A stretch of DNA of 64,000 bases, from assembly GCF_023546765.1 (NCBI RefSeq), contig NZ_CP097484.1:6382001-6446000 (forward strand), in the 5' to 3' direction. Positions 1-64,000 of the stretch are shown here, piece by piece. The notes beneath the pieces are model-generated. The model searched no databases. It saw nothing but the letters and a program-made list of their open reading frames with translations, and was not told the origin of the DNA. The position numbers and the translations under genes are program-made. Position 1 is the stretch's first letter. Each line of letters opens with the position of its first letter. Origin of the DNA: Methylobacterium tardum (GTDB taxonomy: Bacteria > Pseudomonadota > Alphaproteobacteria > Rhizobiales > Beijerinckiaceae).

Positions 1-853
1 GGCCGGCGTGATTGGCTACCTCGGCGGCCGGGCCGGGATGCCGCAGTTCAAGGCCGGGGGCCACGGCGGCGGCGGCAAGATCGTGGACGGGCCCTTCCTG
101 CTCGGCGACAACGAGCTTCCGCAGGAGCGGGCGGCGGCCGGGCACATGGTGCGGGTGCTGCTGACCTGGGGGGCAATCTGGCTGGTGCCTGTCGCTGCCA
201 TCCTCCTCGCCGTCGGGCCGGACGACGTGTTTAGCCACGTCGCGGTGTTCTTCTCCAAGATGGCGATGGTGACCTTCGGTGGCGCCTACGCGGTGCTCTC
301 CTACGTCGCCCAACAGGCGGTGGAGCACTACGGCTGGCTGAAGCCCGGCGAGATGCTCGACGGCCTCGGTATGGCCGAGACCACGCCAGGCCCGCTGATC
401 ATGGTCACCCAGTTCGTGGGATTCCTCGCCGCCTATCGGGCGCCGGGGAGCCTGCCGCCCCTCGTCGCGGGCACGCTTGGCGGGCTCCTGACCACCTGGG
501 TGACCTTCGCACCCTGCTTCCTCTGGATCTTCGTGGGCGCCCCGTACGTCGAGCGCCTGCGCGGCAACCGGGCCCTGGCCGGCGCGCTCTCGGCCATCAC
601 GGCGGCGGTGGTCGGCGTAATCCTGAACCTCGCGGTCTGGTTCGCCCTGCACACCGTCTTCGCCGAGACGCGACCGCTCGCGGCCGGACCGGTCGGGTTC
701 GACGTGCCAGTCCTCGCCAGCCTGAACCCGTGGGCGCTCGCCCTGGCCACCGCCGCGGTCCTCGCTGTGTTTCGGCTCAAGGTCGGCATGGTCCAGACGC
801 TCGGGGCCTGCGCCGCAGCCGGCATCGTCCTGCATCTCGCGGGGCTGGTGTGA
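1..853 (+). CDS. chrA: Chromate transporter ChrA, C-terminal part (cut by window edge)
   Basis: Membrane protein of the CHR family, which exports chromate from the cytoplasm. The reading frame is open from the first bases, so the N-terminal half lies outside the window. About 280 residues are visible. They include the conserved start of the second CHR domain (TFGGAYAVL, near residue 95 of the visible part), a GMAETTPGPLIM segment, and several hydrophobic helices to the C-terminus. The stop overlaps the next start codon (TGATG), which suggests one transcript with the small exported protein that follows. Family assignment is firm. Substrate is inferred from the family. Confidence 0.9.
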   Translation, partial: AGVIGYLGGRAGMPQFKAGGHGGGGKIVDGPFLLGDNELPQERAAAGHMVRVLLTWGAIWLVPVAAILLAVGPDDVFSHVAVFFSKMAMVTFGGAYAVLSYVAQQAVEHYGWLKPGEMLDGLGMAETTPGPLIMVTQFVGFLAAYRAPGSLPPLVAGTLGGLLTTWVTFAPCFLWIFVGAPYVERLRGNRALAGALSAITAAVVGVILNLAVWFALHTVFAETRPLAAGPVGFDVPVLASLNPWALALATAAVLAVFRLKVGMVQTLGACAAAGIVLHLAGLV

Positions 854-1209
854 TGGGCGCCCGAGTCATCGCCTTAGCTGTCGCCTTGCTCACCCTGCCG
901 GCGGTGCCGGCGGACGCGGGCGAGGTGTTCCGGCACCTGACCGCCTCCGAGATCCGGGCGCGCCTCGTCGGCAAGGAGGTCACCGACGAGGTGCACTGGG
1001 CCTACCGGTTCGAGCCGGGCGGCCGCCTGCATGTCGTGTCCCTCGGGCGGGCCCGTACCGCCAGATGGCGGCTCGACAAGGACGAGCTCTGCCTGGAGGC
1101 CGCCCCCTGCGTCCAGGTCTGGATGGCCGGCAACCGCGTCGAGTTCCGGCGTGGCGACGGAACCCTGCCCGACGAGGGTGTGCTGCAGGCACCGGCACGC
1201 CGGTCCTGA
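853..1209 (+). CDS. Small exported protein of unknown function
   Basis: 118 residues. The first ~22 form a clear signal peptide (MGARVIALAVALLTLPAVPADA), so the mature protein of about 95 residues is probably periplasmic. The mature part begins with a segment resembling those of other small proteobacterial exported proteins (residues near TASEIRARLVGKEVTD) and contains two Cys residues (DELCLEAAPC) that could form a disulfide. The ATG overlaps the chrA stop by one base, so translation is probably coupled. I do not recognise a defined family. The context suggests an accessory role in the chromate/metal block, which is inference only. Confidence 0.7.
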   Translation: MGARVIALAVALLTLPAVPADAGEVFRHLTASEIRARLVGKEVTDEVHWAYRFEPGGRLHVVSLGRARTARWRLDKDELCLEAAPCVQVWMAGNRVEFRRGDGTLPDEGVLQAPARRS

Positions 1210-1245
1210 GGACTTCGAACCGCTACCACAATCGAGGAGACGACC

Positions 1246-2202
1246 ATGCGTCGCTTGCTTGCATCCATCGCCGTCCTGAGCACCCTCGCGACCGGCGCGT
1301 CGGCTGCCGAGCCCTGGCAGGATGCCATCGCCACCGGGCTCGGCAAGCCCGGGACCGCCATGCCGGGCGGGGTCTACCGCGTCGGCCTGCCCCGGTCCGA
1401 CCTGAAGGTCACCCTCGACGGCGTGACCTTGAAGCCATCCTTCGCGCTCGGATCCTGGCTCGCCTTCGTGCGGCACGGAGGCGGCGACGAGGTGATGGTC
1501 ATGGGGGACCTCGTCCTGCTGGAAGACGAGGTGAACCCGGTGATGAAGCGCCTCGTCGAGAACGGGGTCGAGATCACGGCCATCCACAACCACCTGCTGC
1601 GGGCCTCGCCGAGCACCTTGTACATGCACGTCTCCGGACACGGCGAGCCCGGCAAGCTCGCCACCATCCTGGCGGGAGCGCTCGGCGCGAGCCGCACGCC
1701 CTTCGGCGGCGAGACCGCGGGCGGCACGCCGCCTACCGGGAAAACCGAACCGGCCTCGGCGGGCGAGGGTCCGGTGCCGGCGAAGGCGTCTGCGCCGGAC
1801 CAGGCGCTCGACCTCGACACGGCGGCGATCGACGCGGCTATCGGGCGCAAGGGCAAGGTCAACGGCGGCGTCTACGCCGTGAGCGTGCCGCGCGCGGAGA
1901 CCCCGAAGGACCACGGCATGACGGTGCCGGAAGCCATGGGCTCGGCCATCGCCATCAACTTCCAGCCGACCGGCGGCGGCAAGGCCGCCATCACGGGCGA
2001 CTTCGTCTTGACCGCCGACGAGGTGAACCCGGTGATCAGGGCGTTGCGGGCGAACGGCATCGAGGTCACGGCCCTGCACAACCACATGCTCGACGACGAG
2101 CCGCGGCTGTTCTTCATGCACTTCTGGGCGAACGACGACGCCGGCAAGCTCGCCAAGGGCCTGCGGGACGCGCTCGACCAGGTGAAGGTCGCGAAGAGCT
2201 GA
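1246..2202 (+). CDS. Tandem DUF1259 exported protein
   Basis: 318 residues with a signal peptide at 1-20 (RRLLASIAVLSTLATGASA). Two copies of the DUF1259 (LppY/LpqO-like) domain follow, at roughly 25-155 and 190-315. Each carries the family signature: a G-D-(L/F)-V-L segment, then DEVNPV, then an I/L-HNH triad (AIHNHLL and ALHNHML) and a (Y/F)-MH motif. A Pro/Ala/Gly-rich linker (about 155-190) separates them. The biochemical function of DUF1259 is not established. The repeated His residues suggest metal binding, but that is inference. A good ribosome-binding site (GAGGAGA) precedes the ATG. The stop overlaps the next ATG. Confidence 0.85.
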   Translation: MRRLLASIAVLSTLATGASAAEPWQDAIATGLGKPGTAMPGGVYRVGLPRSDLKVTLDGVTLKPSFALGSWLAFVRHGGGDEVMVMGDLVLLEDEVNPVMKRLVENGVEITAIHNHLLRASPSTLYMHVSGHGEPGKLATILAGALGASRTPFGGETAGGTPPTGKTEPASAGEGPVPAKASAPDQALDLDTAAIDAAIGRKGKVNGGVYAVSVPRAETPKDHGMTVPEAMGSAIAINFQPTGGGKAAITGDFVLTADEVNPVIRALRANGIEVTALHNHMLDDEPRLFFMHFWANDDAGKLAKGLRDALDQVKVAKS

Positions 2203-2666
2203 TGCGCAGGAGCGTCGCCATGGTGACGATGTCGGTGAACCTCAGGCAGCGGTGCCTCGCGGCCGTCGTGGCGGCTTCGGTCGCCGCCTCGGTTCCGCCG
2301 GCGAGCGCCGCCGGATGCGAGGGCACGTCCTGCGCGCAGGACCAGGGCGCCGGTGCCCCGGCGGTGCCGCCGAGCGCTTCGGTCGACATCCGCGAGAGGC
2401 GGTCAGGGGACCTGTACCGGGTCTGCCTCGCCGAGCGGGGCGAGGCGTCAGGCTGGTGCAGCGCCTACCTCATGGGTGTCGCCGATACGCTGGCGGCCTT
2501 CGGCGATGGCGGCGACAAGGCCGGGATCTGCGCCGCGGACTACACCATCGAGGCCCTGACCGAGACATACATGACCTGGGCGCACGCCAATGCGGCGCTG
2601 CTCCGGACCGACATGCTGGCGGGGGCCAGCCTCGCATTGCGGCAACGCTGGCCCTGCGGACGGTGA
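2202..2666 (+). CDS. Exported Rap1a/Tai-like protein
   Basis: 154 residues. A signal peptide ends near ASA (about residue 37), and an alternative ATG lies 18 bases downstream. The mature part has the Cys-rich helical pattern of the Rap1a/Tai family (GDLYRVCLAE ... WCSAYLMGVADTL ... GICAADYTIE). Founding members of that family are periplasmic immunity proteins against type VI amidase effectors. Many stand-alone homologues, like this one, have no nearby effector. No amidase or secretion gene lies beside it, so an immunity role is unproven. The start overlaps the DUF1259 stop (ATGA). Confidence 0.65.
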   Translation: MRRSVAMVTMSVNLRQRCLAAVVAASVAASVPPASAAGCEGTSCAQDQGAGAPAVPPSASVDIRERRSGDLYRVCLAERGEASGWCSAYLMGVADTLAAFGDGGDKAGICAADYTIEALTETYMTWAHANAALLRTDMLAGASLALRQRWPCGR

Positions 2667-2726
2667 ACCGGAGGGCGGCCGCCTCTCACTCCCGAACCGC
2701 ACCAGCCATCCTCCCCGGTGCCCGTG

Positions 2727-3779
2727 ATGACCGTTCCAGACCCGCATCCCTTCAAGGTCGCCGTCGTCTGGCGGGGCGACGCCCGGGCACGCGCCGAGGC
2801 GCGCCCGGAGACCAGCCGGTTCGCGGCGGTGTTCGCCGCCCTGGAGCGGCAGGGGCTCGCCGCCGAGCCCGCCGTCTGGGTCGAGGGCGGGGCCGACCTC
2901 CTGCGGGCCCAACTCATGGCGGTCGACGCGGTGCTGGTCTGGGTGAACCCGGTGACGGAGGATGCCGGCGAGGGCCGCGGCGCGCTCGACGCGGTGCTGC
3001 GGGAGGTGGCCGCCGCCGGCATCCTGGTGAGCGGCCATCCCGACGTGATCGACCGGATGGGCACCAAGGAGGTGCTGGTCCGGACGCGGAAGATGGGCTG
3101 GGGCTCGGACACGTATCTCTACGCGAGCTACGCCGCCCTTGCGGCGGAGTTCCCCGGGCGCTTGGCCGAGGGACCGCGGGTGTTGAAGCGCAGCCGCGGC
3201 AACGGCGGCATCGGCGTCTGGAAGGTCGAGCGCGCAGCGGGTCCCGACGTCTCGGTGCAGGAGGCGCGCGACAGGAGCCTGCGCACGGTCCCGCTCGACG
3301 CGTTCCTGGCCGAGCGCGGCGCCGACTTCGCGGCCGGCGGCGCGCTCGCCGACCAGCCGTTCCAGGCGCGGCACCTGGAGGGGATGGTCCGCTGCTACGT
3401 GAGCGGTACGCGGGTGGCCGGGTTCGGTGCCCAGTACGTGACCGCGCTCGCCCCGCCCGAGCATGGACGGGCCCCGCCGCGCCTCTATTCGGGGCCGGAC
3501 GACGCGCGCTTCCAGCACCTGCGCGGCCTGATGGAAGCGGAATGGATACCTGAGATGACGCGTCTGCTCGGCTTGGTCCCGGACGACCTACCGGTCGTTT
3601 GGGACGCCGACTTCCTGCTCGGGCCGAAGGGTGCCGGCGGCGAGGACACCTACGTGCTCTGCGAGATCAACGCGAGCTCCGTGTACCCGATACCCAACGA
3701 GGCACACGACGCCCTGGCCGGAACGACTTCCGCGCGCCTGACCGCGGCCAGAGCTCGGCGGCCGGAGATGCGAGCCTGA
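2727..3779 (+). CDS. ATP-grasp-like protein (Cj0069-type)
   Basis: About 350 residues. The N-terminal ~100 residues look like a Rossmann-type pre-ATP-grasp domain (VAVVWRGDA ... VDAVLVWVNPV). The segment near RVLKRSRGNGGIGVWKV resembles the ATP-binding lid of ATP-grasp enzymes. The late VWDADFLLGP and CEINASSVYPIPNEA resemble the acidic metal-binding residues and the E-x-N motif of that fold. I believe it belongs with proteins annotated Cj0069 family. The substrate is unknown. GTG codons lie upstream, but the ATG at 2727 is the conservative start. It follows the exported-protein genes after a 60-base gap. Confidence 0.65.
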   Translation: MTVPDPHPFKVAVVWRGDARARAEARPETSRFAAVFAALERQGLAAEPAVWVEGGADLLRAQLMAVDAVLVWVNPVTEDAGEGRGALDAVLREVAAAGILVSGHPDVIDRMGTKEVLVRTRKMGWGSDTYLYASYAALAAEFPGRLAEGPRVLKRSRGNGGIGVWKVERAAGPDVSVQEARDRSLRTVPLDAFLAERGADFAAGGALADQPFQARHLEGMVRCYVSGTRVAGFGAQYVTALAPPEHGRAPPRLYSGPDDARFQHLRGLMEAEWIPEMTRLLGLVPDDLPVVWDADFLLGPKGAGGEDTYVLCEINASSVYPIPNEAHDALAGTTSARLTAARARRPEMRA

Positions 3780-3978
3780 GGGCGCCCACTCGCCGCCCGG
3801 TCGGAGAGCAGGCGCCTCGGCCTTCTCGTGCGCCGCTCAGTATCCGTGGTCGTGGTGGTGGTAGTCCCGCTCGAAGCGTGCGGGTTCGTAGCGTCCTGAG
3901 AGGACCTTCCTCGTTCGAGATGCCCTCAGGCTGCGCGACCGCGTCGAACTGGTTCTGAAGCCGGCACGCAGCCTCCGT

Positions 3979-5181
3979 TCAGCCGACGGCGCCGCTCCCC
4001 TCGGCGCCGTGCGGCCGTGTCCCCCACAAGGCGGATGCCAGGCCGAGGTTGACCAGCGTGAGCGCCAGAAGCAGGCCGTAGGCCGCATCGGCACCGCCGT
4101 AGGTGAGCGCCACGGCTCCGAGGGACGGCGCCAGTGCCTGCGCGACCAAGCCCGGCCGCGCAAGGCGACCCACGAATACCGGGTAGCGGACGGGGCCGAA
4201 CAGGGCGAGCGGCACCGTGCCCCGCGCGATGGAGTAGATCCCGTTGCCCGCTCCGTAGAGCACCAGGGCGACGCCGACCGCCGGGATGCCGGCCGCCAGG
4301 ATGGCCAGACCCACGGCTATCAGCGACATGGCCGCCGTCAGGGTCCAGAGCGGGTGGTACCTGCCCTTGTTCGCCATCTCGACGATACGGGCCCCGACCT
4401 GGGCGAGCCCGATCAGCGCGCCGTAGGACACGGCCGCCGCGAGCGCAACGCCGCGGGCCTGCAGCAGCGCGATCAGGTGCACGGAGACCAGCGTCATCAC
4501 CGTGCCTCCCAGCACCAGCACGCCGGCCATCAGCAGGAACGCCCGGCGCTCGCGGACCGTCAGAGGCACGTCTGCCCCGTGACCCGCTCCTCCCTCGGTC
4601 GACAATGCGGGCGCCTTCGGGATCAGGCCGAGCACGAGCGGCAGGGTCACGGCAAGGTGGAGGCCGGCATAGGCGAGGCAGGCATGGCGCCAGCCGACCT
4701 GCTCGACGAGGAAGGCCGAGAGTGGCCAGCAGACGGTGCTGGCGAACCCGCCCCAAAGGGTCAACGTGGTGATGGCCGGGCGCGCCTCGGCGCCGTAGAG
4801 CCGGCCGAGCGTGGCGAAGGCCGGGTCGTACAGGCCGCAGCCCATGCCGAGGCCGAGTAGGAGCCATCCGGCAAGGAACACTGGCAGGGACGGCGCCAGG
4901 CCGATCACGACGTGGCCCGCCGCCAGCAGCAGCGCGGCGGATGCCAGGACCGGGCGTCCCCCGTGCCGGTGGATGGCGATTCCTACGCGGGGCGAGGCGA
5001 TTGCCGCCACCAGGAGCCCGATGGACAGGCCGCCGACCACCCAGGCCAGGGGCCAGCCCGTGTCGGCGGCGATGGGGTCGGCGAGCACCGCCGGCAGGTA
5101 GAACGAGGAACCCCAGGCGAGGATCTCCACCACGCCGAGGGCGGAGATCACGACGAGGCGGCCGCGGGCCTCAGACCTCAC
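3979..5181 (-). CDS. MFS transporter of the ars cluster
   Basis: 400 residues with about 12 hydrophobic segments and major facilitator features: a long first helix ([17 protein letters not shown]) and a loop 2-3 motif-A-like region ([13 protein letters not shown]). It starts with GTG inside the last codons of acr3 (11-base overlap), so it is translationally coupled as the last gene of the leftward ars operon. MFS proteins in ars operons include the arsenite/organoarsenical exporters ArsK and ArsJ. Its position suggests such a role, but the sequence alone does not separate them. Confidence 0.8.
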
Positions 5182-6237
5182 GGGAGGCTGGCTTGAGCGC
5201 CGCTTCCTTGCCCGCCGCGCCGCGCTCGTACCAGCCCCGGCTCCTGTTCACGATCCACACGACCGAGAGCATGACCGGGACCTCGATCAGGACGCCGACC
5301 ACGGTGGCAAGCGCCGCGCCCGAGTTGAAGCCGAACAGGCTGATGGCGGCGGCGACCGCGAGCTCGAAGAAGTTCGACGCGCCGATCAGCGCCGAGGGAC
5401 CGGCCACGCAGTGTTGCTCGCCCGCGGCACGGTTCAGCAGGTAGGCCAGCCCCGAGTTCAGGTAGACCTGGATCAGGATGGGGATCGCGAGCAGGCCGAT
5501 GACCGCGGGCTGGGCCAGGATCTGCTCGCCCTGGAAGCCGAACAGCAGCACCAGGGTGGCCAGGAGCGCCACGAGCGAGGCAGGCCCGAGCCGGCGAGCA
5601 GCCGGTCCAACGCCGCCTGGCCTCCCGAGGCGAGGAGGCTCCGCCGCACGACCTGGGCGATGATCACCGGGATGACGATGTAGAGCACCACCGAGAGCAC
5701 CAGCGTGCCCCACGGCACCGTTATGGCCGAGAGACCGAGCAGCAGGCCGACGATTGGTGCGAAGGCCACAACCATGATGGTGTCGTTCAGCGCCACCTGG
5801 CTCAGGGTGAAGTGCGGCTCGCCCCGGGTCAGGTTCGACCACACGAACACCATCGCCGTGCAGGGCGCCGCCGCCAGGATGATGAGCCCGGCGATGTAGC
5901 TGTCGACCTGGTCGGCCGGCAGGTAGGGCCGGAACAGGTACCCGATGAACAACCAGCCGAGCGCCGCCATCGAGAACGGCTTCACCGCCCAGTTGATGAA
6001 CAGCGTCACGCCGATGCCGCGCCAGTGCCGGCCGACGTGGCGGAGCGAGGCGAAGTCGATCTTGAGCAGCATGGGGATGACCATGAGCCAGATCAGGGCC
6101 GCCACCGGTAGGTTCACCTTGGCGACCTCGACGGCGCCCACGGCGTGGAAGAAGCCCGGCATGACGTGGCCGAGGGCGATGCCGGCCACGATGCAGAGGG
6201 CGACCCAGAGGGTCAGGTAGCGTTCGAAGGTGCTCAT
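5171..6237 (-). pseudogene. acr3: Arsenite efflux pump Acr3, frameshifted
   Basis: Acr3/ArsB3 arsenite exporter of the inner membrane, about 355 residues when read across a break. The N-terminal part includes the conserved Cys helix ([11 protein letters not shown]). The frame is lost near 5592 at LDRLLA. The downstream part ([23 protein letters not shown] onward) continues in another frame. Adding one base between GCC and GGCTC restores the usual A-R-L-G-P-A-S junction. Because similar one-base breaks hit ftsY and ispE in this window, an assembly error is more likely than a dead gene. It lies between arsRC and the MFS gene. Confidence 0.85.
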
Positions 6238-6244
6238 GGCGTGC

Positions 6245-7033
6245 TCAGGCGGTGACGACGCGGCAACCGTGCTCGTCCACGACCCGCTCGCCGTCCTCCT
6301 TCACGAACTCGCCCTGCTGCATCGGCAGGAGGTCCAAAACCGCCTCCGACGGCCGGCACAGGCGCACGCCCTTCGGGCTCACCACAAGCGGACGGTTCAG
6401 CAGGACCGGATGCGCCTCGACCGCGTCGAGCAGTTGCTCGTCGGACAGCGCCGGGTCGCCGAGGCCCAGCTCTGCGAAGGGCGTGCCCTTCTCGCGCAGT
6501 GCGTCGCGCACCGAGAGGCCGGCGCGTGCGAGCAGCTGTCTGACCAGCGTCCGGTTCGGCGGCGTCTTCAGGTATTCGACCACGTGCGGCTCGATGCCGG
6601 CGTTGCGGATCATCGCCAGGGTGTTGCGCGACGTGCCGCATTCGGGGTTGTGGTAGATCACGACGTCGAACGGCTCAGGCATGGGCGGTCTCTCCGTTAG
6701 GGGGCAGCAGGTGGCCAGCGCGGCCATCGCTGGGGCACAGACCTCCGGGCGGCCCTGGCAGCAGTCGCGCATCAGGAAGGCGATCAGGTTGGACAGCACC
6801 GGGTAGGCGGCGCTGTAGATGATCGAGCGGCCCTCGCGTCGCGAGGCGACCAGCCCAGCGTGGCTCAATTCCTTGAGGTGGTGGGAAACGCTCGCGGCGG
6901 AGACGCCGACCGCTTCGGCCAGCACGCCGGAGGCCAGGCCGTCCGGCCCGGCGGTCACGAGGGCCCGCACCAGGCGCAGGCGGTGTTCCTGGGCGAGGGC
7001 CGCGAACGCGGCGAGGGCTTGCGGTTCGTCCAT
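6245..7033 (-). CDS. arsR-arsC: ArsR repressor fused to glutaredoxin-type arsenate reductase ArsC
   Basis: One open frame of 262 residues. Residues ~1-105 are an ArsR/SmtB winged helix (recognition region [19 protein letters not shown]) ending in a Cys-rich tail (DCC ... CAP ... TCCP) that could bind As(III). Residues ~118-262 are ArsC: catalytic Cys in [12 protein letters not shown] and the later [13 protein letters not shown]. An internal ATG at 6682 (MPEPFDV) has its own Shine-Dalgarno (GGAGAG). The junction contains a C5 run followed by TAA in the adjacent frame. One C fewer would end ArsR at TGCTGCCCCTAA and leave arsC separate. The fusion may therefore be an indel artefact. The ATG at 7033 is preferred over an upstream TTG. 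Confidence 0.85.
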
Positions 7034-7046
7034 TTTCGATACAATC

Positions 7047-7064
7047 TTCAAATTACAATTTGAA
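7047..7064. promoter_or_regulatory. Putative ArsR operator in the divergent arsRC/arsH promoter
   Basis: Perfect palindrome TTCAAATT-AC-AATTTGAA in an AT-rich gap of about 50 bases between the divergent arsRC (start 7033) and arsH (start 7084). ArsR-type repressors bind AT-rich dyads of this size, so ArsR probably controls both directions. The site also argues against the TTG at 7060 as the arsH start, because that codon lies inside the palindrome. Confidence 0.7.
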
Positions 7065-7083
7065 CGTACAAGAAAGCCGATCC

Positions 7084-7829
7084 TTGGACAAGCCCGCCCA
7101 GCCCTTCGCCGACGGCCTGCCGAACCTGAGCCAGGCGCACTTCGTGGTGCCGACCCGCGAGGGCGTGCAGACGACGACGCCGTTCACCCACGCGCCCCGG
7201 TTCCTGATCCTCTACGGCTCGCTGCGCGAGCGCTCTTTCAGCCGCTTCCTGGCCTACGAGGCGGCGCGCCTGCTGGAGGCGATGGGCGGCGAGGTGCGGA
7301 TCTACGACGCCCACGGCCTGCCGCTGCCGGACGACAGCACCGCCGACCATCCCAAGGTGCAGGAGCTCCGCGCGCTCTCGATCTGGTCCGAGGGCCAGGT
7401 CTGGGTCAGCCCCGAGCGGCACGGCAACATGACCGGCGTGATGAAGAGCCGGTCGACTGGCTGCCCCTGAGCGAGGGCAGCGTGCGGCCGACCCAGGGGC
7501 GAACCCTGGCCGTGATGCAGGTGTCCGGCGGCTCGCAGAGCTTCAACGCCGTGAACAGCCTGCGGATGCTCGGGCGCTGGATGCGGATGATCACCATACC
7601 GAACCAGTCGTCGGTGCCGATGGCCTACAAGGAGTTCGACGACGCCGGCCGTATGAAGCCGGGGCCGCTCTACGAGCGCGTCGTGGACGTCTGCGAGGAG
7701 CTGATGAAGGTCACGCTCCTGACCCGCGAGCGGGCCGACTACCTGGTCGACCGATACAGCGAGCGGAAGGAGCGCGAGCCGGAGCGGCTGAGCGCGGTGG
7801 CCGCCGACATCGGCTTCGTGAAGCGCTGA
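7084..7829 (+). pseudogene. arsH: Organoarsenical oxidase ArsH, frameshifted
   Basis: NADPH-dependent flavoprotein that oxidises trivalent organoarsenicals; about 248 residues when corrected. The FMN-binding loop is visible early ([22 protein letters not shown]). The frame breaks near 7450, after [10 protein letters not shown]. The continuation [26 protein letters not shown] and the rest to [12 protein letters not shown] lie in another frame. One added base at AGCC/GGTC restores the family's usual S-x-(V/I)-D-W junction. The likely start is TTG 7084 (LDKPAQPF). Divergent from arsRC across the operator. Confidence 0.85.
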
Positions 7830-7852
7830 GGTTCAACCCGAGGAGCAAGCCC

Positions 7853-8365
7853 ATGCTGACCCTTGAACACCCGGACACGACGACGCCGGCCGCCGTCACG
7901 GACATACCGTTGGGTGCCCTGCTCGCCGCCTGCGACGCGCAGCCGGCGACGCCGCTGGTGTTCAGCTACGCCGGCCGGACGATCCAGCGCGGCTACCACG
8001 TCACCGAGGTGAAGGCCGGGCAGTTCGCCGCCCTCGACTGCGGCGCCAACCCGGAAGCCTGGTCGGAGATCTTCGTCCAGCTCTGGGACGTGATCGACGG
8101 CTACCGCACCCACATGACCGCCGGCAAGTTCGCGGCGATCATCCGCAAGGTATCGGAGCAGGTCGGCCTCGATCTGAGCGCCCGCCTGACGTTCGAGGTA
8201 AGCGACGGCGTGGCGCCGCTGCAGCTGCATTGCGCGGGCGCCCCGGTCCGGGTGGGCGACGTGCTGACGGTGCTGCTGGCTCCACGCGTGGCTAGTTGCA
8301 AACCGCGTGACCGCTGGCTTGAAGCGCAAAAAGTAGAAAAGGAGTGCTGTGGCAGTCCATCATGA
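7853..8365 (+). CDS. DUF6428 family protein of the ars cluster
   Basis: 170 residues, soluble, no signal peptide. The pattern matches the DUF6428 family found beside arsenic genes: PLGALLAACDAQPATPLVFSY, the central GYHVTEVKA segment, and a C-terminal CKPRDRWLEA ... CCGSPS tail with three Cys that might bind arsenite or another soft metal. It sits 23 bases after arsH with a strong Shine-Dalgarno (GAGGAG), so it is probably cotranscribed. Function not established. Confidence 0.75.
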   Translation: MLTLEHPDTTTPAAVTDIPLGALLAACDAQPATPLVFSYAGRTIQRGYHVTEVKAGQFAALDCGANPEAWSEIFVQLWDVIDGYRTHMTAGKFAAIIRKVSEQVGLDLSARLTFEVSDGVAPLQLHCAGAPVRVGDVLTVLLAPRVASCKPRDRWLEAQKVEKECCGSPS

Positions 8366-8420
8366 CGGCGTGTATGAATCGCCAGCCTCAAGACATGAAG
8401 CCGGCTATATATAAAAAGAG

Positions 8421-8451
8421 GCAGGCGCCCCGATTTCGCCGCGGCGCCTGC
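8421..8451 (+). terminator. Hairpin after the arsH transcript
   Basis: Perfect 9-bp inverted repeat GCAGGCGCC / GGCGCCTGC with a 13-base loop, 55 bases after the DUF6428 stop. There is no strong T-run behind it, so rho-independent termination is possible but not certain. Confidence 0.45.
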
Positions 8452-8613
8452 AAGGTGTGTTCCGGTCTCAATAAGAACAGGCGTCTCTTAGCGGCGGTGC
8501 CGACAGGGATCTATGCCTAATTTGCAACGCCCACAGCCGGTTTGATTGTCACGATACTGTCATATAGGAGGAACTGGGCTGCCGCACTGCGGAATTACCA
8601 GCCGGGGGTGAAC

Positions 8614-8915
8614 ATGGCATCTATCGAAGAAATCGCGACAACGCTGCGCGCGATCGTCAAGCCGGGCATGAAGCCGAAAGAGCTACGGACCGCCGACGTG
8701 AGCGGCACCCGCAGGCCCACAAGAAGGAGATCGTGCGTGCGGCGTTCTATGCGCTGACCGAAGCACCGGCCACGGGCGATGCGGCGCTGGCGGACCTGCA
8801 CAGCTTTGCCTTAAGCGAACGCGGTGCCGATGATGCGGACGGCGAGGTGAAGCCGAGCAAGAAGCGCAAGAAGAAGGATCGTCCCCGGAAGGCAGACGGG
8901 CACGCCCTGCGCTAA
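8614..8915 (+). pseudogene. Small Lys-rich protein of unknown function, frameshifted
   Basis: ATG with a good ribosome-binding site (GGGGGTG). The first ~27 residues (ASIEEIATTLRAIVKPGMKP) continue sensibly only if a base is added near 8695. After that the frame reads ERHPQAHKKEIVRAAFYALTE ... and ends in a Lys/Arg-rich tail (PSKKRKKKDRPRK). Corrected length is about 100 residues. The basic tail suggests nucleic-acid binding, which is inference. I do not recognise a family. It is the first gene after the metal block. Confidence 0.5.
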
Positions 8916-9317
8916 CACCCTGGGGGTAATCGACCTGGCGGGCGACGCAATGGGGCGGCCTTGCAGGCCCATCGCGCGCGCGTACAGTCCCTACCGGTTC
9001 CCCAAACCGGCACCGCCTGGCGGGCATCCTGTGGCCGCGGCTTATCGGTGTCTCGGACCGATAGGATGGGATGGCAGGCCGGCGTTGGTCCGCGGCCCAT
9101 CGCGCCCATGGGTACGCATGGGGATCCACGGAGACGGGATGGGGGCGCGTGGGCCGTGCCCGAGGGATGCCAGGCCTCATCGCAGGCCCGTCCCGTGCCC
9201 ATGGGCCCGTGGCCGGTCATGGTCTGATATCAGGGGCTTAGTCCGTCCGCATCGGGGGCGGCCAGCCCATGGGCGTTCCATGGCCTCCCCATGGGGGCGT
9301 ATGGGCCCAGGATGGGC
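8916..9317. other. 400 bases without a convincing gene; cluster of CCATGG palindromes
   Basis: No reading frame here has protein-like composition. Five copies of CCATGG, three of them within the longer CCCATGGG, fall at about 9106, 9199, 9267, 9278 and 9288. Related CATGGGG/ATGGGCCC words lie between them. Possibly protein binding sites or a decayed repeat. Confidence 0.4.
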
Positions 9318-9737
9318 TCAGCGGCCGGACAGGCCCCGGTCCGAAAGCACCTTGCCGAGGGCTGCCTCACAGCCTCGCCGAACCTGATGGGCAGGTCCTC
9401 GTAGGCGCGGGCGACAATGCCCTTGAAGTCGAAGGGGTGCCGCCGGTACTCCTCGTGCCTGTAGGCCGCCACGAGCAGGCGGGGGGCGGACAGGTTGTGG
9501 ACCTGCGCACCCCACGCCGGCGCGGGCCCGTGGCCTTGGTCCTCTCCGGGCGCTCCCAGATGGCCTGGGCCCCGAACACCGAGGCGAAGAAGACGGGGCG
9601 GCGCTTGGCGTCCCTGGCCTTCGTGGTTTGGTGCACCTTCTGGCCCTTGCCCTTCGTGGTCTGGCTTCGTCCCGGAGGGCATCGCGGGCGGCGAACACCG
9701 TGCCGTTGAGCGCGTAGGAGGCCGCGTACGGGATCAC
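9318..9737 (-). pseudogene. Multiply frameshifted remnant of an unknown gene
   Basis: Protein-like stretches occur in sequence on the minus strand but in different frames: IPYAASYALNGTVFAARDAL (from about 9737), then TTKARDAKRRPVFFASVFGAQAIWERPERTK, then VHNLSAPRLLVAAYRHEEYRRHPFDFKG and IVARAYEDLPIRFGEAVRQ. At least two frame changes are needed to join them, about 135 residues in total. This looks like one gene damaged by indels, real or from assembly. I do not recognise the family. Confidence 0.45.
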
Positions 9738-9858
9738 GTCCTTAGCTAACCCCTGGAGCTGGCGGGGCCCATGAGATTGTGCTGGCGTTGAACCGGAGCT
9801 CTACGAGGGGGCGGTCAGACATGCCGGGCAGCGTGCCGGCGGCCGCGGGACCGGGCTA

Positions 9859-9881
9859 GGGTGGGTATTGAGCACCCACCC
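9859..9881 (-). terminator. Hairpin behind the 9885-10235 gene
   Basis: Perfect inverted repeat GGGTGGGT / ACCCACCC with a 7-base loop. It begins three bases after the stop codon of the leftward small gene, so it is placed like a terminator. No T-run follows on the minus strand. Confidence 0.4.
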
Positions 9882-9884
9882 ATG

Positions 9885-10235
9885 TTAGTCCTGCCGGGGC
9901 GCCAGACGGTCGGCCAAGGCCGCGTGGATCGCTTCGCGCCGGAGGGAGACTCCTCCATGCGTCCTGCCCCTCAGCGCCCGCGCGGCGCCCCTCAGGACGT
10001 CGTGGATGTCCACGTGCCGGCGAACCACGCCCTGGCCTGCAGGGGCCACGAGAGCGTCCCGCAGGGCGTCGACGATAGCCGCGTCGAGCTGCCTGGGATC
10101 GGGCGCCCCGGCGTCCCTGAGGGCCTGCCTCTCGGCCCGCTTCCTCTGGCGGTCGGCATCGCGACGCGCCGCCCGCGAGGACGGGGCCGGGAAGGGGGAG
10201 GCCGTGGACATCGAGGGGTACGGAGACGGGATCAT
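9885..10235 (-). CDS. Small unknown protein of the accessory region
   Basis: 116 residues from the ATG at 10235 (MIPSPYPSMS); a second ATG eight codons later is possible. The middle is highly charged and helical (RRDADRQRKRAERQALRDAG). The C-terminal half (DAAIVDALRDALVA ... RREAIHAALADRLA) looks like a helical bundle. Codon third positions are GC-rich, as in true genes nearby. It lies downstream of the primase-like gene on the same strand and may be part of that transcript. No family recognised. Confidence 0.5.
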   Translation of the reverse strand: MIPSPYPSMSTASPFPAPSSRAARRDADRQRKRAERQALRDAGAPDPRQLDAAIVDALRDALVAPAGQGVVRRHVDIHDVLRGAARALRGRTHGGVSLRREAIHAALADRLAPRQD

Positions 10236-10380
10236 GGGGCCGATCCTGCCGCCGGGGCTGGCAAGCCACCATGCCTTGAAACGACGACGCCCGCCGCGGG
10301 GTCGCCGGGCGGGCGTGTGTCCTGGCGGACGATGTGCTGCATCGAGAGGCCAGTCCCGGACGGCTCGCGCCGACCTGTGA

Positions 10381-12558
10381 TCAATGTAGACGCGTCGCCG
10401 GTGAGGGACAATGCCCGAGAGTGCGGACAGGGCGACGGGGACGGGGCTTGAGGGGCATGTAGACGGTCTCCTGGGTCGGCAGGCGACCGAACGAGATCCC
10501 GTCCTCAAGCTCGCCCTGGAGCATGTGCATGGCGAATTCCAGGGCGTCCCGGCGAACGTGGAGCCGCATCGTCCTGTCGACCCGGCCGACACGTGCGAGG
10601 TCATGCCAGAACAGGCCCTGCAGGCGCTGAGCATGGTCCGAGTAGCGCTGACCGGGAGGAAGGGGATATTCCGCGACGAACAGGCCGAAGAGGCGGCCCA
10701 GGTCGGGGTTCACGTCCGCCTCAATCCAGGCCGGGACGGGCTCACGGGGGGCGGCGGGGGCAGGCTCCCCCTTAAGGGCGAAGCCCTCAGATAGATGGCG
10801 TGACGGATCTGTCGGAGCCGTGAGCGTGCACGCCTCCACGAGAGCCTGCATCTGGTCGTCGGAGACGTCCTCGTCGGGGAGGTCCAGCACCACCGTTGCA
10901 CGGTCGGCCGCGCCCTCGAACATCTCCTCCAGCGCGCGCTCGACCGTCCTAGCGCAGCACCCGAGGAGCTCGGCGACCTGCCCGGCATCGAGGCCCTCGG
11001 CCGTCAGTTCGAGGATGAGCCCCGACCGCTCCCGCTTCTCCTTGGCCATGGCCTCCCGCTTCCTCGCCCCCGCGCGCTGGCGCTTCGCCGCCTGCCTCTC
11101 CGCCGGCGACAGGGCCTGTCGGTCCTGGGTCGCCGGCGTGAGGATCCGGAAGCCCAGCGAGGCGGCGAGCTCCCGCGTGACCTTCAGCTCGCGCGCGACC
11201 CGGCCGACGCCGTACTCGTAGAGGGGCGAGACCTCGCGGGGCTCGCCGCCGGGCGGCTTGTAAGTGACCGTCTCGCCGGCCTCATGGCGACGCAGCGCCT
11301 TCTCGATGGGGCGGAGGTAGGTCGCCAGCGCCTTCTCGGACAGCTTGGGCCCGCACAGCCACGGGGCGAGCTCGGCCGCCCAAGCACGCGCATCCCCGCC
11401 CCGGCCCGACAGCGCCCAGGCGCAGCACAGGTGGTGGCCGAGCAGGTTCCGGAGGCCCAGGTCGGGCGGGACGGCGCCGTCGCCGGCATGGTGCCGGATC
11501 AGGGCCTCGATCTCGGTCGCGACAACGGCCCAGCGCCCCGGCATGGGCGCGCGCAGGAATCCCGTGGGGGTCCTGCCCTCGGCGATGGCGCGCTCCTCGC
11601 GGGCCTTACGGCGGGCGGCGCACTCGTCGAGGTAGGCCTTCGTCTCCTGGCGGGTGAACGGGAGCACGGCGTCGCAGAATGCGTCGAACCCGGAGCGCGT
11701 CACGTCGGCCCAAGATGCCGGCCAGACGAGCCGGACGGTCTCGCCGCTGGCGTCGTTGATGGAGCCCGCGATGCGATGGACGCGGCTCATGTCGGCGACG
11801 GCCCAGTCAATCCGGCCGCCCTCCCACAGGGACCGCATGGCGGCCGCCTTCGCCGTGACGCGCTCGGTGCCGGCGCCGCGGCCCGTCTTGATCTCCTCGC
11901 CCCAGTAGGCGCGGCAGGCCTTGAGCACGCGCCCGCGCGCCTGCGGGGGGATGCGGCCGTCGGCGAGGTAGACGAACCACAACCCCCGGCCCGAGAACGT
12001 GACGTAATCGGGCCGGGGCACGCCGGCGGCATCGTGGCGCGCGAGGACGATGCCGGCGACGTCGGCGGGGTCCATGCCATAGAAGGCGTCGCCTTCGCGG
12101 ATTTCGAGATCGGCCCACGCGTAGGCGTTGATGGCCACGAGCTCGTCGGACCGGCAGCCCGTGTCGTGGCGCTGGAGCGAGACGTACCCGGCCTCGGGCA
12201 GCATGTGCGAGTGCGCAAGTTGGATCGGGTGCCGGGTGATGCGGTGGCCGGGGTTGGCGCCGGTCAGCGTGGCGCGGCCCTTCACGGGGATCTGGCGCCT
12301 GATCTTCTTCCGCGGGGACGCCTTCTCGTAGATCGCGCTGTGGGTCGGATGCAGGACCGCAAGGTGCGCCGCCCGGGCGTCCAGCGCAGCGCGCTCGGCC
12401 GCGGCGGCGGCCCGGGCTTCGGCGGCGCGCGCCTGGGCCTTCTCGACCTTGGAGCGCCGGGACGCCGCGACGGTCGCACGCGCGCGGATCTCCGCGGCGA
12501 GCGGGGTTTCGTCGAGCAGGCAATCCGGTGTCTCGGGGATGACGTAGTCGAGGAGCAT
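10381..12558 (-). CDS. Primase-like replication protein with C-terminal helix-turn-helix
   Basis: 725 residues from ATG 12558, which has a weak GGACAGAGA site; the frame is open further upstream but that part looks non-coding. Residues ~5-70 are Ala/Arg-rich and helical. Three features resemble archaeo-eukaryotic primase-type (PrimPol) Rep proteins of plasmids and phages: an acidic motif (AWADLEI, near 150), PDYVTFSGRGLWFVYLADG (near 185, the S-G-x-G loop), and SRVHRIAGSINDASG (near 262, like the R-x-P-G-S/T-x-N signature). A helix-turn-helix follows near 520-545 (LDAGQVAELLGCCARTVERAL). It probably starts replication of an integrated plasmid- or phage-like element. The class call is by motif memory. 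Confidence 0.6.
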   Translation of the reverse strand: MLLDYVIPETPDCLLDETPLAAEIRARATVAASRRSKVEKAQARAAEARAAAAAERAALDARAAHLAVLHPTHSAIYEKASPRKKIRRQIPVKGRATLTGANPGHRITRHPIQLAHSHMLPEAGYVSLQRHDTGCRSDELVAINAYAWADLEIREGDAFYGMDPADVAGIVLARHDAAGVPRPDYVTFSGRGLWFVYLADGRIPPQARGRVLKACRAYWGEEIKTGRGAGTERVTAKAAAMRSLWEGGRIDWAVADMSRVHRIAGSINDASGETVRLVWPASWADVTRSGFDAFCDAVLPFTRQETKAYLDECAARRKAREERAIAEGRTPTGFLRAPMPGRWAVVATEIEALIRHHAGDGAVPPDLGLRNLLGHHLCCAWALSGRGGDARAWAAELAPWLCGPKLSEKALATYLRPIEKALRRHEAGETVTYKPPGGEPREVSPLYEYGVGRVARELKVTRELAASLGFRILTPATQDRQALSPAERQAAKRQRAGARKREAMAKEKRERSGLILELTAEGLDAGQVAELLGCCARTVERALEEMFEGAADRATVVLDLPDEDVSDDQMQALVEACTLTAPTDPSRHLSEGFALKGEPAPAAPREPVPAWIEADVNPDLGRLFGLFVAEYPLPPGQRYSDHAQRLQGLFWHDLARVGRVDRTMRLHVRRDALEFAMHMLQGELEDGISFGRLPTQETVYMPLKPRPRRPVRTLGHCPSPATRLH

Positions 12559-12984
12559 TCTCTGTCCAGGCGAGGCCATCGGCGGGGCAGCACACCCGTC
12601 GACCTGGATAGATTTGACCGTCCAAGCGCCTGGCACAAGCCCGGCTAGGGCGGCGTGAGGCCCCTCGGTTAACGCCGCCCAGGCCGCCGATCCGGCCCGC
12701 CCCGAGGCCCACCTCCTGGCTCGCCCGCGCCCCCGGAATGCCGCCGCGACCCCTTTCTGGCGGATCCGGCGACTCCGCCACCCCGACGCCGAGACCCCCC
12801 GCCAGCCCGGCCCTGGGGCCTCGTGCCAGTGTGAACGCGAAATTGCGTAGACGTCCCCAATGGGGCGCCGGCCGGCCTCGGCGAGCGGGATCCAGGCCCT
12901 CATGGATCGAATCGCCCGTTCTTCGCGACGAATCGAGCGGAGGTTCCCGGCTCTTACCGTGCGCGGTCCCGCGCGCCGCTGATC
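12559..12984. other. 425 bases upstream of the primase-like gene, no gene supported
   Basis: The primase frame stays open leftward from 12903, but that stretch reads as low-complexity Arg/Gly/Ala without conserved features. It contains TCGGTTAACG at 12665-12674, related to palindromes near two other promoters of this region. Confidence 0.4.
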
Positions 12985-13409
12985 ATGGCCCCTGCATCCA
13001 TCGCAGGCAGCCCAATGTTCGCCCCGTCCCTCCCCAACGTCTGCGTCGACCGCTCCGGCGGCCTTCGCGCTATCGTGACGAACCGCGCGGTGCGCCGATA
13101 CGCGAGCGCTCCCTGAGTGTCGGGGAGGTGGCCCTCGCCGGCCTCGATGACGCCGCGGCAGTCGAGGTGGGGATCCGGCCCAAGGACCCGTCGCGGCACC
13201 TGAGGGCCGAAGGTTGGGTCAACATGCGGGGCGCTAGCAAGCGCCTCCTCGCCCACCAGCACCGCCTCAACGACGGCAACCTGGTGCAAAAAACTACGGT
13301 CGTGCCGGACGCCGACGGGGAGGACCAAGCCTACACGCAAGTGCGGGTCACGGCGAAGGGGCTGGCGAGGCTCGCGACGGCGTTCGCGCCCCGCTTCCCG
13401 GGCATGTGA
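12985..13409 (+). pseudogene. Possible phage-antirepressor-like gene, frameshifted
   Basis: From ATG 12985 the frame reads MAPASIAGSPMFAPSLPNVCVDRS ... RAVRRYASA and then stops. One frame over, the text continues SVGEVALAGLDDAAAVEVGIRPKDPSRHLRAEGWVN ... VRVTAKGLARLATAF to 13409. Joined with one added base near 13110 it gives about 140 residues. The end (a GW-V segment, then a basic stretch, then V-T-x-K-G-L) recalls the KilA-C type domain of phage antirepressors, but the match is weak. Could also be two unrelated fragments. Confidence 0.35.
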
Positions 13410-13497
13410 AGCGGTACAGGCAATCGGTAGCTAACCCGTCCTCGCTTCCCTCAGGGCCGGCGGCACGCGCCCCGGCCCACCTCCCGGAAACCTCCCC

Positions 13498-13827
13498 ATG
13501 CATGCCACAGACCTCCTCGGCGACGACGTCATCGAGACCCTTGCCGTGTGGGAGCAGCGCGGCCGCTCGTGCCGCCTCCTCCTGACCGAAACCCTCACGG
13601 ACGAGCTCGGCGTCGAGCCCCGGGCATGGCTGAAAATCGACCGCGCCCGGGCGGTGTTCTGCGCCGTCTACCGGGAGCCGGGTGACCTCCACCCTCGATA
13701 CGTCGGCCGGACCCCGACACCGGCGGACTACGACGCCGCCCGGGCGGACCCGGCCGGGTCGGCGCTGTGCCTGATCCGCGAGGACCTGGCGCAGCTTGTG
13801 GACATCGGCCGCTCCACTGCGGCGTGA
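13498..13827 (+). CDS. Small unknown protein
   Basis: 109 residues, soluble and acidic (ATDLLGDDVIETLAVWEQRG ... CLIREDLAQLVDIGRSTAA). Composition and codon use look genuine. No signal peptide, membrane segment or known motif. No clear Shine-Dalgarno. It lies among unknown accessory genes and is followed by the membrane-anchored protein at 13865. Confidence 0.45.
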   Translation: MHATDLLGDDVIETLAVWEQRGRSCRLLLTETLTDELGVEPRAWLKIDRARAVFCAVYREPGDLHPRYVGRTPTPADYDAARADPAGSALCLIREDLAQLVDIGRSTAA

Positions 13828-13864
13828 GATCGCCGGGCTGTGGCGAGCGCGCTACCTGTGGTGG

Positions 13865-14559
13865 ATGATCTCTGACGCCGCCCAAGTCGCCGCTGTCTAC
13901 ACCTCCGGCGGCGTCGTTGCCTTCCTCCTGGCAGCGGCCTTTTCCGACAGCCCCTCGCCAGGGCGATCGATCGCTGGAAAGGAGCGAACCTCGGTAAGGA
14001 TCGGTCCATCGACCTCTCCGGGACGGCGCAGGTCGAGGCCCAGAAGAACGCGCCGCCACCGGAGACCGAGAGGCTGCCCGTGCCGGCTCCGGAGCCGGGC
14101 GCCCCGCTGCCCGCGCTACCGCCCCCGAGCCCGGTCTATGCCCCCATCGAAGCCGACCTGCGCCGGCGCATTGAGCAAGCCGTTCCGGGACCGCTCGACG
14201 TCCAGATGGCGTGGGCGGTCCGCATCGCCGTGGCGGCTCAGGTGGAGGCAAATCACGAGCAGACGTACCGGCTCATATTCGGCAGCCAGATCCATGCCCT
14301 GAAACAGTTGAACACCCTCGGTCCGCTCACGCTTCGGCAGGCCCGCGAAATTTTCAACATCACTGCCCTCCGTAACTACCCGGAGACCTTCAAGGATGAT
14401 GATTTTCCGGCTTGGAGTGGATACTTGGTAAACCGTGGCCTCGTCACGTTGGAGCCTGGAGACCCGACCGACGACACCAAGGCTTTCCTGACGCCCTTGG
14501 GGAAAGACTTCTTGCACTTCCTCGTCGGACGTGGGCTGCCCGAATACAAGTGGGGCTAG
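13865..14559 (+). pseudogene. Membrane-anchored protein of unknown function, frameshifted
   Basis: The first frame gives a single N-terminal membrane helix (AAVYTSGGVVAFLLAAAF) and is then lost. The next frame continues RQPLARAIDRWKGANLGKDRSIDLSGTAQ, a Pro/Ala-rich linker, and a soluble domain (IEADLRRRIEQAVPG ... to LPEYKWG at 14559). The break lies at a T-run near 13940. One extra T gives an uninterrupted protein of about 231 residues. The soluble part may contain a winged-helix-like fold (TLRQAREIFN ... YLVNRGLVTLEPG ... AFLTPLGKDFLHFLV), so a membrane-tethered regulator is possible. No family recognised. Confidence 0.5.
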
Positions 14560-14924
14560 TCCCCGGTCCCGTAGATCGCCGTGCCCGACGCGCAGCCGGG
14601 CACGTTCGCGGCGATCTCGTCCGACGCCTCGAACAGGACGAACCGGCCGAGCCCGGGCACGTCGACCAGCACCAGGCCCATGCTCCTGACCGCCACGCCC
14701 CGGCCGGTCCGGACGCGCCAGCGCTTCGTGCGGGTGTCCGTGACCTGGCAGCGGGCCTCGACGGCCCACTCGCCGGGTCCGGTCCGCCGGAACGTCAGCC
14801 CCGTCGTGAGGACCTCGCTCCCGCGGCGCTCGACGGCGCCCATGTCCCACCGCTCGCCGTCCGTCGGGCCGGCCGACGCCGACCCGGCCACCGCGAGGGC
14901 GGCCAGGGTGATCAGGTTACGCAT
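14556..14924 (-). CDS. Small exported protein of unknown function
   Basis: 122 residues with a signal peptide of about 18 (RNLITLAALAVAGSASA). The mature part has two Cys (ARCQVTD and VPGCASG) and alternating hydrophobic residues typical of a small beta-rich periplasmic protein. Its 3' end overlaps the convergent 13865-14559 gene by four bases. Upstream of its start lies the phased repeat array, which could control it. Confidence 0.55.
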   Translation of the reverse strand: MRNLITLAALAVAGSASAGPTDGERWDMGAVERRGSEVLTTGLTFRRTGPGEWAVEARCQVTDTRTKRWRVRTGRGVAVRSMGLVLVDVPGLGRFVLFEASDEIAANVPGCASGTAIYGTGD

Positions 14925-14947
14925 ACGAATACTCCACTAGATACTTG

Positions 14948-15220
14948 CTACGTGCGCCCGACGTGCGCCTACCTGCGGCCTCCGCGGGGCTACCGTCGGC
15001 CGTCCCGCATGCGGTTTGTCATTCCGCGGCCCGATCGCATGTCATTCGTCGCGCGCGCATGTCGTTTGTCGCCGCGGGCGTTCTGTCCATTTCGAGGCCG
15101 CCAGCGGGCGTTCTGTCCAGGCAGCGGGCGTTTCGTCCCGGCCGACGCGGAATCCATTGATCGGACACCGGCGGCTCCGGATTCAACCGATCCGACACCG
15201 CCGCGAACGGCTCGACACCG
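14948..15220. repeat. Array of degenerate motifs in triplets at helical spacing
   Basis: Non-coding stretch with four sets of three direct repeats. CTAC-anchored sites start at 14948, 14969 and 14990 (steps 21, 21). CGCAT(G/..)TTyGTC sites start at 15006, 15036 and 15056 (steps 30, 20). GCGGGCGTTyyGTCC sites start at 15074, 15104 and 15124 (30, 20). GACACCG sites start at 15164, 15194 and 15214 (30, 20). The second and third motif types look related, and the last resembles them in reverse orientation. Steps of about 2 and 3 DNA turns put the sites on one helix face, as for cooperative binding by a regulator, replication initiator or partition protein. Confidence 0.65.
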
Positions 15221-15636
15221 CTACCGGGGGTCGAGCCCGTAGTCGGGCAGGCCGTCGAGAAGGTCGTCGATCTCCTCGTCCGTGGGCGGCGTGTACGGCG
15301 CGGCCGGAGCCTCCGGCTCAGGTTCGGGCGCCGGGGTCCGGGCCGGTTCGCCCAGCCTGTAGAACCGGCCCTCGGTCCGCACCCAACCGTCACCGCGCGC
15401 GATGAGGGGGAGGTCCACGCGTACGTGCTGCCCAGTCTCGGATGCCCGGTCACGAACCCCTTCAGCGAGGGCTTATCGGACCCCGGGTAGGTCGTCTCTT
15501 CGTACCGGTCGATGAACGGCGCGTCAGCGAGGTCTTCGGGGGACGGCGTCCAACCGGACGCGAGGAGGTCAGCGTCCCGGGCCCGGGAGCGGTTGCGCTC
15601 TGCGATCTCGGCGAGCGACGGACGGCGGAACCTCAT
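15221..15636 (-). pseudogene. Small conserved protein, paralogue of the next upstream gene (DUF6634-like), frameshifted
   Basis: From ATG 15636 the frame reads RFRRPSLAEIAERNRSRARDADLLASGWTP and reaches FVTGHPRLG. Near 15422 the protein text moves to another frame (VRVDLPLIARGDGWVRTEGRFYRLG) and ends in a Pro/Glu-rich tail at 15221. One added base joins them to about 138 residues. The core pattern G-x-(V/I)-x-GHP-x-L ... GW-x-RT ... FYRLG is shared with the upstream neighbour and resembles proteins labelled DUF6634. That family name is tentative. Last gene of the FtsH-like operon. Confidence 0.5.
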
Positions 15637-15938
15637 AGCGAAACCCCTCTGCTGTAGTGGATGTCGATGCACCGTCCGAGTCTGAGCAGGCCCGTGGAAT
15701 AGCACCAGGCCCACCCGCCGAACGAGCCCGCGGGCGTGTCCTCGATCTGCTGGACGGTCGACGTCGTGACCCGGCTCCCATCGGGGTACCGCGGGTGCCC
15801 GGAGATGACGCCGGTGAGTACCGCCCCGTCCGCAGCGCGGTCGTCGGGTTCGAGGAGCCACTCGTCGAGGAGGGGCGCCTGAGAGATGCGGTGCAGGTCC
15901 GCGGGGAGCCGGGACGGGTAGCGTTGCCTGACCGTCAT
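15633..15938 (-). CDS. Small conserved protein (DUF6634-like paralogue)
   Basis: 101 residues. The pattern PLLDEWLLEPDD ... VLTGVISGHPRYPDGSRVTTSTVQQIED ... GWAWCYSTGLLRLGR parallels the next gene, so the two probably arose by duplication. Its stop overlaps the ATG of the next gene (ATGA), and its own ATG overlaps the corrected stop of the gene before it. This indicates tight translational coupling in the protease operon. Function unknown. Confidence 0.55.
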   Translation of the reverse strand: MTVRQRYPSRLPADLHRISQAPLLDEWLLEPDDRAADGAVLTGVISGHPRYPDGSRVTTSTVQQIEDTPAGSFGGWAWCYSTGLLRLGRCIDIHYSRGVSL

Positions 15939-16116
15939 GTCCGCCCCCTTCCTCGTGCTCGGCCTTGATGAGGGCCTGGATGACAGCGGTGATCTCGGCC
16001 AGGTCCCCGGGCCTGATGAGACCGTCGCGGACGAGTGCGATGGCGTGAGCGGCGATGCCGAACAGCGCGAGCTGACGCTCGGAGGGATCGGTCCGGTCCA
16101 TGATCGCCTCCCTCAT
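15935..16116 (-). CDS. Short unknown protein in the FtsH-like operon
   Basis: About 60 residues from ATG 16116, overlapping the protease stop (ATGA). It reads REAIMDRTDPSERQLALFGIAAHAIALVRDGLIRPGDLAEITAVIQALIKAEHEE, an amphipathic helical protein. As given, the frame runs past a G5 run near 15948. With one more G it would end at a TGA that overlaps the next ATG, matching the other junctions. The end coordinate assumes that correction. Confidence 0.45.
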
Positions 16117-18617
16117 CGCCGCCGCGCCGGTCCGGCCTCGGCGACCAGCCGGGCGACCCGCGCGCCATCGAGACGGCGCTCGACGAGCAGCGCTTCCGCA
16201 ATCCGGCGTACGGCTCCCGCATGCCGGCGGACCGTGTCCCGCGTCTCGGCGTACAGCCTGTCGAGTAGGGCCGACGTCTCCGCCTGCAGGCGCGGGTCCG
16301 TCGCGAGCGCCGTGACGGGATCCCGCTCGACGGCAATCAGGCTACGCTCGCCCAGACCCCACTCGCCCAGCATACGGACCGCGATCCTCGTCACGGTGAG
16401 CAGGTCCTGGCGCGCGCCCGAGCTGGCGCTGTCGAGGATGATCTCCTCCGCCGCCCGGCCCGCGAGCCCGATCCGGATCCGCGCCTCGGCCTCGGCGCGC
16501 GTCCATACCCCGCTGTCCCCCCCGACTAGCTCGACCCACCCGCCGACGCCCTCGCGCGACTGCAGGGTGACGATCAAGTCGCGGTCCGGATCAGACAGGT
16601 GCGCCTGCAGGGCGTGCCCGGACTCGTGCACCGCCAGGCGGTACAGCGTCGCCTCCGGCGTGTCCGCGTCCCCGGCCCCGGCGACGTCCAGCAGGTCATC
16701 GAGGGCGAGCGGCCGCCCCGCGTGCCGGGCGCGGCGGCGGGCGTCCTCGACCAGGGCCTCGATCATCGCGCCAGTGTGCCGTTCCGTCCGGTACGCGACC
16801 GGCAGCAGGTCCGCGTCGCGCAGGTCGTCACCGAGGCGGACGCGCAGCATCGCGACGCGCTCCTCCACGTCCGGCAGGCCCATCTGGATCGTCTTGCCGA
16901 GCCGCCCGGGCCGCCGGATCGCCGGGTCGATGCGGTCCGGATCGTTGGTCGTCCCGATGACGATGACGCCCTCCCGACCCGCCGCTCCGTCGAGTTGCTC
17001 CAGGAACGAGTTGATGACTTGCAGGACGTAGTCAGCGTGACGATGCTGCACCGTGCGGCGGTCGGCGAAAACGTCGACCTCGCCGACCAGCAGCAGGCAG
17101 CCGCGCTGCCCCGAGGCCAGGGCCTTGGCCCGCGCGAACGTCTCGCGCATCGCCCTCAGCGTTGTCCCGAGATGCGCCTCCCCCGTGCCCTGCCACTCCA
17201 TCAGCGACGAGATGATGAGGGGCAACCCGCTGCTGTTGGCGAGAGCCTGCGCGAAAAGCGTCTTGCCGGTGCCGGGCAGCCCGCCGAGAATGGCGCCGTT
17301 GCGGACTGTCGCCCAATGCTCCCCGCTCCGCCATGCTGCCAGGTCCGCGATGAGGCCGCGGCCCCACTCGACCGCCTCCCGGGCGCCGTGGAGCTGATCG
17401 AGCGTAAGGTCCCGCCCCCGGCCCGACGCCGGCGTCGGCGTGACGAGCCGGACGATGTGCTCGACGCAGCGTGCCGGATCCCGCCCCGGGCGCACCGCCG
17501 CGGCGACGTCGGCCGCCGAGAACGCGAGCCCCTCCAGCCGGGCGCGGTCGGCGTCGGAGACGGCCTGGCCGGTCGTGCCCCGGATGACGGCAGCCACGTC
17601 CGCCCCGCAGATCGGGGACAGCGTGAGGCGGTGGTCGGCCGCCCGCAGCGCGACGGCCGGCAGGCACGTCCCGGCGTCCGGCGACAGGGCCAGAACAGGC
17701 TGCTCACGCCTGAGGCAGGCGACGTACTGCCGCTCGCGCTTGGCCGCCTCGTGATGCTTCGCCGGCGCGTCCTCGGCGAGCATCTCGACGCCGAACGGGA
17801 CGCCCCGCTTGGCGTCGGCCGTGTCCTTAAGCACGGCGAGCGTCAGCGCGTCGGGCACGTCGAGCAGGACGACGCCGCCACCACCGACCAGGGCCTCGCT
17901 GACGCCTGGCACGTCGAGCGTGCGTTGCAGTTGCAGGGCGGCGGCGTGCGTCACCGGCGGCAGCCCGGAAACGACGTTGTCATCGAGGCCGTCGAAGCAG
18001 ACGTCGAACTCGGGCTCGGCGCGGGGCGCGGTCGCCGTCACTATTGTTGCCTCGTCGACGAGATCCACCCAGGCCATCTGCCGAGAGAGCAGGCGGTTCT
18101 CCGGGCGCCAGGCGTTCGCGGCGTCGTATGTCCCGAGCTCGACCTGCCGGACGATGTGGCTCGCCTCGGCGCGCGTGCAGAGGACTTGGCGCCTCTGCAC
18201 GGGATCCTCCGTGGCGCCGGCGTCGACGTCGAGCGTGTGCATCGCGGCCAGGGCGCATTGGCGATGCCCGGCGATTGCCGCGACGAGTCGGGCCCGGTCG
18301 CGCCACTCGGTCATCGTCTCGCGCGATTCGACCGGCAGCGCGCGGTCGACGCTGGCGAGCTCGCAGGCCTGCGCGACGGCGACGATCTGCAGGACGTGGC
18401 CGTCGTCGGTCAGGGCCTCGATGGCACACCGGACGCCGTCAGGGACGCCTGCGAGGTCGAGGGTACGCGCCCAGGCGGCCATGTCGGCGGAGGGCGGCCC
18501 CAGCGTGGGGTACCCCAGGGCGAGCTCGCTGTAGGTGGGAACCGTGGTGAGGAGGTCTGCGGGCGTGTGCTCACCCGCGCGGGCGGCCGGCGCCCGACGC
18601 TGCGCGTCGTCGGTCAT
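16113..18617 (-). CDS. Soluble FtsH-like AAA+/M41 metalloprotease
   Basis: 834 residues with no membrane helix, unlike cellular FtsH. Residues 1-~420 are a large unrecognised N-terminal region. The AAA module has Walker A GGLPGTGKT (near 444) and an arginine-finger region NDPDRIDPAIRRPGRLG (near 560). The Walker B stretch reads LLLVGEVD, so the usual Asp before Glu is Gly. The M41 peptidase follows: HESGH zinc site (near 663) and LAGRAAEEIILDSASSGARQDL, whose acidic residue should be the third zinc ligand. The protease should be active if ATP binding works. Shine-Dalgarno GGAG precedes ATG 18617. First gene of a four-gene overlapping operon. Substrate unknown. Confidence 0.8.
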   Translation of the reverse strand: MTDDAQRRAPAARAGEHTPADLLTTVPTYSELALGYPTLGPPSADMAAWARTLDLAGVPDGVRCAIEALTDDGHVLQIVAVAQACELASVDRALPVESRETMTEWRDRARLVAAIAGHRQCALAAMHTLDVDAGATEDPVQRRQVLCTRAEASHIVRQVELGTYDAANAWRPENRLLSRQMAWVDLVDEATIVTATAPRAEPEFDVCFDGLDDNVVSGLPPVTHAAALQLQRTLDVPGVSEALVGGGGVVLLDVPDALTLAVLKDTADAKRGVPFGVEMLAEDAPAKHHEAAKRERQYVACLRREQPVLALSPDAGTCLPAVALRAADHRLTLSPICGADVAAVIRGTTGQAVSDADRARLEGLAFSAADVAAAVRPGRDPARCVEHIVRLVTPTPASGRGRDLTLDQLHGAREAVEWGRGLIADLAAWRSGEHWATVRNGAILGGLPGTGKTLFAQALANSSGLPLIISSLMEWQGTGEAHLGTTLRAMRETFARAKALASGQRGCLLLVGEVDVFADRRTVQHRHADYVLQVINSFLEQLDGAAGREGVIVIGTTNDPDRIDPAIRRPGRLGKTIQMGLPDVEERVAMLRVRLGDDLRDADLLPVAYRTERHTGAMIEALVEDARRRARHAGRPLALDDLLDVAGAGDADTPEATLYRLAVHESGHALQAHLSDPDRDLIVTLQSREGVGGWVELVGGDSGVWTRAEAEARIRIGLAGRAAEEIILDSASSGARQDLLTVTRIAVRMLGEWGLGERSLIAVERDPVTALATDPRLQAETSALLDRLYAETRDTVRRHAGAVRRIAEALLVERRLDGARVARLVAEAGPARRR

Positions 18618-18694
18618 GGACTCAATCTCCAGCGCCCATGTCGGCCTATGCCGACGGGGCAGGTGAGCGGTTCTATAGGAAGCGGCTTGCGAAC

Positions 18695-18704
18695 CCGTTA
18701 ACGG
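18695..18704. promoter_or_regulatory. GTTAAC palindrome upstream of the FtsH-like operon
   Basis: Perfect palindrome CCGTTAACGG, about 80 bases before the protease ATG and overlapping the stop codon of the HTH gene. Related sequences occur at 19362-19373 and 12665-12674, each upstream of another gene start, so a shared operator is possible. Confidence 0.35.
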
Positions 18705-19198
18705 TGGGTTGGATCCAGCGCCCGCAGCCCCCTAAGCTCTACCAAGGCACTCGTGGCATCCGTGAATAGGGCGGTCGCCCCGATGGTGCGTTGGGCGTCG
18801 AGATACCGCGCCGCGGCCCGAACGAGGGCGGCGAACTCCCTGGCGTCATGGCGCTGGGCGATCCTCACGACGCCAGAGAGGGCGTTCGGGGGAAGCCCCT
18901 GTTTCCGGACGCGGTCGCGCGCCGTCGAGCGCCTGTTCATGCCGGTGAGCTCGGCCACGGCGGAGGACCAGTCGTCGCCCCAGACGCGGTTGGCAAGGGC
19001 ATCGAGGGCCTCGACGAGGGCGACGCCGTACGCATCCCTCGGGATCGGGACCCGGCCGTCGGGCCCCTCCAAGTGCGGCTCCCGCCCGACGTACACGAGC
19101 TCGCCCTCGCGGCCGTCGAGCCACACGCGGCCGAGGCGGAGGTCGCCCGGCTCCGGCATCGACGGCGCGGCGAGCTCAAGGCGGACGAGGGGCGTCAT
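18698..19198 (-). CDS. Helix-turn-helix protein, probable regulator
   Basis: 166 residues from ATG 19198 (TPLVRLELAAPSMPEPGDLRLG); the frame continues upstream but reads as non-coding. The N-terminal ~50 residues look like a small beta domain (RVWLDGREGELVYVGREPHL). A central segment (GDDWSSAVAELTGMNRRSTARDRVRKQGLPPNALSGVVRIAQ) has the spacing of HTH proteins of mobile elements, where a replication- or phage-type HTH is followed by a short Pro turn. The C-terminus is helical. Located between the FtsH-like operon and the divergent methyltransferase gene, with GTTAAC palindromes on both sides. Confidence 0.55.
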   Translation of the reverse strand: MTPLVRLELAAPSMPEPGDLRLGRVWLDGREGELVYVGREPHLEGPDGRVPIPRDAYGVALVEALDALANRVWGDDWSSAVAELTGMNRRSTARDRVRKQGLPPNALSGVVRIAQRHDAREFAALVRAAARYLDAQRTIGATALFTDATSALVELRGLRALDPTHR

Positions 19199-19361
19199 GG
19201 ACCGTCTCCACGCGGGGGCACGGCCCGATGCCATGGCCCGCCCCCGGTGGTGCCCGGCCGCCCTGGCGCGGTCAAGCCGCCGGCGCCAAGAGCCCAGGCT
19301 GTTGGTAACGATCTTCGCACTCTCGGCTGGCGCACCGGCGCGGGTTAATACAATGTGGCGG

Positions 19362-19373
19362 TCGGTTAACCGA
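19362..19373. promoter_or_regulatory. TCGGTTAACCGA palindrome in the HTH/methyltransferase gap
   Basis: Perfect 12-bp palindrome in the 290-base gap between the leftward HTH gene and the rightward methyltransferase gene. It lies in the only relatively AT-rich part of the gap (GGGTTAATACAATG just before it). Candidate operator for the HTH protein. Confidence 0.4.
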
Positions 19374-19488
19374 AGCGGCGAGGCACTGGGTTGCAGCACG
19401 AAATGAAACGCCTGCCGGGGACAGGCGCGGTCGGCCAGTAGGACCGACCGAACGGACGAGTATTGCAATCCTTGAACAGGCCCGCGCG

Positions 19489-20649
19489 ATGAACGTGAAC
19501 GTCAAGCCAGACCTCTTCCGCCCCGAACCCGCGAAGGCCGACGGCGCGAACATCCGTTCTCGTCGCGGCAAGGCGACCCCGCCGGAACCGGTCCTCGAAC
19601 CGGCGTTCATAAAGACCCTGTTCGGCGACGCGCGCTCCGTGCCACTAAAGGCAGGGGACGCCGATCTCGTCGTGACGTCACCGCCCTACTGGCTGAAGCG
19701 CGACTACGGAGTGCGCGGTCAGATTGGCCAGGAACCCACGGCCGACGAGTTCGTGGCGTCCCTCCTCGAATGCATGGAGGACTGGCGGCGGGTCATTCCC
19801 GAATGGGGCTCGGTGTTCATCAACCTTGGCGACACCTATCACCGCAACTCTCTCGCCGGTACGCCTGCCAGGCTTGAGGTGGCCGCCGAGGATGCCGGGT
19901 GGAAGCTCCGCAATCGCATCATCTGGGTCAAGGAAGGCGGGATGCCTGATCCCGCGAAGGACCGGCTCAAGAGCCGGCATGAGTTCATCTTCCACTTCGT
20001 TCGGAACAAGAACTACTACTACGACCAGTTCGGCTATGCCGAGAAGTATGGGAATGGCACCGGGCCGAGCGACGTCTGGACCATCGGCTTGCGGCGGGAT
20101 CTCAGCAATCACTTGGCGCCATACCCGGTGGAGCTCGTGGACCGCATCCTCACGCTCGCCTGCCCGGAGCAGGTCTGCACGTGCTGCGGCAAGCCACGGC
20201 GCCGGATCGTGGAGCGTACGGCGATGCTCGACACCACGCGGCCGCAGGCGCGCCGCGCCATGGAGCTGGCGGCCGAGAAGGGTCTGACGGACGCCCACAT
20301 CGCGGCCATCCAGGCGACAGGCATCTCGGACGCCGGCAAGGCGATGAAGACACAGACGGGCACCGGCAGGAATTCCGCCGCCGTCCAGCGGCTGGCGGCC
20401 GAGGCCAAGGTGGCTCTGGGCGGGTACTTCCGCGAGTTCACCTTCGCGAAGCGCGTGACAGCCGGCTGGACCGACTGCGGCTGCGAGGGCCCATACCGGC
20501 CAGGCATCGTCCTGGATCCGTTCTCCGGGACCGGCACGACGTTGCGCGCCGCCGCTTCCGCGGGACGAAGTGCGTACGGTATAGATCTGGCGAACACCCC
20601 CGCGTCGAAGAGGGCAACGTCAGGTGGCAGCAGGTCCAGGGTCGGGTGA
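19489..20649 (+). CDS. Beta-class DNA amino-methyltransferase
   Basis: 386 residues. The catalytic motif TSPPYW (near residue 63) precedes the AdoMet motif DPFSGTGTT (near 344), which is the beta-class order of N4-cytosine or N6-adenine methylases. A probable zinc site (CPEQVCTCCGKPRRR and DCGCEGP) is typical of phage and Type II enzymes of this class. The tail after YGIDLANTP is odd and follows a C5 run; one more C gives RVEEGNVRWQQVQ, so the true C-terminus is uncertain. It overlaps the next gene by 26 bases and should protect the host from the McrBC-like nuclease downstream. Confidence 0.85.
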   Translation: MNVNVKPDLFRPEPAKADGANIRSRRGKATPPEPVLEPAFIKTLFGDARSVPLKAGDADLVVTSPPYWLKRDYGVRGQIGQEPTADEFVASLLECMEDWRRVIPEWGSVFINLGDTYHRNSLAGTPARLEVAAEDAGWKLRNRIIWVKEGGMPDPAKDRLKSRHEFIFHFVRNKNYYYDQFGYAEKYGNGTGPSDVWTIGLRRDLSNHLAPYPVELVDRILTLACPEQVCTCCGKPRRRIVERTAMLDTTRPQARRAMELAAEKGLTDAHIAAIQATGISDAGKAMKTQTGTGRNSAAVQRLAAEAKVALGGYFREFTFAKRVTAGWTDCGCEGPYRPGIVLDPFSGTGTTLRAAASAGRSAYGIDLANTPASKRATSGGSRSRVG

Positions 20650-21265
20650 GACCTACGTATTCACTGTGGATGCGGTCCGACGGGCGATGGACCGGCTTTC
20701 CGCTACGCCGGCGCACGAGCATTTCGCGGGCTACCTAGGTCTTCTGGAGGCCGACCGCCGGGGCAAGGGCGGCCTCCACCGGAGCCGGGACATCAAGGAC
20801 TTCCACCAGCGCTACCTGACCGTCGCGGGCCTCAAGACCTCGTCGCCCTTCTTCTCGCCGGTCCGCAACCCGGACGCCGGCGAGGTCAAGCCCTTCAACA
20901 AGAACGTGGCCGGCTCCTACGCACCAAGCTCGCTCCGGCCGGACGGGCCGTTCATGGCCGCCGTGGACGTGAAGGGGAAGGGCCAGGGCGTGACCTACTC
21001 CCTGATGCCGGACCACGCGAACGTGGCGTCAGGCTCGATGCTCGGGGGCAAGCGCGTCCAGGCCGTCGCGCTCGCCGCCTACCTGTTCCGCGACTACGGG
21101 TTCGAGGAGCGCAGCCTGCAGGCGGTCCTCGATACCTTCCGTGACCGCTTCGCCCTCCGCGCACACCACACGGACGAGTCGGCGACGTTCGCCGCCCTGT
21201 TCGACCCGAGCCTCGACGGTTTCGCCGACGAAGACCTCGTCCCCCTGGCTCAAGACGCGGCTTGA
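20624..21265 (+). CDS. Unknown protein between methyltransferase and McrB
   Basis: 213 residues starting with GTG inside the methyltransferase gene. It begins GETYVFTVDAVRRAMDRLSATPAHEHFAGYLGLL, has a central segment with possible DNA contacts (RSRDIKDFHQRYLTVAG, NKNVAGSYAPSSLRPDGPF), and ends in an acidic helical region. No signal, membrane helix, catalytic motif or known fold is visible to me. Its stop overlaps the McrB start (TGATG). Position suggests a dedicated subunit of the system, perhaps for target recognition. This is inference. Confidence 0.6.
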   Translation: MAAGPGSGETYVFTVDAVRRAMDRLSATPAHEHFAGYLGLLEADRRGKGGLHRSRDIKDFHQRYLTVAGLKTSSPFFSPVRNPDAGEVKPFNKNVAGSYAPSSLRPDGPFMAAVDVKGKGQGVTYSLMPDHANVASGSMLGGKRVQAVALAAYLFRDYGFEERSLQAVLDTFRDRFALRAHHTDESATFAALFDPSLDGFADEDLVPLAQDAA

Positions 21266-22263
21266 TGATCATGACGCCGGAGAAGGTCCGCCAGCTCACG
21301 GTCGAGAACCTGGGCATCGCGTCAGCCGTGGCCTCGACGCCCGACGCCCCGGCGCCCGCGCTGAGCGCCGCCGACACTTCGCCCGAGGACCTGGAACTGC
21401 CCGAGGGCGACGAGGTCCTGGCGCAGCTCCTCGACGCCATCGACCTTGGCTACGCCGGCATCATCTTGGTGGGCCCCCCGGGGACGAGCAAGAGCTGGTA
21501 CGCCAAGCGGCTCGCCCACGCATATGCGGGCGATGCCGACGCGACCGACTTCGTTCAGTTCCACACCTCGTATCAGTACGAGGACTTCATGGTCGGGTTC
21601 GTCCCGGACGCGGCGGGCCGGTTTCAGCCGGTGAAGCGGACGCTACCCATCATGTGCGAGAAGGCGCTGGCGCGCCCGGATACGCAGCACGTGCTCGTCA
21701 TCGACGAGATCTCGCGCTGCGACGCCGCCAGGGTCTTCGGGGAGGCCCTCACCTACGTCGAGATGGACAAGCGCAAGCTGCCCTTCCGGGTCGCCTCCGG
21801 GCTGGAGATGACGATCCCCGAGAACCTGGTGATCATCGCGACCATGAACCCTTGGGACAAGGGCGTGGACGACATGGACATCGCCTTCGAGCGGCGCTTC
21901 GCCCGGGTCGAGATGCCGCCGAGCCCAGACCTCCTACGGGAGATCCTGTTGGCGAAGGGCGCCGAGCAGGAGTTCGTGGAACGGATGCTCGCGTTCTACG
22001 AGGGCATCCAGCGGCTTGATGACGAATACTGTAGGCTTGGGCATGCCTACTTCATCAACGCGGTCAATGACACCAGCGCGAGGCGGATCTGGGCGTTCAG
22101 CCTCGATCCGTTCTTCAAGCGGGCCTGCCGGTTCTTGCCCGAGACCTACAAGGACATCCGGCGCATGTGGCGTGCCTTTGAGGACGGAGCGCCGGCGCCC
22201 GAGGTGGAAGCGTCCACCGATCCCGAGGCCGTGCCGGCAGGTGCCCCGGGCGCGGCGGCCTAA
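21265..22263 (+). CDS. McrB-type AAA+ ATPase/GTPase
   Basis: 332 residues from ATG 21265. Walker A GPPGTSKSWYAKRL is near 70. The McrB hallmark FVQFHTSYQYEDFMVGF is near 95. Walker B is VLVIDEISRCD, and a sensor/arginine-finger region TMNPWDKGVDDMDIAFERRFARVEM follows. The protein is essentially the motor domain; the first ~50 residues are too short for a classical N-terminal DNA-reading domain. In McrBC systems this motor drives a McrC nuclease. It is sandwiched between the unknown 213-residue protein and McrC with overlapping or near-abutting frames. Confidence 0.85.
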   Translation: MIMTPEKVRQLTVENLGIASAVASTPDAPAPALSAADTSPEDLELPEGDEVLAQLLDAIDLGYAGIILVGPPGTSKSWYAKRLAHAYAGDADATDFVQFHTSYQYEDFMVGFVPDAAGRFQPVKRTLPIMCEKALARPDTQHVLVIDEISRCDAARVFGEALTYVEMDKRKLPFRVASGLEMTIPENLVIIATMNPWDKGVDDMDIAFERRFARVEMPPSPDLLREILLAKGAEQEFVERMLAFYEGIQRLDDEYCRLGHAYFINAVNDTSARRIWAFSLDPFFKRACRFLPETYKDIRRMWRAFEDGAPAPEVEASTDPEAVPAGAPGAAA

Positions 22264-22272
22264 GGCGGCGCG

Positions 22273-23661
22273 ATGCGGCGCCTCCAACGCGTCCCGGCGG
22301 GCGTCAGCTTCGCGTCAGGTCATCGGGCCGACCACCGGGTCCTGCAGGCCACCGAGCACGCGATGCTGCCGCTGCCTCCGGAACTCGTGCTGCCCAATGG
22401 CAGGCTCGACCTGCACGACGACGTCCTGAAATACTTCCAGGTCCTCTTCAAGGGGACCGTGCCCCACATCCTGCTCGGCCGCTACGTCGGCTACATCCCG
22501 CTCAACGATGCCTGGGCCATCAACGTCACGCCGCGGGTGCCGGTCGGGAACATGGAGCGCCTGATGGGCATGGTGACGGGTTACCGGCCCGTCGTGCTCG
22601 CTAGGCACCTCCGCACCTTCTCTACGTCCACGGAGATGCCGGTCTCCCTGGTGGACCTGATGGCCGAGCAGTTGCTGGCCATCTTCCAGCGCATCTGGCG
22701 CGACGGCCTGGTCGCGCAGTACGAGCGCCGCGAGCGCATCGGGTCGTCCCCGGCCGGGAGCGTGCGCGCCCTCGACAGCGCCCTCCTCACCCAGCGGGGC
22801 GCCAGACCCGTCGCCGTCTCGTCGTCGTTCGAGCGCACCACGGATTTCGGCCCGAACCGGATGCTGCGCCTCGGGGTCGAGAACCTGCTGCGGCGCTTTC
22901 TCTCCCTGCCGTCGGAGCTCGTCAGCCCCAAGCGCCTCCACGAGTTGCGGCGCACCCTGCGCGGCCTGGAGCACATTGCGCCGGCGCGTCCGTCCGAGGC
23001 GAGCCCCGAGGCCGTCGCCCGTTACCTGGCCTCACTGCCGCAATACCACGAGCACTACGTCGACGCCCTGCTGCTGGCCGAGCTGATCATCCGCGGCCAG
23101 GGCCTGGCCATCCGGGATCCGGACGGGGAGACGGTCTTCCGCACGATCCTGGTCGACATGGAGCGGATCTTCGAGGACTACGCCCGCCGGCTCCTGTCCG
23201 GGCACTTCGGGCGCGCCGGCGCGCCGCGGGTGCTCGACGGCAACTTGGGCGGCCCGGGCGGCGCCAAGATGCCGGCCTACGAGACGCTCGCCGCCGGGGC
23301 CAAGAATACTGACATGACCCCCGACATCGTCTTGCAGGACGGTGCGGCGACCCACTTGGTGATCGACGCCAAGTACAAGCGCAACGAGGGCGTCCCGGAC
23401 CGGCCCGACCTGAACCAGGTCCTGGGCTACTCCGTCCGCTACCGGTGCCCGAGGGTGATGCTGCTCTACCCGATCCGTCCGGACGGCGTGGAGCCGGCGC
23501 GATTCGTGGGGACCGTTGGTGATACTGAGGTCTACACGGGCCACATCGACCTGGCGTCCGTCGACATCGAGGAGGAGGAGAAGCTATTCTGCGGGGCGAT
23601 CCAGGCCCTTTTCGAGAATTCCACGTCCTTCAAGGCAGGATCTGCGTCACTCCAACCCTGA
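22273..23661 (+). CDS. McrC-type nuclease subunit
   Basis: 462 residues. The N-terminal half has the beta-rich McrC pattern (VLKYFQVLFKGTVPHILLGRYVGYIPLNDAWAINVTPRVP... in sense). The C-terminal half carries the PD-(D/E)xK nuclease: TPDIVLQDGAATHLVIDAKYK near 355, followed by a Q-x-L-x-Y helix (LNQVLGYSVRYRC). It starts nine bases after the mcrB stop. Together with the methyltransferase it suggests a restriction system in which cleavage is blocked by modification, similar in principle to LlaJI-type McrBC-like Type II systems. Confidence 0.85.
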   Translation: MRRLQRVPAGVSFASGHRADHRVLQATEHAMLPLPPELVLPNGRLDLHDDVLKYFQVLFKGTVPHILLGRYVGYIPLNDAWAINVTPRVPVGNMERLMGMVTGYRPVVLARHLRTFSTSTEMPVSLVDLMAEQLLAIFQRIWRDGLVAQYERRERIGSSPAGSVRALDSALLTQRGARPVAVSSSFERTTDFGPNRMLRLGVENLLRRFLSLPSELVSPKRLHELRRTLRGLEHIAPARPSEASPEAVARYLASLPQYHEHYVDALLLAELIIRGQGLAIRDPDGETVFRTILVDMERIFEDYARRLLSGHFGRAGAPRVLDGNLGGPGGAKMPAYETLAAGAKNTDMTPDIVLQDGAATHLVIDAKYKRNEGVPDRPDLNQVLGYSVRYRCPRVMLLYPIRPDGVEPARFVGTVGDTEVYTGHIDLASVDIEEEEKLFCGAIQALFENSTSFKAGSASLQP

Positions 23662-23667
23662 ACGCGC

Positions 23668-24057
23668 ATGTCGAAACGCAGGTACCACTGGACGCCGGAA
23701 CAGCTCGACCGCATGGCGGACATGGTCGAGGCCGGCATACCTCGCCCACGCATCGCCGCGGCCATGGATGCGAACGTGGCGGCCGTGGAGTGGCAGCTCC
23801 TGCGCCTGGGCGTGGTCGGCCCGAGGAGCGGCAGGGTCGGCAAGGCCGGTACGGACTACGTCCGGGGCGGGCGCGTCGTACGGCGGTTCACCCCGGAAGA
23901 GGACGCCCAGCTCCTGCTGCTCGAAGCCGAGGGGCTCGGGGCCAGCGAGATCGGCCGTCGGCTCGGCAGGGCGCACCACACCGTCATAGGCCGGCTCGCT
24001 ACCCTGGCCCGCCACGAGCAGCTCGATGAGGAGAAGCGCAGCGGAGGCCAGAGGTAA
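23668..24057 (+). CDS. Double helix-turn-helix (Myb/SANT-like) DNA-binding protein
   Basis: 129 residues beginning six bases after mcrC. There are two similar HTH units: WTPEQLDRMADMVEAGIPRPRIAAAMD (about 7-35) and FTPEEDAQLLLLEAEGLGASEIGRRLGRAHHTVIGRLATLARHE (about 74-118). Both have the Trp/Phe-T-P-E-(E/Q) opening of Myb/SANT-like HTHs. The linker is basic. It may regulate the restriction operon or be its DNA-recognition factor. Confidence 0.65.
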   Translation: MSKRRYHWTPEQLDRMADMVEAGIPRPRIAAAMDANVAAVEWQLLRLGVVGPRSGRVGKAGTDYVRGGRVVRRFTPEEDAQLLLLEAEGLGASEIGRRLGRAHHTVIGRLATLARHEQLDEEKRSGGQR

Positions 24058-24131
24058 GTCGCTCCCCGACCCTATGACGCCGGATCATCAACTGTCGGAA
24101 ATGCGTCGGCCGCGCGGAATGGCGCAGGTCA

Positions 24132-24692
24132 TCACGGCCATTCGAACGCGCAGCCCCCGATCAGGTCCAAAGAACCGTCGAGGGGACGGACCCGGTTGAC
24201 GGAGATTGCCATCTCACCGGTCGGGCTGAACGCCCGGGAGAACGCCGCCATCTCGACCTCCCAGCCCTCCTCCTGCGCGACCCGCACCAAGGGCATGAAG
24301 TCCCGATCCGCCGAGGCGAGCACGAGCACGCCCGGCTCGGGTGCCTTCACGATGATGCGGGTCCCCTGCGCGACCAACTCCGTGTCGACGGCCTTCTCCT
24401 TGTTCTGGGCGTTGCGCTCGTGCGTGATGACCTTGAAGCCCCCCTGCTCGGCCATCGTCCACACCGCGTCGTTCGCCGGCGGCCGGGACCCGACAAGGAT
24501 CGCTTCCTGGATCGGCCTCCCGTCGGCGAGGCGGGTGAGCAGGCGCGAGAAGTCGATGCGCCAGGAGATGTCCGAAGGCTGCCTGTCGCCGGGCGCGGCG
24601 GGAAGCTCCCCCTTACGAACCGCCGAGGCCTTCTGGCCCTCGATGAAGATGTTCGAGTTGTCGACGAGAATCACGCAGCCCACGGTCGCCAC
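24132..24692 (-). CDS. NYN-domain protein (PIN-like RNase)
   Basis: About 186 residues from a GTG at 24692; an upstream TTG would add 24 residues. The NYN/LabA-type fold is clear: first acidic motif ILVDNSNIFIEG, central KAVDTELVAQGTRI, and third motif LVLASADRDFMPLVRVAQEEGWEVEM. These Asp residues form the metal-binding site of PIN-like nucleases, so it probably cleaves RNA. It lies at the right end of the accessory region beside the tRNA-Gly gene. Links to phage defence are possible but unproven. Confidence 0.75.
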   Translation of the reverse strand: MATVGCVILVDNSNIFIEGQKASAVRKGELPAAPGDRQPSDISWRIDFSRLLTRLADGRPIQEAILVGSRPPANDAVWTMAEQGGFKVITHERNAQNKEKAVDTELVAQGTRIIVKAPEPGVLVLASADRDFMPLVRVAQEEGWEVEMAAFSRAFSPTGEMAISVNRVRPLDGSLDLIGGCAFEWP

Positions 24693-24790
24693 CTGTGAAT
24701 GGTTGTATCGATGTTGTATCCGGCCATCCCGGACATGCGTCAGCGTCGGACCAAATGCGGCCAACTCGCTGACGCAGCAATGAAAATTGA

Positions 24791-24864
24791 TGGAGCGGGT
24801 ACCGGGAATCGAACCCGGGTATTCAGCTTGGAAGGCTGCTGCTCTACCATTGAGCTACACCCGC
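24791..24864 (-). tRNA. tRNA-Gly (anticodon TCC)
   Basis: Reads on the minus strand from GCGGGTG to ACCCGCT plus an encoded CCA, 74 bases in all. The D-stem/loop (GCTCAATGGTAGAGC), anticodon loop CTTCCAA, and T-arm with GGTTCGATTCC are all present and pair normally. The 3' end points to the accessory region on the left, the orientation expected if the element used this tRNA as attachment site. Confidence 0.95.
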
Positions 24865-24908
24865 GCGGTCGGAGCGTTAGCACGCCGACCCGCGCGTGAG
24901 AAGGTGGC

Positions 24909-25751
24909 TCAGCCAAGCCCGAGCGCGGCGCGCGCCTCGGCGGGCGTCGCGACACGGCGGCCGTGGCGGGCCACGGCCTCTGCGGCGAGCCCGACCAGCT
25001 CGGCGTTGCTCGCCGCCAGACGGTCCTTCGTCACCCGGATGTTGTCCTCGAGGCCCGTGCGCACCGCGTCGGCGCCGCGGGCCAGCGCCCAGTCCATCAC
25101 CACCGCCTGATTGCGGCCGATCCCGGCGGCGGTCCAGGTCGCCTCGGGCAGGATCCGCCGGGTCTCGGCGAGCAGAATGTCGAGGAGGTGCTCCTCGGCC
25201 GGCATCGCATTCTGGACGCCCATGACGAACTGCACGTGCGGGCGCGCGTCGATCAGGCCCGCGTACACGAGGCGCTTGGCGCCGTGCAGGTGCGAGAGGT
25301 CGAAGATCTCGATCTCGGGCCGGACGCCGTACTGCTTCATCTGGCTGGCGAGGTCGGTCACGAGGCTCGCGGAATTCTCGTAGACGATGGTCGGGAAATT
25401 CACCGAGCCGGTGGACAGAGAGGCCATGTCGGGCCGGTGCCTGAGCGAGAGGCCACGGGCGGCCGGGTCGCGCCCGCGCCCGCCGGTGGAGAACTGCACG
25501 ATCATCCCCGGGCAGTGCTGGCGCAGCCCCTCCTGCACGGCGGCGAACTTGTCCGGGTCGGAGGAGGGCGACTCGTCGTCGTTGCGCACGTGGATGTGGC
25601 AGAGCCTGGCGCCGGCCTCGAAGGCCTGCTGCGTCGATTCGATCTGCTCGGACACCGTGACGGGCACGGCCGGGTTGTCCTTCTTGCGCGGGACCGAGCC
25701 CGTGATCGCCACCGCGATCACCACGGGTGCGTCGCTTCGGGATGCCGCCAT
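24909..25751 (-). CDS. BKACE-family protein (3-keto-5-aminohexanoate cleavage enzyme-like)
   Basis: 280 residues of the DUF849/BKACE family. These are TIM-barrel, metal-dependent enzymes that condense or cleave beta-keto acids with acetyl-CoA. Visible signatures are AITGSVPRK near the start, the metal-binding HIHVRNDD near residue 53, and [21 protein letters not shown] near the end. The substrate differs among members; nothing here identifies it. Single gene, divergent from aroQ. Confidence 0.85.
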
Positions 25752-25926
25752 CCGATTGTTCTCCCTGCCTCATCCCCTCGCGCCGTCCGGGATAGCGCCG
25801 CGGGTCGCGGATCTGAACCGACCGGCGTGCGACTCGGGTCCGTATGCGGGACATCTCCGGCCGGATGACATCCTGCCCTTGTGTCTTGCCGGCGCTTGCC
25901 GCACCTCTCGGGCCGCGAGGCACACG

Positions 25927-26376
25927 ATGAACGACACGATCCTGGTCCTGAACGGGCCGAACCTGAACCTGCTGGGCAAGCGCCAGCCAGAGATCTACGG
26001 CCGCGAGACGCTGGCCGATGTCGAGGCCCTGTGCCGCGAGACCGCCACAGGCTTCGGACTCGCGGTCGAGTGCCGCCAGAGCAACGCCGAGCACGTGCTG
26101 ATCGACGCGATCCAGGAATTCCGGGTCGGCTCGGCCGGCATCGTCATCAACGCCGGCGCCTACACCCACACGTCGGTGGCGATCCTCGACGCGCTCAACG
26201 CCTGCGAGGTGCCGGTCATCGAGTGCCACATCTCGAACGTCCATCGCCGCGAGGCCTTCCGCCACCACTCCTACATCTCGCTCGCGGCGACGGCCGTGCT
26301 GGCGGGGTTCGGGACACATGGCTACGCTCTGGCGATCCGGCACCTCGCGCATCTGCGGGCCGGCAAGACCGCATGA
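25927..26376 (+). CDS. aroQ: Type II 3-dehydroquinate dehydratase
   Basis: 149 residues, normal for AroQ. It dehydrates 3-dehydroquinate to 3-dehydroshikimate in the cytoplasmic shikimate pathway. Seen: [17 protein letters not shown] with the active-site Tyr, [13 protein letters not shown], and [20 protein letters not shown] with the catalytic His region. ATG 25927 is the natural start. Not in an obvious operon, as the accBC genes often found downstream are absent. Confidence 0.95.
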
Positions 26377-26522
26377 AGTGAAGCGCGGATAGCGCGCCGC
26401 ACAGGGTTGACGCTGACGGAGACAGGGCGGAGGAGGGCGGTCAGGCCCTTATTCAACGCGTTCTCTCCGGCCGGACTGATTTTCAAGCCCCGGAGAGCAC
26501 CCCAGCGGAGCGCGCACGCCGC

Positions 26523-27224
26523 ATGACCAGCCCCTTCCTGCCCCTCGACCGGCAAGTGATCGCCCGCGAGGCGGCCAAGATGTTCCTCGAGATCGGCGCG
26601 GTGCTCTTCTACAAGGACGAGCCGTTCAAGTTCACCTCCGGCTGGGCGAGCCCGGTCTACACCGACAGCCGGAAGATCATCTCATTCCCACGCCTGCGCT
26701 CGACGCTGATGGATTTCGCCACCGCCACGATCGTGCGCGAGATCGGCTACGAGAAGCTGACCCACATCGCGGGCGGCGAGACCGCCGGCATCCCCTTCGC
26801 CGCCTGGATCGCCGACCGGATGATGCTGCCGATGCAGTACATCCGGAAGAAGCCCAAGGGCTTCGGCCGCAACGCCCAGATTGAGGGCGAGATCGCCGAG
26901 GGCGCCCGGACCCTGCTGGTCGAGGATCTCGCCACCGACGGGCGCAGCAAGGTCAATTTCTGCAAGGCCCTGCGCGATTCCGGCGCCCAGGTCGATCACT
27001 GCTTCGTGCTGTTCTACTACGACATCTTCCCCGGCAGTGCCGCGCTGATGGAGGAGATCGGCATCAAGCTCCACTACCTCACCACGTGGTGGGACGTGCT
27101 GGCGGTGGCCAAGGAGATGGGCACCTTCGATCCGAAGACCCTGGAAGAGGTCGAGCGCTTCCTCAACGCGCCGGCGGAGTGGTCCGCGGCTCATGGCGGC
27201 ATCTCCGCCTTCGGTCAGGCCTGA
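26523..27224 (+). CDS. pyrE: Orotate phosphoribosyltransferase
   Basis: 233 residues. It joins orotate to PRPP to form OMP in pyrimidine synthesis. The PRPP-binding loop [13 protein letters not shown] (near 138) and the flexible catalytic segment [16 protein letters not shown] are intact, as is the N-terminal [15 protein letters not shown]. It is followed after 11 bases by pyrC, forming a pyrEC operon. A gap of 146 bases separates it from aroQ. Confidence 0.95.
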
Positions 27225-27235
27225 GGAGTTTCGCG

Positions 27236-28315
27236 ATGGGTGTCGCCGAGCTGTTCCCCGCCGAGCGCCAGGAGGCGAAACCGGTCGACCGGATCACGAT
27301 CCGCCGGCCGGACGACTGGCACATCCACCTGCGCGACGGTGCCATGCTGAAGGCGGTGCTGCCCTATACAGCGGCGCAGTTCGCCCGGGGCATCATCATG
27401 CCGAACCTCGTGCCGCCGGTGACCACGGTCGCGGCCGCGCAGGCCTACCGGGAGCGCATCCTCGCCGCGTTGCCCGCCGGCATGGACTTTACGCCGCTGA
27501 TGACCTGCTACCTGCGGGACGACACCGATCCGGATGAGATCGAGCGTGGCTTCCGGGACAAGGTCTGGGTCGCCGCCAAGCTGTATCCGGCCGGCGCGAC
27601 CACGAACTCGCACGCGGGCGTCACCGACCTGAACGGCATCGCGCCCGTGCTGGAGCGGATGGAGCGGATCGGCATGCCGCTCCTGATCCACGGCGAGGCG
27701 ACCGACCCGGAGATCGACATCTTCGACCGCGAGGCCGCCTTCATGGAAGGCAGCCTGATCCCGCTGCTCGGCCGCCATCAGGGGCTGAAGGTCACCGTGG
27801 AGCACGCCACCACGGCGGAGATCCTCGACGTGGTCCGCGAGCACCGGAGCCGGTGCGCGGCGACGATCACGCCGCACCACTTGGTAATCAACCGAACCCA
27901 CATCTTCCAGGGCGGCCTGCGCCCGCATCTCTACTGCCTGCCGGTGGCCAAGCGCGAGCGGCACCGGCTGGCCCTGCGCAAGGCCGCGACCTCGGGCGAG
28001 GCCTGCTTCTATCTCGGCACCGACACGGCCCCGCATGTCCGCGGCGCCAAGGAAGCCTCCTGCGGCTGTGCCGGCGTGTTCTGCGGCCCGAGCGCGCTCC
28101 AGACCTACGTGCAGGTCTTCGACGAGGAGGGAGCGCTGGACAAGTTCGAGGCCTTCGCGTCGCTCAACGGCGCCCGCTTCCACGGCCTGGAGCCGAATCC
28201 CGGGACCGTGACCCTGGAGCGGCGGCCCGGCCGGGTCGCCGAGGCCGTCTCGGTCGACGACACGGCGGTGGTGGTGTTCCGGGGCGAGGAGACGCTGCCC
28301 TGGTCGGTGGCGTGA
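27236..28315 (+). CDS. pyrC: Dihydroorotase
   Basis: 359 residues, class II PyrC size. It cyclises N-carbamoyl-aspartate to dihydroorotate using a binuclear metal site. Ligands visible: DWHIHLRDG (H-x-H), the carboxylatable Lys in VAAKLYPAGATTNSHAG, LLIHGE, VEHATT and the late TDTAPH. ATG 27236 sits just after the pyrE stop with a GAGGAG site, so the two genes are cotranscribed. Confidence 0.95.
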   Translation: MGVAELFPAERQEAKPVDRITIRRPDDWHIHLRDGAMLKAVLPYTAAQFARGIIMPNLVPPVTTVAAAQAYRERILAALPAGMDFTPLMTCYLRDDTDPDEIERGFRDKVWVAAKLYPAGATTNSHAGVTDLNGIAPVLERMERIGMPLLIHGEATDPEIDIFDREAAFMEGSLIPLLGRHQGLKVTVEHATTAEILDVVREHRSRCAATITPHHLVINRTHIFQGGLRPHLYCLPVAKRERHRLALRKAATSGEACFYLGTDTAPHVRGAKEASCGCAGVFCGPSALQTYVQVFDEEGALDKFEAFASLNGARFHGLEPNPGTVTLERRPGRVAEAVSVDDTAVVVFRGEETLPWSVA

Positions 28316-28426
28316 CAGCCTGAGGCGAAGGCGCGCCGTCCTCGCTTTGCTCCGCTCGCCAAAACGGTCTCCGATCTTGCATCGCGGAGTGACTGGCACA
28401 GCCCACCAGATTGAAGGAGCGGTACG

Positions 28427-29872
28427 ATGCAGGACGTGCGACCGGACGGCATCACGGCCATGGGCGCGGTCGACCTCGCCGCCGCCATCCGCGGCCGGGT
28501 CGTCTCCTGCGTCGAGGTGATGCGCGCCTATCTGGAGCGGATCCACAGGATCAACCCGCAGGTGAACGCCATCGTGGGGCTGCGGGACGACGCGGCGCTT
28601 CTGCACGAGGCGGAGGCCGCGGATGCCGTCCTGGCGCGCGGTGAGGCGGTTGGACCGCTCCACGGCTTCCCCCTCGCGGTGAAGGATCTCGATCCCGTGC
28701 GGGGCCTGCGGTTCACGCAGGGCTCGCCGATCTTCGCCGACCGGGTCGCCGACACCGACTCGATTATGGTGGCCCGGCTGCGCGCCGCCGGAGCGATCTT
28801 CATCGGCAAGACCAACATCCCGGAATTCGGCCTCGGCTCGCACAGCTTCAACCCGGTCTACGGGACCACCGCCAACGCTTACGATCGCGACAAGACCGCG
28901 GGCGGGTCGAGCGGCGGCGCCGCGGTCGCGGTGGCCCTGCGAATGCAGCCGGTCGCCGACGGCAGTGACCATGCCGGATCCCTGCGCAACCCGCCGGCCT
29001 TCAACAATTGCTACGGCCTGCGCCCGGCCTGGGGCCGCATCCCCGCCGAGGCCAAGGACGTGTTCAGCCCCGGCCTCGGCGTGCTCGGGACGATCGGGCG
29101 CACGCCCGCCGATATCGGCCTGATGCTCTCCGTTCAGGCGGGCTACGACCCGCGCAACCCGAACGCGATCCGTCAGGACCCCTCCGCCTTCGCCAGCCCG
29201 CGCGCCCGGGATTTCCGCGGCACCCGCATTGCGTGGCTCGGCGATTTCGGCGGGCAGATCCCGTTCGATCCCGGTGTGCTGGAACTCGGACGCGCAGCGC
29301 TGACCACCTTCGCCGAGCTGGGCTGCATCGCCGAGGAGGCTGTTCCGCACTACGACATGGAGCGGCTCTGGCAGGATTGGCTGGTGCTGCGGGCGCTGAC
29401 GGTCGCGGCGAACCTCCGCCCGTTCTACGACGAGCCCCGCCACCGGTCCCAGCTGAAGCCGGAGGCCGCCTGGGAGGTTGAGCGCGGGCTGGCGCTCACC
29501 GCCGACAAGATCATCGCCGCGCTGGAAGGCCGTACGCGCTGGTACGAGACCCTGCGCCGGTTCATGGCGACTTACGACTACCTCGTGATGCCGACGGCGC
29601 AGGTCTTCCCGTTCGACAAGTCTCTGCGCTGGCCCGAGACGGTCGGCGGGCGCCGGATGGACACCTATCACCGCTGGATGCAGACCGTGATCCCGGTGAC
29701 CATGGCGGGCCTGCCGTCCCTCGACGTGCCGGCCGGGTTCGGGGAGGCCGGACTGCCCACCGGCATCCAGATCGTCGGTCCCAACCACGGCGAGCTCGCC
29801 TGCCTTCAGCTCGGCACGGCCTACGACGCAGCGAGTAACTGGGTCCGCCGCTACCCGCCGCCGCTGGCGTGA
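28427..29872 (+). CDS. Amidase-signature family hydrolase
   Basis: 481 residues. The Ser-cisSer-Lys triad can be placed: Lys in LAVKDLDPV (near 85), the Gly/Ser loop AGGSSGGAAVAV (near 160) and DGSDHAGSLRNPPAF (near 185). It hydrolyses amides; the substrate cannot be told, and it is not part of a gatCAB set. The usual G-G-S in the second loop reads HAGS, a small deviation. Stand-alone gene between pyrC and the ilv leader. Confidence 0.85.
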   Translation: MQDVRPDGITAMGAVDLAAAIRGRVVSCVEVMRAYLERIHRINPQVNAIVGLRDDAALLHEAEAADAVLARGEAVGPLHGFPLAVKDLDPVRGLRFTQGSPIFADRVADTDSIMVARLRAAGAIFIGKTNIPEFGLGSHSFNPVYGTTANAYDRDKTAGGSSGGAAVAVALRMQPVADGSDHAGSLRNPPAFNNCYGLRPAWGRIPAEAKDVFSPGLGVLGTIGRTPADIGLMLSVQAGYDPRNPNAIRQDPSAFASPRARDFRGTRIAWLGDFGGQIPFDPGVLELGRAALTTFAELGCIAEEAVPHYDMERLWQDWLVLRALTVAANLRPFYDEPRHRSQLKPEAAWEVERGLALTADKIIAALEGRTRWYETLRRFMATYDYLVMPTAQVFPFDKSLRWPETVGGRRMDTYHRWMQTVIPVTMAGLPSLDVPAGFGEAGLPTGIQIVGPNHGELACLQLGTAYDAASNWVRRYPPPLA

Positions 29873-30019
29873 AAGCGCGGAAGCTCGAAACACCGAAACG
29901 GCACGATAGAACCGTTGACCCGCTCTCCGCTCTCCGCTAAGACGCCCGGCACTTCACGCGCGATCCGTTGCAATCCTTGCTGGATTGGTCGGCCGCCGCG
30001 GGGCGAGTTCGGATATCCG

Positions 30020-30070
30020 ATGACCACGATCCTTATTGTAGCGGTAGCGTCACCGACGGGGCGGCCCTGA
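30020..30070 (+). CDS. ilvL: ilvBN leader peptide
   Basis: 16-residue frame MTTILIVAVASPTGRP preceded by a GGGCGAG site, too short for usual gene calls. It carries adjacent Ile-Leu-Ile-Val codons and a second Val. Several are codons rare in this GC-rich genome (CTT, ATT, GTA). It lies directly before the attenuator hairpins and 225 bases before ilvB. Ribosome stalling when branched-chain aminoacyl-tRNAs are scarce should prevent termination. Confidence 0.8.
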   Translation: MTTILIVAVASPTGRP

Positions 30071-30125
30071 GCTAGGGCCGCGGTCCGAGCGGTGGCGCAT
30101 GCAGGGTCCCTCGGGGCCCTTTTTT
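30061..30125 (+). promoter_or_regulatory. Transcription attenuator of ilvBN
   Basis: Two hairpins. The first is GCGGCCCT / AGGGCCGC (30061-30081, 5-base loop), which overlaps the end of the leader peptide. The second is AGGGTCC / GGGCCCT (30103-30120), followed by a run of six T, a classical intrinsic terminator. The first arm can compete with terminator formation depending on ribosome position. With the Ile/Leu/Val-rich leader this is a textbook amino-acid attenuator. Confidence 0.8.
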
Positions 30126-30294
30126 GTTGCCCGCGTCAGGGCAGCATGGGATCGGCGCAGACGGGATATCGACGCGAAGGGCACGTTCGGGCGAGGCGGA
30201 GACCGCCCCGCGGGACGAAGGTGCGGTGAGAGAGGACGGGGCAGGGCGGCGATCCGAGGATCGCGGTGGCTCCGGAGAGCGCGAGGAGACGAGC

Positions 30295-32070
30295 ATGAGC
30301 GGCGAGGTCATGACCGGGGCCGAGATGGTCATCCGGGCCTTCCAGGATCAGGGTGTCGACACGCTGTTCGGGTATCCGGGCGGCGCCGTACTTCCGATCT
30401 ACGACGCGCTGTTCCATCAGAACGCCGTCAAGCACATCCTGGTCCGCCACGAGCAGGGCGCTGTCCACGCGGCGGAGGGCTATGCCCGCTCCTCCGGCAA
30501 GGTCGGCTGCGTCCTCGTCACCTCGGGTCCCGGCGCCACCAACATCGTCACCGGCCTGACCGACGCGATGCTGGATTCGATCCCGCTGGTCTGCATCACC
30601 GGCCAGGTCCCGACGCATCTGATCGGCACCGATGCCTTTCAGGAATGCGACACGGTCGGCATCACGCGCCACTGCACGAAGCACAATTACCTGGTCAAAT
30701 CGATCGACGACCTGCCGCGCATCCTGCACGAGGCGTTCTACGTGGCGGCCAATGGCCGTCCCGGCCCGGTGGTCGTTGACCTGCCCAAGGACATCCAGTT
30801 CGCCTCGGGGCTCTACGAGCGTCCTGAGATCGCGAGCCACAAGACCTACCGCCCGGCCGTGAAGGGCGATTCCGACCGGATCCGCGCCGCCGTCGAATTG
30901 ATGGCAACCGCGCGCCGGCCGGTCTTCTACACCGGCGGCGGCGTGATCAACTCGGGCCCGGAGGCTTCGCGCCTGCTGCGCGAGCTCGTCCGCGAGACCG
31001 GTTTCCCGGTGACTTCGACCCTGATGGGGCTCGGCGCCTATCCGGGCACGGACGAGAAGTTCCTGGGCATGCTCGGCATGCACGGAACCTACGAGGCCAA
31101 CCTCGCGATGCACGAGTGCGACGTGATGATCTGCGTCGGCGCCCGGTTCGACGACCGGATCACGGGCCGGCTCGACGCGTTCTCGCCGTTCTCGAAGAAG
31201 ATCCACATCGACGTCGACGCGTCCTCGATCAACAAGGTCGTGAAGGTCGATGTCGGCATCGTCGGCGACTGCGCCTCGGTGCTGGCCGACATGCTGGAGG
31301 CGTGGCGCGCTTTGCCGTCGCGGCCGGACAAGTCGAACCTCGATTCGTGGTTCCAGAAGATCGGGACCTGGAAGGCGCGGGACTGTCTCGCCTACTGGCC
31401 GTCGGGCACGATCATCAAGCCGCAATACGCGGTCCAGCGCCTCTACGAGGCCTGCAAGAGCCGCGAGACCTACATCACCACCGAGGTCGGCCAGCACCAG
31501 ATGTGGGCTGCCCAGTACTTCAAGTACGACGAGCCGAACCGCTGGATGACGTCGGGCGGCCTCGGCACGATGGGCTACGGCCTGCCGGCCGCGATCGGCA
31601 CGCAGCTCGCGCACCCGAACGGGCTGGTGATCGACATCGCCGGCGAGGCCTCGATCCTGATGAACATGCAGGAGATGTCGACGGCGGTGCAGTACCGCCT
31701 GCCGATCAAGGTGTTCATCCTGAACAACGAGTACATGGGCATGGTCCGGCAGTGGCAGGAGCTGCTGCACGGCTCGCGCTACTCGCAGAGCTACTCGGAG
31801 AGCCTGCCGGACTTCGTGAAGTTGGCCGAGGCCTACGGTGCCAAGGGCATGCGCTGCGAGAAGCCGGGCGACCTCGACGGCGCCATCGCCGAGATGCTCG
31901 CCCATGACGGCCCGGTGATCTTCGACTGCATCGCCGACAAGACCGAGAACTGCTTCCCGATGATCCCGTCGGGCAAGGCGCACAACGAGATGCTCCTGTC
32001 CGATTACCTCGGCGAGACCGGCGTCGAGCTCGGCGACGTGATCTCCGAGGAAGGCAAGATGCTGGTGTGA
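30295..32070 (+). CDS. ilvB: Acetolactate synthase, large subunit
   Basis: 591 residues from ATG 30295 (SGEVMTGAEMVIRAF); the open frame upstream is leader DNA. It makes acetolactate and acetohydroxybutyrate for Val, Leu and Ile. ThDP-enzyme landmarks: YPGGAVLPIYDAL, catalytic Glu in VRHEQGAVHAAEGYA, FAD-region PVFYTGGGVINSG and GARFDDRITGR, and the ThDP/Mg site IDIAGEASILMNMQE. Regulated by the attenuator upstream; followed by ilvN after 81 bases. Confidence 0.97.
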   Translation: MSGEVMTGAEMVIRAFQDQGVDTLFGYPGGAVLPIYDALFHQNAVKHILVRHEQGAVHAAEGYARSSGKVGCVLVTSGPGATNIVTGLTDAMLDSIPLVCITGQVPTHLIGTDAFQECDTVGITRHCTKHNYLVKSIDDLPRILHEAFYVAANGRPGPVVVDLPKDIQFASGLYERPEIASHKTYRPAVKGDSDRIRAAVELMATARRPVFYTGGGVINSGPEASRLLRELVRETGFPVTSTLMGLGAYPGTDEKFLGMLGMHGTYEANLAMHECDVMICVGARFDDRITGRLDAFSPFSKKIHIDVDASSINKVVKVDVGIVGDCASVLADMLEAWRALPSRPDKSNLDSWFQKIGTWKARDCLAYWPSGTIIKPQYAVQRLYEACKSRETYITTEVGQHQMWAAQYFKYDEPNRWMTSGGLGTMGYGLPAAIGTQLAHPNGLVIDIAGEASILMNMQEMSTAVQYRLPIKVFILNNEYMGMVRQWQELLHGSRYSQSYSESLPDFVKLAEAYGAKGMRCEKPGDLDGAIAEMLAHDGPVIFDCIADKTENCFPMIPSGKAHNEMLLSDYLGETGVELGDVISEEGKMLV

Positions 32071-32151
32071 GGGAGGGCGGCCCGGCTCCGTGCCGGGCCG
32101 CGATCCGCCGCTGCGGCGGCGATGGGTCGAACGACGAGGACGAGGCCGGCG

Positions 32152-32694
32152 ATGAACGCGATGAACACCCACTACCCCGATGCGGTCCGCGTCGAGCCGG
32201 TGAACCGGCACACGCTGGCGGTGATCGCCGACAACGAGCCCGGCGTGCTCGCCCGCATCTCGGGCCTGTTCTCCGGCCGCGGCTACAACATCGAGAGCCT
32301 GACCGTCTCCGAGACCGAGGAGGCGCGCCACATCTCGCGCATCACCATCGTTACGACGGGCACGAACGCCGTGATCGAGCAGATCAAGGCGCAGCTCGAC
32401 CGCCTGGTGCCGGTGCACCGGGTCGTGGACCTGACGCTCCAGGGCAACGCCATCGAGCGCGAGATCTGCCTCGTGAAGGTGAAGGGCGAGGGCGAGCACC
32501 GCAGCGAGGCCCTGCGGTTGGCCGCGGCCTTCGGCGCCAAGACGCTCGACGCGACGCTCAACTCCTTCGTGTTCGAGCTGACCGGCGCCACCGAGGAGAT
32601 CGACCGGTTCGTGCGCCTGATGAGCGTGATCGGGCTGGTGGAGATCTGTCGCACCGGCATCAGCGCCATGGGGCGTGGGGCGGAGCCGCTCTGA
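32152..32694 (+). CDS. ilvN: Acetolactate synthase, small regulatory subunit
   Basis: 180 residues. The N-terminal ACT domain, which binds Val for feedback inhibition, shows LAVIADNEPGVLARISGLFSGRGYNIESL. The C-terminal ALS_ss domain follows (EICLVKVKGEGEHRSEALRLAAAFGAKTLD). ATG 32152 follows a purine-rich GACGAGGACGAGG stretch; ATG 32161 is an alternative. Cotranscribed with ilvB. Confidence 0.95.
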   Translation: MNAMNTHYPDAVRVEPVNRHTLAVIADNEPGVLARISGLFSGRGYNIESLTVSETEEARHISRITIVTTGTNAVIEQIKAQLDRLVPVHRVVDLTLQGNAIEREICLVKVKGEGEHRSEALRLAAAFGAKTLDATLNSFVFELTGATEEIDRFVRLMSVIGLVEICRTGISAMGRGAEPL

Positions 32695-32819
32695 GCTTCT
32701 GACGCGCGGCCAGTCGGTGCTCGGGGGAGCCGGAAGTCGTCGTCGGATTTGAAGGCGACAGCCGGCTGGCCGTTGTCGCTGAAAACGTCGCGCCCGCGTT
32801 CGCCGATCAAGGACCCTGC

Positions 32820-33464
32820 ATGACTGCCCGCACTCTTTACTACGCCCCCGGCGCCTGCTCGCTCGCCGCCCACATCATCCTGGAGGAATCCGGGCTGCCC
32901 TACGAGGGCAACAAGCTCGACCTCGCGGCGGGCGACCAGCGGCGGCCGGAATACCTGTCCATCAACGATCGCGGCCGCGTGCCGGCGCTGACCGAGGACG
33001 GCTGGGTGCTCACCGAATGCGCGGCTATCCTGCGCCACGTCGCCCGTCAGGTGCCGGAGAAGGCGCTGTGGCCGACGGATCTGCGTGAGCAAGCGGCCGC
33101 CGACGAGTGGCTCGGCTGGCTCGCCTGCAACCACCACGTCACCTACGCGCATGTCCGCCGTCCGGAGCGCTACACCGACGACGAGAGCGCCTTCGAAGGC
33201 ATCAAGGCGAAGGCCGCCAACACCTATGCGGATCTCGCCACGATGACCGAGGTTCGCCTCGCGCACGGCGGCTGGGCGGTTGGCGACCGCTTCAGCGTGG
33301 TGGACGCCTACCTGATGGTCTTCTGGTTCTGGGCCAACGGGCCCGTGCTCCGGTTTGATATGGCCGGCCGCTTCCCGGCCTGGACCGCCCATGCCCGCCG
33401 CGTCGCCGAGCGGCCGGCCGTGCAGACCGTCTTCGCCCGCGAGGGACTGCCGCTCCCGCGCTGA
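32820..33464 (+). CDS. Glutathione S-transferase family protein
   Basis: 214 residues. The N-terminal thioredoxin-like domain (LYYAPGACSLAAHIILEESG, then the cis-Pro/Glu-Ser-type motif GRVPALTEDGWVLTECAAIL) is typical of bacterial beta/theta-type GSTs. Ser or Cys near residue 12-13 could be the thiol-activating residue. The all-helical C-terminal domain includes VGDRFSVVDAYLMVFWFW. The substrate is unknown. It lies between ilvN and the TetR gene. Confidence 0.9.
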   Translation: MTARTLYYAPGACSLAAHIILEESGLPYEGNKLDLAAGDQRRPEYLSINDRGRVPALTEDGWVLTECAAILRHVARQVPEKALWPTDLREQAAADEWLGWLACNHHVTYAHVRRPERYTDDESAFEGIKAKAANTYADLATMTEVRLAHGGWAVGDRFSVVDAYLMVFWFWANGPVLRFDMAGRFPAWTAHARRVAERPAVQTVFAREGLPLPR

Positions 33465-33516
33465 CCCGGTTCGGCCGCGGCACCCCCTTGCGGCGGCCGT
33501 CGAATCGGCCTAGAGC

Positions 33517-33539
33517 GCGTACCGTACGGTACGGTACGC
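33517..33539. promoter_or_regulatory. Perfect palindromic operator before the TetR gene
   Basis: 23-bp perfect inverted repeat with half-site GCGTACCGTAC and one central base, ending eight bases before the TetR start at 33548. Its core TACCGTACGGTA is the type of site bound by TetR dimers. It is the only such dyad near the gene, so autoregulation is likely. Confidence 0.75.
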
Positions 33540-33547
33540 CATTCGAG

Positions 33548-34204
33548 ATGATGCAGGCGAGCGCCACAGCAGAGCAGGACGCCCCGTCGGCACGCCAGCA
33601 GGCGGTGCTGGATGCCGTGCTCGGCCTCATGGTCGAGGACGGCGAGCAAGTCACCATGGACGCCGTCGCGCGCCGGGCGAGCTGCTCGAAGGAGACGCTC
33701 TACAAGTGGTTCGGCGACCGCGACGGGTTGCTGACCGCAACGGTGCGCTGGCAGGCCTCCCGGGTCCATGCCGGGCACGACGCCGCACAGGTGCTCGATG
33801 GCGCGACCTTGCGGGAGCGCCTGCAGGACTTCGCCGTGACGTGGCTGGAGGTCATCACCGGCCCGACCTCGGTGGCGCTGAACCGCATCGCCATCGCGCA
33901 TGCGGGCTCGCGCAAGAGCAACCTCGGCGGCATCGTGCTCGCGAACGGCCGCTTTGCCATCGGCGAGCGGGTCAAGCCCGTGCTGGAGGCGGGGCGCGCC
34001 GCCGGCCTGCTGGCCTTCGCCGACAGTGAGACCGCCTTCCGCACCTTCTTCGGCCTCGTCGGCCGGGATATCCAGATCCGACTTCTGCTCGGCGAGACCC
34101 TCGACCTCGACGGGGCCGAGATCCGGCGCGATGCGGGCCGCGCCGTCGAGCAGTTCCTGGCCCTTTACGGCCGGGCCAAACCCGACCCGAACCACCAAGG
34201 CTAA
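33548..34204 (+). CDS. TetR-family transcriptional regulator
   Basis: 218 residues from ATG 33548. The N-terminal HTH is clear: AVLDAVLGLMVEDGEQVTMDAVARRASCSKETLYKWFGDRDGLL (about 15-60). The C-terminal ligand-binding domain is long and helical. The start lies directly after the palindromic operator. It ends 12 bases before ilvC, so ilvC can be read from the same promoter and may respond to this regulator as well. The GST upstream is another possible target. Ligand unknown. Confidence 0.9.
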   Translation: MMQASATAEQDAPSARQQAVLDAVLGLMVEDGEQVTMDAVARRASCSKETLYKWFGDRDGLLTATVRWQASRVHAGHDAAQVLDGATLRERLQDFAVTWLEVITGPTSVALNRIAIAHAGSRKSNLGGIVLANGRFAIGERVKPVLEAGRAAGLLAFADSETAFRTFFGLVGRDIQIRLLLGETLDLDGAEIRRDAGRAVEQFLALYGRAKPDPNHQG

Positions 34205-35236
<1,032 letters not shown>

Positions 35237-35278
35237 TCGCTTCGGATCGCGCGGCCGGGCTCTGCTTGGCCGCGCTGG

Positions 35279-35308
35279 GGGCCGGTCGCGCGAAGGCGCG
35301 GCCGGCCC
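35279..35308 (+). terminator. Terminator hairpin after ilvC
   Basis: 13-bp stem GGGCCGGTCGCGC / GCGCGGCCGGCCC with one G-T wobble and a GAAG loop, 43 bases after ilvC. It is followed by TTCGCGTTTC rather than a pure T-run, common in GC-rich genomes. Confidence 0.6.
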
Positions 35309-35401
35309 TTCGCGTTTCAGGTTGTCCGGCACCGGACATCCCGGCCATAAGCCCGGCAGCGGTCTCGCCTGCACGAGGACCGGCAAACGGAGAGGACACC
35401 C

Positions 35402-36055
35402 ATGGCATCGCTCTATTCCGACGCGCACCGGGCGCTGCAGGAGGAGTTCGGCACCACCAAGCTCGCCGTGCGTCTTGACGAGGATTGGGTCCACGAGAGC
35501 ATCCAGCCGGAGGAGGGCGCCTTCATCGGCTCCCGCGACATGTTCTTCCTCTCGACCGTTGATCCCGACGGCATGCCGACCGTCTCCTACAAGGGCGGCC
35601 CCATGGGTTTCGTGAAGGTGCTCGACGCCAGCACGCTGGTGTTCCCGGGCTTCGACGGCAACGGCATGTTCTACTCGATGGGCAACATCGAGGGTCAGGC
35701 CAAGGTCGGTCTGCTGTTCATCGACTTCGAGACGCCGCACCGCATCCGCGTTCAGGGCCACGCCACGCTGCTGCGCGACGACGCGCTGATGGCTGAGTAC
35801 ACCGAGGCCAAGTACCTCGTGAAGGTCGCGGTGACGAAGATCTGGGTCAATTGCCCGCGCTACATCCACAAGTACAAGAAGCTCGAGCAGAACAAGTACG
35901 TCCCAAGACCCGGTCGCGAGACGCCGCTCGCCGCGTGGAAGCGTCTCGACCTTGCGGGCGATGTCATCAGTGATGCCGACAAGGCGCGGGTTGCCCAGGA
36001 AGGCAAGCTGGACGTGTCCGAGTACGAGGCGCTGGTCGCACGCGGCGAAGCCTGA
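35402..36055 (+). CDS. Pyridoxamine 5'-phosphate oxidase-like flavoprotein
   Basis: 217 residues of the PPOX split-barrel FMN-binding class. Recognisable: FIGSRDMFFLSTVDPDGMPTVSYKGG (about 40-65), the barrel strand LVFPGFDGNGMFYSMGNI, and KVGLLFIDFETPHRIRVQGHATLL. It resembles the subgroup that oxidises or reduces small molecules rather than PdxH itself. Single gene bounded by hairpins on both sides. Confidence 0.85.
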   Translation: MASLYSDAHRALQEEFGTTKLAVRLDEDWVHESIQPEEGAFIGSRDMFFLSTVDPDGMPTVSYKGGPMGFVKVLDASTLVFPGFDGNGMFYSMGNIEGQAKVGLLFIDFETPHRIRVQGHATLLRDDALMAEYTEAKYLVKVAVTKIWVNCPRYIHKYKKLEQNKYVPRPGRETPLAAWKRLDLAGDVISDADKARVAQEGKLDVSEYEALVARGEA

Positions 36056-36064
36056 GGGAAAGCT

Positions 36065-36095
36065 GCCGGCCGCCGGATCCCACCGGGCGGCCGGC
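36065..36095 (+). terminator. Hairpin after the PPOX gene
   Basis: Perfect 10-bp inverted repeat GCCGGCCGCC / GGCGGCCGGC with an 11-base loop, nine bases after the stop. No T-run directly behind it. The following 200 bases are unusually AT-rich and hold the promoter region of the chemoreceptor gene. Confidence 0.5.
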
Positions 36096-36301
36096 GAACT
36101 CGCTTCTTCGGCCGTTTTCAAAAAATTTGCTTTGAATTAGTCGATCATGTAGCCCTCATCGGCAGTAAACTTGCAGTTTATATTGTGTAATTGATCTGTG
36201 GCTATGCATTGTGTTCGTAGCGTTGACGGCGGCAAACGGGTTAGATAGCGTAGAAATGACCGGCGAAAGCCTCATAATCTACGTGCGGACGCTTATCCGA
36301 A

Positions 36302-38377
36302 ATGTTCTCGCTTCCGCTCCGCGTCGCAATCATATGCAGTGTCTTGATCGCCGCGATTTTTGCGGCCGGAACAACGTTCCTGATCCGCCGGATAAACTCT
36401 GCTTTTGAGGAACAGACGGCAAGGATCCAGTCGGAAACGCTGTCGAGTGAGGCGCGCGACGTCCGGCTTCGTCTCTCTGCCGCAGCCAAGACCGCCGAGA
36501 GCCTCGCGGTTGCAGCGTCGGCCCTGCGCGCCGGCGGGATCCGGGATCGGGCGGTCTACGATGCGACGCTGCGCGAGCTGCTGCGCGCCAACCCCGACCT
36601 GATCGCGACCTGGACGGGCTGGGAGCCGAATGCCCTGGATGGGCGGGACCGCGAGTTCGCCGGCACGGCATCCTCGGACGCGAGCGGCCGCTTCATGCCG
36701 TACTGGAACCGCGGCAGCGGCACGATCAAGCGGGAGGTTCTCACCGGCTACGAGACCGAGCCGGACGGCGCCTATTACCTTCAGCCCAAGAAGCTCAACC
36801 GTCTGGTGGCCATCGAGCCCTACATCTACCCGGTCGCCGGGAAGGACATCGTCATGATGTCGTTCGGCGCGCCGATCAGCGTGGACGGCGCATATCTCGG
36901 CACGGCCGGCGTCGACATCGACCTCGGATCCCTGAACCGGGCGCTCGGAGCGGTGAAGCCGTTCGGAACCGGCTACCTGGCCGTCGTCTCGGCGAGCGGG
37001 ACGACCGTGGCGCACCCGACCGGCGAAGCCGCCGGGAAGCCGCTGCAGACCTTCGACGCCTCCGCCGCCGCCGTCGCCAAGCAGGCGATCGCGGCGGGCG
37101 CGAATGTGGTCGCCGATGCGCCCGGCCCGGATGGCGCGCCGTGGCGCTACATGGCGCAGCATATCCAGGCCGGCGAGACGCCCGATCGATGGGCCATCGT
37201 GGTCGCGGTGCCGGTCGCGACCCTGACGTCCGCGGAGGATCGGGCCCGCGCGATGTTGATCGGTATCTCGGTCCTCTGCGTGCTGATCGGGTGCGCGGCC
37301 TTCCTCGGCGTGCTGCACCGCCTCGTCGGGACGCCGATCCGCAGCCTCGGCAGAACGATCGGCGACATGGCGGCGGGGAACTACGAGGCGCGCGTACCCG
37401 AGGCGCGGCGCCGCGATGAGGTCGGGCTCGTCGGACGCGCCGTCCTGAGCCTGCGCGACGCGCTCCGCGCCCAGGCCGACGCCGACGCCCGGAACCGCGC
37501 GGCCGCCCTGGCCCAGACCGAGGAGGAACGCCGGCGTGCGACCGCCGAGCTGGCGGACGCGTTCGAACACGCGGTCGGCGGCATCGTCGGCTCGGTCACG
37601 GCGGCGGCCACCGAGTTGCAGGCCACGGCGCGCGGCTTGGCCGATACGGCCTCGGAGACCGCCAGCCAGTCGACCACCGTCGCGGCCGGAGCCGAGGAGG
37701 CGGCCTCCAACGTCCGCGCCGCAGCCTCGGCGGCCGAGGAACTCGGCAGCTCCGTGCAGGAGATCGGACGGCAAGTTCAGGGATCCGCGCGGCTCGCGCA
37801 GGCTGCGGCCGACGAGGCGGCCCAGACGGTCAGGCTGGTGGAGGATCTGAACGCGGCGGTGATCAAGATCGGCGACGTGGTGGCCCTGATTCATGGAATC
37901 GCCGGCCAGACCAATTTGCTGGCCCTCAACGCCACCATCGACGCGGCCCGGGCCGGGGAGGCCGGAAGAGGCTTCGCGGTGGTGGCCGCCGAGGTCAAGG
38001 AACTGGCTGGCCAGACCGCGAAGGCCACCGAAGAGATCTCGGGCCACATCGCCCGCGTTCAGGCCTCCACCGGCTAGGCCGTGTCGGCGATCGGCAGCAT
38101 CACGGGGCGCGTCGGTGAGATCAGCGGGGTGGCGACAACGATCGCTGCCGCGGTGCAGGAACAGGACGCTGCGACCCAGGAGATCGTGCGCAACGTGACC
38201 CAGGCCGCCGCCGGCACGGGCGAGGTGACGACCAACATCTCCCGGGTGGCCGGCGCTGCCGACATGACCGGCGCGGCCGCCAATCAGGTGCTGGCTTCGT
38301 CCTCCGACCTGTCCCGGCAATCCGAGCACCTGAGTGCCGAGGTGAGCCGTTTTCTCGGCACGGTGCGCGCGGCCTGA
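36302..38377 (+). pseudogene. Methyl-accepting chemotaxis protein with an in-frame stop
   Basis: Chemoreceptor of about 691 residues if read through. TM1 is at 8-30. A periplasmic double-Cache-type sensor follows at ~40-310 ([18 protein letters not shown] ... [16 protein letters not shown]), then TM2 near 320-340, HAMP, and the signalling domain with hairpin tip [36 protein letters not shown] at 38075-38077 falls in the C-terminal helix; the same frame continues AVSAIGSITGRVGEIS to 38377. GAG to TAG is the simplest change. The product lacking ~100 residues might still signal poorly. Confidence 0.85.
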
Positions 38378-38389
38378 AGGAGCGGGCTG

Positions 38390-39186
38390 CTACCCCGGTT
38401 TGCGTGCCACGATGAACACCCGCGGGAAGGCGAGAAGGCGCCGGCCGTCGCTCCGGAGCAAATAGCCTTCTGCGATGGCGCGCTCATAGGCGGCCAGGAA
38501 GCGGGGCTTTTGATCTGTGTCGAGCGGATCGAGGAAGGGCCGGAGGCCGGTCGCGCTGACCCACTCGACGATGGCGGCGGCATCCGCCATGCGGTGGTGG
38601 TAGGTCGTGCGCCAGACGTCGACCTCGGCAGCGTGGGGGGCCAGCAGATCGTAATAGGCGGTCGGCTCCAGCATCCGGCCGAGGCGGCCGGCCACGGCCG
38701 GATCGCCGATGGCCGCTGACCATGGGCCCGCGCCGGCGACCTCGCGCATCAGCCGGTGCGAGGGCTCTGCGAGGTTGTCGGGCATCTGCACGGCCAGCAC
38801 ACCGCCCGGAGCGAGGAGGCCGAACAGCTGCGGCAGCAGGGTCGCGTGGTCGGGCAACCATTGCAGGACGGCGTTGGCGAAGATCAGGTCCGGCGCGCGC
38901 TCGGGCATCCAGGTCGCGGCATCAGCCAGCGCGAAGGCGAGATCGGGGAGCCGGGCGCGGGCGCTCTGGCGCGGGCGCTCTCCAGCATGGCCGGCGAGGT
39001 GTCGAGGCCGATCACCTCCGCGTCGGGGTAGCGCGCCGCGATCAGTGCTGTGGAATTGCCGGGGCCGCAGCCGAGATCGACGGCCAGAACCGGTGCGTCG
39101 AGGGGTACGCGGGCGAGGAGTTCGGCCGCCGGTCGCGTCCGCTCGTCCTCGAAGCGGGTGTAGAGGGCGGGGTTCCAATCAGCCAT
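38390..39186 (-). pseudogene. tam: Trans-aconitate 2-methyltransferase, broken by a 14-bp duplication
   Basis: SAM-dependent methyltransferase that detoxifies trans-aconitate. ATG 39186 gives [23 protein letters not shown] and the AdoMet site [14 protein letters not shown]. The frame breaks at MLESARA. The rest ([14 protein letters not shown] ... FVVARKPG-like end at 38390) is in another frame. The break is a perfect 14-bp tandem duplication at 38954-38981. Removing one copy gives [19 protein letters not shown] with no other change, about 260 residues. Convergent with the chemoreceptor gene. Confidence 0.85.
38954..38981. repeat. Tandem 14-bp duplication inside tam
   Basis: Two exact adjacent copies of GGCGCGGGCGCTCT. 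Removing one restores the tam reading frame, so the duplication is the disabling event. Slippage or a short misaligned repair event would produce it. Confidence 0.9.
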
Positions 39187-39209
39187 CTGAACCCTCCGGT
39201 GTGTCCGCC

Positions 39210-39911
39210 TCAGCAGCCGAGCTGGTCGGCGAGATCCGCCAGGTCCCGTGCCGCGTGGGTGACCGGCACCGTCGGCGCGGTCTCGCCGCCGGCCGGACCG
39301 TGTTCGTGCGGGCGGGCGATGTGGGCGGTCGACAAGCCGTGGCTCGCCGCCGCCGCGAGGTCGTTGGAATGAGCGGCGACCATCATGGTCTCCCCGGCCG
39401 CAAAGCCGAAGGCCGCGACAGCATCGCGGTAGAGCGCCGGCTTCGGCTTGTAGTCGCGGGAATAGCCGGCCCCGAGAATGGCGTCGAAGATCAGGCCGTT
39501 TCGGCGGGCGAGATCGGCCATCAGCCGGACATGACCGTTGGAGTTCGGCGCCAGGAGGTGCTTCTCCCGCAGCCGCCGCAGCGCGTCCGGCACCTCGGGC
39601 CACGCGTCGAGCCGGTGCCAGGCCTGGATCAGCTCCCGTTGCACGGCCTCGGAGACGCCCGTGATGCCGAACTGCGCCAGCACGTCGGGCAGCGACTCGG
39701 CCTGGAGCGTGTCGAGGTCGACGAAGGGTCGAGCGCCGGAGCGCACCGTCTCCATCGACGGGTTGTAGCGCGCCCGCCACGCGTCCGCGAAGGCGCCGGC
39801 ATCGAGGTTCGGCGCGACGGGCGCCAGCAGCCGCGCCGCCTCGCGGGCGACTCCGGAGCGCCAGTCGACCAGCGTCCCGAAGACGTCGAAGACCAGCGCC
39901 CGGACGGTCAC
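39210..39911 (-). CDS. Type II haloacid dehalogenase (HAD superfamily)
   Basis: 233 residues. HAD motif I is [13 protein letters not shown] with the nucleophilic Asp near 9. Motif II region is LAPNSNGH. Motif III Lys is in [17 protein letters not shown]. Motif IV is [13 protein letters not shown]. The cap and N-S-N-G-H / S-x-x-x-D-L patterns match L-2-haloacid dehalogenases, although many members act on other substrates. GTG start overlaps the trpS stop (GTGA). Confidence 0.85.
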
Positions 39912-40972
39912 CGCACCGCCTGGAGGCTGGGACCGCGCCGGACGAAGCCGACGATGTCCTTGACCGCGTCGAGGGTCTGCGCCGCGATGGTCTCGGCCCG
40001 GGCGCCGCCGTCGGCCAGCACGGCGTCGATATGGCCAGGATCGGCGGTGAGGCGGCGCATCTCCCCGGCGATCGGCGCGAGGCTCGTCACCGCGAGGTCG
40101 GCGAGCGCCGGCTTGAAGGTCGAGAACTGCGCCCCGCCGAAATCGCGCAGCACGTCCTCCCGGGTGATGCCGGCCAGTGCCGCATAGATCCCCACGAGGT
40201 TGTCGGCTTCCGGTCGCTCCTTCAGGCCCGCCACCTCGGAGGGCAGGGGTTCAGGGTCGGTCTTGGCCCGGCGGATCTTCTGGGCAATGGCGTCCGCGTC
40301 GTCCGTGAGGTTGATGCGGGCGTTGTCGGACGGGTCCGACTTCGACATCTTCTTGGTGCCGTCACGCAGCGACATGACCCGGGCGGCCGGGCCGCCGATC
40401 AGCGGCTCGGTGATCGGGAAGAACGCGTCGCCGTGGCCGTGCGCCGTGATCGATCCCGAGAAATCGGTGTTGAACTTCTGGGCGATGTCCCGGGTCAGCT
40501 CCAAGTGCTGCTTCTGGTCCTCGCCGACGGGCACGTGCGTCGCCCGGTAGGCCAGGATGTCGGCGGCCATCAGCACCGGGTAGTCGTACAGGCCGATCGA
40601 GGCGTTCTCCCGGTCCTTGCCGGCCTTCTCCTTGAACTGGGTCATGCGGTTCAGCCAGCCGAGGCGGGCGACGCAGTTGAACACCCAGGCGAGCTCGGCG
40701 TGCTGCGGCACCTGGCTCTGGTTGAACACGATCGAGCGCTTGGGATCGATGCCGGCGGCGAGAAAGGCGGCCGTGACCTCGCGGATCTGGCCGCGCAGCG
40801 CCTCGGGATCCTGCCAGACGGTGATCGCGTGCAGGTCGACCACGCAGTAGAGGCACTGCGCGTCGCGTTCCTGCATCTCCACGAAGCGCTTCACCGCCCC
40901 AAGGTAATTGCCGAGGTGCAGGTTGCCGGTGGGCTGGACGCCCGAGAAGACCAATTCGGTGAACGCGGCCAT
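39908..40972 (-). CDS. trpS: Tryptophanyl-tRNA synthetase
   Basis: 354 residues, class Ic aaRS. ATP-binding motifs [11 protein letters not shown] (HIGH type, near 16) and [10 protein letters not shown] (KMSKS, near 205) are present. The Trp pocket region includes [36 protein letters not shown]. First gene of a two-gene unit with the HAD phosphatase-like gene. Confidence 0.97.
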
Positions 40973-41065
40973 CGGCGCCGATCCTGAGCAAAGTAAGGCC
41001 GGGGCTCAGCGCCGTCCGGGCGCGGGGTTACTCGCACCCGTAGGCCGGACCGGTCAAGGATTCGC

Positions 41066-41827
41066 TCAGGGCTCCCGCGTGGGCCGCTTCGCGCTCGGGC
41101 AGAGATCGACCAAGACGCAGCGTCCGCAGGCCGGGCGATGATGGTGGCAGACCTGCTGGCCATGGAGCATCAGGATCTCGTGATTGTCGTAGAGGTCCTG
41201 GGCGCTCCAGTCGGCAGGGAGCTGCGCCCGCAAGATCGGGTGCGACGGGCCGACATCGACGGTCTTGCCGATCAGCCCGAGGCGCTGGGCGACCCGGTGA
41301 TGGTGGCTGTCCACCGGCAGGGCCGGCATCCGCAGGGTGGAGAAGGACAGGACCGCCGCGCTGGTCTTCGGCCCGACGCCCGGGATCGCCTGCAGCCACG
41401 CCCGCGCGGCCTCGACTTCCATGTCGGCCAGGAAGGCGAGGTCGAGGCTGCCGCACCGGTCGCGCAGCGCCCGGAGCACGTCGCGGATGCGCGGCGCCTT
41501 CAGCTCCGGCCAGGTCACACCCGCGATGGCGGCCTCGATCTCCGGTACGTCCGCGTCGATCACCGCCTCCCAGTCGGGGAAGCGCGCCCGCAGCGCCTTG
41601 AAGGCCCGGCCGGATTCGGCGTTGCGCGTCCGATGCGACAGGAGCGAGGAGACGAGTTCGCTGACCGGATCGAGGCTGTGGAAGTACGGGATCGGGCAGC
41701 CGTAGACCGGGCAGAGGCGCGCGTGGATGACGAGCGCCTTCTCGGCGAGCGAGGGATCCGTGACGGCGGGGGCCGCCTTGCGGCGCGGACGCGGGACAGT
41801 CGCGGATCTGATGTCGGCGGCGGGCAT
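41066..41827 (-). CDS. Endonuclease III-like DNA glycosylase
   Basis: 253 residues from ATG 41827 (PAADIRSATVPRPRRK); the frame is open upstream but not protein-like. Helix-hairpin-helix LQAIPGVGPKTSAAVLSF is followed by the catalytic Asp in VDSHHHRVAQRLGL. A [4Fe-4S] cluster motif C-x6-C-x2-C-x5-C (CHHHRPACGRCVLVDLC) is near the end. The catalytic Lys of the bifunctional class, normally inside the HhH as G-V-G-x-K-T, is present (VGPKT). It differs from canonical Nth in its N-terminal extension and Pro-rich entry, so it is probably an Nth paralogue. Confidence 0.85.
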   Translation of the reverse strand: MPAADIRSATVPRPRRKAAPAVTDPSLAEKALVIHARLCPVYGCPIPYFHSLDPVSELVSSLLSHRTRNAESGRAFKALRARFPDWEAVIDADVPEIEAAIAGVTWPELKAPRIRDVLRALRDRCGSLDLAFLADMEVEAARAWLQAIPGVGPKTSAAVLSFSTLRMPALPVDSHHHRVAQRLGLIGKTVDVGPSHPILRAQLPADWSAQDLYDNHEILMLHGQQVCHHHRPACGRCVLVDLCPSAKRPTREP

Positions 41828-42071
41828 GTCGGGCGAATCCGCGAGCCGATGCCCCTGTTCCTGCCGTGGCGGGGTAGCGGCGATCTGTCCGCCTCGTCGG
41901 GTTCGCACGCCGGAGAGGCTTCGCCGCTCGCGCGTCTCAGGCGGAAAGCGCGGCCACCGACAGCGTGTGACCTTCCCCCTCTCCTGCATGAGAGAGGGGA
42001 CCCGCGCTCAATCCCGAAGCGGTCGTCGCAGTCGGGTGCGGCGCCGCAGACCGGCGCCGGATGGCGGCCGC

Positions 42072-42815
42072 CTATTTCACCAGGGCGTAGATGTTCACGT
42101 CGAGGTTGTCGTCGGTGCTGTCCTTGAGGTCGGTGGCGTATTCCTCGACGAACCGGTCCTGCACGACGATGTCCTTGGCATCGAGATAGGCGGTCAGCGT
42201 CTCGTAGGTACTGTCGATCGACTCGTACGATCCCTTGTGGGCGAAGCGCAGCGCCTTGCCGGAGGGCGTGGTGCCGAAGCGCAGCCCGTCGGTCTCGGCC
42301 GGTGCCGGGTTGGGGGCGGACGCCACCGGGATCATCGCCTCGAACTCGAAGCCGTCATCGTCGGTGCGGGTGAAGACCGCCAGCGGCCGGCCGGCCGGCG
42401 CGACGCCGATCTTGGCGAGGTCGGCCTCGATCCGCGCGAAGGCCTGTTTGAGGTTCGGAACCGCCTCTTCCCACTTGGTCTTGCCGGACAGGATCGCGGC
42501 CGGCTTGGCGGGCAGGGTGACCTCGTCGACGTCGCCGGGCTCGCCGGCCTTCTCGAGGAGCGTCGGCCGCGCGGGCGTTCCCACGGCGGACTGGCCCGCG
42601 GGCGGAGGCGCCACCGATTGTTGGGGCGCCGGGGCCGGGCTCTTGCCCGGGTCGGGCACCGGGTTCGGCGCCGTCGTCGTCGGCAGCGGATTCGTCTGGG
42701 CCGGCGCGGGCGCCGTGGATGGCGGGGGTGCGGGCTGCTGTTGGGCGACGATCGGGCCGCCGGACGCGAGCACGAGAGCAGCCGAGAGGGCGACGAGCGG
42801 ACGAAGGCGGATCAC
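42072..42815 (-). CDS. Exported protein with GyrI-like effector-binding domain
   Basis: 247 residues from a GTG at 42815. Signal peptide (LRPLVALSAALVLASGGPIVAQ), then a Pro/Ala-rich linker (~25-85). The C-terminal ~155 residues have the GyrI/AraC-effector pattern: GRPLAVFTRTDDDGFEFEAMIPV, GKALRFAHKGSYESIDSTYETL, and DRFVEEYATDLKDSTDDNLDVNIYALVK. Exported members of this family are common in Hyphomicrobiales; ligand unknown. Divergent from dapF. Confidence 0.8.
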   Translation of the reverse strand: MIRLRPLVALSAALVLASGGPIVAQQQPAPPPSTAPAPAQTNPLPTTTAPNPVPDPGKSPAPAPQQSVAPPPAGQSAVGTPARPTLLEKAGEPGDVDEVTLPAKPAAILSGKTKWEEAVPNLKQAFARIEADLAKIGVAPAGRPLAVFTRTDDDGFEFEAMIPVASAPNPAPAETDGLRFGTTPSGKALRFAHKGSYESIDSTYETLTAYLDAKDIVVQDRFVEEYATDLKDSTDDNLDVNIYALVK

Positions 42816-43012
42816 GGTGGGCGCTCCGGTCGAGGCCAGCGGATGATCGCGCGGGCTCCCGGCGCATAACCTAATGGCGAACGGGACGGCCCGCGAGACC
42901 GCCGCGGACGAGAGCTGCAGGTGCGGCGCATCTGCCACGCTGCGCGTTCCCCTCGCGCTCGGGGACCGCTTTTGCCATATAGCCCGCCACCTCCCTCTCG
43001 TTGCGGGACCGC

Positions 43013-43900
43013 ATGAGCGCACTCGCCCACAGACGCTTCCTGAAGATGCACGGCGCCGGCAACGCGATCGTGGTGCTGGACCTGCGCGGGTCCTCGGTGA
43101 CGGTGCGGCCCGAGGAAGCGCGGGCGATCGCGCAGGATCCGGGGTCGAGCTTCGACCAGCTGATGGTGCTGCACGATCCCGTGAGCCGGGGCACCGATGC
43201 GTTCATGCGGATCTACAACACCGACGGCTCGGAATCGGGCGCTTGCGGCAACGGCACGCGCTGTGTCGCCTACGCGATGCTCGACGACCCGGCCATGGCC
43301 CGGCCCGCCGAGGGCGGTCGGCTGACCCTTGAGACGGCGGCCGGTCTTCTCGGCGTGCGCCGCGTCTCCGAGCGCGCCTTCACGGTTGATATGGGTCGGC
43401 CGCGGCTCGCCTGGGACGAGATCCCCCTGTCCGAGCCGTTCCCCGACACCCGCCGGATCGAGCTGCAGATCGGCCCGATCGACGATCCGATCCTGCATTC
43501 GCCGGGTGCCGTGAACATGGGCAACCCGCACGCTGTGTTCTTCGTGGAGCAGGATCCGGACAGCTTCGACCTCGCCCGGATCGGCCCGATGCTGGAGAAC
43601 CACCCGCTGTTTCCGGAGCGCGCCAACATCTCGGTGGCGCAGGTCACGGGCCGCGAGACGATCAAGCTCCGCGTCTGGGAGCGGGGGGCCGGGCTGACGC
43701 TCGCCTGCGGCACGGCCGCCTGCGCCACCGTCGTGGCCGCCTCGCGGCTCCGCATGATCGGCCGGCAGGCGCATGTCGCGCTGCCGGGCGGCGAATTGTT
43801 CGTCGAATGGCGCGCCGACGACCACGTCCTGATGACCGGCCCGGTCGCGCTCGTCGCCGAGGGCACCCTGGCGCCGGAGCTGTTCGACAGCGCGGCCTGA
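43013..43900 (+). CDS. dapF: Diaminopimelate epimerase
   Basis: 295 residues. It interconverts LL- and meso-DAP for lysine and peptidoglycan. Both catalytic Cys are visible: [10 protein letters not shown] (near 80) and [14 protein letters not shown] (near 235), with the N-terminal [13 protein letters not shown] and the GNPHAVFFV loop. The stop overlaps the mtaB ATG (TGATG). Confidence 0.96.
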
Positions 43901-45126
43901 TGACGGTCGAGACCCTGACCTTCGGCTGCCGCCTCAACACCGTCGAGTCCGAGGCCCTGCGGGCCCACGCGGCGGCGGACGGGCGAGACCGGGTGGTGGT
44001 GAACACTTGCGCGGTGACCACCGAGGCCGGGCGTCAGGCCCGGAAGGCGATCCGGCGCATCGCCCGGGAGCGGCCCGGGGCAGAAATCGTCGTCACCGGC
44101 TGCGGCGCCGAGGTCGAGACCGAGGCCTACGCGGCGATGCCCGAGGTGTCGCGCCTCGTCGGCAACAGCGAGAAGCTCCGCCCCGAGGGATGGACGGCGG
44201 CCGGCACGGGACCGGGTGCGGTGATGGCGGCGCGGACGGCCGAGCCGACGCGGATCGAGGCCATCGCCGGGCATACCCGCGCGTTCGTGCCGGTGCAGAA
44301 CGGTTGCGACCATCGCTGCACCTTCTGCGTCATCCCCTTCGGCCGTGGGAATTCCCGCTCCGTGCCGGCGGCCGACGTCATCGCGCAGATCGCGCGGATC
44401 GTGGACCATGGCGGCCGCGAGGTGGTGCTGACCGGGGTGGATCTCACGGCCTATGGCCGCGACCTTCCCGGGCCCCCGCTCAGCCTCGGTACCCTGGTCC
44501 GGCGGATCCTGCGCGCGGTGCCGGGCCTCGCGCGCCTGCGCCTGTCCTCCATCGATTCCGTGGAGGCGGACGCGGCGCTGCTCGCCGCCATTGCCGAGGA
44601 GGAGCGGCTGATGCCGCACCTGCACCTGTCATTGCAGGCCGGCGACGATCTCATCCTCAAGCGGATGAAGCGCCGGCATCTGCGCGCCGACGCGATCCGC
44701 TTCTGCGAGACGGTGCGGCGGCTCAGGCCCGACATGGTATTCGGCGCGGATCTGATCGCCGGCTTTCCCACCGAGACCGAGGCGCAGTTCGACCGCTCCG
44801 TCGATCTCGTGGCGGAATGCGGCCTGACGCACCTGCACGTCTTTCCGTATTCCCCCCGTCCCGGAACGCCCGCAGCGCGCATGCCGCCGGTGGCCGCAGA
44901 GGCGATCCGCGCACGGGCGGCGCGGCTGCGCGAGGCCGGAGTTGATGCCCTTCGGCGGCACCTCGACGCTCAGGTCGGCCGCCGCCTGACGGTTCTGGCG
45001 GAGCGCGGCGGCGTGGGGCGGAGCGCGGATTTCACCGCAGTGCGCCTCGCCGCGCCCGAAGCCGCGGGGACGTTCCACAACGTCGCCATCGCGGGGCACG
45101 ACGGTACGCGGCTCATCGCCGCCTAG
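43900..45126 (+). CDS. mtaB: tRNA t6A37 methylthiotransferase
   Basis: 408 residues, MiaB/MtaB radical-SAM family. It converts t6A37 to ms2t6A37 in tRNAs. The N-terminal UPF0004 domain carries three cluster Cys (TFGCRLN, NTCAVT, VTGCGAE). The radical SAM motif is CDHRCTFC near 131, and the C-terminal part is a TRAM-like domain. The short N-terminus and sequence fit MtaB better than MiaB. dapF-mtaB coupling is common in alphaproteobacteria. Confidence 0.92.
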   Translation: MTVETLTFGCRLNTVESEALRAHAAADGRDRVVVNTCAVTTEAGRQARKAIRRIARERPGAEIVVTGCGAEVETEAYAAMPEVSRLVGNSEKLRPEGWTAAGTGPGAVMAARTAEPTRIEAIAGHTRAFVPVQNGCDHRCTFCVIPFGRGNSRSVPAADVIAQIARIVDHGGREVVLTGVDLTAYGRDLPGPPLSLGTLVRRILRAVPGLARLRLSSIDSVEADAALLAAIAEEERLMPHLHLSLQAGDDLILKRMKRRHLRADAIRFCETVRRLRPDMVFGADLIAGFPTETEAQFDRSVDLVAECGLTHLHVFPYSPRPGTPAARMPPVAAEAIRARAARLREAGVDALRRHLDAQVGRRLTVLAERGGVGRSADFTAVRLAAPEAAGTFHNVAIAGHDGTRLIAA

Positions 45127-45163
45127 CGCGCGGCCTGGGCTTGAGTGAGTACGCAATCAACTT

Positions 45164-45292
45164 CGTCATTCCGGGTCCGCTCAGCGGAGCCCGGAATCCA
45201 GAGCCGCGGTGTCGTCAGGACGCTCCTCCATACCGCGATCACGCTGTGGTTCTGGGTTCCGGGCTCTCGCCTGCGGCGAGCCCCGGAACGAC
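45164..45292. repeat. Dispersed intergenic repeat, copy A
   Basis: About 129 bases with inverted ends (CGTCATTCCGGG ... CCCCGGAACGAC) and internal stem-loops at 45171-45194 and 45257-45288. It matches copy B at 50070-50210 in the opposite orientation, including CCGGAATCCAGA and GTTCTGGGTT. It fills most of the 326-base gene-free gap 45127-45452. The remainder includes CGTCCTCGCGAGCGGAGCGA, also repeat-like. Confidence 0.8.
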
Positions 45293-45452
45293 AGTGCCGA
45301 AGCGCAGGAGGGTTGCAGACGGAGGACCGAACCTGCCTATCGCGGCCCCAACCGTTCGTCCTCGCGAGCGGAGCGAAGCCATCCAGCGGCGCCATGTTCC
45401 CGCCGTCGCGCTGCCCGCGCTCACGGTGCTGCGCGCATGATGACGGTGAGGT

Positions 45453-46127
45453 TCAGGCGCGCATTCCGCCCACTACCTCTGCGATGTGCGGCGGTGGCGG
45501 CGCCGTCACGGTGATCGCGTCGCGCTTCGGGTAGAGCGGGATCGAGAGGGTCTGCGCGTGGAGGTGCAGGGCGCTGCCGCGCGGCGCGGTGCCGTAGATC
45601 GCGTCGCCGCGGATCGGCCAGCCCGAGGCGGCGCAATGGACCCGGAGCTGGTGGGTGCGCCCTGTCACCGGCTTCAGCTCCAGCCAAGTCCGACCGTCCG
45701 ACCGCCCGAGCACGCGCCAGTAGGTCAGCGCCGGGTCCCCCGCCGGGTCGGCCTTCATCCACCACGAGCGCGGATCGTCCGAGCGCCGCGCCAGCGGCAG
45801 GTCGATGCGGCCGCTCTCCTCGGACGGACCGCCCTCGGCGATCGCCCAGTAGGTCTTGTCGACGGCGCTGCCGGCGAACAGCTTGCCCAGCCGCGCCAGC
45901 GCCTTGGCGTGGCGGCCCAGCGCGAGGCAGCCCGACGTGTCCCGGTCGAGCCGGTGCGCGGCTTCGGGCCGGCGGGGCAGGCCGAACCGAAGCGCGTCGA
46001 GATGATCGGTGAGCGTCTCGCCGCCGCGCGGGCCCGGATGGACCGGCAGGCCCGCCGGCTTGTCGATGACGAGCAGCAGGGCATCGCGGTAGAGGAGGCG
46101 CGCGCCTATGTCGAAGGCGTTGAGCAT
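45453..46127 (-). CDS. RluA-family pseudouridine synthase
   Basis: 224 residues. Catalytic motif HRLDRDTSGCLALGRH (Asp near 60), plus VIDKPAGLPVHPGPRGG at the start and the late LKPVTGRTHQLRVH. It isomerises uridine in rRNA or tRNA. It has no S4 domain and is short, like RluC/YlyB-type or TruC-like members; the target base cannot be told. Divergent from ftsY. Confidence 0.88.
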   Translation of the reverse strand: MLNAFDIGARLLYRDALLLVIDKPAGLPVHPGPRGGETLTDHLDALRFGLPRRPEAAHRLDRDTSGCLALGRHAKALARLGKLFAGSAVDKTYWAIAEGGPSEESGRIDLPLARRSDDPRSWWMKADPAGDPALTYWRVLGRSDGRTWLELKPVTGRTHQLRVHCAASGWPIRGDAIYGTAPRGSALHLHAQTLSIPLYPKRDAITVTAPPPPHIAEVVGGMRA

Positions 46128-46184
46128 CCGGATCGGCTAGAGGGTCGGCGCCGGGTCGGCAAGGTGGGTTGAGGACGCGATTGC

Positions 46185-47526
46185 ATGGCGAGCGAGGAGA
46201 AGCCCGGCTGGTTCGGACGCCTGTTCGGGCGAAAGGGCCAGGCGGCGGCCGACGATAAGCCCGAGGCCGAACTGCCGGCGGAGGCGGCGTCGCCGTCCGA
46301 GGGCCAGCCCGACTTCGCCACCGGGGCGGAAGACGTGGAGCAGGTGCCGCTGCCGCCCGAGGAGACGGGCGAGCCCGTCGCCGACGTCGTCCGAGGGCGC
46401 GGATCTGCTGCCGATCGCCGGCGAGCCCGAGCGCCCGCCCGCCGGCACGGCTGGCGACGACCCGCAGCACGGGGCCGATCCGGTCGATACCGGGGACGCG
46501 GTTCACGCCCCAATCACGGACCCGTCTCCCGACATCCAGCCGCTCGATTCCGCCGCGGCCCTCGCCCACGATGCCGGGGCCGGGCCGGACCGTGAGCCCG
46601 AGGCCAAGGGCTGGTGGAGCCGTCTCACCTCCGGGATGAAGCGGACCTCGTCGGCCCTGTCCGACCGGGTCACCGGCCTGTTCACCAAGCGCAAGCTCGA
46701 CGCCACCACTCTGGAGGATTTGGAGGACGCCCTGATCCAGGCCGATTTTGGACTGGAGACCGCGATGCGGATCTCGGAAGCCGTCGGCAAGGGTCGGTAC
46801 GAGAAGGGCATCTCGCCCGACGAGGTGCGGGCGATCCTGGCGACCGAGGTCGAGCGGGCCCTGGAGCCCGTCGCCGTGCCGCTCGCCATCGATGCCGCCC
46901 GGAAGCCGTTCGTGATCCTCACTGTCGGCGTCAATGGCGCCGGCAAGACCACGACGCTGGGCAAGCTCGCCTCGAAGCTCCGGGCGGAGGGGCGCACCGT
47001 GATGCTCGCGGCAGGCGACACGTTCCGGGCCGCGGCCATCGACCAGCTGAAGGTCTGGGGTGCCCGCACCGGCACGCCGGTGGTGAGCGGCGCGCAGGGC
47101 GCGGATGCGGCCGGGCTCGCCTTCGACGCCCTGAAGCAGGCCTCTGCCGCTGGAACCGACGTGCTCCTGATCGACACCGCCGGCCGGCTTCAGAACAAGG
47201 CCGGGCTGATGGCGGAACTGGAGAAGGTCGTCCGTGTGCTGCGCAAGCAGGACCCGGATGCCCCACACGCGACACTCCTCGTCCTCGACGCCACGGTCGG
47301 CCAGAACGCGCTCAGCCAAGTGGAGCTGTTCTCGCAGGCCGCGCCAGTCTCCGGGCTCGTGATGACCAAGCTCGACGGGACCGCGCGGGGCGGGATCCTG
47401 GTGGCGCTGGCGGCGAAGTTCGGCCTGCCGGTGCACTTCATCGGCGTCGGCGAGGGCGTGGAGGATCTGGAGCCGTTCGCGGCCCGCGACTTCGCCCGGG
47501 CGATCGCTGGCCTGGAGAAGGATTGA
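46185..47526 (+). pseudogene. ftsY: Signal recognition particle receptor FtsY, frameshifted in the acidic N-terminus
   Basis: GTPase that docks SRP-ribosome complexes at the inner membrane. The first ~68 residues (EEKPGWFGRLFGRKGQAAADD ...) lie in one frame. From about 46390 the acidic linker (EGADLLPIAGEPERPPAGTA ...) and the intact NG domain follow in another. NG-domain motifs: GVNGAGKTTTLGKLA, DTFRAAAIDQLKVW, DTAGRLQNK, TKLDGTARGG. One extra base, or two missing, near 46390 explains the break. The gene is normally essential, so a sequence error is likely. An internal ATG at 46636 could also give a functional NG protein. Confidence 0.9.
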
Positions 47527-47659
47527 GGCGCGAGTGGCCGCCGGTCTTCGGCACACGCCGTGATGGACTTCGGCCGCCCCGCGTTCCACACACCCGCAAC
47601 CGAGTGAGTCCGGCGCCTCGGATATGTCGAGGGCGCCGCATCCGAGCTAGCCAGAGCGC

Positions 47660-48273
47660 ATGCAGATCGAATCCGTCCCCCGCGCCGACACCTGCCGCCA
47701 CTCGTCAAGCTGGCGCTCGAACTCGGACCGCTGGTGCTGTTCTTCCTGGGCAACGCCTATTCCGAGCGCTTCGGCGTGGCGCCCGATCAGAAGCTGTTCG
47801 TGGCGACCGGCCTGTTCATCGCCGCCACCGTGGTGGCGCTGACGATCCACTACGTCCTGGTCCGCCGCCTGCCGATCATGCCGCTGGTCTCGGGTGTGGT
47901 CGTGGTGGTGTTCGGCGGCCTGACCCTGGCGCTGCAGGACAAGACCTTCATCATGGTCAAGCCGACCATCGTGAACGCGCTGTTCGGCACGGTTCTCCTC
48001 GGTGGCCTCGCCTTCGGGCGCTCGCTCCTGTCGGTGGTGCTCGATTCGATGTTCAGCCTCACCGAGGAAGGCTGGCGCAAGCTCACCTTCCGCTGGGGCG
48101 TGTTCTTCTTCGTGCTGGCGGCGCTCAACGAGGCGGTGTGGCGGACCCAGACGGAGGATTTCTGGGTGAACTTCAAGGTGTTCGGCATCATGCCGATCAC
48201 CGTGCTGTTCGCGCTGGCGCAGACGCCGCTGCTGACCCGCTACGAGCGCAAGGAGCCGCAGCCCGGCGCGTAG
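47660..48273 (+). pseudogene. yciB: Inner-membrane septation protein A (YciB/IspZ family), frameshifted
   Basis: About 204 residues, five or six membrane helices. ATG 47660 gives [10 protein letters not shown] and then the frame is lost. The rest ([28 protein letters not shown] ... [13 protein letters not shown]) reads in another frame. One extra C near 47692 joins them exactly (ADT-LPPLVK). FFLGNAYSE, the Trp-rich [20 protein letters not shown] and [16 protein letters not shown] are family hallmarks. It belongs to cell-envelope and septum maintenance. Confidence 0.85.
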
Positions 48274-48276
48274 GCG

Positions 48277-48891
48277 CTACTGCGCCGCCGCGACCTTTCC
48301 GGCAGCGCGGATGCGCGCGAGCACGCTCGCGAAGTTCTCCGGCGTCAGGATGCCGACGAGCTTGTCGCGGATAACGCCGTCGGGCCCGACGATGAACGTC
48401 TCGGGCACGCCGTAGACGCCGAAATCGATGGCCGCCCGTCCGCTGGCATCCGCCCCGACCGCGCTGAACGGCACGCCGTGCCGGGCCAGGAAACGCTGGC
48501 CGGCCTCGGGGCTCGGCTCCTTGTAGTCGATGCCGACGAGCCGGATCCCGGGCTCCTTCGCCAGCCGCATCAGCATCGGGTGCTCCACCTGGCAGGGGGC
48601 GCACCACGAGGCGAACACGTTGAGCACCGTGATCTGCCCCTTCAGGTCCTGGCTCGACAGCCCCGGCACGGGCGCGCCCGCCGCGGTCAGCCCGGGCACG
48701 GCAGGAAGGTCGAAGCTCGGCACCGGCTTGCCGATCATCGCGGAGGGCAGGGCCGCCGGATCCGCGCCCGAGCGCAGGCGCAGGAACAGCACGGCGGCGA
48801 GCGCCGCGAAGGCGAGAGCCGGCACGATCAACAGGAGCGAGCGGCGGACGGGCGGCGGCCGCCCGGTCACCTCGTCGAGGGGGAGGGTCAT
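48277..48891 (-). CDS. ccmG: Thiol:disulfide interchange protein for cytochrome c maturation
   Basis: 204 residues (CcmG/DsbE). A membrane anchor (about 17-38, SLLLIVPALAFAALAAVLF) is followed by a periplasmic thioredoxin fold with WCAPC (near 95) and the cis-Pro region YGVPETFIVGPDG. It keeps apocytochrome Cys reduced for haem ligation. Its ATG overlaps the ccmD stop (ATGA) in a ccmCDG order. Confidence 0.92.
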   Translation of the reverse strand: MTLPLDEVTGRPPPVRRSLLLIVPALAFAALAAVLFLRLRSGADPAALPSAMIGKPVPSFDLPAVPGLTAAGAPVPGLSSQDLKGQITVLNVFASWCAPCQVEHPMLMRLAKEPGIRLVGIDYKEPSPEAGQRFLARHGVPFSAVGADASGRAAIDFGVYGVPETFIVGPDGVIRDKLVGILTPENFASVLARIRAAGKVAAAQ

Positions 48892-49031
48892 CGCCGATCC
48901 TCGCCGAAGCCCCGGAGCGCGCGCAGCTGGGCCCGCCGGTCGCGGATCGCGTTGCCGAGGAGGGCAACCATCACCAGCCCCGTGAAGCCGTAGGCCGCCA
49001 GGATGAAGCCGCCGTGAGATCCGAGATCCAT
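48888..49031 (-). CDS. ccmD: Haem exporter protein D
   Basis: 47 residues, easily missed. MDLGSHGGFILAAYGFTG and one membrane helix (LAAYGFTGLVMVALLGNAI) followed by a basic cytoplasmic tail (RDRRAQLRALRGFGEDRR) match CcmD. This protein stabilises the CcmABC-CcmE complex. It sits between ccmC and ccmG with a 10-base gap upstream and an ATGA overlap downstream. Confidence 0.85.
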   Translation of the reverse strand: MDLGSHGGFILAAYGFTGLVMVALLGNAIRDRRAQLRALRGFGEDRR

Positions 49032-49041
49032 CGCGGTCCTC

Positions 49042-49860
49042 CTAGACCGGCTGACCGACCGGCAGCGTCGCCGGTGTCGGGGTGAGGCGCGGCTGGGTCC
49101 GGTCCAGGCGCTCGGCTTCGCGGATCGTCAGCGTCCGCACCCGGCGGCGCATGATCTCGGTGCGCATCGCGTAGAGGTGCAGGGTTGTCCCGCCGAGCGT
49201 CGCGGCGCCGATCATGATCAGCAGCGGGTAGAGCATCGACGGATCGATGGTCGAACCGCCCATGCGCAGGATCGAGGCCGGCTGGTGCAGGGTGGACCAC
49301 CAGTTCACCGAGAATTTGATGATCGGCAGGTTCACGGCGCCGACGAGGGTCAGGATCGCCACCGCGCGGGCAGCCCGGTTGGGGTCCTCCAGGGTCCGCC
49401 ACAGCGCGATGATGCCGCAATAGATCAGCAGCAGGATCAACATCGAGGTCAGGCGCGCGTCCCAGACCCAATAGGTCCCCCACATGGGTTTGCCCCAGAG
49501 GGAACCGGTGACGAGGCAGATCAGCGTGAAGGCGGCCCCGATCGGCGCCGCGGCGCGCTGGGCGACGTCGGCGAGCGGATGGCGCCAGACCAGGCTGCCA
49601 ATCGCCGACACGCTCATGGCGCCGTAGAAGAACACCCCAAGCCACGCCGCGGGAACATGGATGTACATGATCCGCACGGTCTCGCCCTGCTGGTAATCGG
49701 GCGGCACCACGAAGAAGGTCATGTACAGACCGACGGCCAGCACGCCGAGCGACAGGGCGGTGAGCCACGGTACCAGCGCGCCCGACCACCGCATGAAGTG
49801 GCTTGGATTCGACAGGCGGGTCCAGAGGGAAGGGGTCATCGCGGCGGCTGCCTCAGACAT
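49042..49860 (-). CDS. ccmC: Haem exporter protein C
   Basis: 272 residues with six membrane helices. The Trp-rich haem-binding loop is visible as GKPMWGTYWVWDARLTSMLILLLIY. Flanking His residues are in YIHVPAAW and STLHQPASIL. It loads haem onto CcmE. Heads the ccmCDG run; ccmA and ccmB are not in the window. Confidence 0.94.
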   Translation of the reverse strand: MSEAAAAMTPSLWTRLSNPSHFMRWSGALVPWLTALSLGVLAVGLYMTFFVVPPDYQQGETVRIMYIHVPAAWLGVFFYGAMSVSAIGSLVWRHPLADVAQRAAAPIGAAFTLICLVTGSLWGKPMWGTYWVWDARLTSMLILLLIYCGIIALWRTLEDPNRAARAVAILTLVGAVNLPIIKFSVNWWSTLHQPASILRMGGSTIDPSMLYPLLIMIGAATLGGTTLHLYAMRTEIMRRRVRTLTIREAERLDRTQPRLTPTPATLPVGQPV

Positions 49861-50069
49861 CGTTCCTGCGGTCTAACCTAGGATGCGGTGCAGCAACAAT
49901 GCGGGTCTCCGGCGCAGCTTTGCAGCCGACCGACATGTTGGGCGTCCCCTGAGCGAGGTCCGCGCGGGTGATCCGCCGAAGAACAGCGCAGGCACGGGGT
50001 CAGCATCCCCAAATGCCCACGCATAGGCAAACTCAGTTCAACACCCCAACCAGGTGACGAGATCAGCCC

Positions 50070-50210
50070 CGTCGTTCCGGGGCTCCGCAGGCGAGCCCGG
50101 ACCCGGAGGGCCCGCCGGAGGTGGGCAACCCAGAACCTCAGTCGGCGCCCGTTCTTTCCGCGTCGGCGGGTCTGGATCCCGGGTTCCGCAGCGCGGCCCC
50201 GGGATGACGA
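50070..50210. repeat. Dispersed intergenic repeat, copy B (inverted)
   Basis: About 141 bases; its reverse complement runs parallel to copy A at 45164-45292 (CGTCAT-CCCGGG, GGGATCCAGA, GTTCTGGGTTG, GGAGCCCCGGAACGAC). It occupies the middle of the 559-base gap 49861-50419. The rest of that gap has no supported gene but becomes AT-richer before the 50420 start and probably carries that promoter. Confidence 0.75.
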
Positions 50211-50419
50211 GGCGGGTCGCCTTGCGTGCAGTGAATCGAACCGGAACGGCCTGACGCGCGCGGGGACTATTCCGCATGTCCAGGCGCACGCAAATCCGCG
50301 GCCGACCCTTGCGCATCTTGGGGGGATTGCGCATATAGATACGAACAAAAAGAGAACAAAAGAGCGTCGCCTTACAAAGCTGTGGACGACGCAGCCCAAC
50401 CCGCCGGAACGAGCCCCGC

Positions 50420-51094
50420 ATGCGAACCGCCGACAAGCAGATCGCCGACATCCTCGTCCGCTACGGCGAGCCCTTCGGGGGCAACGTCTGGCGCGTCCAG
50501 GGAACGGCCGTGATCTACCACAAGACGCTGGAGCGCATCGCCGCCCAGGCCGGGATCGTGTTCGAGCCTCCGACCATCATCCGGTCCGAGCGCGACGAGG
50601 CCGTAATCCTCGTGACCGGCCGCCTGCCCGGCGCGAAGCCGGGGACCGAGCGGGTCGAGTGGTCGCTGGGCGAGGCTCTGGTGAACGTGAACTACCGCGT
50701 CTCGGGCAAGCAGGCGGCCTACGTCTACGCCATGGCCGAGAAGCGCGGTAAGGACCGCGTCATCCTCAAGCTCATCGAGTTGCACGGCCTCGTCTACTCG
50801 GAGGAAGAGGCCGACGAGTTCCGCGCTCACCAGCCCGCGGTCCGGGCCGTGGACGAGGATTTCGAGGAGCCGCCGGCTTTCGACGAGATCACCGAGGCCG
50901 AAGGCGATCTCAAGCGCCGCATCGACGAGGCCGAGACGATCAATGCCGTCACGGACCTGATGCTGGACGGCGCCACCCAGGCCGTCCTCGCGACGATGCC
51001 GGCCGGCACCCGCGACGAGGTCCGGGACTACGCGAAAGCGCGCCTCGTGGCGCTCGGCTGGCCCAAGCGGTCCGGCCGCAAGAGCGCCGCCTGA
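50420..51094 (+). CDS. Conserved protein of unknown function, phage-like distribution
   Basis: 224 residues, soluble. N-terminal IADILVRYGEPFGGNVWRVQGTAVIYHKTLERIAAQAGI. The core SLGEALVNVNYRVSGKQAAYVYAMAEKRGKDRVILKLIELHG recalls the A-x-x-K-(R/x)-x-D signature of single-strand-annealing recombination proteins, but this link is weak. The C-terminal half is acidic and helical. I recall similar proteins in Hyphomicrobiales chromosomes and prophages without a known function. Followed by a small unknown gene after 38 bases. Confidence 0.5.
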   Translation: MRTADKQIADILVRYGEPFGGNVWRVQGTAVIYHKTLERIAAQAGIVFEPPTIIRSERDEAVILVTGRLPGAKPGTERVEWSLGEALVNVNYRVSGKQAAYVYAMAEKRGKDRVILKLIELHGLVYSEEEADEFRAHQPAVRAVDEDFEEPPAFDEITEAEGDLKRRIDEAETINAVTDLMLDGATQAVLATMPAGTRDEVRDYAKARLVALGWPKRSGRKSAA

Positions 51095-51132
51095 GACATC
51101 CGCCAACAATCCCGCAACCGAAGGAGACCGCC

Positions 51133-51444
51133 ATGCATCGCGCGACGAGCCGCCGCACCATGAAGGCCCGCCGGGACGCCCACCGGGGCTGGAGCATCGA
51201 GACCTTGTCGTACAGCCCGTCGCGGATCGTGCGGCTCGGCGACGAGAAGGTCGCGATCCTGTTTCCGCCGGTGGAGCCCGGTGCCGCCTGGCAGCTCTAT
51301 CCGCATCCCGACACGTTCCCGGGGCTCAATTTCGAAGGCCTGCCCGAGCCGCTGCGCCCGGAATTCCTGTCCTTCCCGGATCTCGCCGAGGTCGAGCGGT
51401 TTCTCGGCATTCGCGAGGAGGAGCCGGCTGCCCTGGCCGCGTGA
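51133..51444 (+). CDS. Small unknown protein
   Basis: 103 residues with a good ribosome-binding site (GAAGGAGA). N-terminal Arg/Lys-rich segment (RATSRRTMKARRDAHRG), then WSIETLSYSPSRIVRLGDEKVAILFPPVEPG and an acidic C-terminus (DLAEVERFLGIREEEPA). No motif recognised. Probably cotranscribed with the 50420-51094 gene. Confidence 0.55.
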   Translation: MHRATSRRTMKARRDAHRGWSIETLSYSPSRIVRLGDEKVAILFPPVEPGAAWQLYPHPDTFPGLNFEGLPEPLRPEFLSFPDLAEVERFLGIREEEPAALAA

Positions 51445-51453
51445 GCGGAGGGG

Positions 51454-52197
51454 TCAGGCGGGCGGCCACGGTGCTCCGCGATGGAGCGCTGCGGCTTCCG
51501 GGGTGAAGCTCCCGTCGGGATCGTGCAGCACGAGCGGCGGGCGCAGACTCAGCGCGGCGCGGCTGCCCTTGGTCGCGCTGATCAGGAGGCGGATCGCGGG
51601 CGCCTCGGCCCGGGCGTGGACCGGGCGGATCGCGATGCCGCCGTAGCGTCCCTTGAGTGCATTGAGACAGGCGGGCAGCGCGTCGGCCCGGTGGATGAGC
51701 CCAAGGCGACCGCCGGGCCGCAGGATCGCCGTACAGGACCGTATCCAGGCGTCGAGGTCCTGCCCGGCAAAGGTGTGGGCGGTCGCCCGCCCTGGATTGG
51801 GCGAGGTCCGGTGGCCGCCGTCGAAGAAGGGCGGATTGGTCAGCACCACGTCGAAACTGTCCGGCAGCAGACCCGCAGCGCGGCGTTCCGCCGCGGACGC
51901 GAGCAGGTCGGCCTCGATCACCCGAGCCTCGATGCCGTTGAGTCCGGCATTCGCCCGAGCCAATTCGGCGACGTCGTGATCGCGCTCGATCAGCGTCGGC
52001 TTCAGGCCGGGCACCAGCGCGGCGCAGCCGAGACCGACGGCGCCCGTCGAGGCGCCGGCGTCGCAGAGCCGATCGCCGGCCGCCGGAACCAGCAGCTGCG
52101 CGAGCAGGATGGCGTCCGTCCCGGCCCGGTGCGCGCCCCGCGGTGGCTGATGCAGGCGCAGGCGTCCGCCGAGAAGGCCGTCCGGCTCCGGGCTCAC
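51454..52197 (-). CDS. tRNA1(Val) A37 N6-methyltransferase-like protein
   Basis: 247 residues. Class I SAM methyltransferase with AdoMet site LCDAGASTGAVGLGCA (near 45), acidic VIEADLL, and the N6-adenine catalytic motif TNPPFFDGG (near 120). This arrangement matches TrmN6/YfiC. The G-x-G-x-G loop reads DAGASTG, a common variant. Its ATG overlaps the DUF2007 stop (ATGA). Confidence 0.85.
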   Translation of the reverse strand: MSPEPDGLLGGRLRLHQPPRGAHRAGTDAILLAQLLVPAAGDRLCDAGASTGAVGLGCAALVPGLKPTLIERDHDVAELARANAGLNGIEARVIEADLLASAAERRAAGLLPDSFDVVLTNPPFFDGGHRTSPNPGRATAHTFAGQDLDAWIRSCTAILRPGGRLGLIHRADALPACLNALKGRYGGIAIRPVHARAEAPAIRLLISATKGSRAALSLRPPLVLHDPDGSFTPEAAALHRGAPWPPA

Positions 52198-52418
52198 GGC
52201 TGGCGCAGCTCGTGAGCGATCCCGGCATCGACGAGCAGGCGCCGGGCCTGAGCCTCATGGTCGCGTGGCACCAGCAGGCGCTGCCCGAAGACGCCGATCG
52301 AGCCCTCCATCAGGCTCATATGGCTGTCGGCGACGAGAACCGGGATCTCGGCCGCTTCGAGAACCGAGCGGGCGAACCCGATCAGCACGACGTCGTTGGC
52401 GCGGATCAGCTCGATCAT
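52194..52418 (-). CDS. DUF2007 domain protein
   Basis: 74 residues from ATG 52418. MIELIRANDVVLIGFARSVLEAAEIPVLVADSHMSLMEGSIGVFGQRLLVPRDH is summarised by its landmarks: L-I-R-x-N-D, V-L-x-A-x-x-I, and the G-x-F-G-x-R-(L/V)-V-P end. DUF2007 folds like a GlnB-type signal domain; role unknown. It overlaps the methyltransferase start and is divergent from the prenyl synthase gene. Confidence 0.85.
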   Translation of the reverse strand: MIELIRANDVVLIGFARSVLEAAEIPVLVADSHMSLMEGSIGVFGQRLLVPRDHEAQARRLLVDAGIAHELRQP

Positions 52419-52589
52419 CGGGCGCGCACCGAGGTCAGAGGAGCGCGGATCGGCGCTTTCGTCGCGTGAGATCCGCGTTTCCGGCACACCATATCCAGCT
52501 GGGAGCGATGTTGCGGCGCCGCGGGGCGCGTGCGAAGGGATCGCCCGCCCCCTGTGGGGCAACCGGTCTGGAGGTCACGGATCTTGGGT

Positions 52590-53609
52590 ATGGCCCTCTC
52601 CATCGAGAACCCGAAGCCCGAGGCCGAGGCGGGGCTGAACGACCTCGTCGCGCTGGTGGCTGACGGCATGGCGCGGGTCAACACCACGATCCTGTCGCGG
52701 ACAGGATCGGACGTGGCGATGATCCCCGAGGTCGCGAACCACTTGATCGCCAGCGGCGGCAAGCGCCTGCGCCCGATCCTGACCCTGGCCTGCGCCAAGC
52801 TCTGCGACTACGCGGGCGACACCGACGGAGACGTGAAGCTCGCCGCGAGCGTCGAGTTCATGCACACCGCCACGCTCCTGCACGACGACGTGGTCGACGA
52901 GAGCGACATGCGGCGCGGCCGCGTGGCCGCCCGGATCAAGTGGGGCAACGAAGCCTCCGTGCTGGTCGGCGACTTCCTGCTCGGTCAGGCCTTCCGGATG
53001 ATGGTCGAGGTCGGCTCGCTCCGGGCGCTCGACATCCTCTCGGCGGCCGCCACGGTGATCGCCGAGGGCGAGGTGATGCAGCTCACCAACGCCAAGAACC
53101 TCGAGACCGATGAGGCGGCCTACCTCGCGGTGATCCGCGGCAAGACCGCCGAGCTGTTCGCCGCGGCCTGCGAGGTCGGGCCCGTCCTTGCCGGCCGGCC
53201 GGAGGCGGAGCAGGCGGCGGCGCGCGCCTACGGGATGAATCTCGGCATCGCCTTTCAGCTGATCGACGACGTGCTCGATTACGGCGGCACCTCGGCGGAG
53301 CTCGGCAAGAACGTCGGCGACGATTTCCGCGAGGGCAAGATCACCCTGCCGATCGTGCTGGCCCATCGCCGGGGCAGCGAGGGCGAGCGCGGCTTCTGGC
53401 GCCGGACCCTGCAGCAGGGCGAGATCCGCGACGACGATCTGGAGACGGCCCTCGATCTGCTCCAGCGCCATGGCGCCCTGGAGGAGACCGTTGCGCGCGC
53501 CCACCATTACGGCGCCCAGGCCCGGACGGCCCTCGACGTCTTCCCGGACGGACCGGTGAGGACGGCGCTCATCGGCGCCGTGGAGTTCTGCGTGGCGCGG
53601 GCGCGCTGA
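52590..53609 (+). CDS. Long-chain polyprenyl diphosphate synthase
   Basis: 339 residues. Class I trans-prenyltransferase with both Asp-rich motifs: LLHDDVVDESD (near 92) and LIDDVLDYGG (near 222), plus GGKRLRP near 50. The small residues just before the first motif allow a long chain (octa- or decaprenyl), as needed for the ubiquinone side chain (IspB/DdsA type). Chain length is inferred. ATG 52590. Confidence 0.92.
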   Translation: MALSIENPKPEAEAGLNDLVALVADGMARVNTTILSRTGSDVAMIPEVANHLIASGGKRLRPILTLACAKLCDYAGDTDGDVKLAASVEFMHTATLLHDDVVDESDMRRGRVAARIKWGNEASVLVGDFLLGQAFRMMVEVGSLRALDILSAAATVIAEGEVMQLTNAKNLETDEAAYLAVIRGKTAELFAAACEVGPVLAGRPEAEQAAARAYGMNLGIAFQLIDDVLDYGGTSAELGKNVGDDFREGKITLPIVLAHRRGSEGERGFWRRTLQQGEIRDDDLETALDLLQRHGALEETVARAHHYGAQARTALDVFPDGPVRTALIGAVEFCVARAR

Positions 53610-53618
53610 GGCTGCACC

Positions 53619-54496
53619 TCAGGGCTCCCGCGTGGAGAGCCACCAATCGCCGCCATCGTACCAGCAACTCGTGTCGGGCGGTCCCGCGAGCCGGAATGAC
53701 CGCACCGCCGGGAGGTCGCCCCTGCCGAAGGCCGTGGCGAGTGCCGGGGCGTCCTCTTGCGGCATGCCCCGCAGGGGTATGAAGATCGCGAAGGACACGA
53801 ACCGGGCCGGCCAAGCCGCTCCGCCGCTCGGCCGCTGCAGCAGCAGCATGCCGCCGCGGCCCTGACCGGACTGGAGCGGGAAGAGCAGGCGCCCGCCGGG
53901 CCGCAGGGCCTCGAGCCGGCGCGTGCCGGTCTCGTCGCGCCGGCATTGACGTAGATCGCGTCGGCGGCGGGGAGCGGGTCCGCCACGCCTGACCGTGCGC
54001 AGACCTGCACCCAGGGCCACGGCGCGAGGTTGGCGGTTGCACGGGCGGCGAGGTCCGGATCGATCTCGAAGGCGTGGACCTGTCCTGTCGGTCCGACCAG
54101 ATGCGCCAGCAGCGCCGTGTAGTAGCCGCTGCCGGTGCCGACCTGGAGCACGGTCTCGCCGGGCTGCGGCGCCAGGGCGTCGAGGCAGAGGGCGTGGAGG
54201 CTTGGCTGGCCGATATGGATGCCCCGCTCGGCGTCGAGCGCAATCAGCACGTCCTGGTAGAGAAAGGCGGGATCGTCGTCCGGCGTCCGCACGTAGACCG
54301 GACCGCGCTGCCGCAACCGACGGGGCGCCGGTGTCACGATCGTCCAGGGCGCCGGCCCGGCGAACGTTTCCCGTGGGATCGCCGCGAAGGCCGCCTCGAT
54401 CCGCCGGTCCGCGACCGAGGCAGGGCCCGCGACCAGGGCCGCATAGACCTTCCGCAGCTTGGCGCTGCGCGCCTCTGAGTCGCTCCGGCCGGCCAT
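53619..54496 (-). pseudogene. pcm: Protein-L-isoaspartate O-methyltransferase, frameshifted
   Basis: SAM-dependent repair enzyme for damaged Asp/Asn, about 292 residues. ATG 54496 gives AGRSDSEARSAKLRKVYAAL ... and the AdoMet motif VLQVGTGSGYYTALLAHLVG. The frame is lost after AIYVNAGATRPA near 53947. The C-terminal part (RLEALRPGGRLLFPLQS ... DGGDWWLSTREP) lies in another frame. Removing one base from GCACGCGCCGG joins them. Likely a base-calling error. Confidence 0.85.
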
Positions 54497-54538
54497 CGAT
54501 TGCTCCCGTAGCAAGCGGGCCACCGGTACCGCGCGCCG

Positions 54539-54979
54539 TCAAGGCACGGCCGGCTTCAACGCCCCGACCAGCGCCGGTGCGAGATCGCGCAGCTCTTCCA
54601 GATGGGCTGCCGTCAAGGTCCTCAGCAGCGCCTCGGCCCGCGGGGTGAGCGACAGCTCGCTCCGTCGCCGGTCCTCCGCCGCGCGCGCCTTGGCGAGCAG
54701 ACCGCCCTCGACCATCCGGGTGACCAGCTCCGCAGCACTGTGGGGGGCGATCAGGAGCTGCTCGGCCAGCAGGCCGACCGTGGCGGGTTGGCGCCCGGCA
54801 TGGCCCGCGAGGGTCAGCAGCGCCTGATGCTGCTGGGGCGGCAAACCCGCCCGGGCGGCGGCGGCCTCGCTGAACGCGAGAAACCGTCGGAGCCGGAACC
54901 GGAAATCCGCCAGCGCCGCGTACTGCTCAGGCGAGAGCGCCTCGACGTGTGCGTCGCCCTTCGGCGCTGCGTGGCTCAT
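54539..54979 (-). CDS. MarR-family transcriptional regulator
   Basis: 146 residues from ATG 54979. Winged HTH: LPPQQHQALLTLAGHAGRQPATVGLLAEQLLIAPHSAAELVTRMVEGGLLAKARAAEDRRRSELSLT is recognised by its landmarks PPQQHQALL, the recognition helix SAAELVTRMVEGGL and the wing DRRRSELSLT. Divergent from the ClC gene with a palindrome between them, so it probably controls that gene and itself. Confidence 0.88.
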   Translation of the reverse strand: MSHAAPKGDAHVEALSPEQYAALADFRFRLRRFLAFSEAAAARAGLPPQQHQALLTLAGHAGRQPATVGLLAEQLLIAPHSAAELVTRMVEGGLLAKARAAEDRRRSELSLTPRAEALLRTLTAAHLEELRDLAPALVGALKPAVP

Positions 54980-55107
54980 CACGGCCTCCAGATGTCCCGG
55001 CTCGGATCCCGGCGTGCGCCTTCTGTGCCACCGCCGGCCCGAACCCCCTCACGACGGCCGGACGGCGTGCCGTCTTTGGCCGCGCAGTTGTGGAATATAT
55101 CGTATCA

Positions 55108-55121
55108 CGACATAAATGTCG
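55108..55121. promoter_or_regulatory. Putative MarR operator before the ClC gene
   Basis: Perfect palindrome CGACAT-AA-ATGTCG, 22 bases before the ClC ATG, in the AT-rich part (TGGAATATATCGTATCACGA) of the divergent gap. A second short dyad TCGT-ATC-ACGA lies just upstream. Confidence 0.55.
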
Positions 55122-55143
55122 GACACACCAAGCGGAGATCCAG

Positions 55144-56958
55144 ATGGACGGCGGGACCGAGATCGAGCGTGGCGGCGAGAGGCCGCTGCGCCGGGCGTTG
55201 GGGGATTTCAGCGCGGATCGACGGGTCCTGACGCTGGCCGGGATGGCCGTGGTCACCGGCACCGCCGCGAGCGGCACCGCCTGGATCCTGCTGACGCTGA
55301 TCGGCCTCGTGACCAACTTCGCGTGGTACGGCCGCTTCGACACGGCCCTGACCTCCCTCGCGGAGGCGACGCCAGGGCCCTGGATGGTCGCCATCCCGGT
55401 AATCGGCGCGCTGATCGTCGGCGCCATGGCGCGCTACGGCTCCGAGAAGATCCGCGGCCACGGCATCCCGGAAGCCATGGAGGCGATCCTGATCGGCGGC
55501 AGCCGGATGTCGCCCAAGGTGGCCGTGCTGAAGCCGGTCTCGTCGGCTGTGGCGATCGGGACCGGCGGCCCGTTCGGCGCCGAGGGGCCGATCATCGTCA
55601 CGGGCGGGGCGGTGGGCTCCCTGTTCGCCCAGTTCTTCCATCTCAGCGCCGCGGAGCGGAAGACCCTCCTGGTGTCGGGGGCAGCCGCCGGCATGACGGC
55701 GATCTTCGGCACGCCGGTGGCGGCCGTGCTGCTCGCCCTCGAGGTGCTGCTGTTCGAATGGCGCCCGCGCAGCCTCGTCCCGGTGACGGTCGGGGCGGTG
55801 ACGGCGGCCTGCTGGCGTCCCGCCCTGTTCGGGGCCGGCCCGCTCTTTCCTTTCGCGGACAACCCGAACCTGCCGTGGTGGGGCCTGCCCGCCTGCGCGG
55901 CCGTGGGCATCGCCTGCGGGTTGATCTCGGGCAGCCTGACGCGGACTCTGTACGCCCTGGAGGACGGCTTCGGCCGGCTGCCCATTCACTGGATGTGGTG
56001 GCCGGCCCTGGGCGCCGCGGTGGTCGGCCTGGGCGGCCTCGTGGAGCCGCGGGCGCTCGGCGTCGGCTACGATGTGATCCACGATCTGCTGTCCGGGCAC
56101 ATGCTGGCCGGCGCCGTCGTGACGATCCTCGCAGTGAAGGCGGTGATCTGGCTCGCCGCCCTGTCCTCCGGCACGTCCGGCGGCGTGCTCGCGCCGCTCC
56201 TGATCATCGGTGGTGCGGTGGGATGGCTGCTCGGCCTGCTCCTGCCGGGTGCGCACGGCTTCTGGGCACTTATCGGCATGGCCGCGATGCTCGGCGGCAC
56301 CCTGCCGGCGCCGCTCACCGGCGTGGTCTTCGCGGTCGAGGTCACGGGGGATATCGCCGCTCTGGCCCCGCTGCTGGCCGCCACCATGGCGGCCTACGCG
56401 GTCACGGTCCTGCTTTTGAAGCGGTCGATCCTCACTGAGAAGATCGCCCGGCGCGGCCAGCACGTGACCCGTGAATACGGGATCGACCCCTACGACCTCG
56501 CCCGGGTCGCGGCGGTGATGACCCCGAAGGTCGAGACCTTGGCCGCCGACCTGCCGCTGGCGGACGCGCTCACGGCCATCGAGGACGGAGCCCATCATGC
56601 CTACCCGGTCGCCGACGGGGCAGGCCGCCCCGTCGGGCTGGTCTCGCGCAGCGACGCGCTGAACTGGGCTCTGGAGGAGCGTGACGGCGACGCGGCGGAG
56701 GGCACCCTCGGCGAGCGCGTCTCGGATGCCGATCTCGCGGTGGTCCATCCGGGCGACGTGGTCTCGCACGCGCTCGACGTGATGCTCGCGGCCGGGCAGG
56801 GGCGCCTGCCGGTCACGGATCCGCAGAGCGGCCGGCTGGTTGGACTTTTGACGCGCAAGGACCTGCTCCAGGTCCGCGCCACCGTGGTGCGCGCCGAGGC
56901 CGAGCGGCGGGCGTTCTTCCGCAGCCGCGATGCGCGCCGAACACAGGTCGGAGCATGA
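55144..56958 (+). CDS. ClC-type chloride channel/antiporter with CBS pair
   Basis: 604 residues. ClC signature loops: GTGGPFGAEGP (near 140, carrying the G-x-F-G-x-E-G-P filter) and SSGTSGGVLAPLL (near 345), with about 10 more helices to residue ~430. Two CBS domains form the C-terminus (AVMTPKVETLAADLPLADALTAI and VHPGDVVSHALDVMLAAGQGRLPVTD). The filter gating Glu is in place (GAEGP). Function is anion/proton exchange or channel. Overlaps the next gene (ATGA). Confidence 0.92.
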   Translation: MDGGTEIERGGERPLRRALGDFSADRRVLTLAGMAVVTGTAASGTAWILLTLIGLVTNFAWYGRFDTALTSLAEATPGPWMVAIPVIGALIVGAMARYGSEKIRGHGIPEAMEAILIGGSRMSPKVAVLKPVSSAVAIGTGGPFGAEGPIIVTGGAVGSLFAQFFHLSAAERKTLLVSGAAAGMTAIFGTPVAAVLLALEVLLFEWRPRSLVPVTVGAVTAACWRPALFGAGPLFPFADNPNLPWWGLPACAAVGIACGLISGSLTRTLYALEDGFGRLPIHWMWWPALGAAVVGLGGLVEPRALGVGYDVIHDLLSGHMLAGAVVTILAVKAVIWLAALSSGTSGGVLAPLLIIGGAVGWLLGLLLPGAHGFWALIGMAAMLGGTLPAPLTGVVFAVEVTGDIAALAPLLAATMAAYAVTVLLLKRSILTEKIARRGQHVTREYGIDPYDLARVAAVMTPKVETLAADLPLADALTAIEDGAHHAYPVADGAGRPVGLVSRSDALNWALEERDGDAAEGTLGERVSDADLAVVHPGDVVSHALDVMLAAGQGRLPVTDPQSGRLVGLLTRKDLLQVRATVVRAEAERRAFFRSRDARRTQVGA

Positions 56959-57428
56959 CCGAGGGCCTTCGCATCCCGGGGCGGACGATCAGGCTCGACC
57001 GAGTCCGGCCCGGGGCCTGCTGCCTGATGGCCGGCCGCGACGGGCCGGATCTCGCCCTCCTGGTCAGCCGGGAGGGGCGACCGGCGCCGCTGCTGCTCAA
57101 CCGGCGCAGCGCGGAGGGCGGCCATCTGCCCGTCCGCTCCGATCTGCCGCCCGACGCGGACGTTCTCGAATTGCGCGGCGCCGTCATCGCGCCGAGCGGC
57201 GCCCCCGCATCCGGCCGAGCCGCGACGTCAGCGGCCGCCCTCCATCTCGGTGACGGGCGCGCCTACCTGTGCGGCCGCGATGAATCTGGACGGGGCGCGC
57301 TCTTCGATGTCGGGACCGGCCTCGCCAGCGCCGTCGATCCGGCCGCGCTGCCGCGGACCCGATGCTGGCGCGTGATGGTGCCGGAAGCCGGTGGCGTCGT
57401 CACCCTTTATGAGGCGGAGCCCGCCTGA
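56955..57428 (+). CDS. Unknown protein coupled to the ClC gene
   Basis: 157 residues, no signal or membrane helix. Repeated beta-strand-like segments ([65 protein letters not shown]). The ATG overlaps the ClC stop. Family not recognised. Convergent with ispE. Confidence 0.6.
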
Positions 57429-57439
57429 GATCCCGCGGC

Positions 57440-58311
57440 TCAGCGCAGGAACGTCGGCGCCACCCACCAGCCCGGATGGGCACGGCGCAGGGCGGACGCC
57501 GCGCGCACGGCGCCGCGGCGGTCGGAGAACAGCGCGAACACCGTCGCGCCGGAGCCCGACATCCGCGCCAGCGGCAGCCGCGCGCCCGCAGCGCCGCCAG
57601 GACCTCGCCGATCACCGGTGCCACGGTCAGGGCCGGCGCCTCCAGGTCGTTGCGGGCCGGGCCGATCGCCGCGACGAGCGCGTCCCGGTCGAGACCCGCG
57701 GCGATGACCGGATGGGCCGCGCCCGCGCGCGTCTCGCCGACCGTCAGGCCCAGCGCCTTGAACACCGGCGCGGTGGGGACCGGGACGCCGGGATTGACCA
57801 GCACCGCCGGGAGCGGCGTCACGCCGAGGGCGGGTCCGATGTCCTCGCCGGCGCCGCACATCATCCGGGCCCGCGGATCGAGGCAGACCGGAACGTCGGC
57901 CCCGGTCTCCCGCGCAGCTGCGACGACCGCCGGATGGTCGAGGGCGAGCCCGTTGAGGCGCGCGAGCAGGCGCAGGGCCGCGGCGGCATCGGAGGATCCG
58001 CCCCCGATGCCGGCGGCGACCGGCAGGCGCTTGATCAGGTGGAAGCCGCCCGTCCGCAGGTCCGGGACCCGCGCGGCCAGCCCCCGGGCCGCGCGCAGCA
58101 CCAGATTGTCCGCCGTCGGGCCGGCCGGCCCGGCCGTCGGCCCGCTGACGGAAAGCCCCAGCGGAGCGCCCGGATCCAGGGTCAGCCGGTCCGCGGTGCC
58201 CGCGAAGGCCACAAGGCTTTCGAGCACGTGATAGCCGTCGCCCGCCCGCCGCCCGAGAACGTGGAGCGTCAGGTTGACCTTGGCGGGGGCGCGGTCTGCG
58301 AGCAGGGACAC
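57440..58311 (-). pseudogene. ispE: 4-diphosphocytidyl-2-C-methyl-D-erythritol kinase, frameshifted
   Basis: GHMP kinase of the MEP isoprenoid pathway, about 290 residues. N-terminal [15 protein letters not shown] and the ATP loop [17 protein letters not shown] (near 100) are intact. Near 57597 the frame is lost at VLAALRAR. The end ([24 protein letters not shown] ... [12 protein letters not shown]) lies in another frame. Deleting one base from the GCGCGC run restores it. The break would remove the third GHMP motif ([11 protein letters not shown]), so with an essential pathway a sequence error is most likely. Confidence 0.9.
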
Positions 58312-58377
58312 GGGATCTCGAAACGGTGTTGGAAGTGCTCCGCGAGGCTCTACAGGCTCGCGCGCGGGAACAACAGC

Positions 58378-59616
58378 TCAGCCGAGCTCGCCGTGCGCGG
58401 TATAGGGGAGGGTGTCGCCGACGCGGATCGCGGTCAGGTCCTCGGCGAGTTCCACAAGCCCGTCGCTGCCGGACAGGCTCGACAGGGCGCCCCCGGGCGC
58501 CGGGACGGCCTCGGGTGTCCCGTCGGCGCCCGGCCGGAGGCACACGCGCAGGTATTCGCGCCGGCCCGGCCGCTTCGCGGTGGCGAAGCCGCTCCGCACG
58601 ATGAGCGACGGCGCCGCGTCCAGCGCCCCCGACAGGTGCAGGACCAGCGGCCGGAGAATCGCCAGCGCCGTCACGTAGGCGGCGGTTGGGTTGCCCGGGA
58701 GGCCTATGAAGGGCGTGCCGGCGACATGCCCGAGCGCCACGGGCCGGCCCGGCTTGATCGCGAGGCGCCAGAAGGTCAGGCCCCCCGAAGCCTCGACGGC
58801 GGCGCGGACGTGATCCTCCTCGCCGACCGAGACGCCGCCCGAGGTCACGATCAGGTCGTGATCCGCCGCCACCGCCGCGACGCGCTCCCGGACGGAGGCG
58901 GCCGAATCGCGCAGGATGCCGAAATCGACCGGCACGGTGCCGAGACGGCGGAGGAGGGCGGCGAGCATCGGCCGGTTGGCATCGTGGATGCCGGCGGGCG
59001 GCAGGGGCTCGCCGGCCGGCGCCAGCTCGTCACCCGTGGAGAACAAGGCCACGCGCAGCGGCACGCGCAGGCGCAGGCCGGGCAGCCCGAGCGCGGCGGC
59101 GAGCGCCAGATGCCGCGGGCCGAGACGGGTGCCGGCCGGGATCGCGAGGCGGCCGCGGACCACATCCTCGCCGGCGCGGCGGCGATTGGCGCCCGGCGCC
59201 AGGCCGGCCGGCAGGACCACGGTCCCGCCGTCGAGGCGCACATCCTCCTGCATCGCCACCGTATCGGTGCCGGGCGGCAGCGGCGCGCCGGTGAAGATCC
59301 GGACCGCGAAGCCCGCGCCGGCCTCGCGCGGTGCGTGCCCCGCCGGCACACGGCCACCGAGGGGCAGGCGGGTCTCTGCTCCGGGCGACAGATCGGCCGT
59401 CCGCACGGCGTAGCCGTCCACCGCGGCGTTGTCGAAGGGCGGCAGATCGATCGGCGCGACCAGATCCTCGGCGAGCACGCGGCCATCCCCGCGCGCGAGG
59501 TCCACCGTCTCGATCCCGGACAGCACCGGCAACCGACTCCGGATCAGCGCGACGGCATCGGCGACCCGCATCGGGGCGGGCGCGGCGTCGAAGCAATCGG
59601 CGCTCAGGCGGCCCAT
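58378..59616 (-). CDS. moeA: Molybdopterin molybdotransferase
   Basis: 412 residues from ATG 59616 ([20 protein letters not shown]). It inserts molybdate into adenylated molybdopterin. Landmarks: the N-terminal [30 protein letters not shown], the MogA-like [16 protein letters not shown] and [16 protein letters not shown]. The C-terminal beta domain is present. Divergent from the aminotransferase gene. Confidence 0.93.
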
Positions 59617-59755
59617 GGCGGCGCGGGATCGGGAGGGGGCAGGTGGGTCGGCACGGGCGGCCTCGCGGATGTGGTCCGCCGGCTTGCGGCATCGGGGCGG
59701 CGCGATCAAGCTCCGGAGCGTGGCTCCGGCGGGTCCGATCCTCTACGGTCCCGCC

Positions 59756-60904
59756 ATGTCGACCGCCGAAGAGCTCCCGTCCCAGCGCCACCTCTTCGAG
59801 GTCCCGCCCGAGGTCAGCTACCTCGACGCGGCGGCGTGGTCGCCCCTGCCGCGGGCCGTCCGCGCGGCCGGCGAGGCGGGCATCCTGACCAAGAGCCGTC
59901 CCTGGGAGCACCCCCGCGAGGCGATCCCCGCCTGGGCCGAGCGGGCCCGCGCCGCCGCCGCCGGGCTGATCGGGGCGGCCGCCGACGACGTCGCGATCGT
60001 CGGCTCGATCAGCCACGCGATGGCCGTCGCCGCGCGCAACATCGAGCCGATGCCGGGCGGGCGCCTGCTGCGGGTCGCCGACGAGTTCCCGTCCTTGCGC
60101 TTCGCATTCGACACGCTCGCCGCCGTCCACGGCCTCGTCGCCGAGGAGGTCGCGCCTCCCCGGGACGGCGACTGGACCGCCGCAATCCTGGACGCGATCG
60201 AGCGCCCGGGCGCCCCGCCGCTCGCGCTCGCGACCCTGACCCCGCTGCACTGGACCGACGGCGGCCTGATCGACCTCGACCGCCTGGCGCCCGCGGTCCA
60301 CCGGGCCGGCGCGGCTCTGGTGATCGACGCGACGCAGGCGGTGGGTGCCGTGCCGGTGGATGTCGCGCGCTGGCGGCCCGACTTCCTGGCCTTCCCGACC
60401 TACAAATGGGCGTTGGGACCCTACGGCCTCGGCTTCCTCTACGCCGCGCCCCACCGGCAGGATGGCACCGCGATCGAGGACAACCTCGGAAACCGGCCGC
60501 CGGCCGTCGGCGCGCGTCGGTACGACCGCGGCGAGCTGAACGATCCCGTCGCTCTGCCCATGGCGGCGACCGGGCTGGAATTGATCGCCGGCTGGGGCGT
60601 GTTGGCCGTGACGGCCCGGCTGCGCGGGCTCACGGATCGGCTCGCGGAGGCAGCCGCAACGCTGCCGCTCTCGGTCGCGCCGCGTCACCTGCGCGCCCCC
60701 CATATCCTCGGATTGCGTTCGCCGAGCGGGCTTCCCGCGGGCATCGTCGATCGCCTGCGCCGCAGGGGCGTGTTCGTGAGTGAGCGCGCGCAGGCCTTGC
60801 GCGTCAGCCCGCATGTCTGGGCCGACGAGGATGACCTCGCGCGCTGTCTCGCCGCACTGAAGGACGAATTCGAACGTGAAACCAGACACGCTCCGGGAAC
60901 GTAG
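59756..60904 (+). CDS. Class V aminotransferase-fold PLP enzyme
   Basis: 382 residues. The PLP-binding Lys is in FPTYKWALGPYGLGFLY (near 210). The Asp that holds the pyridine N is in LVIDATQAVGAVPVD. The N-terminal VSYLDAAAWSPLPRAV matches the start of cysteine-desulphurase-like enzymes, but there is no catalytic Cys loop. It therefore probably acts on another amino acid or is a kynureninase-like member. Stand-alone gene. Confidence 0.82.
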   Translation: MSTAEELPSQRHLFEVPPEVSYLDAAAWSPLPRAVRAAGEAGILTKSRPWEHPREAIPAWAERARAAAAGLIGAAADDVAIVGSISHAMAVAARNIEPMPGGRLLRVADEFPSLRFAFDTLAAVHGLVAEEVAPPRDGDWTAAILDAIERPGAPPLALATLTPLHWTDGGLIDLDRLAPAVHRAGAALVIDATQAVGAVPVDVARWRPDFLAFPTYKWALGPYGLGFLYAAPHRQDGTAIEDNLGNRPPAVGARRYDRGELNDPVALPMAATGLELIAGWGVLAVTARLRGLTDRLAEAAATLPLSVAPRHLRAPHILGLRSPSGLPAGIVDRLRRRGVFVSERAQALRVSPHVWADEDDLARCLAALKDEFERETRHAPGT

Positions 60905-61016
60905 CGGGGCTAGGCCGAGCTTCAGGGACAGTGCGGATGCCGTGCCGATCCCTGACGCCTAGGTCTCCGCGGGCAGCCTCTCTCACTGTCTGCGGGGAGA
61001 GGCTGCCCGCACGCGT

Positions 61017-62366
61017 ATGTCGAGACCCATGTCGTATTCCGAAGACCCTCTGCGCACGACGGATGGCGGCCGTACGCGGCCCGGCCGGCTGCTCGATGCG
61101 CTGAGGGCTGCCGTCTCGGGGCGGTTCGCCGTGATCCTCTCCGGCGAGCTGACCCAGAGCCTGTTCCACTTCGTCCTGAACATCCTGCTGGTGCGCGAGC
61201 TCGACGCGCACGATTACGGGTTGTTCGCGATCGTGTTCACGGTGGGCGCCGTCGGCATCACCTACATCCGCGCGCTGGTGGCGGTTCCGGCGACCCTGCA
61301 TGTCGCCCGCAGCATCGGACGGCCGGCGGCTCTCGGCTACGACGTGATGTTCGGCTCCGGCGCGCTGCTGGTCTCCGGCGTGATGGGCGTCGGCGTCGGG
61401 CTCGCCCTCGTGCCGGTGATCGGCCTCGGCGCATTGGCGGCCGGGGCTTTCGTGGGTCTCTACGCCTTCCGCAGCTACCTGCGGATCGTGCTCCTCGCCC
61501 GCGGCCGTCCGCGGATCGCCGGGCTCAGCGACGTCGTCTACGCCGCCTGCGGGACAGTGTTCGCGGCACTCGGTCTCGACGGTTCGGGCACGGTGCTCCT
61601 CGATCATGCCTTCGCGGCGATCGCGCTGGCTCACGCGGTCGCCATCGCGGTGGCCTACGGGGTGCTCCGGGAGCGGCTCCGGATCTCGCTGCACGCGCGG
61701 GCCCGGGCGCGCTACCGGGCGATCTGGCCGACCCTGGCGTGGTCGCTCGCGGGCGTGACCAGCCTGACAGTGCAAGGCCAGGGCCTGACCCTGCTGTTCG
61801 CCCTTCTCGCCGGCCCGGCCGCCTACGCCCCGATCGCGGCGACCCTCGTACTCTACGCGCCCCTGCGCATTCCCACGAGCGCGCTGATGAACATGGTCCT
61901 GCCGGAGATCATCCGGCTGCGCGCGAGCGGGCAGGCCAAGGCGGCCCGGCGGATCGTGATCCGCCAGGCGGCGCTGCTCGGCTGCGCCTGCCTCGCCTAC
62001 GGGGCCGCGATGGCCGCGCTGCTGCCGCTGATCGAGGAGATCCTGTTCAAGGGGCGGTTCGCGGACGCGCCGCTCGGATGGATCGGGCTCGGCGTCTGGG
62101 CGGTGGTCACCGTCTCGCTGCTCTACGCGCTTCCCCGCGCCTACCTGGAAGCCTCGGCGGCGTTCCGGACCATCACGGCGGGCGCCGTGGCAAGCGCTGC
62201 GCTCGGTTTCGCCCTGATCGTGCCGGCCCTCCTGCTCCTGCCGGCGGCCACCGCGCTCCTCGGCCTGCTCGCCTCCGAGATCGCCACGCTGGCCTGGTCG
62301 GTGAATGCTTTCCGGAGCCTCGCGCGCATGTCGCACGCCGCGCCGCCCGCCGCCTGCGCGACCTGA
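61017..62366 (+). CDS. Polysaccharide/oligosaccharide flippase-like membrane protein
   Basis: 449 residues with about 12-14 hydrophobic helices of the MVF/Wzx type (FAVILSGELTQSLFHFVLNILLVRELDAHDYGLFAIVFTVGAVGI near the start, APLRIPTSALMNMVLPEI in the middle). It probably moves lipid-linked sugars or a related lipid across the inner membrane for envelope polysaccharide. Start ATG 61017; ATG 61029 also possible. Convergent with a GNAT-type gene often found in exopolysaccharide loci. Confidence 0.8.
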   Translation: MSRPMSYSEDPLRTTDGGRTRPGRLLDALRAAVSGRFAVILSGELTQSLFHFVLNILLVRELDAHDYGLFAIVFTVGAVGITYIRALVAVPATLHVARSIGRPAALGYDVMFGSGALLVSGVMGVGVGLALVPVIGLGALAAGAFVGLYAFRSYLRIVLLARGRPRIAGLSDVVYAACGTVFAALGLDGSGTVLLDHAFAAIALAHAVAIAVAYGVLRERLRISLHARARARYRAIWPTLAWSLAGVTSLTVQGQGLTLLFALLAGPAAYAPIAATLVLYAPLRIPTSALMNMVLPEIIRLRASGQAKAARRIVIRQAALLGCACLAYGAAMAALLPLIEEILFKGRFADAPLGWIGLGVWAVVTVSLLYALPRAYLEASAAFRTITAGAVASAALGFALIVPALLLLPAATALLGLLASEIATLAWSVNAFRSLARMSHAAPPAACAT

Positions 62367-62397
62367 GGCCGGACGTGTCCGGAAGGGATCATTCCCG

Positions 62398-63534
62398 TCA
62401 GCTGACAGCCTCGGCGGCCGGCGCCGTGTCCACGGGCGCCGCCGGTTTTCCGAAGCGGCCCCGCAACGCGTGGTGGGCGCGGTCCACGAAATGTGCGGCC
62501 GCGCCCTGCGGCGTGCGCGCGCCCATCAGCGAGGCCAGGGTGAGGTTCTCGGTGCCGAAACGGCCCTTGAAGCCCTCGTCGCCGCACAGGAAATCGACGG
62601 TCTGCAACCCGTGGTCGATCGACCACATGATGTAGTCCATCATCAGGACCATGCCGGGTGAGCCCCGCTCCGCGGCCGGATCGTAGGTGGTGACGAAGGC
62701 CATCATGGCGCCCGCCTGGACGAAGTTGATCGAGACCGCCACGACCGCACCGCCGCATTCCAGTACGAAGGCATGGAGCAGCCCGGTCTCGCGCAGAACC
62801 TCGACCATGGCAGGCAGAGCCTGCGATCCCTCGTCGTAGAACGCCGTCGAGTCCAGCCCATGGGCCGCGAGCCAGGCCCGCTTGAAGGTGGTCAGTTGCT
62901 CGAGAACCGGTGCGAGCGGCTCCTCCGGACCGAGGAGGCGGAAGGCCAGCGCGCCGCGCTCGCTCATGAATTTCTGGCCGCGCCGATAGTTCTGGCGGGT
63001 CTTCTTCGACTGCGCGTCGAACCACGCCGCCCCGGATTTCCAGGGGCCGCGCACCCGCCAATTCGCCTCCTCGCGATGGTTCAGGCGCAGCCGGATCCCG
63101 CCGCCCGGGCTGTCGATCAGCGCCCGGGCCGCGGCGCCCGGAAGGAGCCGGTTCAGGTAGGCGAGGTCGAAACCGCCGGCCTGGCCGGCATGGCGCCACA
63201 TCCGCCGCACGAGATCCCGGTCCGTCCCGGGGGCCAGGAGCGCGTCACCGAAATCCGCGCATTCCTTCGCGGCCCATTCGAGAACCCGGAGGCCCTTCCG
63301 GCGCACGGTCGCGAGCGGCATCACGCCGACGAGCGACTCCCCGCGCCAGGCCAGCACGATGGCCAGGGCCCGGCGCTCCCGATCCGGCGCGCTCGCCCAC
63401 CAGGCGGAGATCCAGGCGTGACTCTGGAACACGAGGGCGCCGCTGCGCCGCCACAGGTCGGTCCAGGCCGCACCGACTTCTCCCAGCCGCTCGCTCGTTC
63501 GAACCGTCTCGAAGCGCTCGAGGGCCATGGTCAT
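62398..63534 (-). CDS. GNAT-fold acyltransferase (CelD/BcsL-like)
   Basis: 378 residues. Two GNAT halves as in the CelD/BcsL group: WTDLWRRSGALVFQSHAWISAWW near the start and WFDAQSKKTRQNYRRGQKFM (the S-K-K-x-R-x-x-x-R segment) in the middle. The cofactor-binding region is LECGGAVVAVSINFVQAGAMMAFVTTYDPAAERGSPGMVLMM, abbreviated by its landmarks. Such proteins modify exopolysaccharide or cell-wall sugars. The stop is four bases inside the next gene upstream on this strand. Confidence 0.8.
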   Translation of the reverse strand: MTMALERFETVRTSERLGEVGAAWTDLWRRSGALVFQSHAWISAWWASAPDRERRALAIVLAWRGESLVGVMPLATVRRKGLRVLEWAAKECADFGDALLAPGTDRDLVRRMWRHAGQAGGFDLAYLNRLLPGAAARALIDSPGGGIRLRLNHREEANWRVRGPWKSGAAWFDAQSKKTRQNYRRGQKFMSERGALAFRLLGPEEPLAPVLEQLTTFKRAWLAAHGLDSTAFYDEGSQALPAMVEVLRETGLLHAFVLECGGAVVAVSINFVQAGAMMAFVTTYDPAAERGSPGMVLMMDYIMWSIDHGLQTVDFLCGDEGFKGRFGTENLTLASLMGARTPQGAAAHFVDRAHHALRGRFGKPAAPVDTAPAAEAVS

Positions 63535-64000
63535 GCGCCCGGACGCGGCTGGGACACGGCTCCGCGCAAACGCCGGGCCTGCCGCGTGATCCGCCGGCCC
63601 ATCTTCTTCAGCGGCAGCAGGTAGAGACCCGAGAGGGATTGATAGTCGGCAACATCCCGATCGACGAGCCCGAATTTAAAATCTTCGTTGGGCTCCGGCA
63701 CGCACAGCGTCCCGAACAGGCGATCCCAGAAGGAGAACAGCAGGCCGAAATTCTTGTCGTAGTGCTGCGGAGCCGTGGAGTGATGGAGCTGATGCCAGTG
63801 CGGGCACAGCACGACGTTGTTCAGCGGCCCGAACGAGATCTTGAAATGCGTGTGCCGCACGAAGTCCATCATCAGGATGTTGCGCATGATGTAGACGTTG
63901 ATGCCGAACACCGTCAGCTCGACGGGATTGAGAGCGACGAGGCTCCAGATCCCGAAGCAGATCCCGGGGATCACCCCGTCCCAGGCCCGGTTCATCAACT
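63531..64000 (-). CDS. Fatty acid hydroxylase/sterol desaturase family protein (cut by window edge)
   Basis: The visible 156 residues are the C-terminal part; the frame runs off the right edge. Membrane-bound di-iron hydroxylase features: HTHFKISFG and the HWHQLHHS motif (H-x-x-H-H), then HYDKNFGLLFSFWDRLFGT, which are the third His cluster and the W-D-R-x-F-G-T signature of this family. It probably hydroxylates a lipid (hopanoid, fatty acid or sphingoid). Overlaps the GNAT gene start (ATGA). Confidence 0.9.
   Translation of the reverse strand, partial: LMNRAWDGVIPGICFGIWSLVALNPVELTVFGINVYIMRNILMMDFVRHTHFKISFGPLNNVVLCPHWHQLHHSTAPQHYDKNFGLLFSFWDRLFGTLCVPEPNEDFKFGLVDRDVADYQSLSGLYLLPLKKMGRRITRQARRLRGAVSQPRPGA

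What the first reader, a model, noticed from the sequence alone, without database searches (positions are those of the whole stretch)
19489..24057. Methyltransferase, unknown protein, McrB, McrC and double-HTH genes form a tight operon
The five genes overlap or abut on the plus strand. The modification enzyme is a beta-class amino-methylase. The nuclease is McrBC-like with a McrB that has almost no N-terminal DNA-reading domain. In known McrBC the reader is fused to McrB; here reading may be done by the unknown 213-residue protein or the Myb/SANT-like HTH. LlaJI-type systems combine McrBC-like nuclease with methylases, but I do not know this gene set. It could be a new modification-sensitive restriction or anti-phage system.
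Basis: partly seen in the sequence, partly recalled or inferred. Interest (0 to 1): 0.8.

Follow-up and report, generated by a model that had tools for sequence, protein, structure and literature searches.

The report
Restriction system with swappable plug-in effectors
A bacterial gene cluster looks like a restriction-modification defence in which a DNA methylase and a small partner protein form a fixed pair, while the enzyme that does the damage is exchangeable and carries a short plug-like tag that suggests it is recruited by that partner.

Summary
The five genes are real. The conserved unit is the first four: a beta-class N4/N6 methylase, the 213-residue protein, McrB without a reader domain, and McrC; the two-HTH gene looks like a local passenger. 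The 213-residue protein has a family (106 homologues; signature NVAGSYAPSSLR). In 14 of 14 located loci, from haloarchaeal plasmids to a Sinorhizobium island, it directly follows the same methylase. The next gene varies: McrB-McrC in 8, an OLD/Gabija-like ATPase plus DUF4276 (HEC-01A/B-like) in 4, a deaminase-like protein in 2. All 14 effectors carry one N-terminal tag, [VI]RxL[STK]xx[DENQ][LMV], found once per locus among 1,420 ORFs and in none of 339 decoy ORFs. HEC-01A and McrB homologues not next to a 213-residue gene lack it. The 213-residue domain is also found fused to the HEC-01A ATPase and, diverged, to an McrB. In an AlphaFold model of one fusion the tag is ordered between loose linkers. 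Best reading: methylase plus separate reader form a chassis that recruits interchangeable effectors by a docking tag and should attack unmodified DNA. Binding, target and restriction are untested. Methylase-McrBC pairing is known (LlaJI); I did not find the plug-in design described.

The parts
19489..20649 (+). beta-class amino (N4-cytosine or N6-adenine) DNA methylase
   Evidence: PF01555 3e-36; PADLOC MTase_II PDLC03316 1.7e-138; TSPPYW before LDPFSGTG. SPPY suggests N4-cytosine (recalled rule), not tested.
20164..20493 (+). methylase residues 226-335: Cys-rich insert / presumed target-recognition region
   Evidence: more conserved than catalytic residues 55-180 in 15 of 15 aligned homologues
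20624..21265 (+). 213-aa protein, presumed separate DNA reader and adapter (NVAGSYAPSSLR family)
   Evidence: 106 homologues; AlphaFold pLDDT 92.8; weak winged-helix-like matches; directly follows the methylase in 14 of 14 located loci
21262..22263 (+). McrB-type GTPase without N-terminal reader domain (start may be 21265 or 21271)
   Evidence: AAA_5 3e-16, PRK11331 2.5e-31, NxxD motif MNPWD
21280..21321 (+). N-terminal tag EKVRQLTVENLGIA, presumed docking motif
   Evidence: same pattern in 14 of 14 effectors, 0 of 339 decoys; once per locus in 1,420 ORFs
22273..23661 (+). McrC nuclease subunit
   Evidence: PF10117 1.7e-22; PD...DAK residues aligned with 7 homologues
23668..24057 (+). protein with two HTH-like segments, probably accessory (regulator?)
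   Evidence: weak HTH hits; no homologue in the 7 other McrBC-type loci; a 39% relative on a Paracoccus plasmid without annotated McrBC within about 4 kb
24791..24864 (-). tRNA-Gly(TCC); its 3' end (24791) is the right edge of the variable region holding the operon
   Evidence: similarity of 3 of 3 fetched congeneric regions ends at 24790/24791

Best explanation
The first four genes are a restriction-modification-type defence. The methylase marks a fixed target in the host genome (inferred). The 213-aa protein is a separate DNA reader and adapter that recognises that site when unmodified (inferred) and recruits the effector through a short N-terminal tag, [VI]RxL[STK]xx[DENQ][LMV] (tag and its co-occurrence shown by computation; binding inferred). 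Here the effector is McrB-McrC: recruited McrB translocates with GTP and McrC cuts (known for McrBC, inferred here). Elsewhere the same methylase-reader pair carries an OLD/Gabija-like ATPase with a DUF4276 partner, or a deaminase-like protein, with the same tag. Methylase plus reader is the chassis; the effector is a plug-in.
For: Methylase directly upstream of the 213-aa gene in 14 of 14 located loci (in L009 only its last 61 residues, at a contig end). Effector classes 8/4/2. Tag regex in 14 of 14 effectors and 0 of 339 decoy ORFs, exactly once per locus among 1,420 ORFs. A profile trained on 109 McrB only scores the 6 non-McrB effectors 8.2-31.8, decoy maximum 7.1. 11 of 11 control proteins not next to a 213-aa gene score below 0 in their first 120 residues. 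Of 27 Chloroflexota HEC-01A-like ORFs only the one beside a 213-aa gene has the tag (17.8); the five canonical HEC-01A (family E below 1e-150) begin after the tag region. Natural fusions 213-domain/tag/ATPase: P0301, P0344 and the N-terminally incomplete P0337. A 213-like domain forms the N-terminus of an McrB in L039 (hmmsearch 4.7e-9; hhalign 96.4%, E 1.4e-9), which has no tag. AlphaFold of fusion P0344: tag block 221-230 pLDDT 93, strand 223-227 and helix 233-237, between linker blocks at 59, 67 and 69. Presumed target region of the methylase conserved above its catalytic part in 15 of 15 homologues.
Confidence: 0.62

Rival explanations
1. The 213-aa protein is a subunit of the methylase (specificity or regulation), and the tag docks on the methylase or on the methylase-213 complex. 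The effector is then tethered to the modifying enzyme, as in Type I-like complexes.
For: The 213-aa gene always follows the methylase (14 of 14 loci), with overlap or at most 23 nt between them where both starts are clear.
Against: Relatives of the methylase (about 50% identical) followed by another effector, a large AAA_11/AAA_12 helicase, have neither 213-aa gene nor tag (L030, L031). The 213-aa domain is fused to the effector in nature and, diverged, to an McrB; no fusion to a methylase was seen in the 106 homologues, though that search takes only proteins of 0.55-1.75 times the query length, so such a fusion could not have been found. Homologous methylases occur alone in two mycobacteriophages and a Streptomyces plasmid.
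Confidence: 0.2
2. An ordinary LlaJI-like Type II system whose reader happens to be a separate chain; the shared N-terminal peptide has some other role (for example ring assembly or regulation), and effector replacement reflects gene shuffling, not docking.
For: LlaJI combines methylases with McrBC-like subunits and attacks unmethylated DNA (PMC1459862, passages); methylase-associated McrBC are common (PMC11090510, passages).
Against: The tag is shared by three unrelated effector families and is missing from McrB and HEC-01A relatives not next to a 213-aa gene; a McrB-assembly role would not explain it on an ABC-type ATPase and a 158-aa protein.
Confidence: 0.12
3. A modification-dependent (Type IV) nuclease that reads DNA modified by others, with a methylase kept for another purpose.
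For: McrBC is the classical modification-dependent nuclease; prokaryotic winged helices can sense 6mA (PMC11037411, passages).
Against: The methylase is co-inherited in every located locus and would have to be harmless to its own nuclease; two phages carry a close relative (62-63% identical), which makes sense as self-protection against a system that attacks unmodified sites (inference).
Confidence: 0.06

Closest known systems
LlaJI-type restriction-modification (McrBC-like nuclease with methylases)
   Same: methylase(s) and McrB-like plus McrC-like genes in one cassette; LlaJI restricts unmethylated DNA (PMC1459862, passages)
   Different: LlaJI has two m5C methylases and a reader domain fused to R1; here one beta-class amino methylase, and the presumed reader is a separate protein shared with unrelated effectors
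Methylase-associated McrBC of the McrB census (Bell et al. 2024, PMC11090510)
   Same: NxxD-type McrB beside predicted DNA methylases; the passages I read announce a separate publication on them
   Different: those passages mention no stand-alone reader, no docking tag and no effector exchange; I did not read the supplementary data
Type IV McrBC
   Same: McrB GTPase motifs and McrC nuclease residues
   Different: no reader domain on McrB and a linked methylase
HEC-01 (PADLOC candidate: AAA_21 ATPase plus DUF4276)
   Same: the alternative effector pair in 4 loci matches HEC-01A/B
   Different: canonical HEC-01A in the Chloroflexota sample lacks the tag extension, and no 213-aa gene lies in the roughly 1.5 kb flanks examined
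DpnI / HhiV4I winged-helix methylation sensors
   Same: possible winged-helix reading of a methylation state (PMC11037411, passages)

Membership tests
Type IV McrBC | McrB GTPase with NxxD motif plus McrC with PD-(D/E)XK residues | tested here: met
Type IV McrBC | modified-DNA reader domain at the N-terminus of McrB | tested here: not met
   Walker A about 70 residues in; no domain before it
Type IV McrBC | no linked methylase | tested here: not met
   methylase overlaps the operon
Type IV McrBC | cleaves modified DNA | not testable with these tools
   -
LlaJI-type R-M | methylase plus McrB-like plus McrC-like in one cassette | tested here: met
LlaJI-type R-M | 5-methylcytosine methylases | tested here: not met
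   PF01555 N6_N4 methylase, single gene
LlaJI-type R-M | site-specific reader domain fused to the McrB-like subunit | tested here: not met
   no N-terminal domain; candidate reader is a separate gene
LlaJI-type R-M | restricts unmethylated DNA | not testable with these tools
   -
CoCoNuT (Type IV branch) | NxD GTPase motif and long coiled coils | tested here: not met
   motif is NxxD, MNPWD; coiled coils not examined
HEC-01 | AAA_21 ATPase plus DUF4276 | tested here: not met
   not in the window; present in related loci L007-L010 (searches scanned ATPases of L007 and L010 and DUF4276 of L007 and L008; the rest by eye)
winged-helix DNA-binding proteins (213-aa protein) | winged-helix fold | tested here: inconclusive

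The most novel reading that the evidence does not exclude
A restriction-modification chassis with a universal socket: one methylase-reader pair, with one presumed target sequence, spread over bacteria and archaea, whose reader accepts any effector bearing a roughly 11-residue N-terminal plug, so that a GTP-driven nuclease, an OLD-like ATPase module or a deaminase-like enzyme can be exchanged without changing self/non-self discrimination.
Probability: 0.55. Interest if true: 0.87.

Novelty: new variant of a known kind. Interest (0 to 1): 0.77.

Why it matters
If true, a restriction system separates recognition from killing and joins them by a portable peptide, in the way effectors are exchanged in some other immune systems. 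It would explain how McrBC-type nucleases work without a fused reader, give a sequence handle (the tag) for finding unknown effectors in genomes, and offer a small two-part adapter for directing chosen enzymes to unmodified DNA. The question is directly testable: a tag peptide binds the 213-aa protein or it does not.

Tried and rejected
The HTH gene as a system component: rejected, no homologue in the 7 other McrBC-type loci. A 213-aa homologue in the relative G007 (E 9.2e-4): rejected, the family profile finds nothing in the fetched region L032. Homology of the N-terminal domains of plasmid McrB proteins (L041-L043) to the 213-aa family: not significant (hhalign probability 0.9%). Solved relatives of the 213-aa family by sequence: none at E up to 1. 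Fold look-up: only weak winged-helix-like matches, families not listed are not excluded. 213-aa homologues in phage records: none at E 0.01; IMG/VR pattern scan: none confirmed. That scan is incomplete, since L040, an IMG/VR contig found through McrB, does hold one with a changed signature. HEC-01A relatives on plasmids: none at 1e-25, so the HEC controls came from Chloroflexota genomes. Integration-site repeat of the tRNA end in the window: only the tRNA itself. Whether the mark is N4-cytosine or N6-adenine, and the target sequence, could not be decided. Contig-length matching of protein lists (19 of 106 homologues share a contig length with a listed McrB, 10 with a listed HEC-01A, 2 with both, 75 with neither, lists capped at 120) was used only as a rough guide; 3 coincidences between the McrB and HEC lists show its noise.
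Full report
What is there. The five ORFs are at the stated places. They are a PF01555 methylase with motif order IV-then-I (beta class), a 213-aa protein with no recognisable domain, an McrB-type GTPase (AAA_5, NxxD motif) with only about 70 residues before Walker A, an McrC (PF10117), and a 129-aa protein with weak HTH hits. Catalytic motifs of the first, third and fourth gene are intact in the window and in the aligned homologues (motif names recalled). The operon ends about 0.7 kb from a tRNA-Gly(TCC). In 3 of 3 regions fetched from the same genus the 90-91% similarity stops at 24790/24791, the tRNA 3' end, so the operon lies in a region variable between strains.

The 213-aa protein is a family tied to the methylase. 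A search of 5.8 billion proteins gave 106 homologues with an invariant core, N-[VILS]-x-G-[ST]-Y in most, consensus NVAGSYAPSSLR. I located 14 loci: the window; two haloarchaeal plasmids (L003, L004); nine GTDB genomes found by one conserved word (L005-L013); one found by the methylase (L029); one found by McrB (L040). They are not all independent: L012 and L013 are both Hymenobacter, and L005 and L029 are Devosia/Devosiaceae. A homologous methylase (42-78% identical) lies directly upstream in 14 of 14, overlapping or within 23 nt where the starts are clear; in L009 only its end is on the contig. L029 was found through the methylase, so it is no independent test of that link. L040 carries an McrB identical over 328 residues to a protein named Sinorhizobium meliloti and lies beside an integrase and a dusA-like gene (both by eye).

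The family is rare. The 213-aa profile or methylase was found in 1 of 385 genomes of the class (own), 2 of 200 of the Hymenobacter family, and the methylase at E 1e-60 or better in 1 of 149 of the own family (own), at 1e-70 or better in 1 of 296 Actinomycetes, 2 of 136 Devosiaceae and 2 of 201 Chloroflexota genomes (3 matches). Seen from McrB, 5 of 297 genomes of the order match at 1e-50. One is the window; two have the coordinates of L029's and L006's loci, so are probably the same genomes. One (L039) has a fused 213-like domain, and one (L038) an McrB with another N-terminal region.

The effector is exchangeable. After the 213-aa gene come McrB-McrC in 8 loci (window, L005, L006, L011, L012, L013, L029, L040), an AAA_21 ATPase and a DUF4276 protein in 4 (L007-L010), and a 156-158 aa protein in 2 (L003, L004). 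The ATPase and DUF4276 proteins match PADLOC HEC-01A (PDLC04177, 4e-119 and 5e-126) and HEC-01B (PDLC04192, 1e-84 and 7e-131) in those scanned; Foldseek of the fusion model lists SMC/Rad50 heads, GajA of Gabija, OLD and retron ATPases. The small haloarchaeal protein has a sub-threshold cytidine-deaminase hit in L003 (E 2e-4, below Pfam's cut-off) and none in L004, so 'deaminase-like' is tentative.

A shared tag. All these effectors begin with a segment matching [VI]RxL[STK]xx[DENQ][LMV]. The pattern was read off the 14 effectors, so its 14 of 14 is descriptive. It is absent from 339 decoy ORFs (74,057 residues), and among 1,420 ORFs of at least 60 aa in the 14 loci it occurs exactly once per locus, each time in the gene after the 213-aa gene. 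The independent test is across classes: a profile trained on 109 of the 120 best McrB relatives scores the 6 located non-McrB effectors 8.2, 11.0, 15.3, 17.8, 24.8 and 31.8 against a decoy maximum of 7.1, and 102 of 120 HEC-01A relatives above that maximum. Trained on HEC-01A instead, it places its best hit on the tag in 10 of 10 McrB and deaminase-like effectors, but only 6 of 10 exceed its decoy maximum of 7.3; on the 120 McrB relatives 97 have the best hit in the first 40 residues and 42 exceed the maximum.

Controls. Eleven proteins not next to a separate 213-aa gene (nine McrB-like: L007 second, L011 second, L038, L039, L041-L045; two large methylase-linked helicase-type proteins: L030, L031) score below 0 in their first 120 residues. 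In 121 Chloroflexota genomes 28 HEC-01A-like places were found; 27 gave an alignable ORF. Only L051, the one with a 213-aa gene, has the tag (17.8). The five best canonical HEC-01A (L046-L050) start about 40 residues later, at the ATPase. The next highest score is 7.7 in L056, at a site inside its ATPase start. The flanks there are about 1.5 kb, so a distant 213-aa gene would be missed.

Physical link. Three database proteins join the 213-aa domain to the ATPase with the tag kept in between: P0301 (631 aa), P0344 (639 aa) and P0337 (580 aa, lacking the first 60 or so residues; related to P0344). They come from metagenome contigs and could include read errors, but at least two are distinct. In L039 the N-terminal 200 residues of an McrB are homologous to the 213-aa family (hmmsearch 4.7e-9 among 236 ORFs; hhalign probability 96.4%). 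That McrB has no tag and lacks the NVAGSYAPSS motif; it is encoded after a methylase (m5C-type by eye) and followed by McrC and a Vsr-type protein. So the 213-aa domain takes the place of the McrB reader domain.

Target. The Cys-rich region 226-335 of the methylase is more similar to the window's than the catalytic region 55-180 in 15 of 15 aligned homologues: 67-83% in the bacterial 213-loci aligned, 54-55% in the two archaea, 75% in mycobacteriophage Dulcie, 66% in Streptomyces halstedii, 63% and 59% in the two Chloroflexota methylases without a 213-aa gene. This suggests one conserved target site, although the last two show it is not special to loci with the 213-aa gene. Two mycobacteriophages carry the methylase (62-63%) without a 213-aa homologue, plausibly as self-protection.

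Literature. Nine paper searches were answered. Of the McrB census (PMC11090510) I read passages: methylase-associated McrBC are noted and left to a later paper. Of the LlaJI paper (PMC1459862) I read passages; of PMC11037411 and PMC12988326 passages too. In these I saw no stand-alone reader with a docking tag and exchangeable effectors. A publication outside this library may exist.

Conclusion. The finding is a real, conserved four-gene unit. Its most likely nature is a restriction-modification system with a separate reader. Shown by computation: gene neighbourhood, exchange of effectors, tag, fusions. Inferred: docking, DNA reading, attack on unmodified DNA.

Noticed in passing
window 16113-18617 (-): FtsH-like AAA ATPase plus M41 peptidase (PF00004 9.6e-24, PF01434 6.7e-20; PADLOC IetA 9.9e-21 on the ATPase part), transcribed away from the methylase across an uncharacterised 256-aa gene (18698-19468); possibly another defence gene.
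   Followed up: no
window 24132-24764 (-): NYN-domain protein (PF01936 9.5e-13) between the operon and tRNA-Gly, convergent with the operon.
   Followed up: no
L030:698-6365 and L031:3847-9439: Chloroflexota methylases about 50% identical to the window's, overlapping a 1,480-1,578 aa protein (AAA_11/AAA_12 helicase-type in L030, L031 similar by eye), with neither 213-aa gene nor tag: a further effector for this methylase family.
   Followed up: partly
L019:2938-4017 (phage Dulcie), also phage Parliament (H44): Mycobacteriophages carry a stand-alone methylase 62-63% identical to the window's, next to a second annotated methylase in Dulcie.
   Followed up: partly
window 3979-7829: Arsenic-type cluster: MFS transporter, SBF/arsenite-type transporter, ArsR-ArsC fusion, FMN reductase (Pfam), in the same variable region.
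   Followed up: no
L041, L042, L043 (plasmids of Mesorhizobium, Sphingobium, Roseibium): Compact cassettes of amino methylase, McrB-like ATPase with its own roughly 200-aa N-terminal domain, and a third protein, mostly beside a recombinase gene; a conserved LlaJI-like type with a different reader.
   Followed up: partly
L003:8587-9063 and L004:8584-9054: Small haloarchaeal proteins with a CxxC near the C-terminus and a sub-threshold deaminase hit, carrying the tag; a possible base-modifying effector.
   Followed up: partly
L029, L038: Metallophosphoesterase-like genes (by eye) near the McrBC loci of two other members of the order.
   Followed up: no
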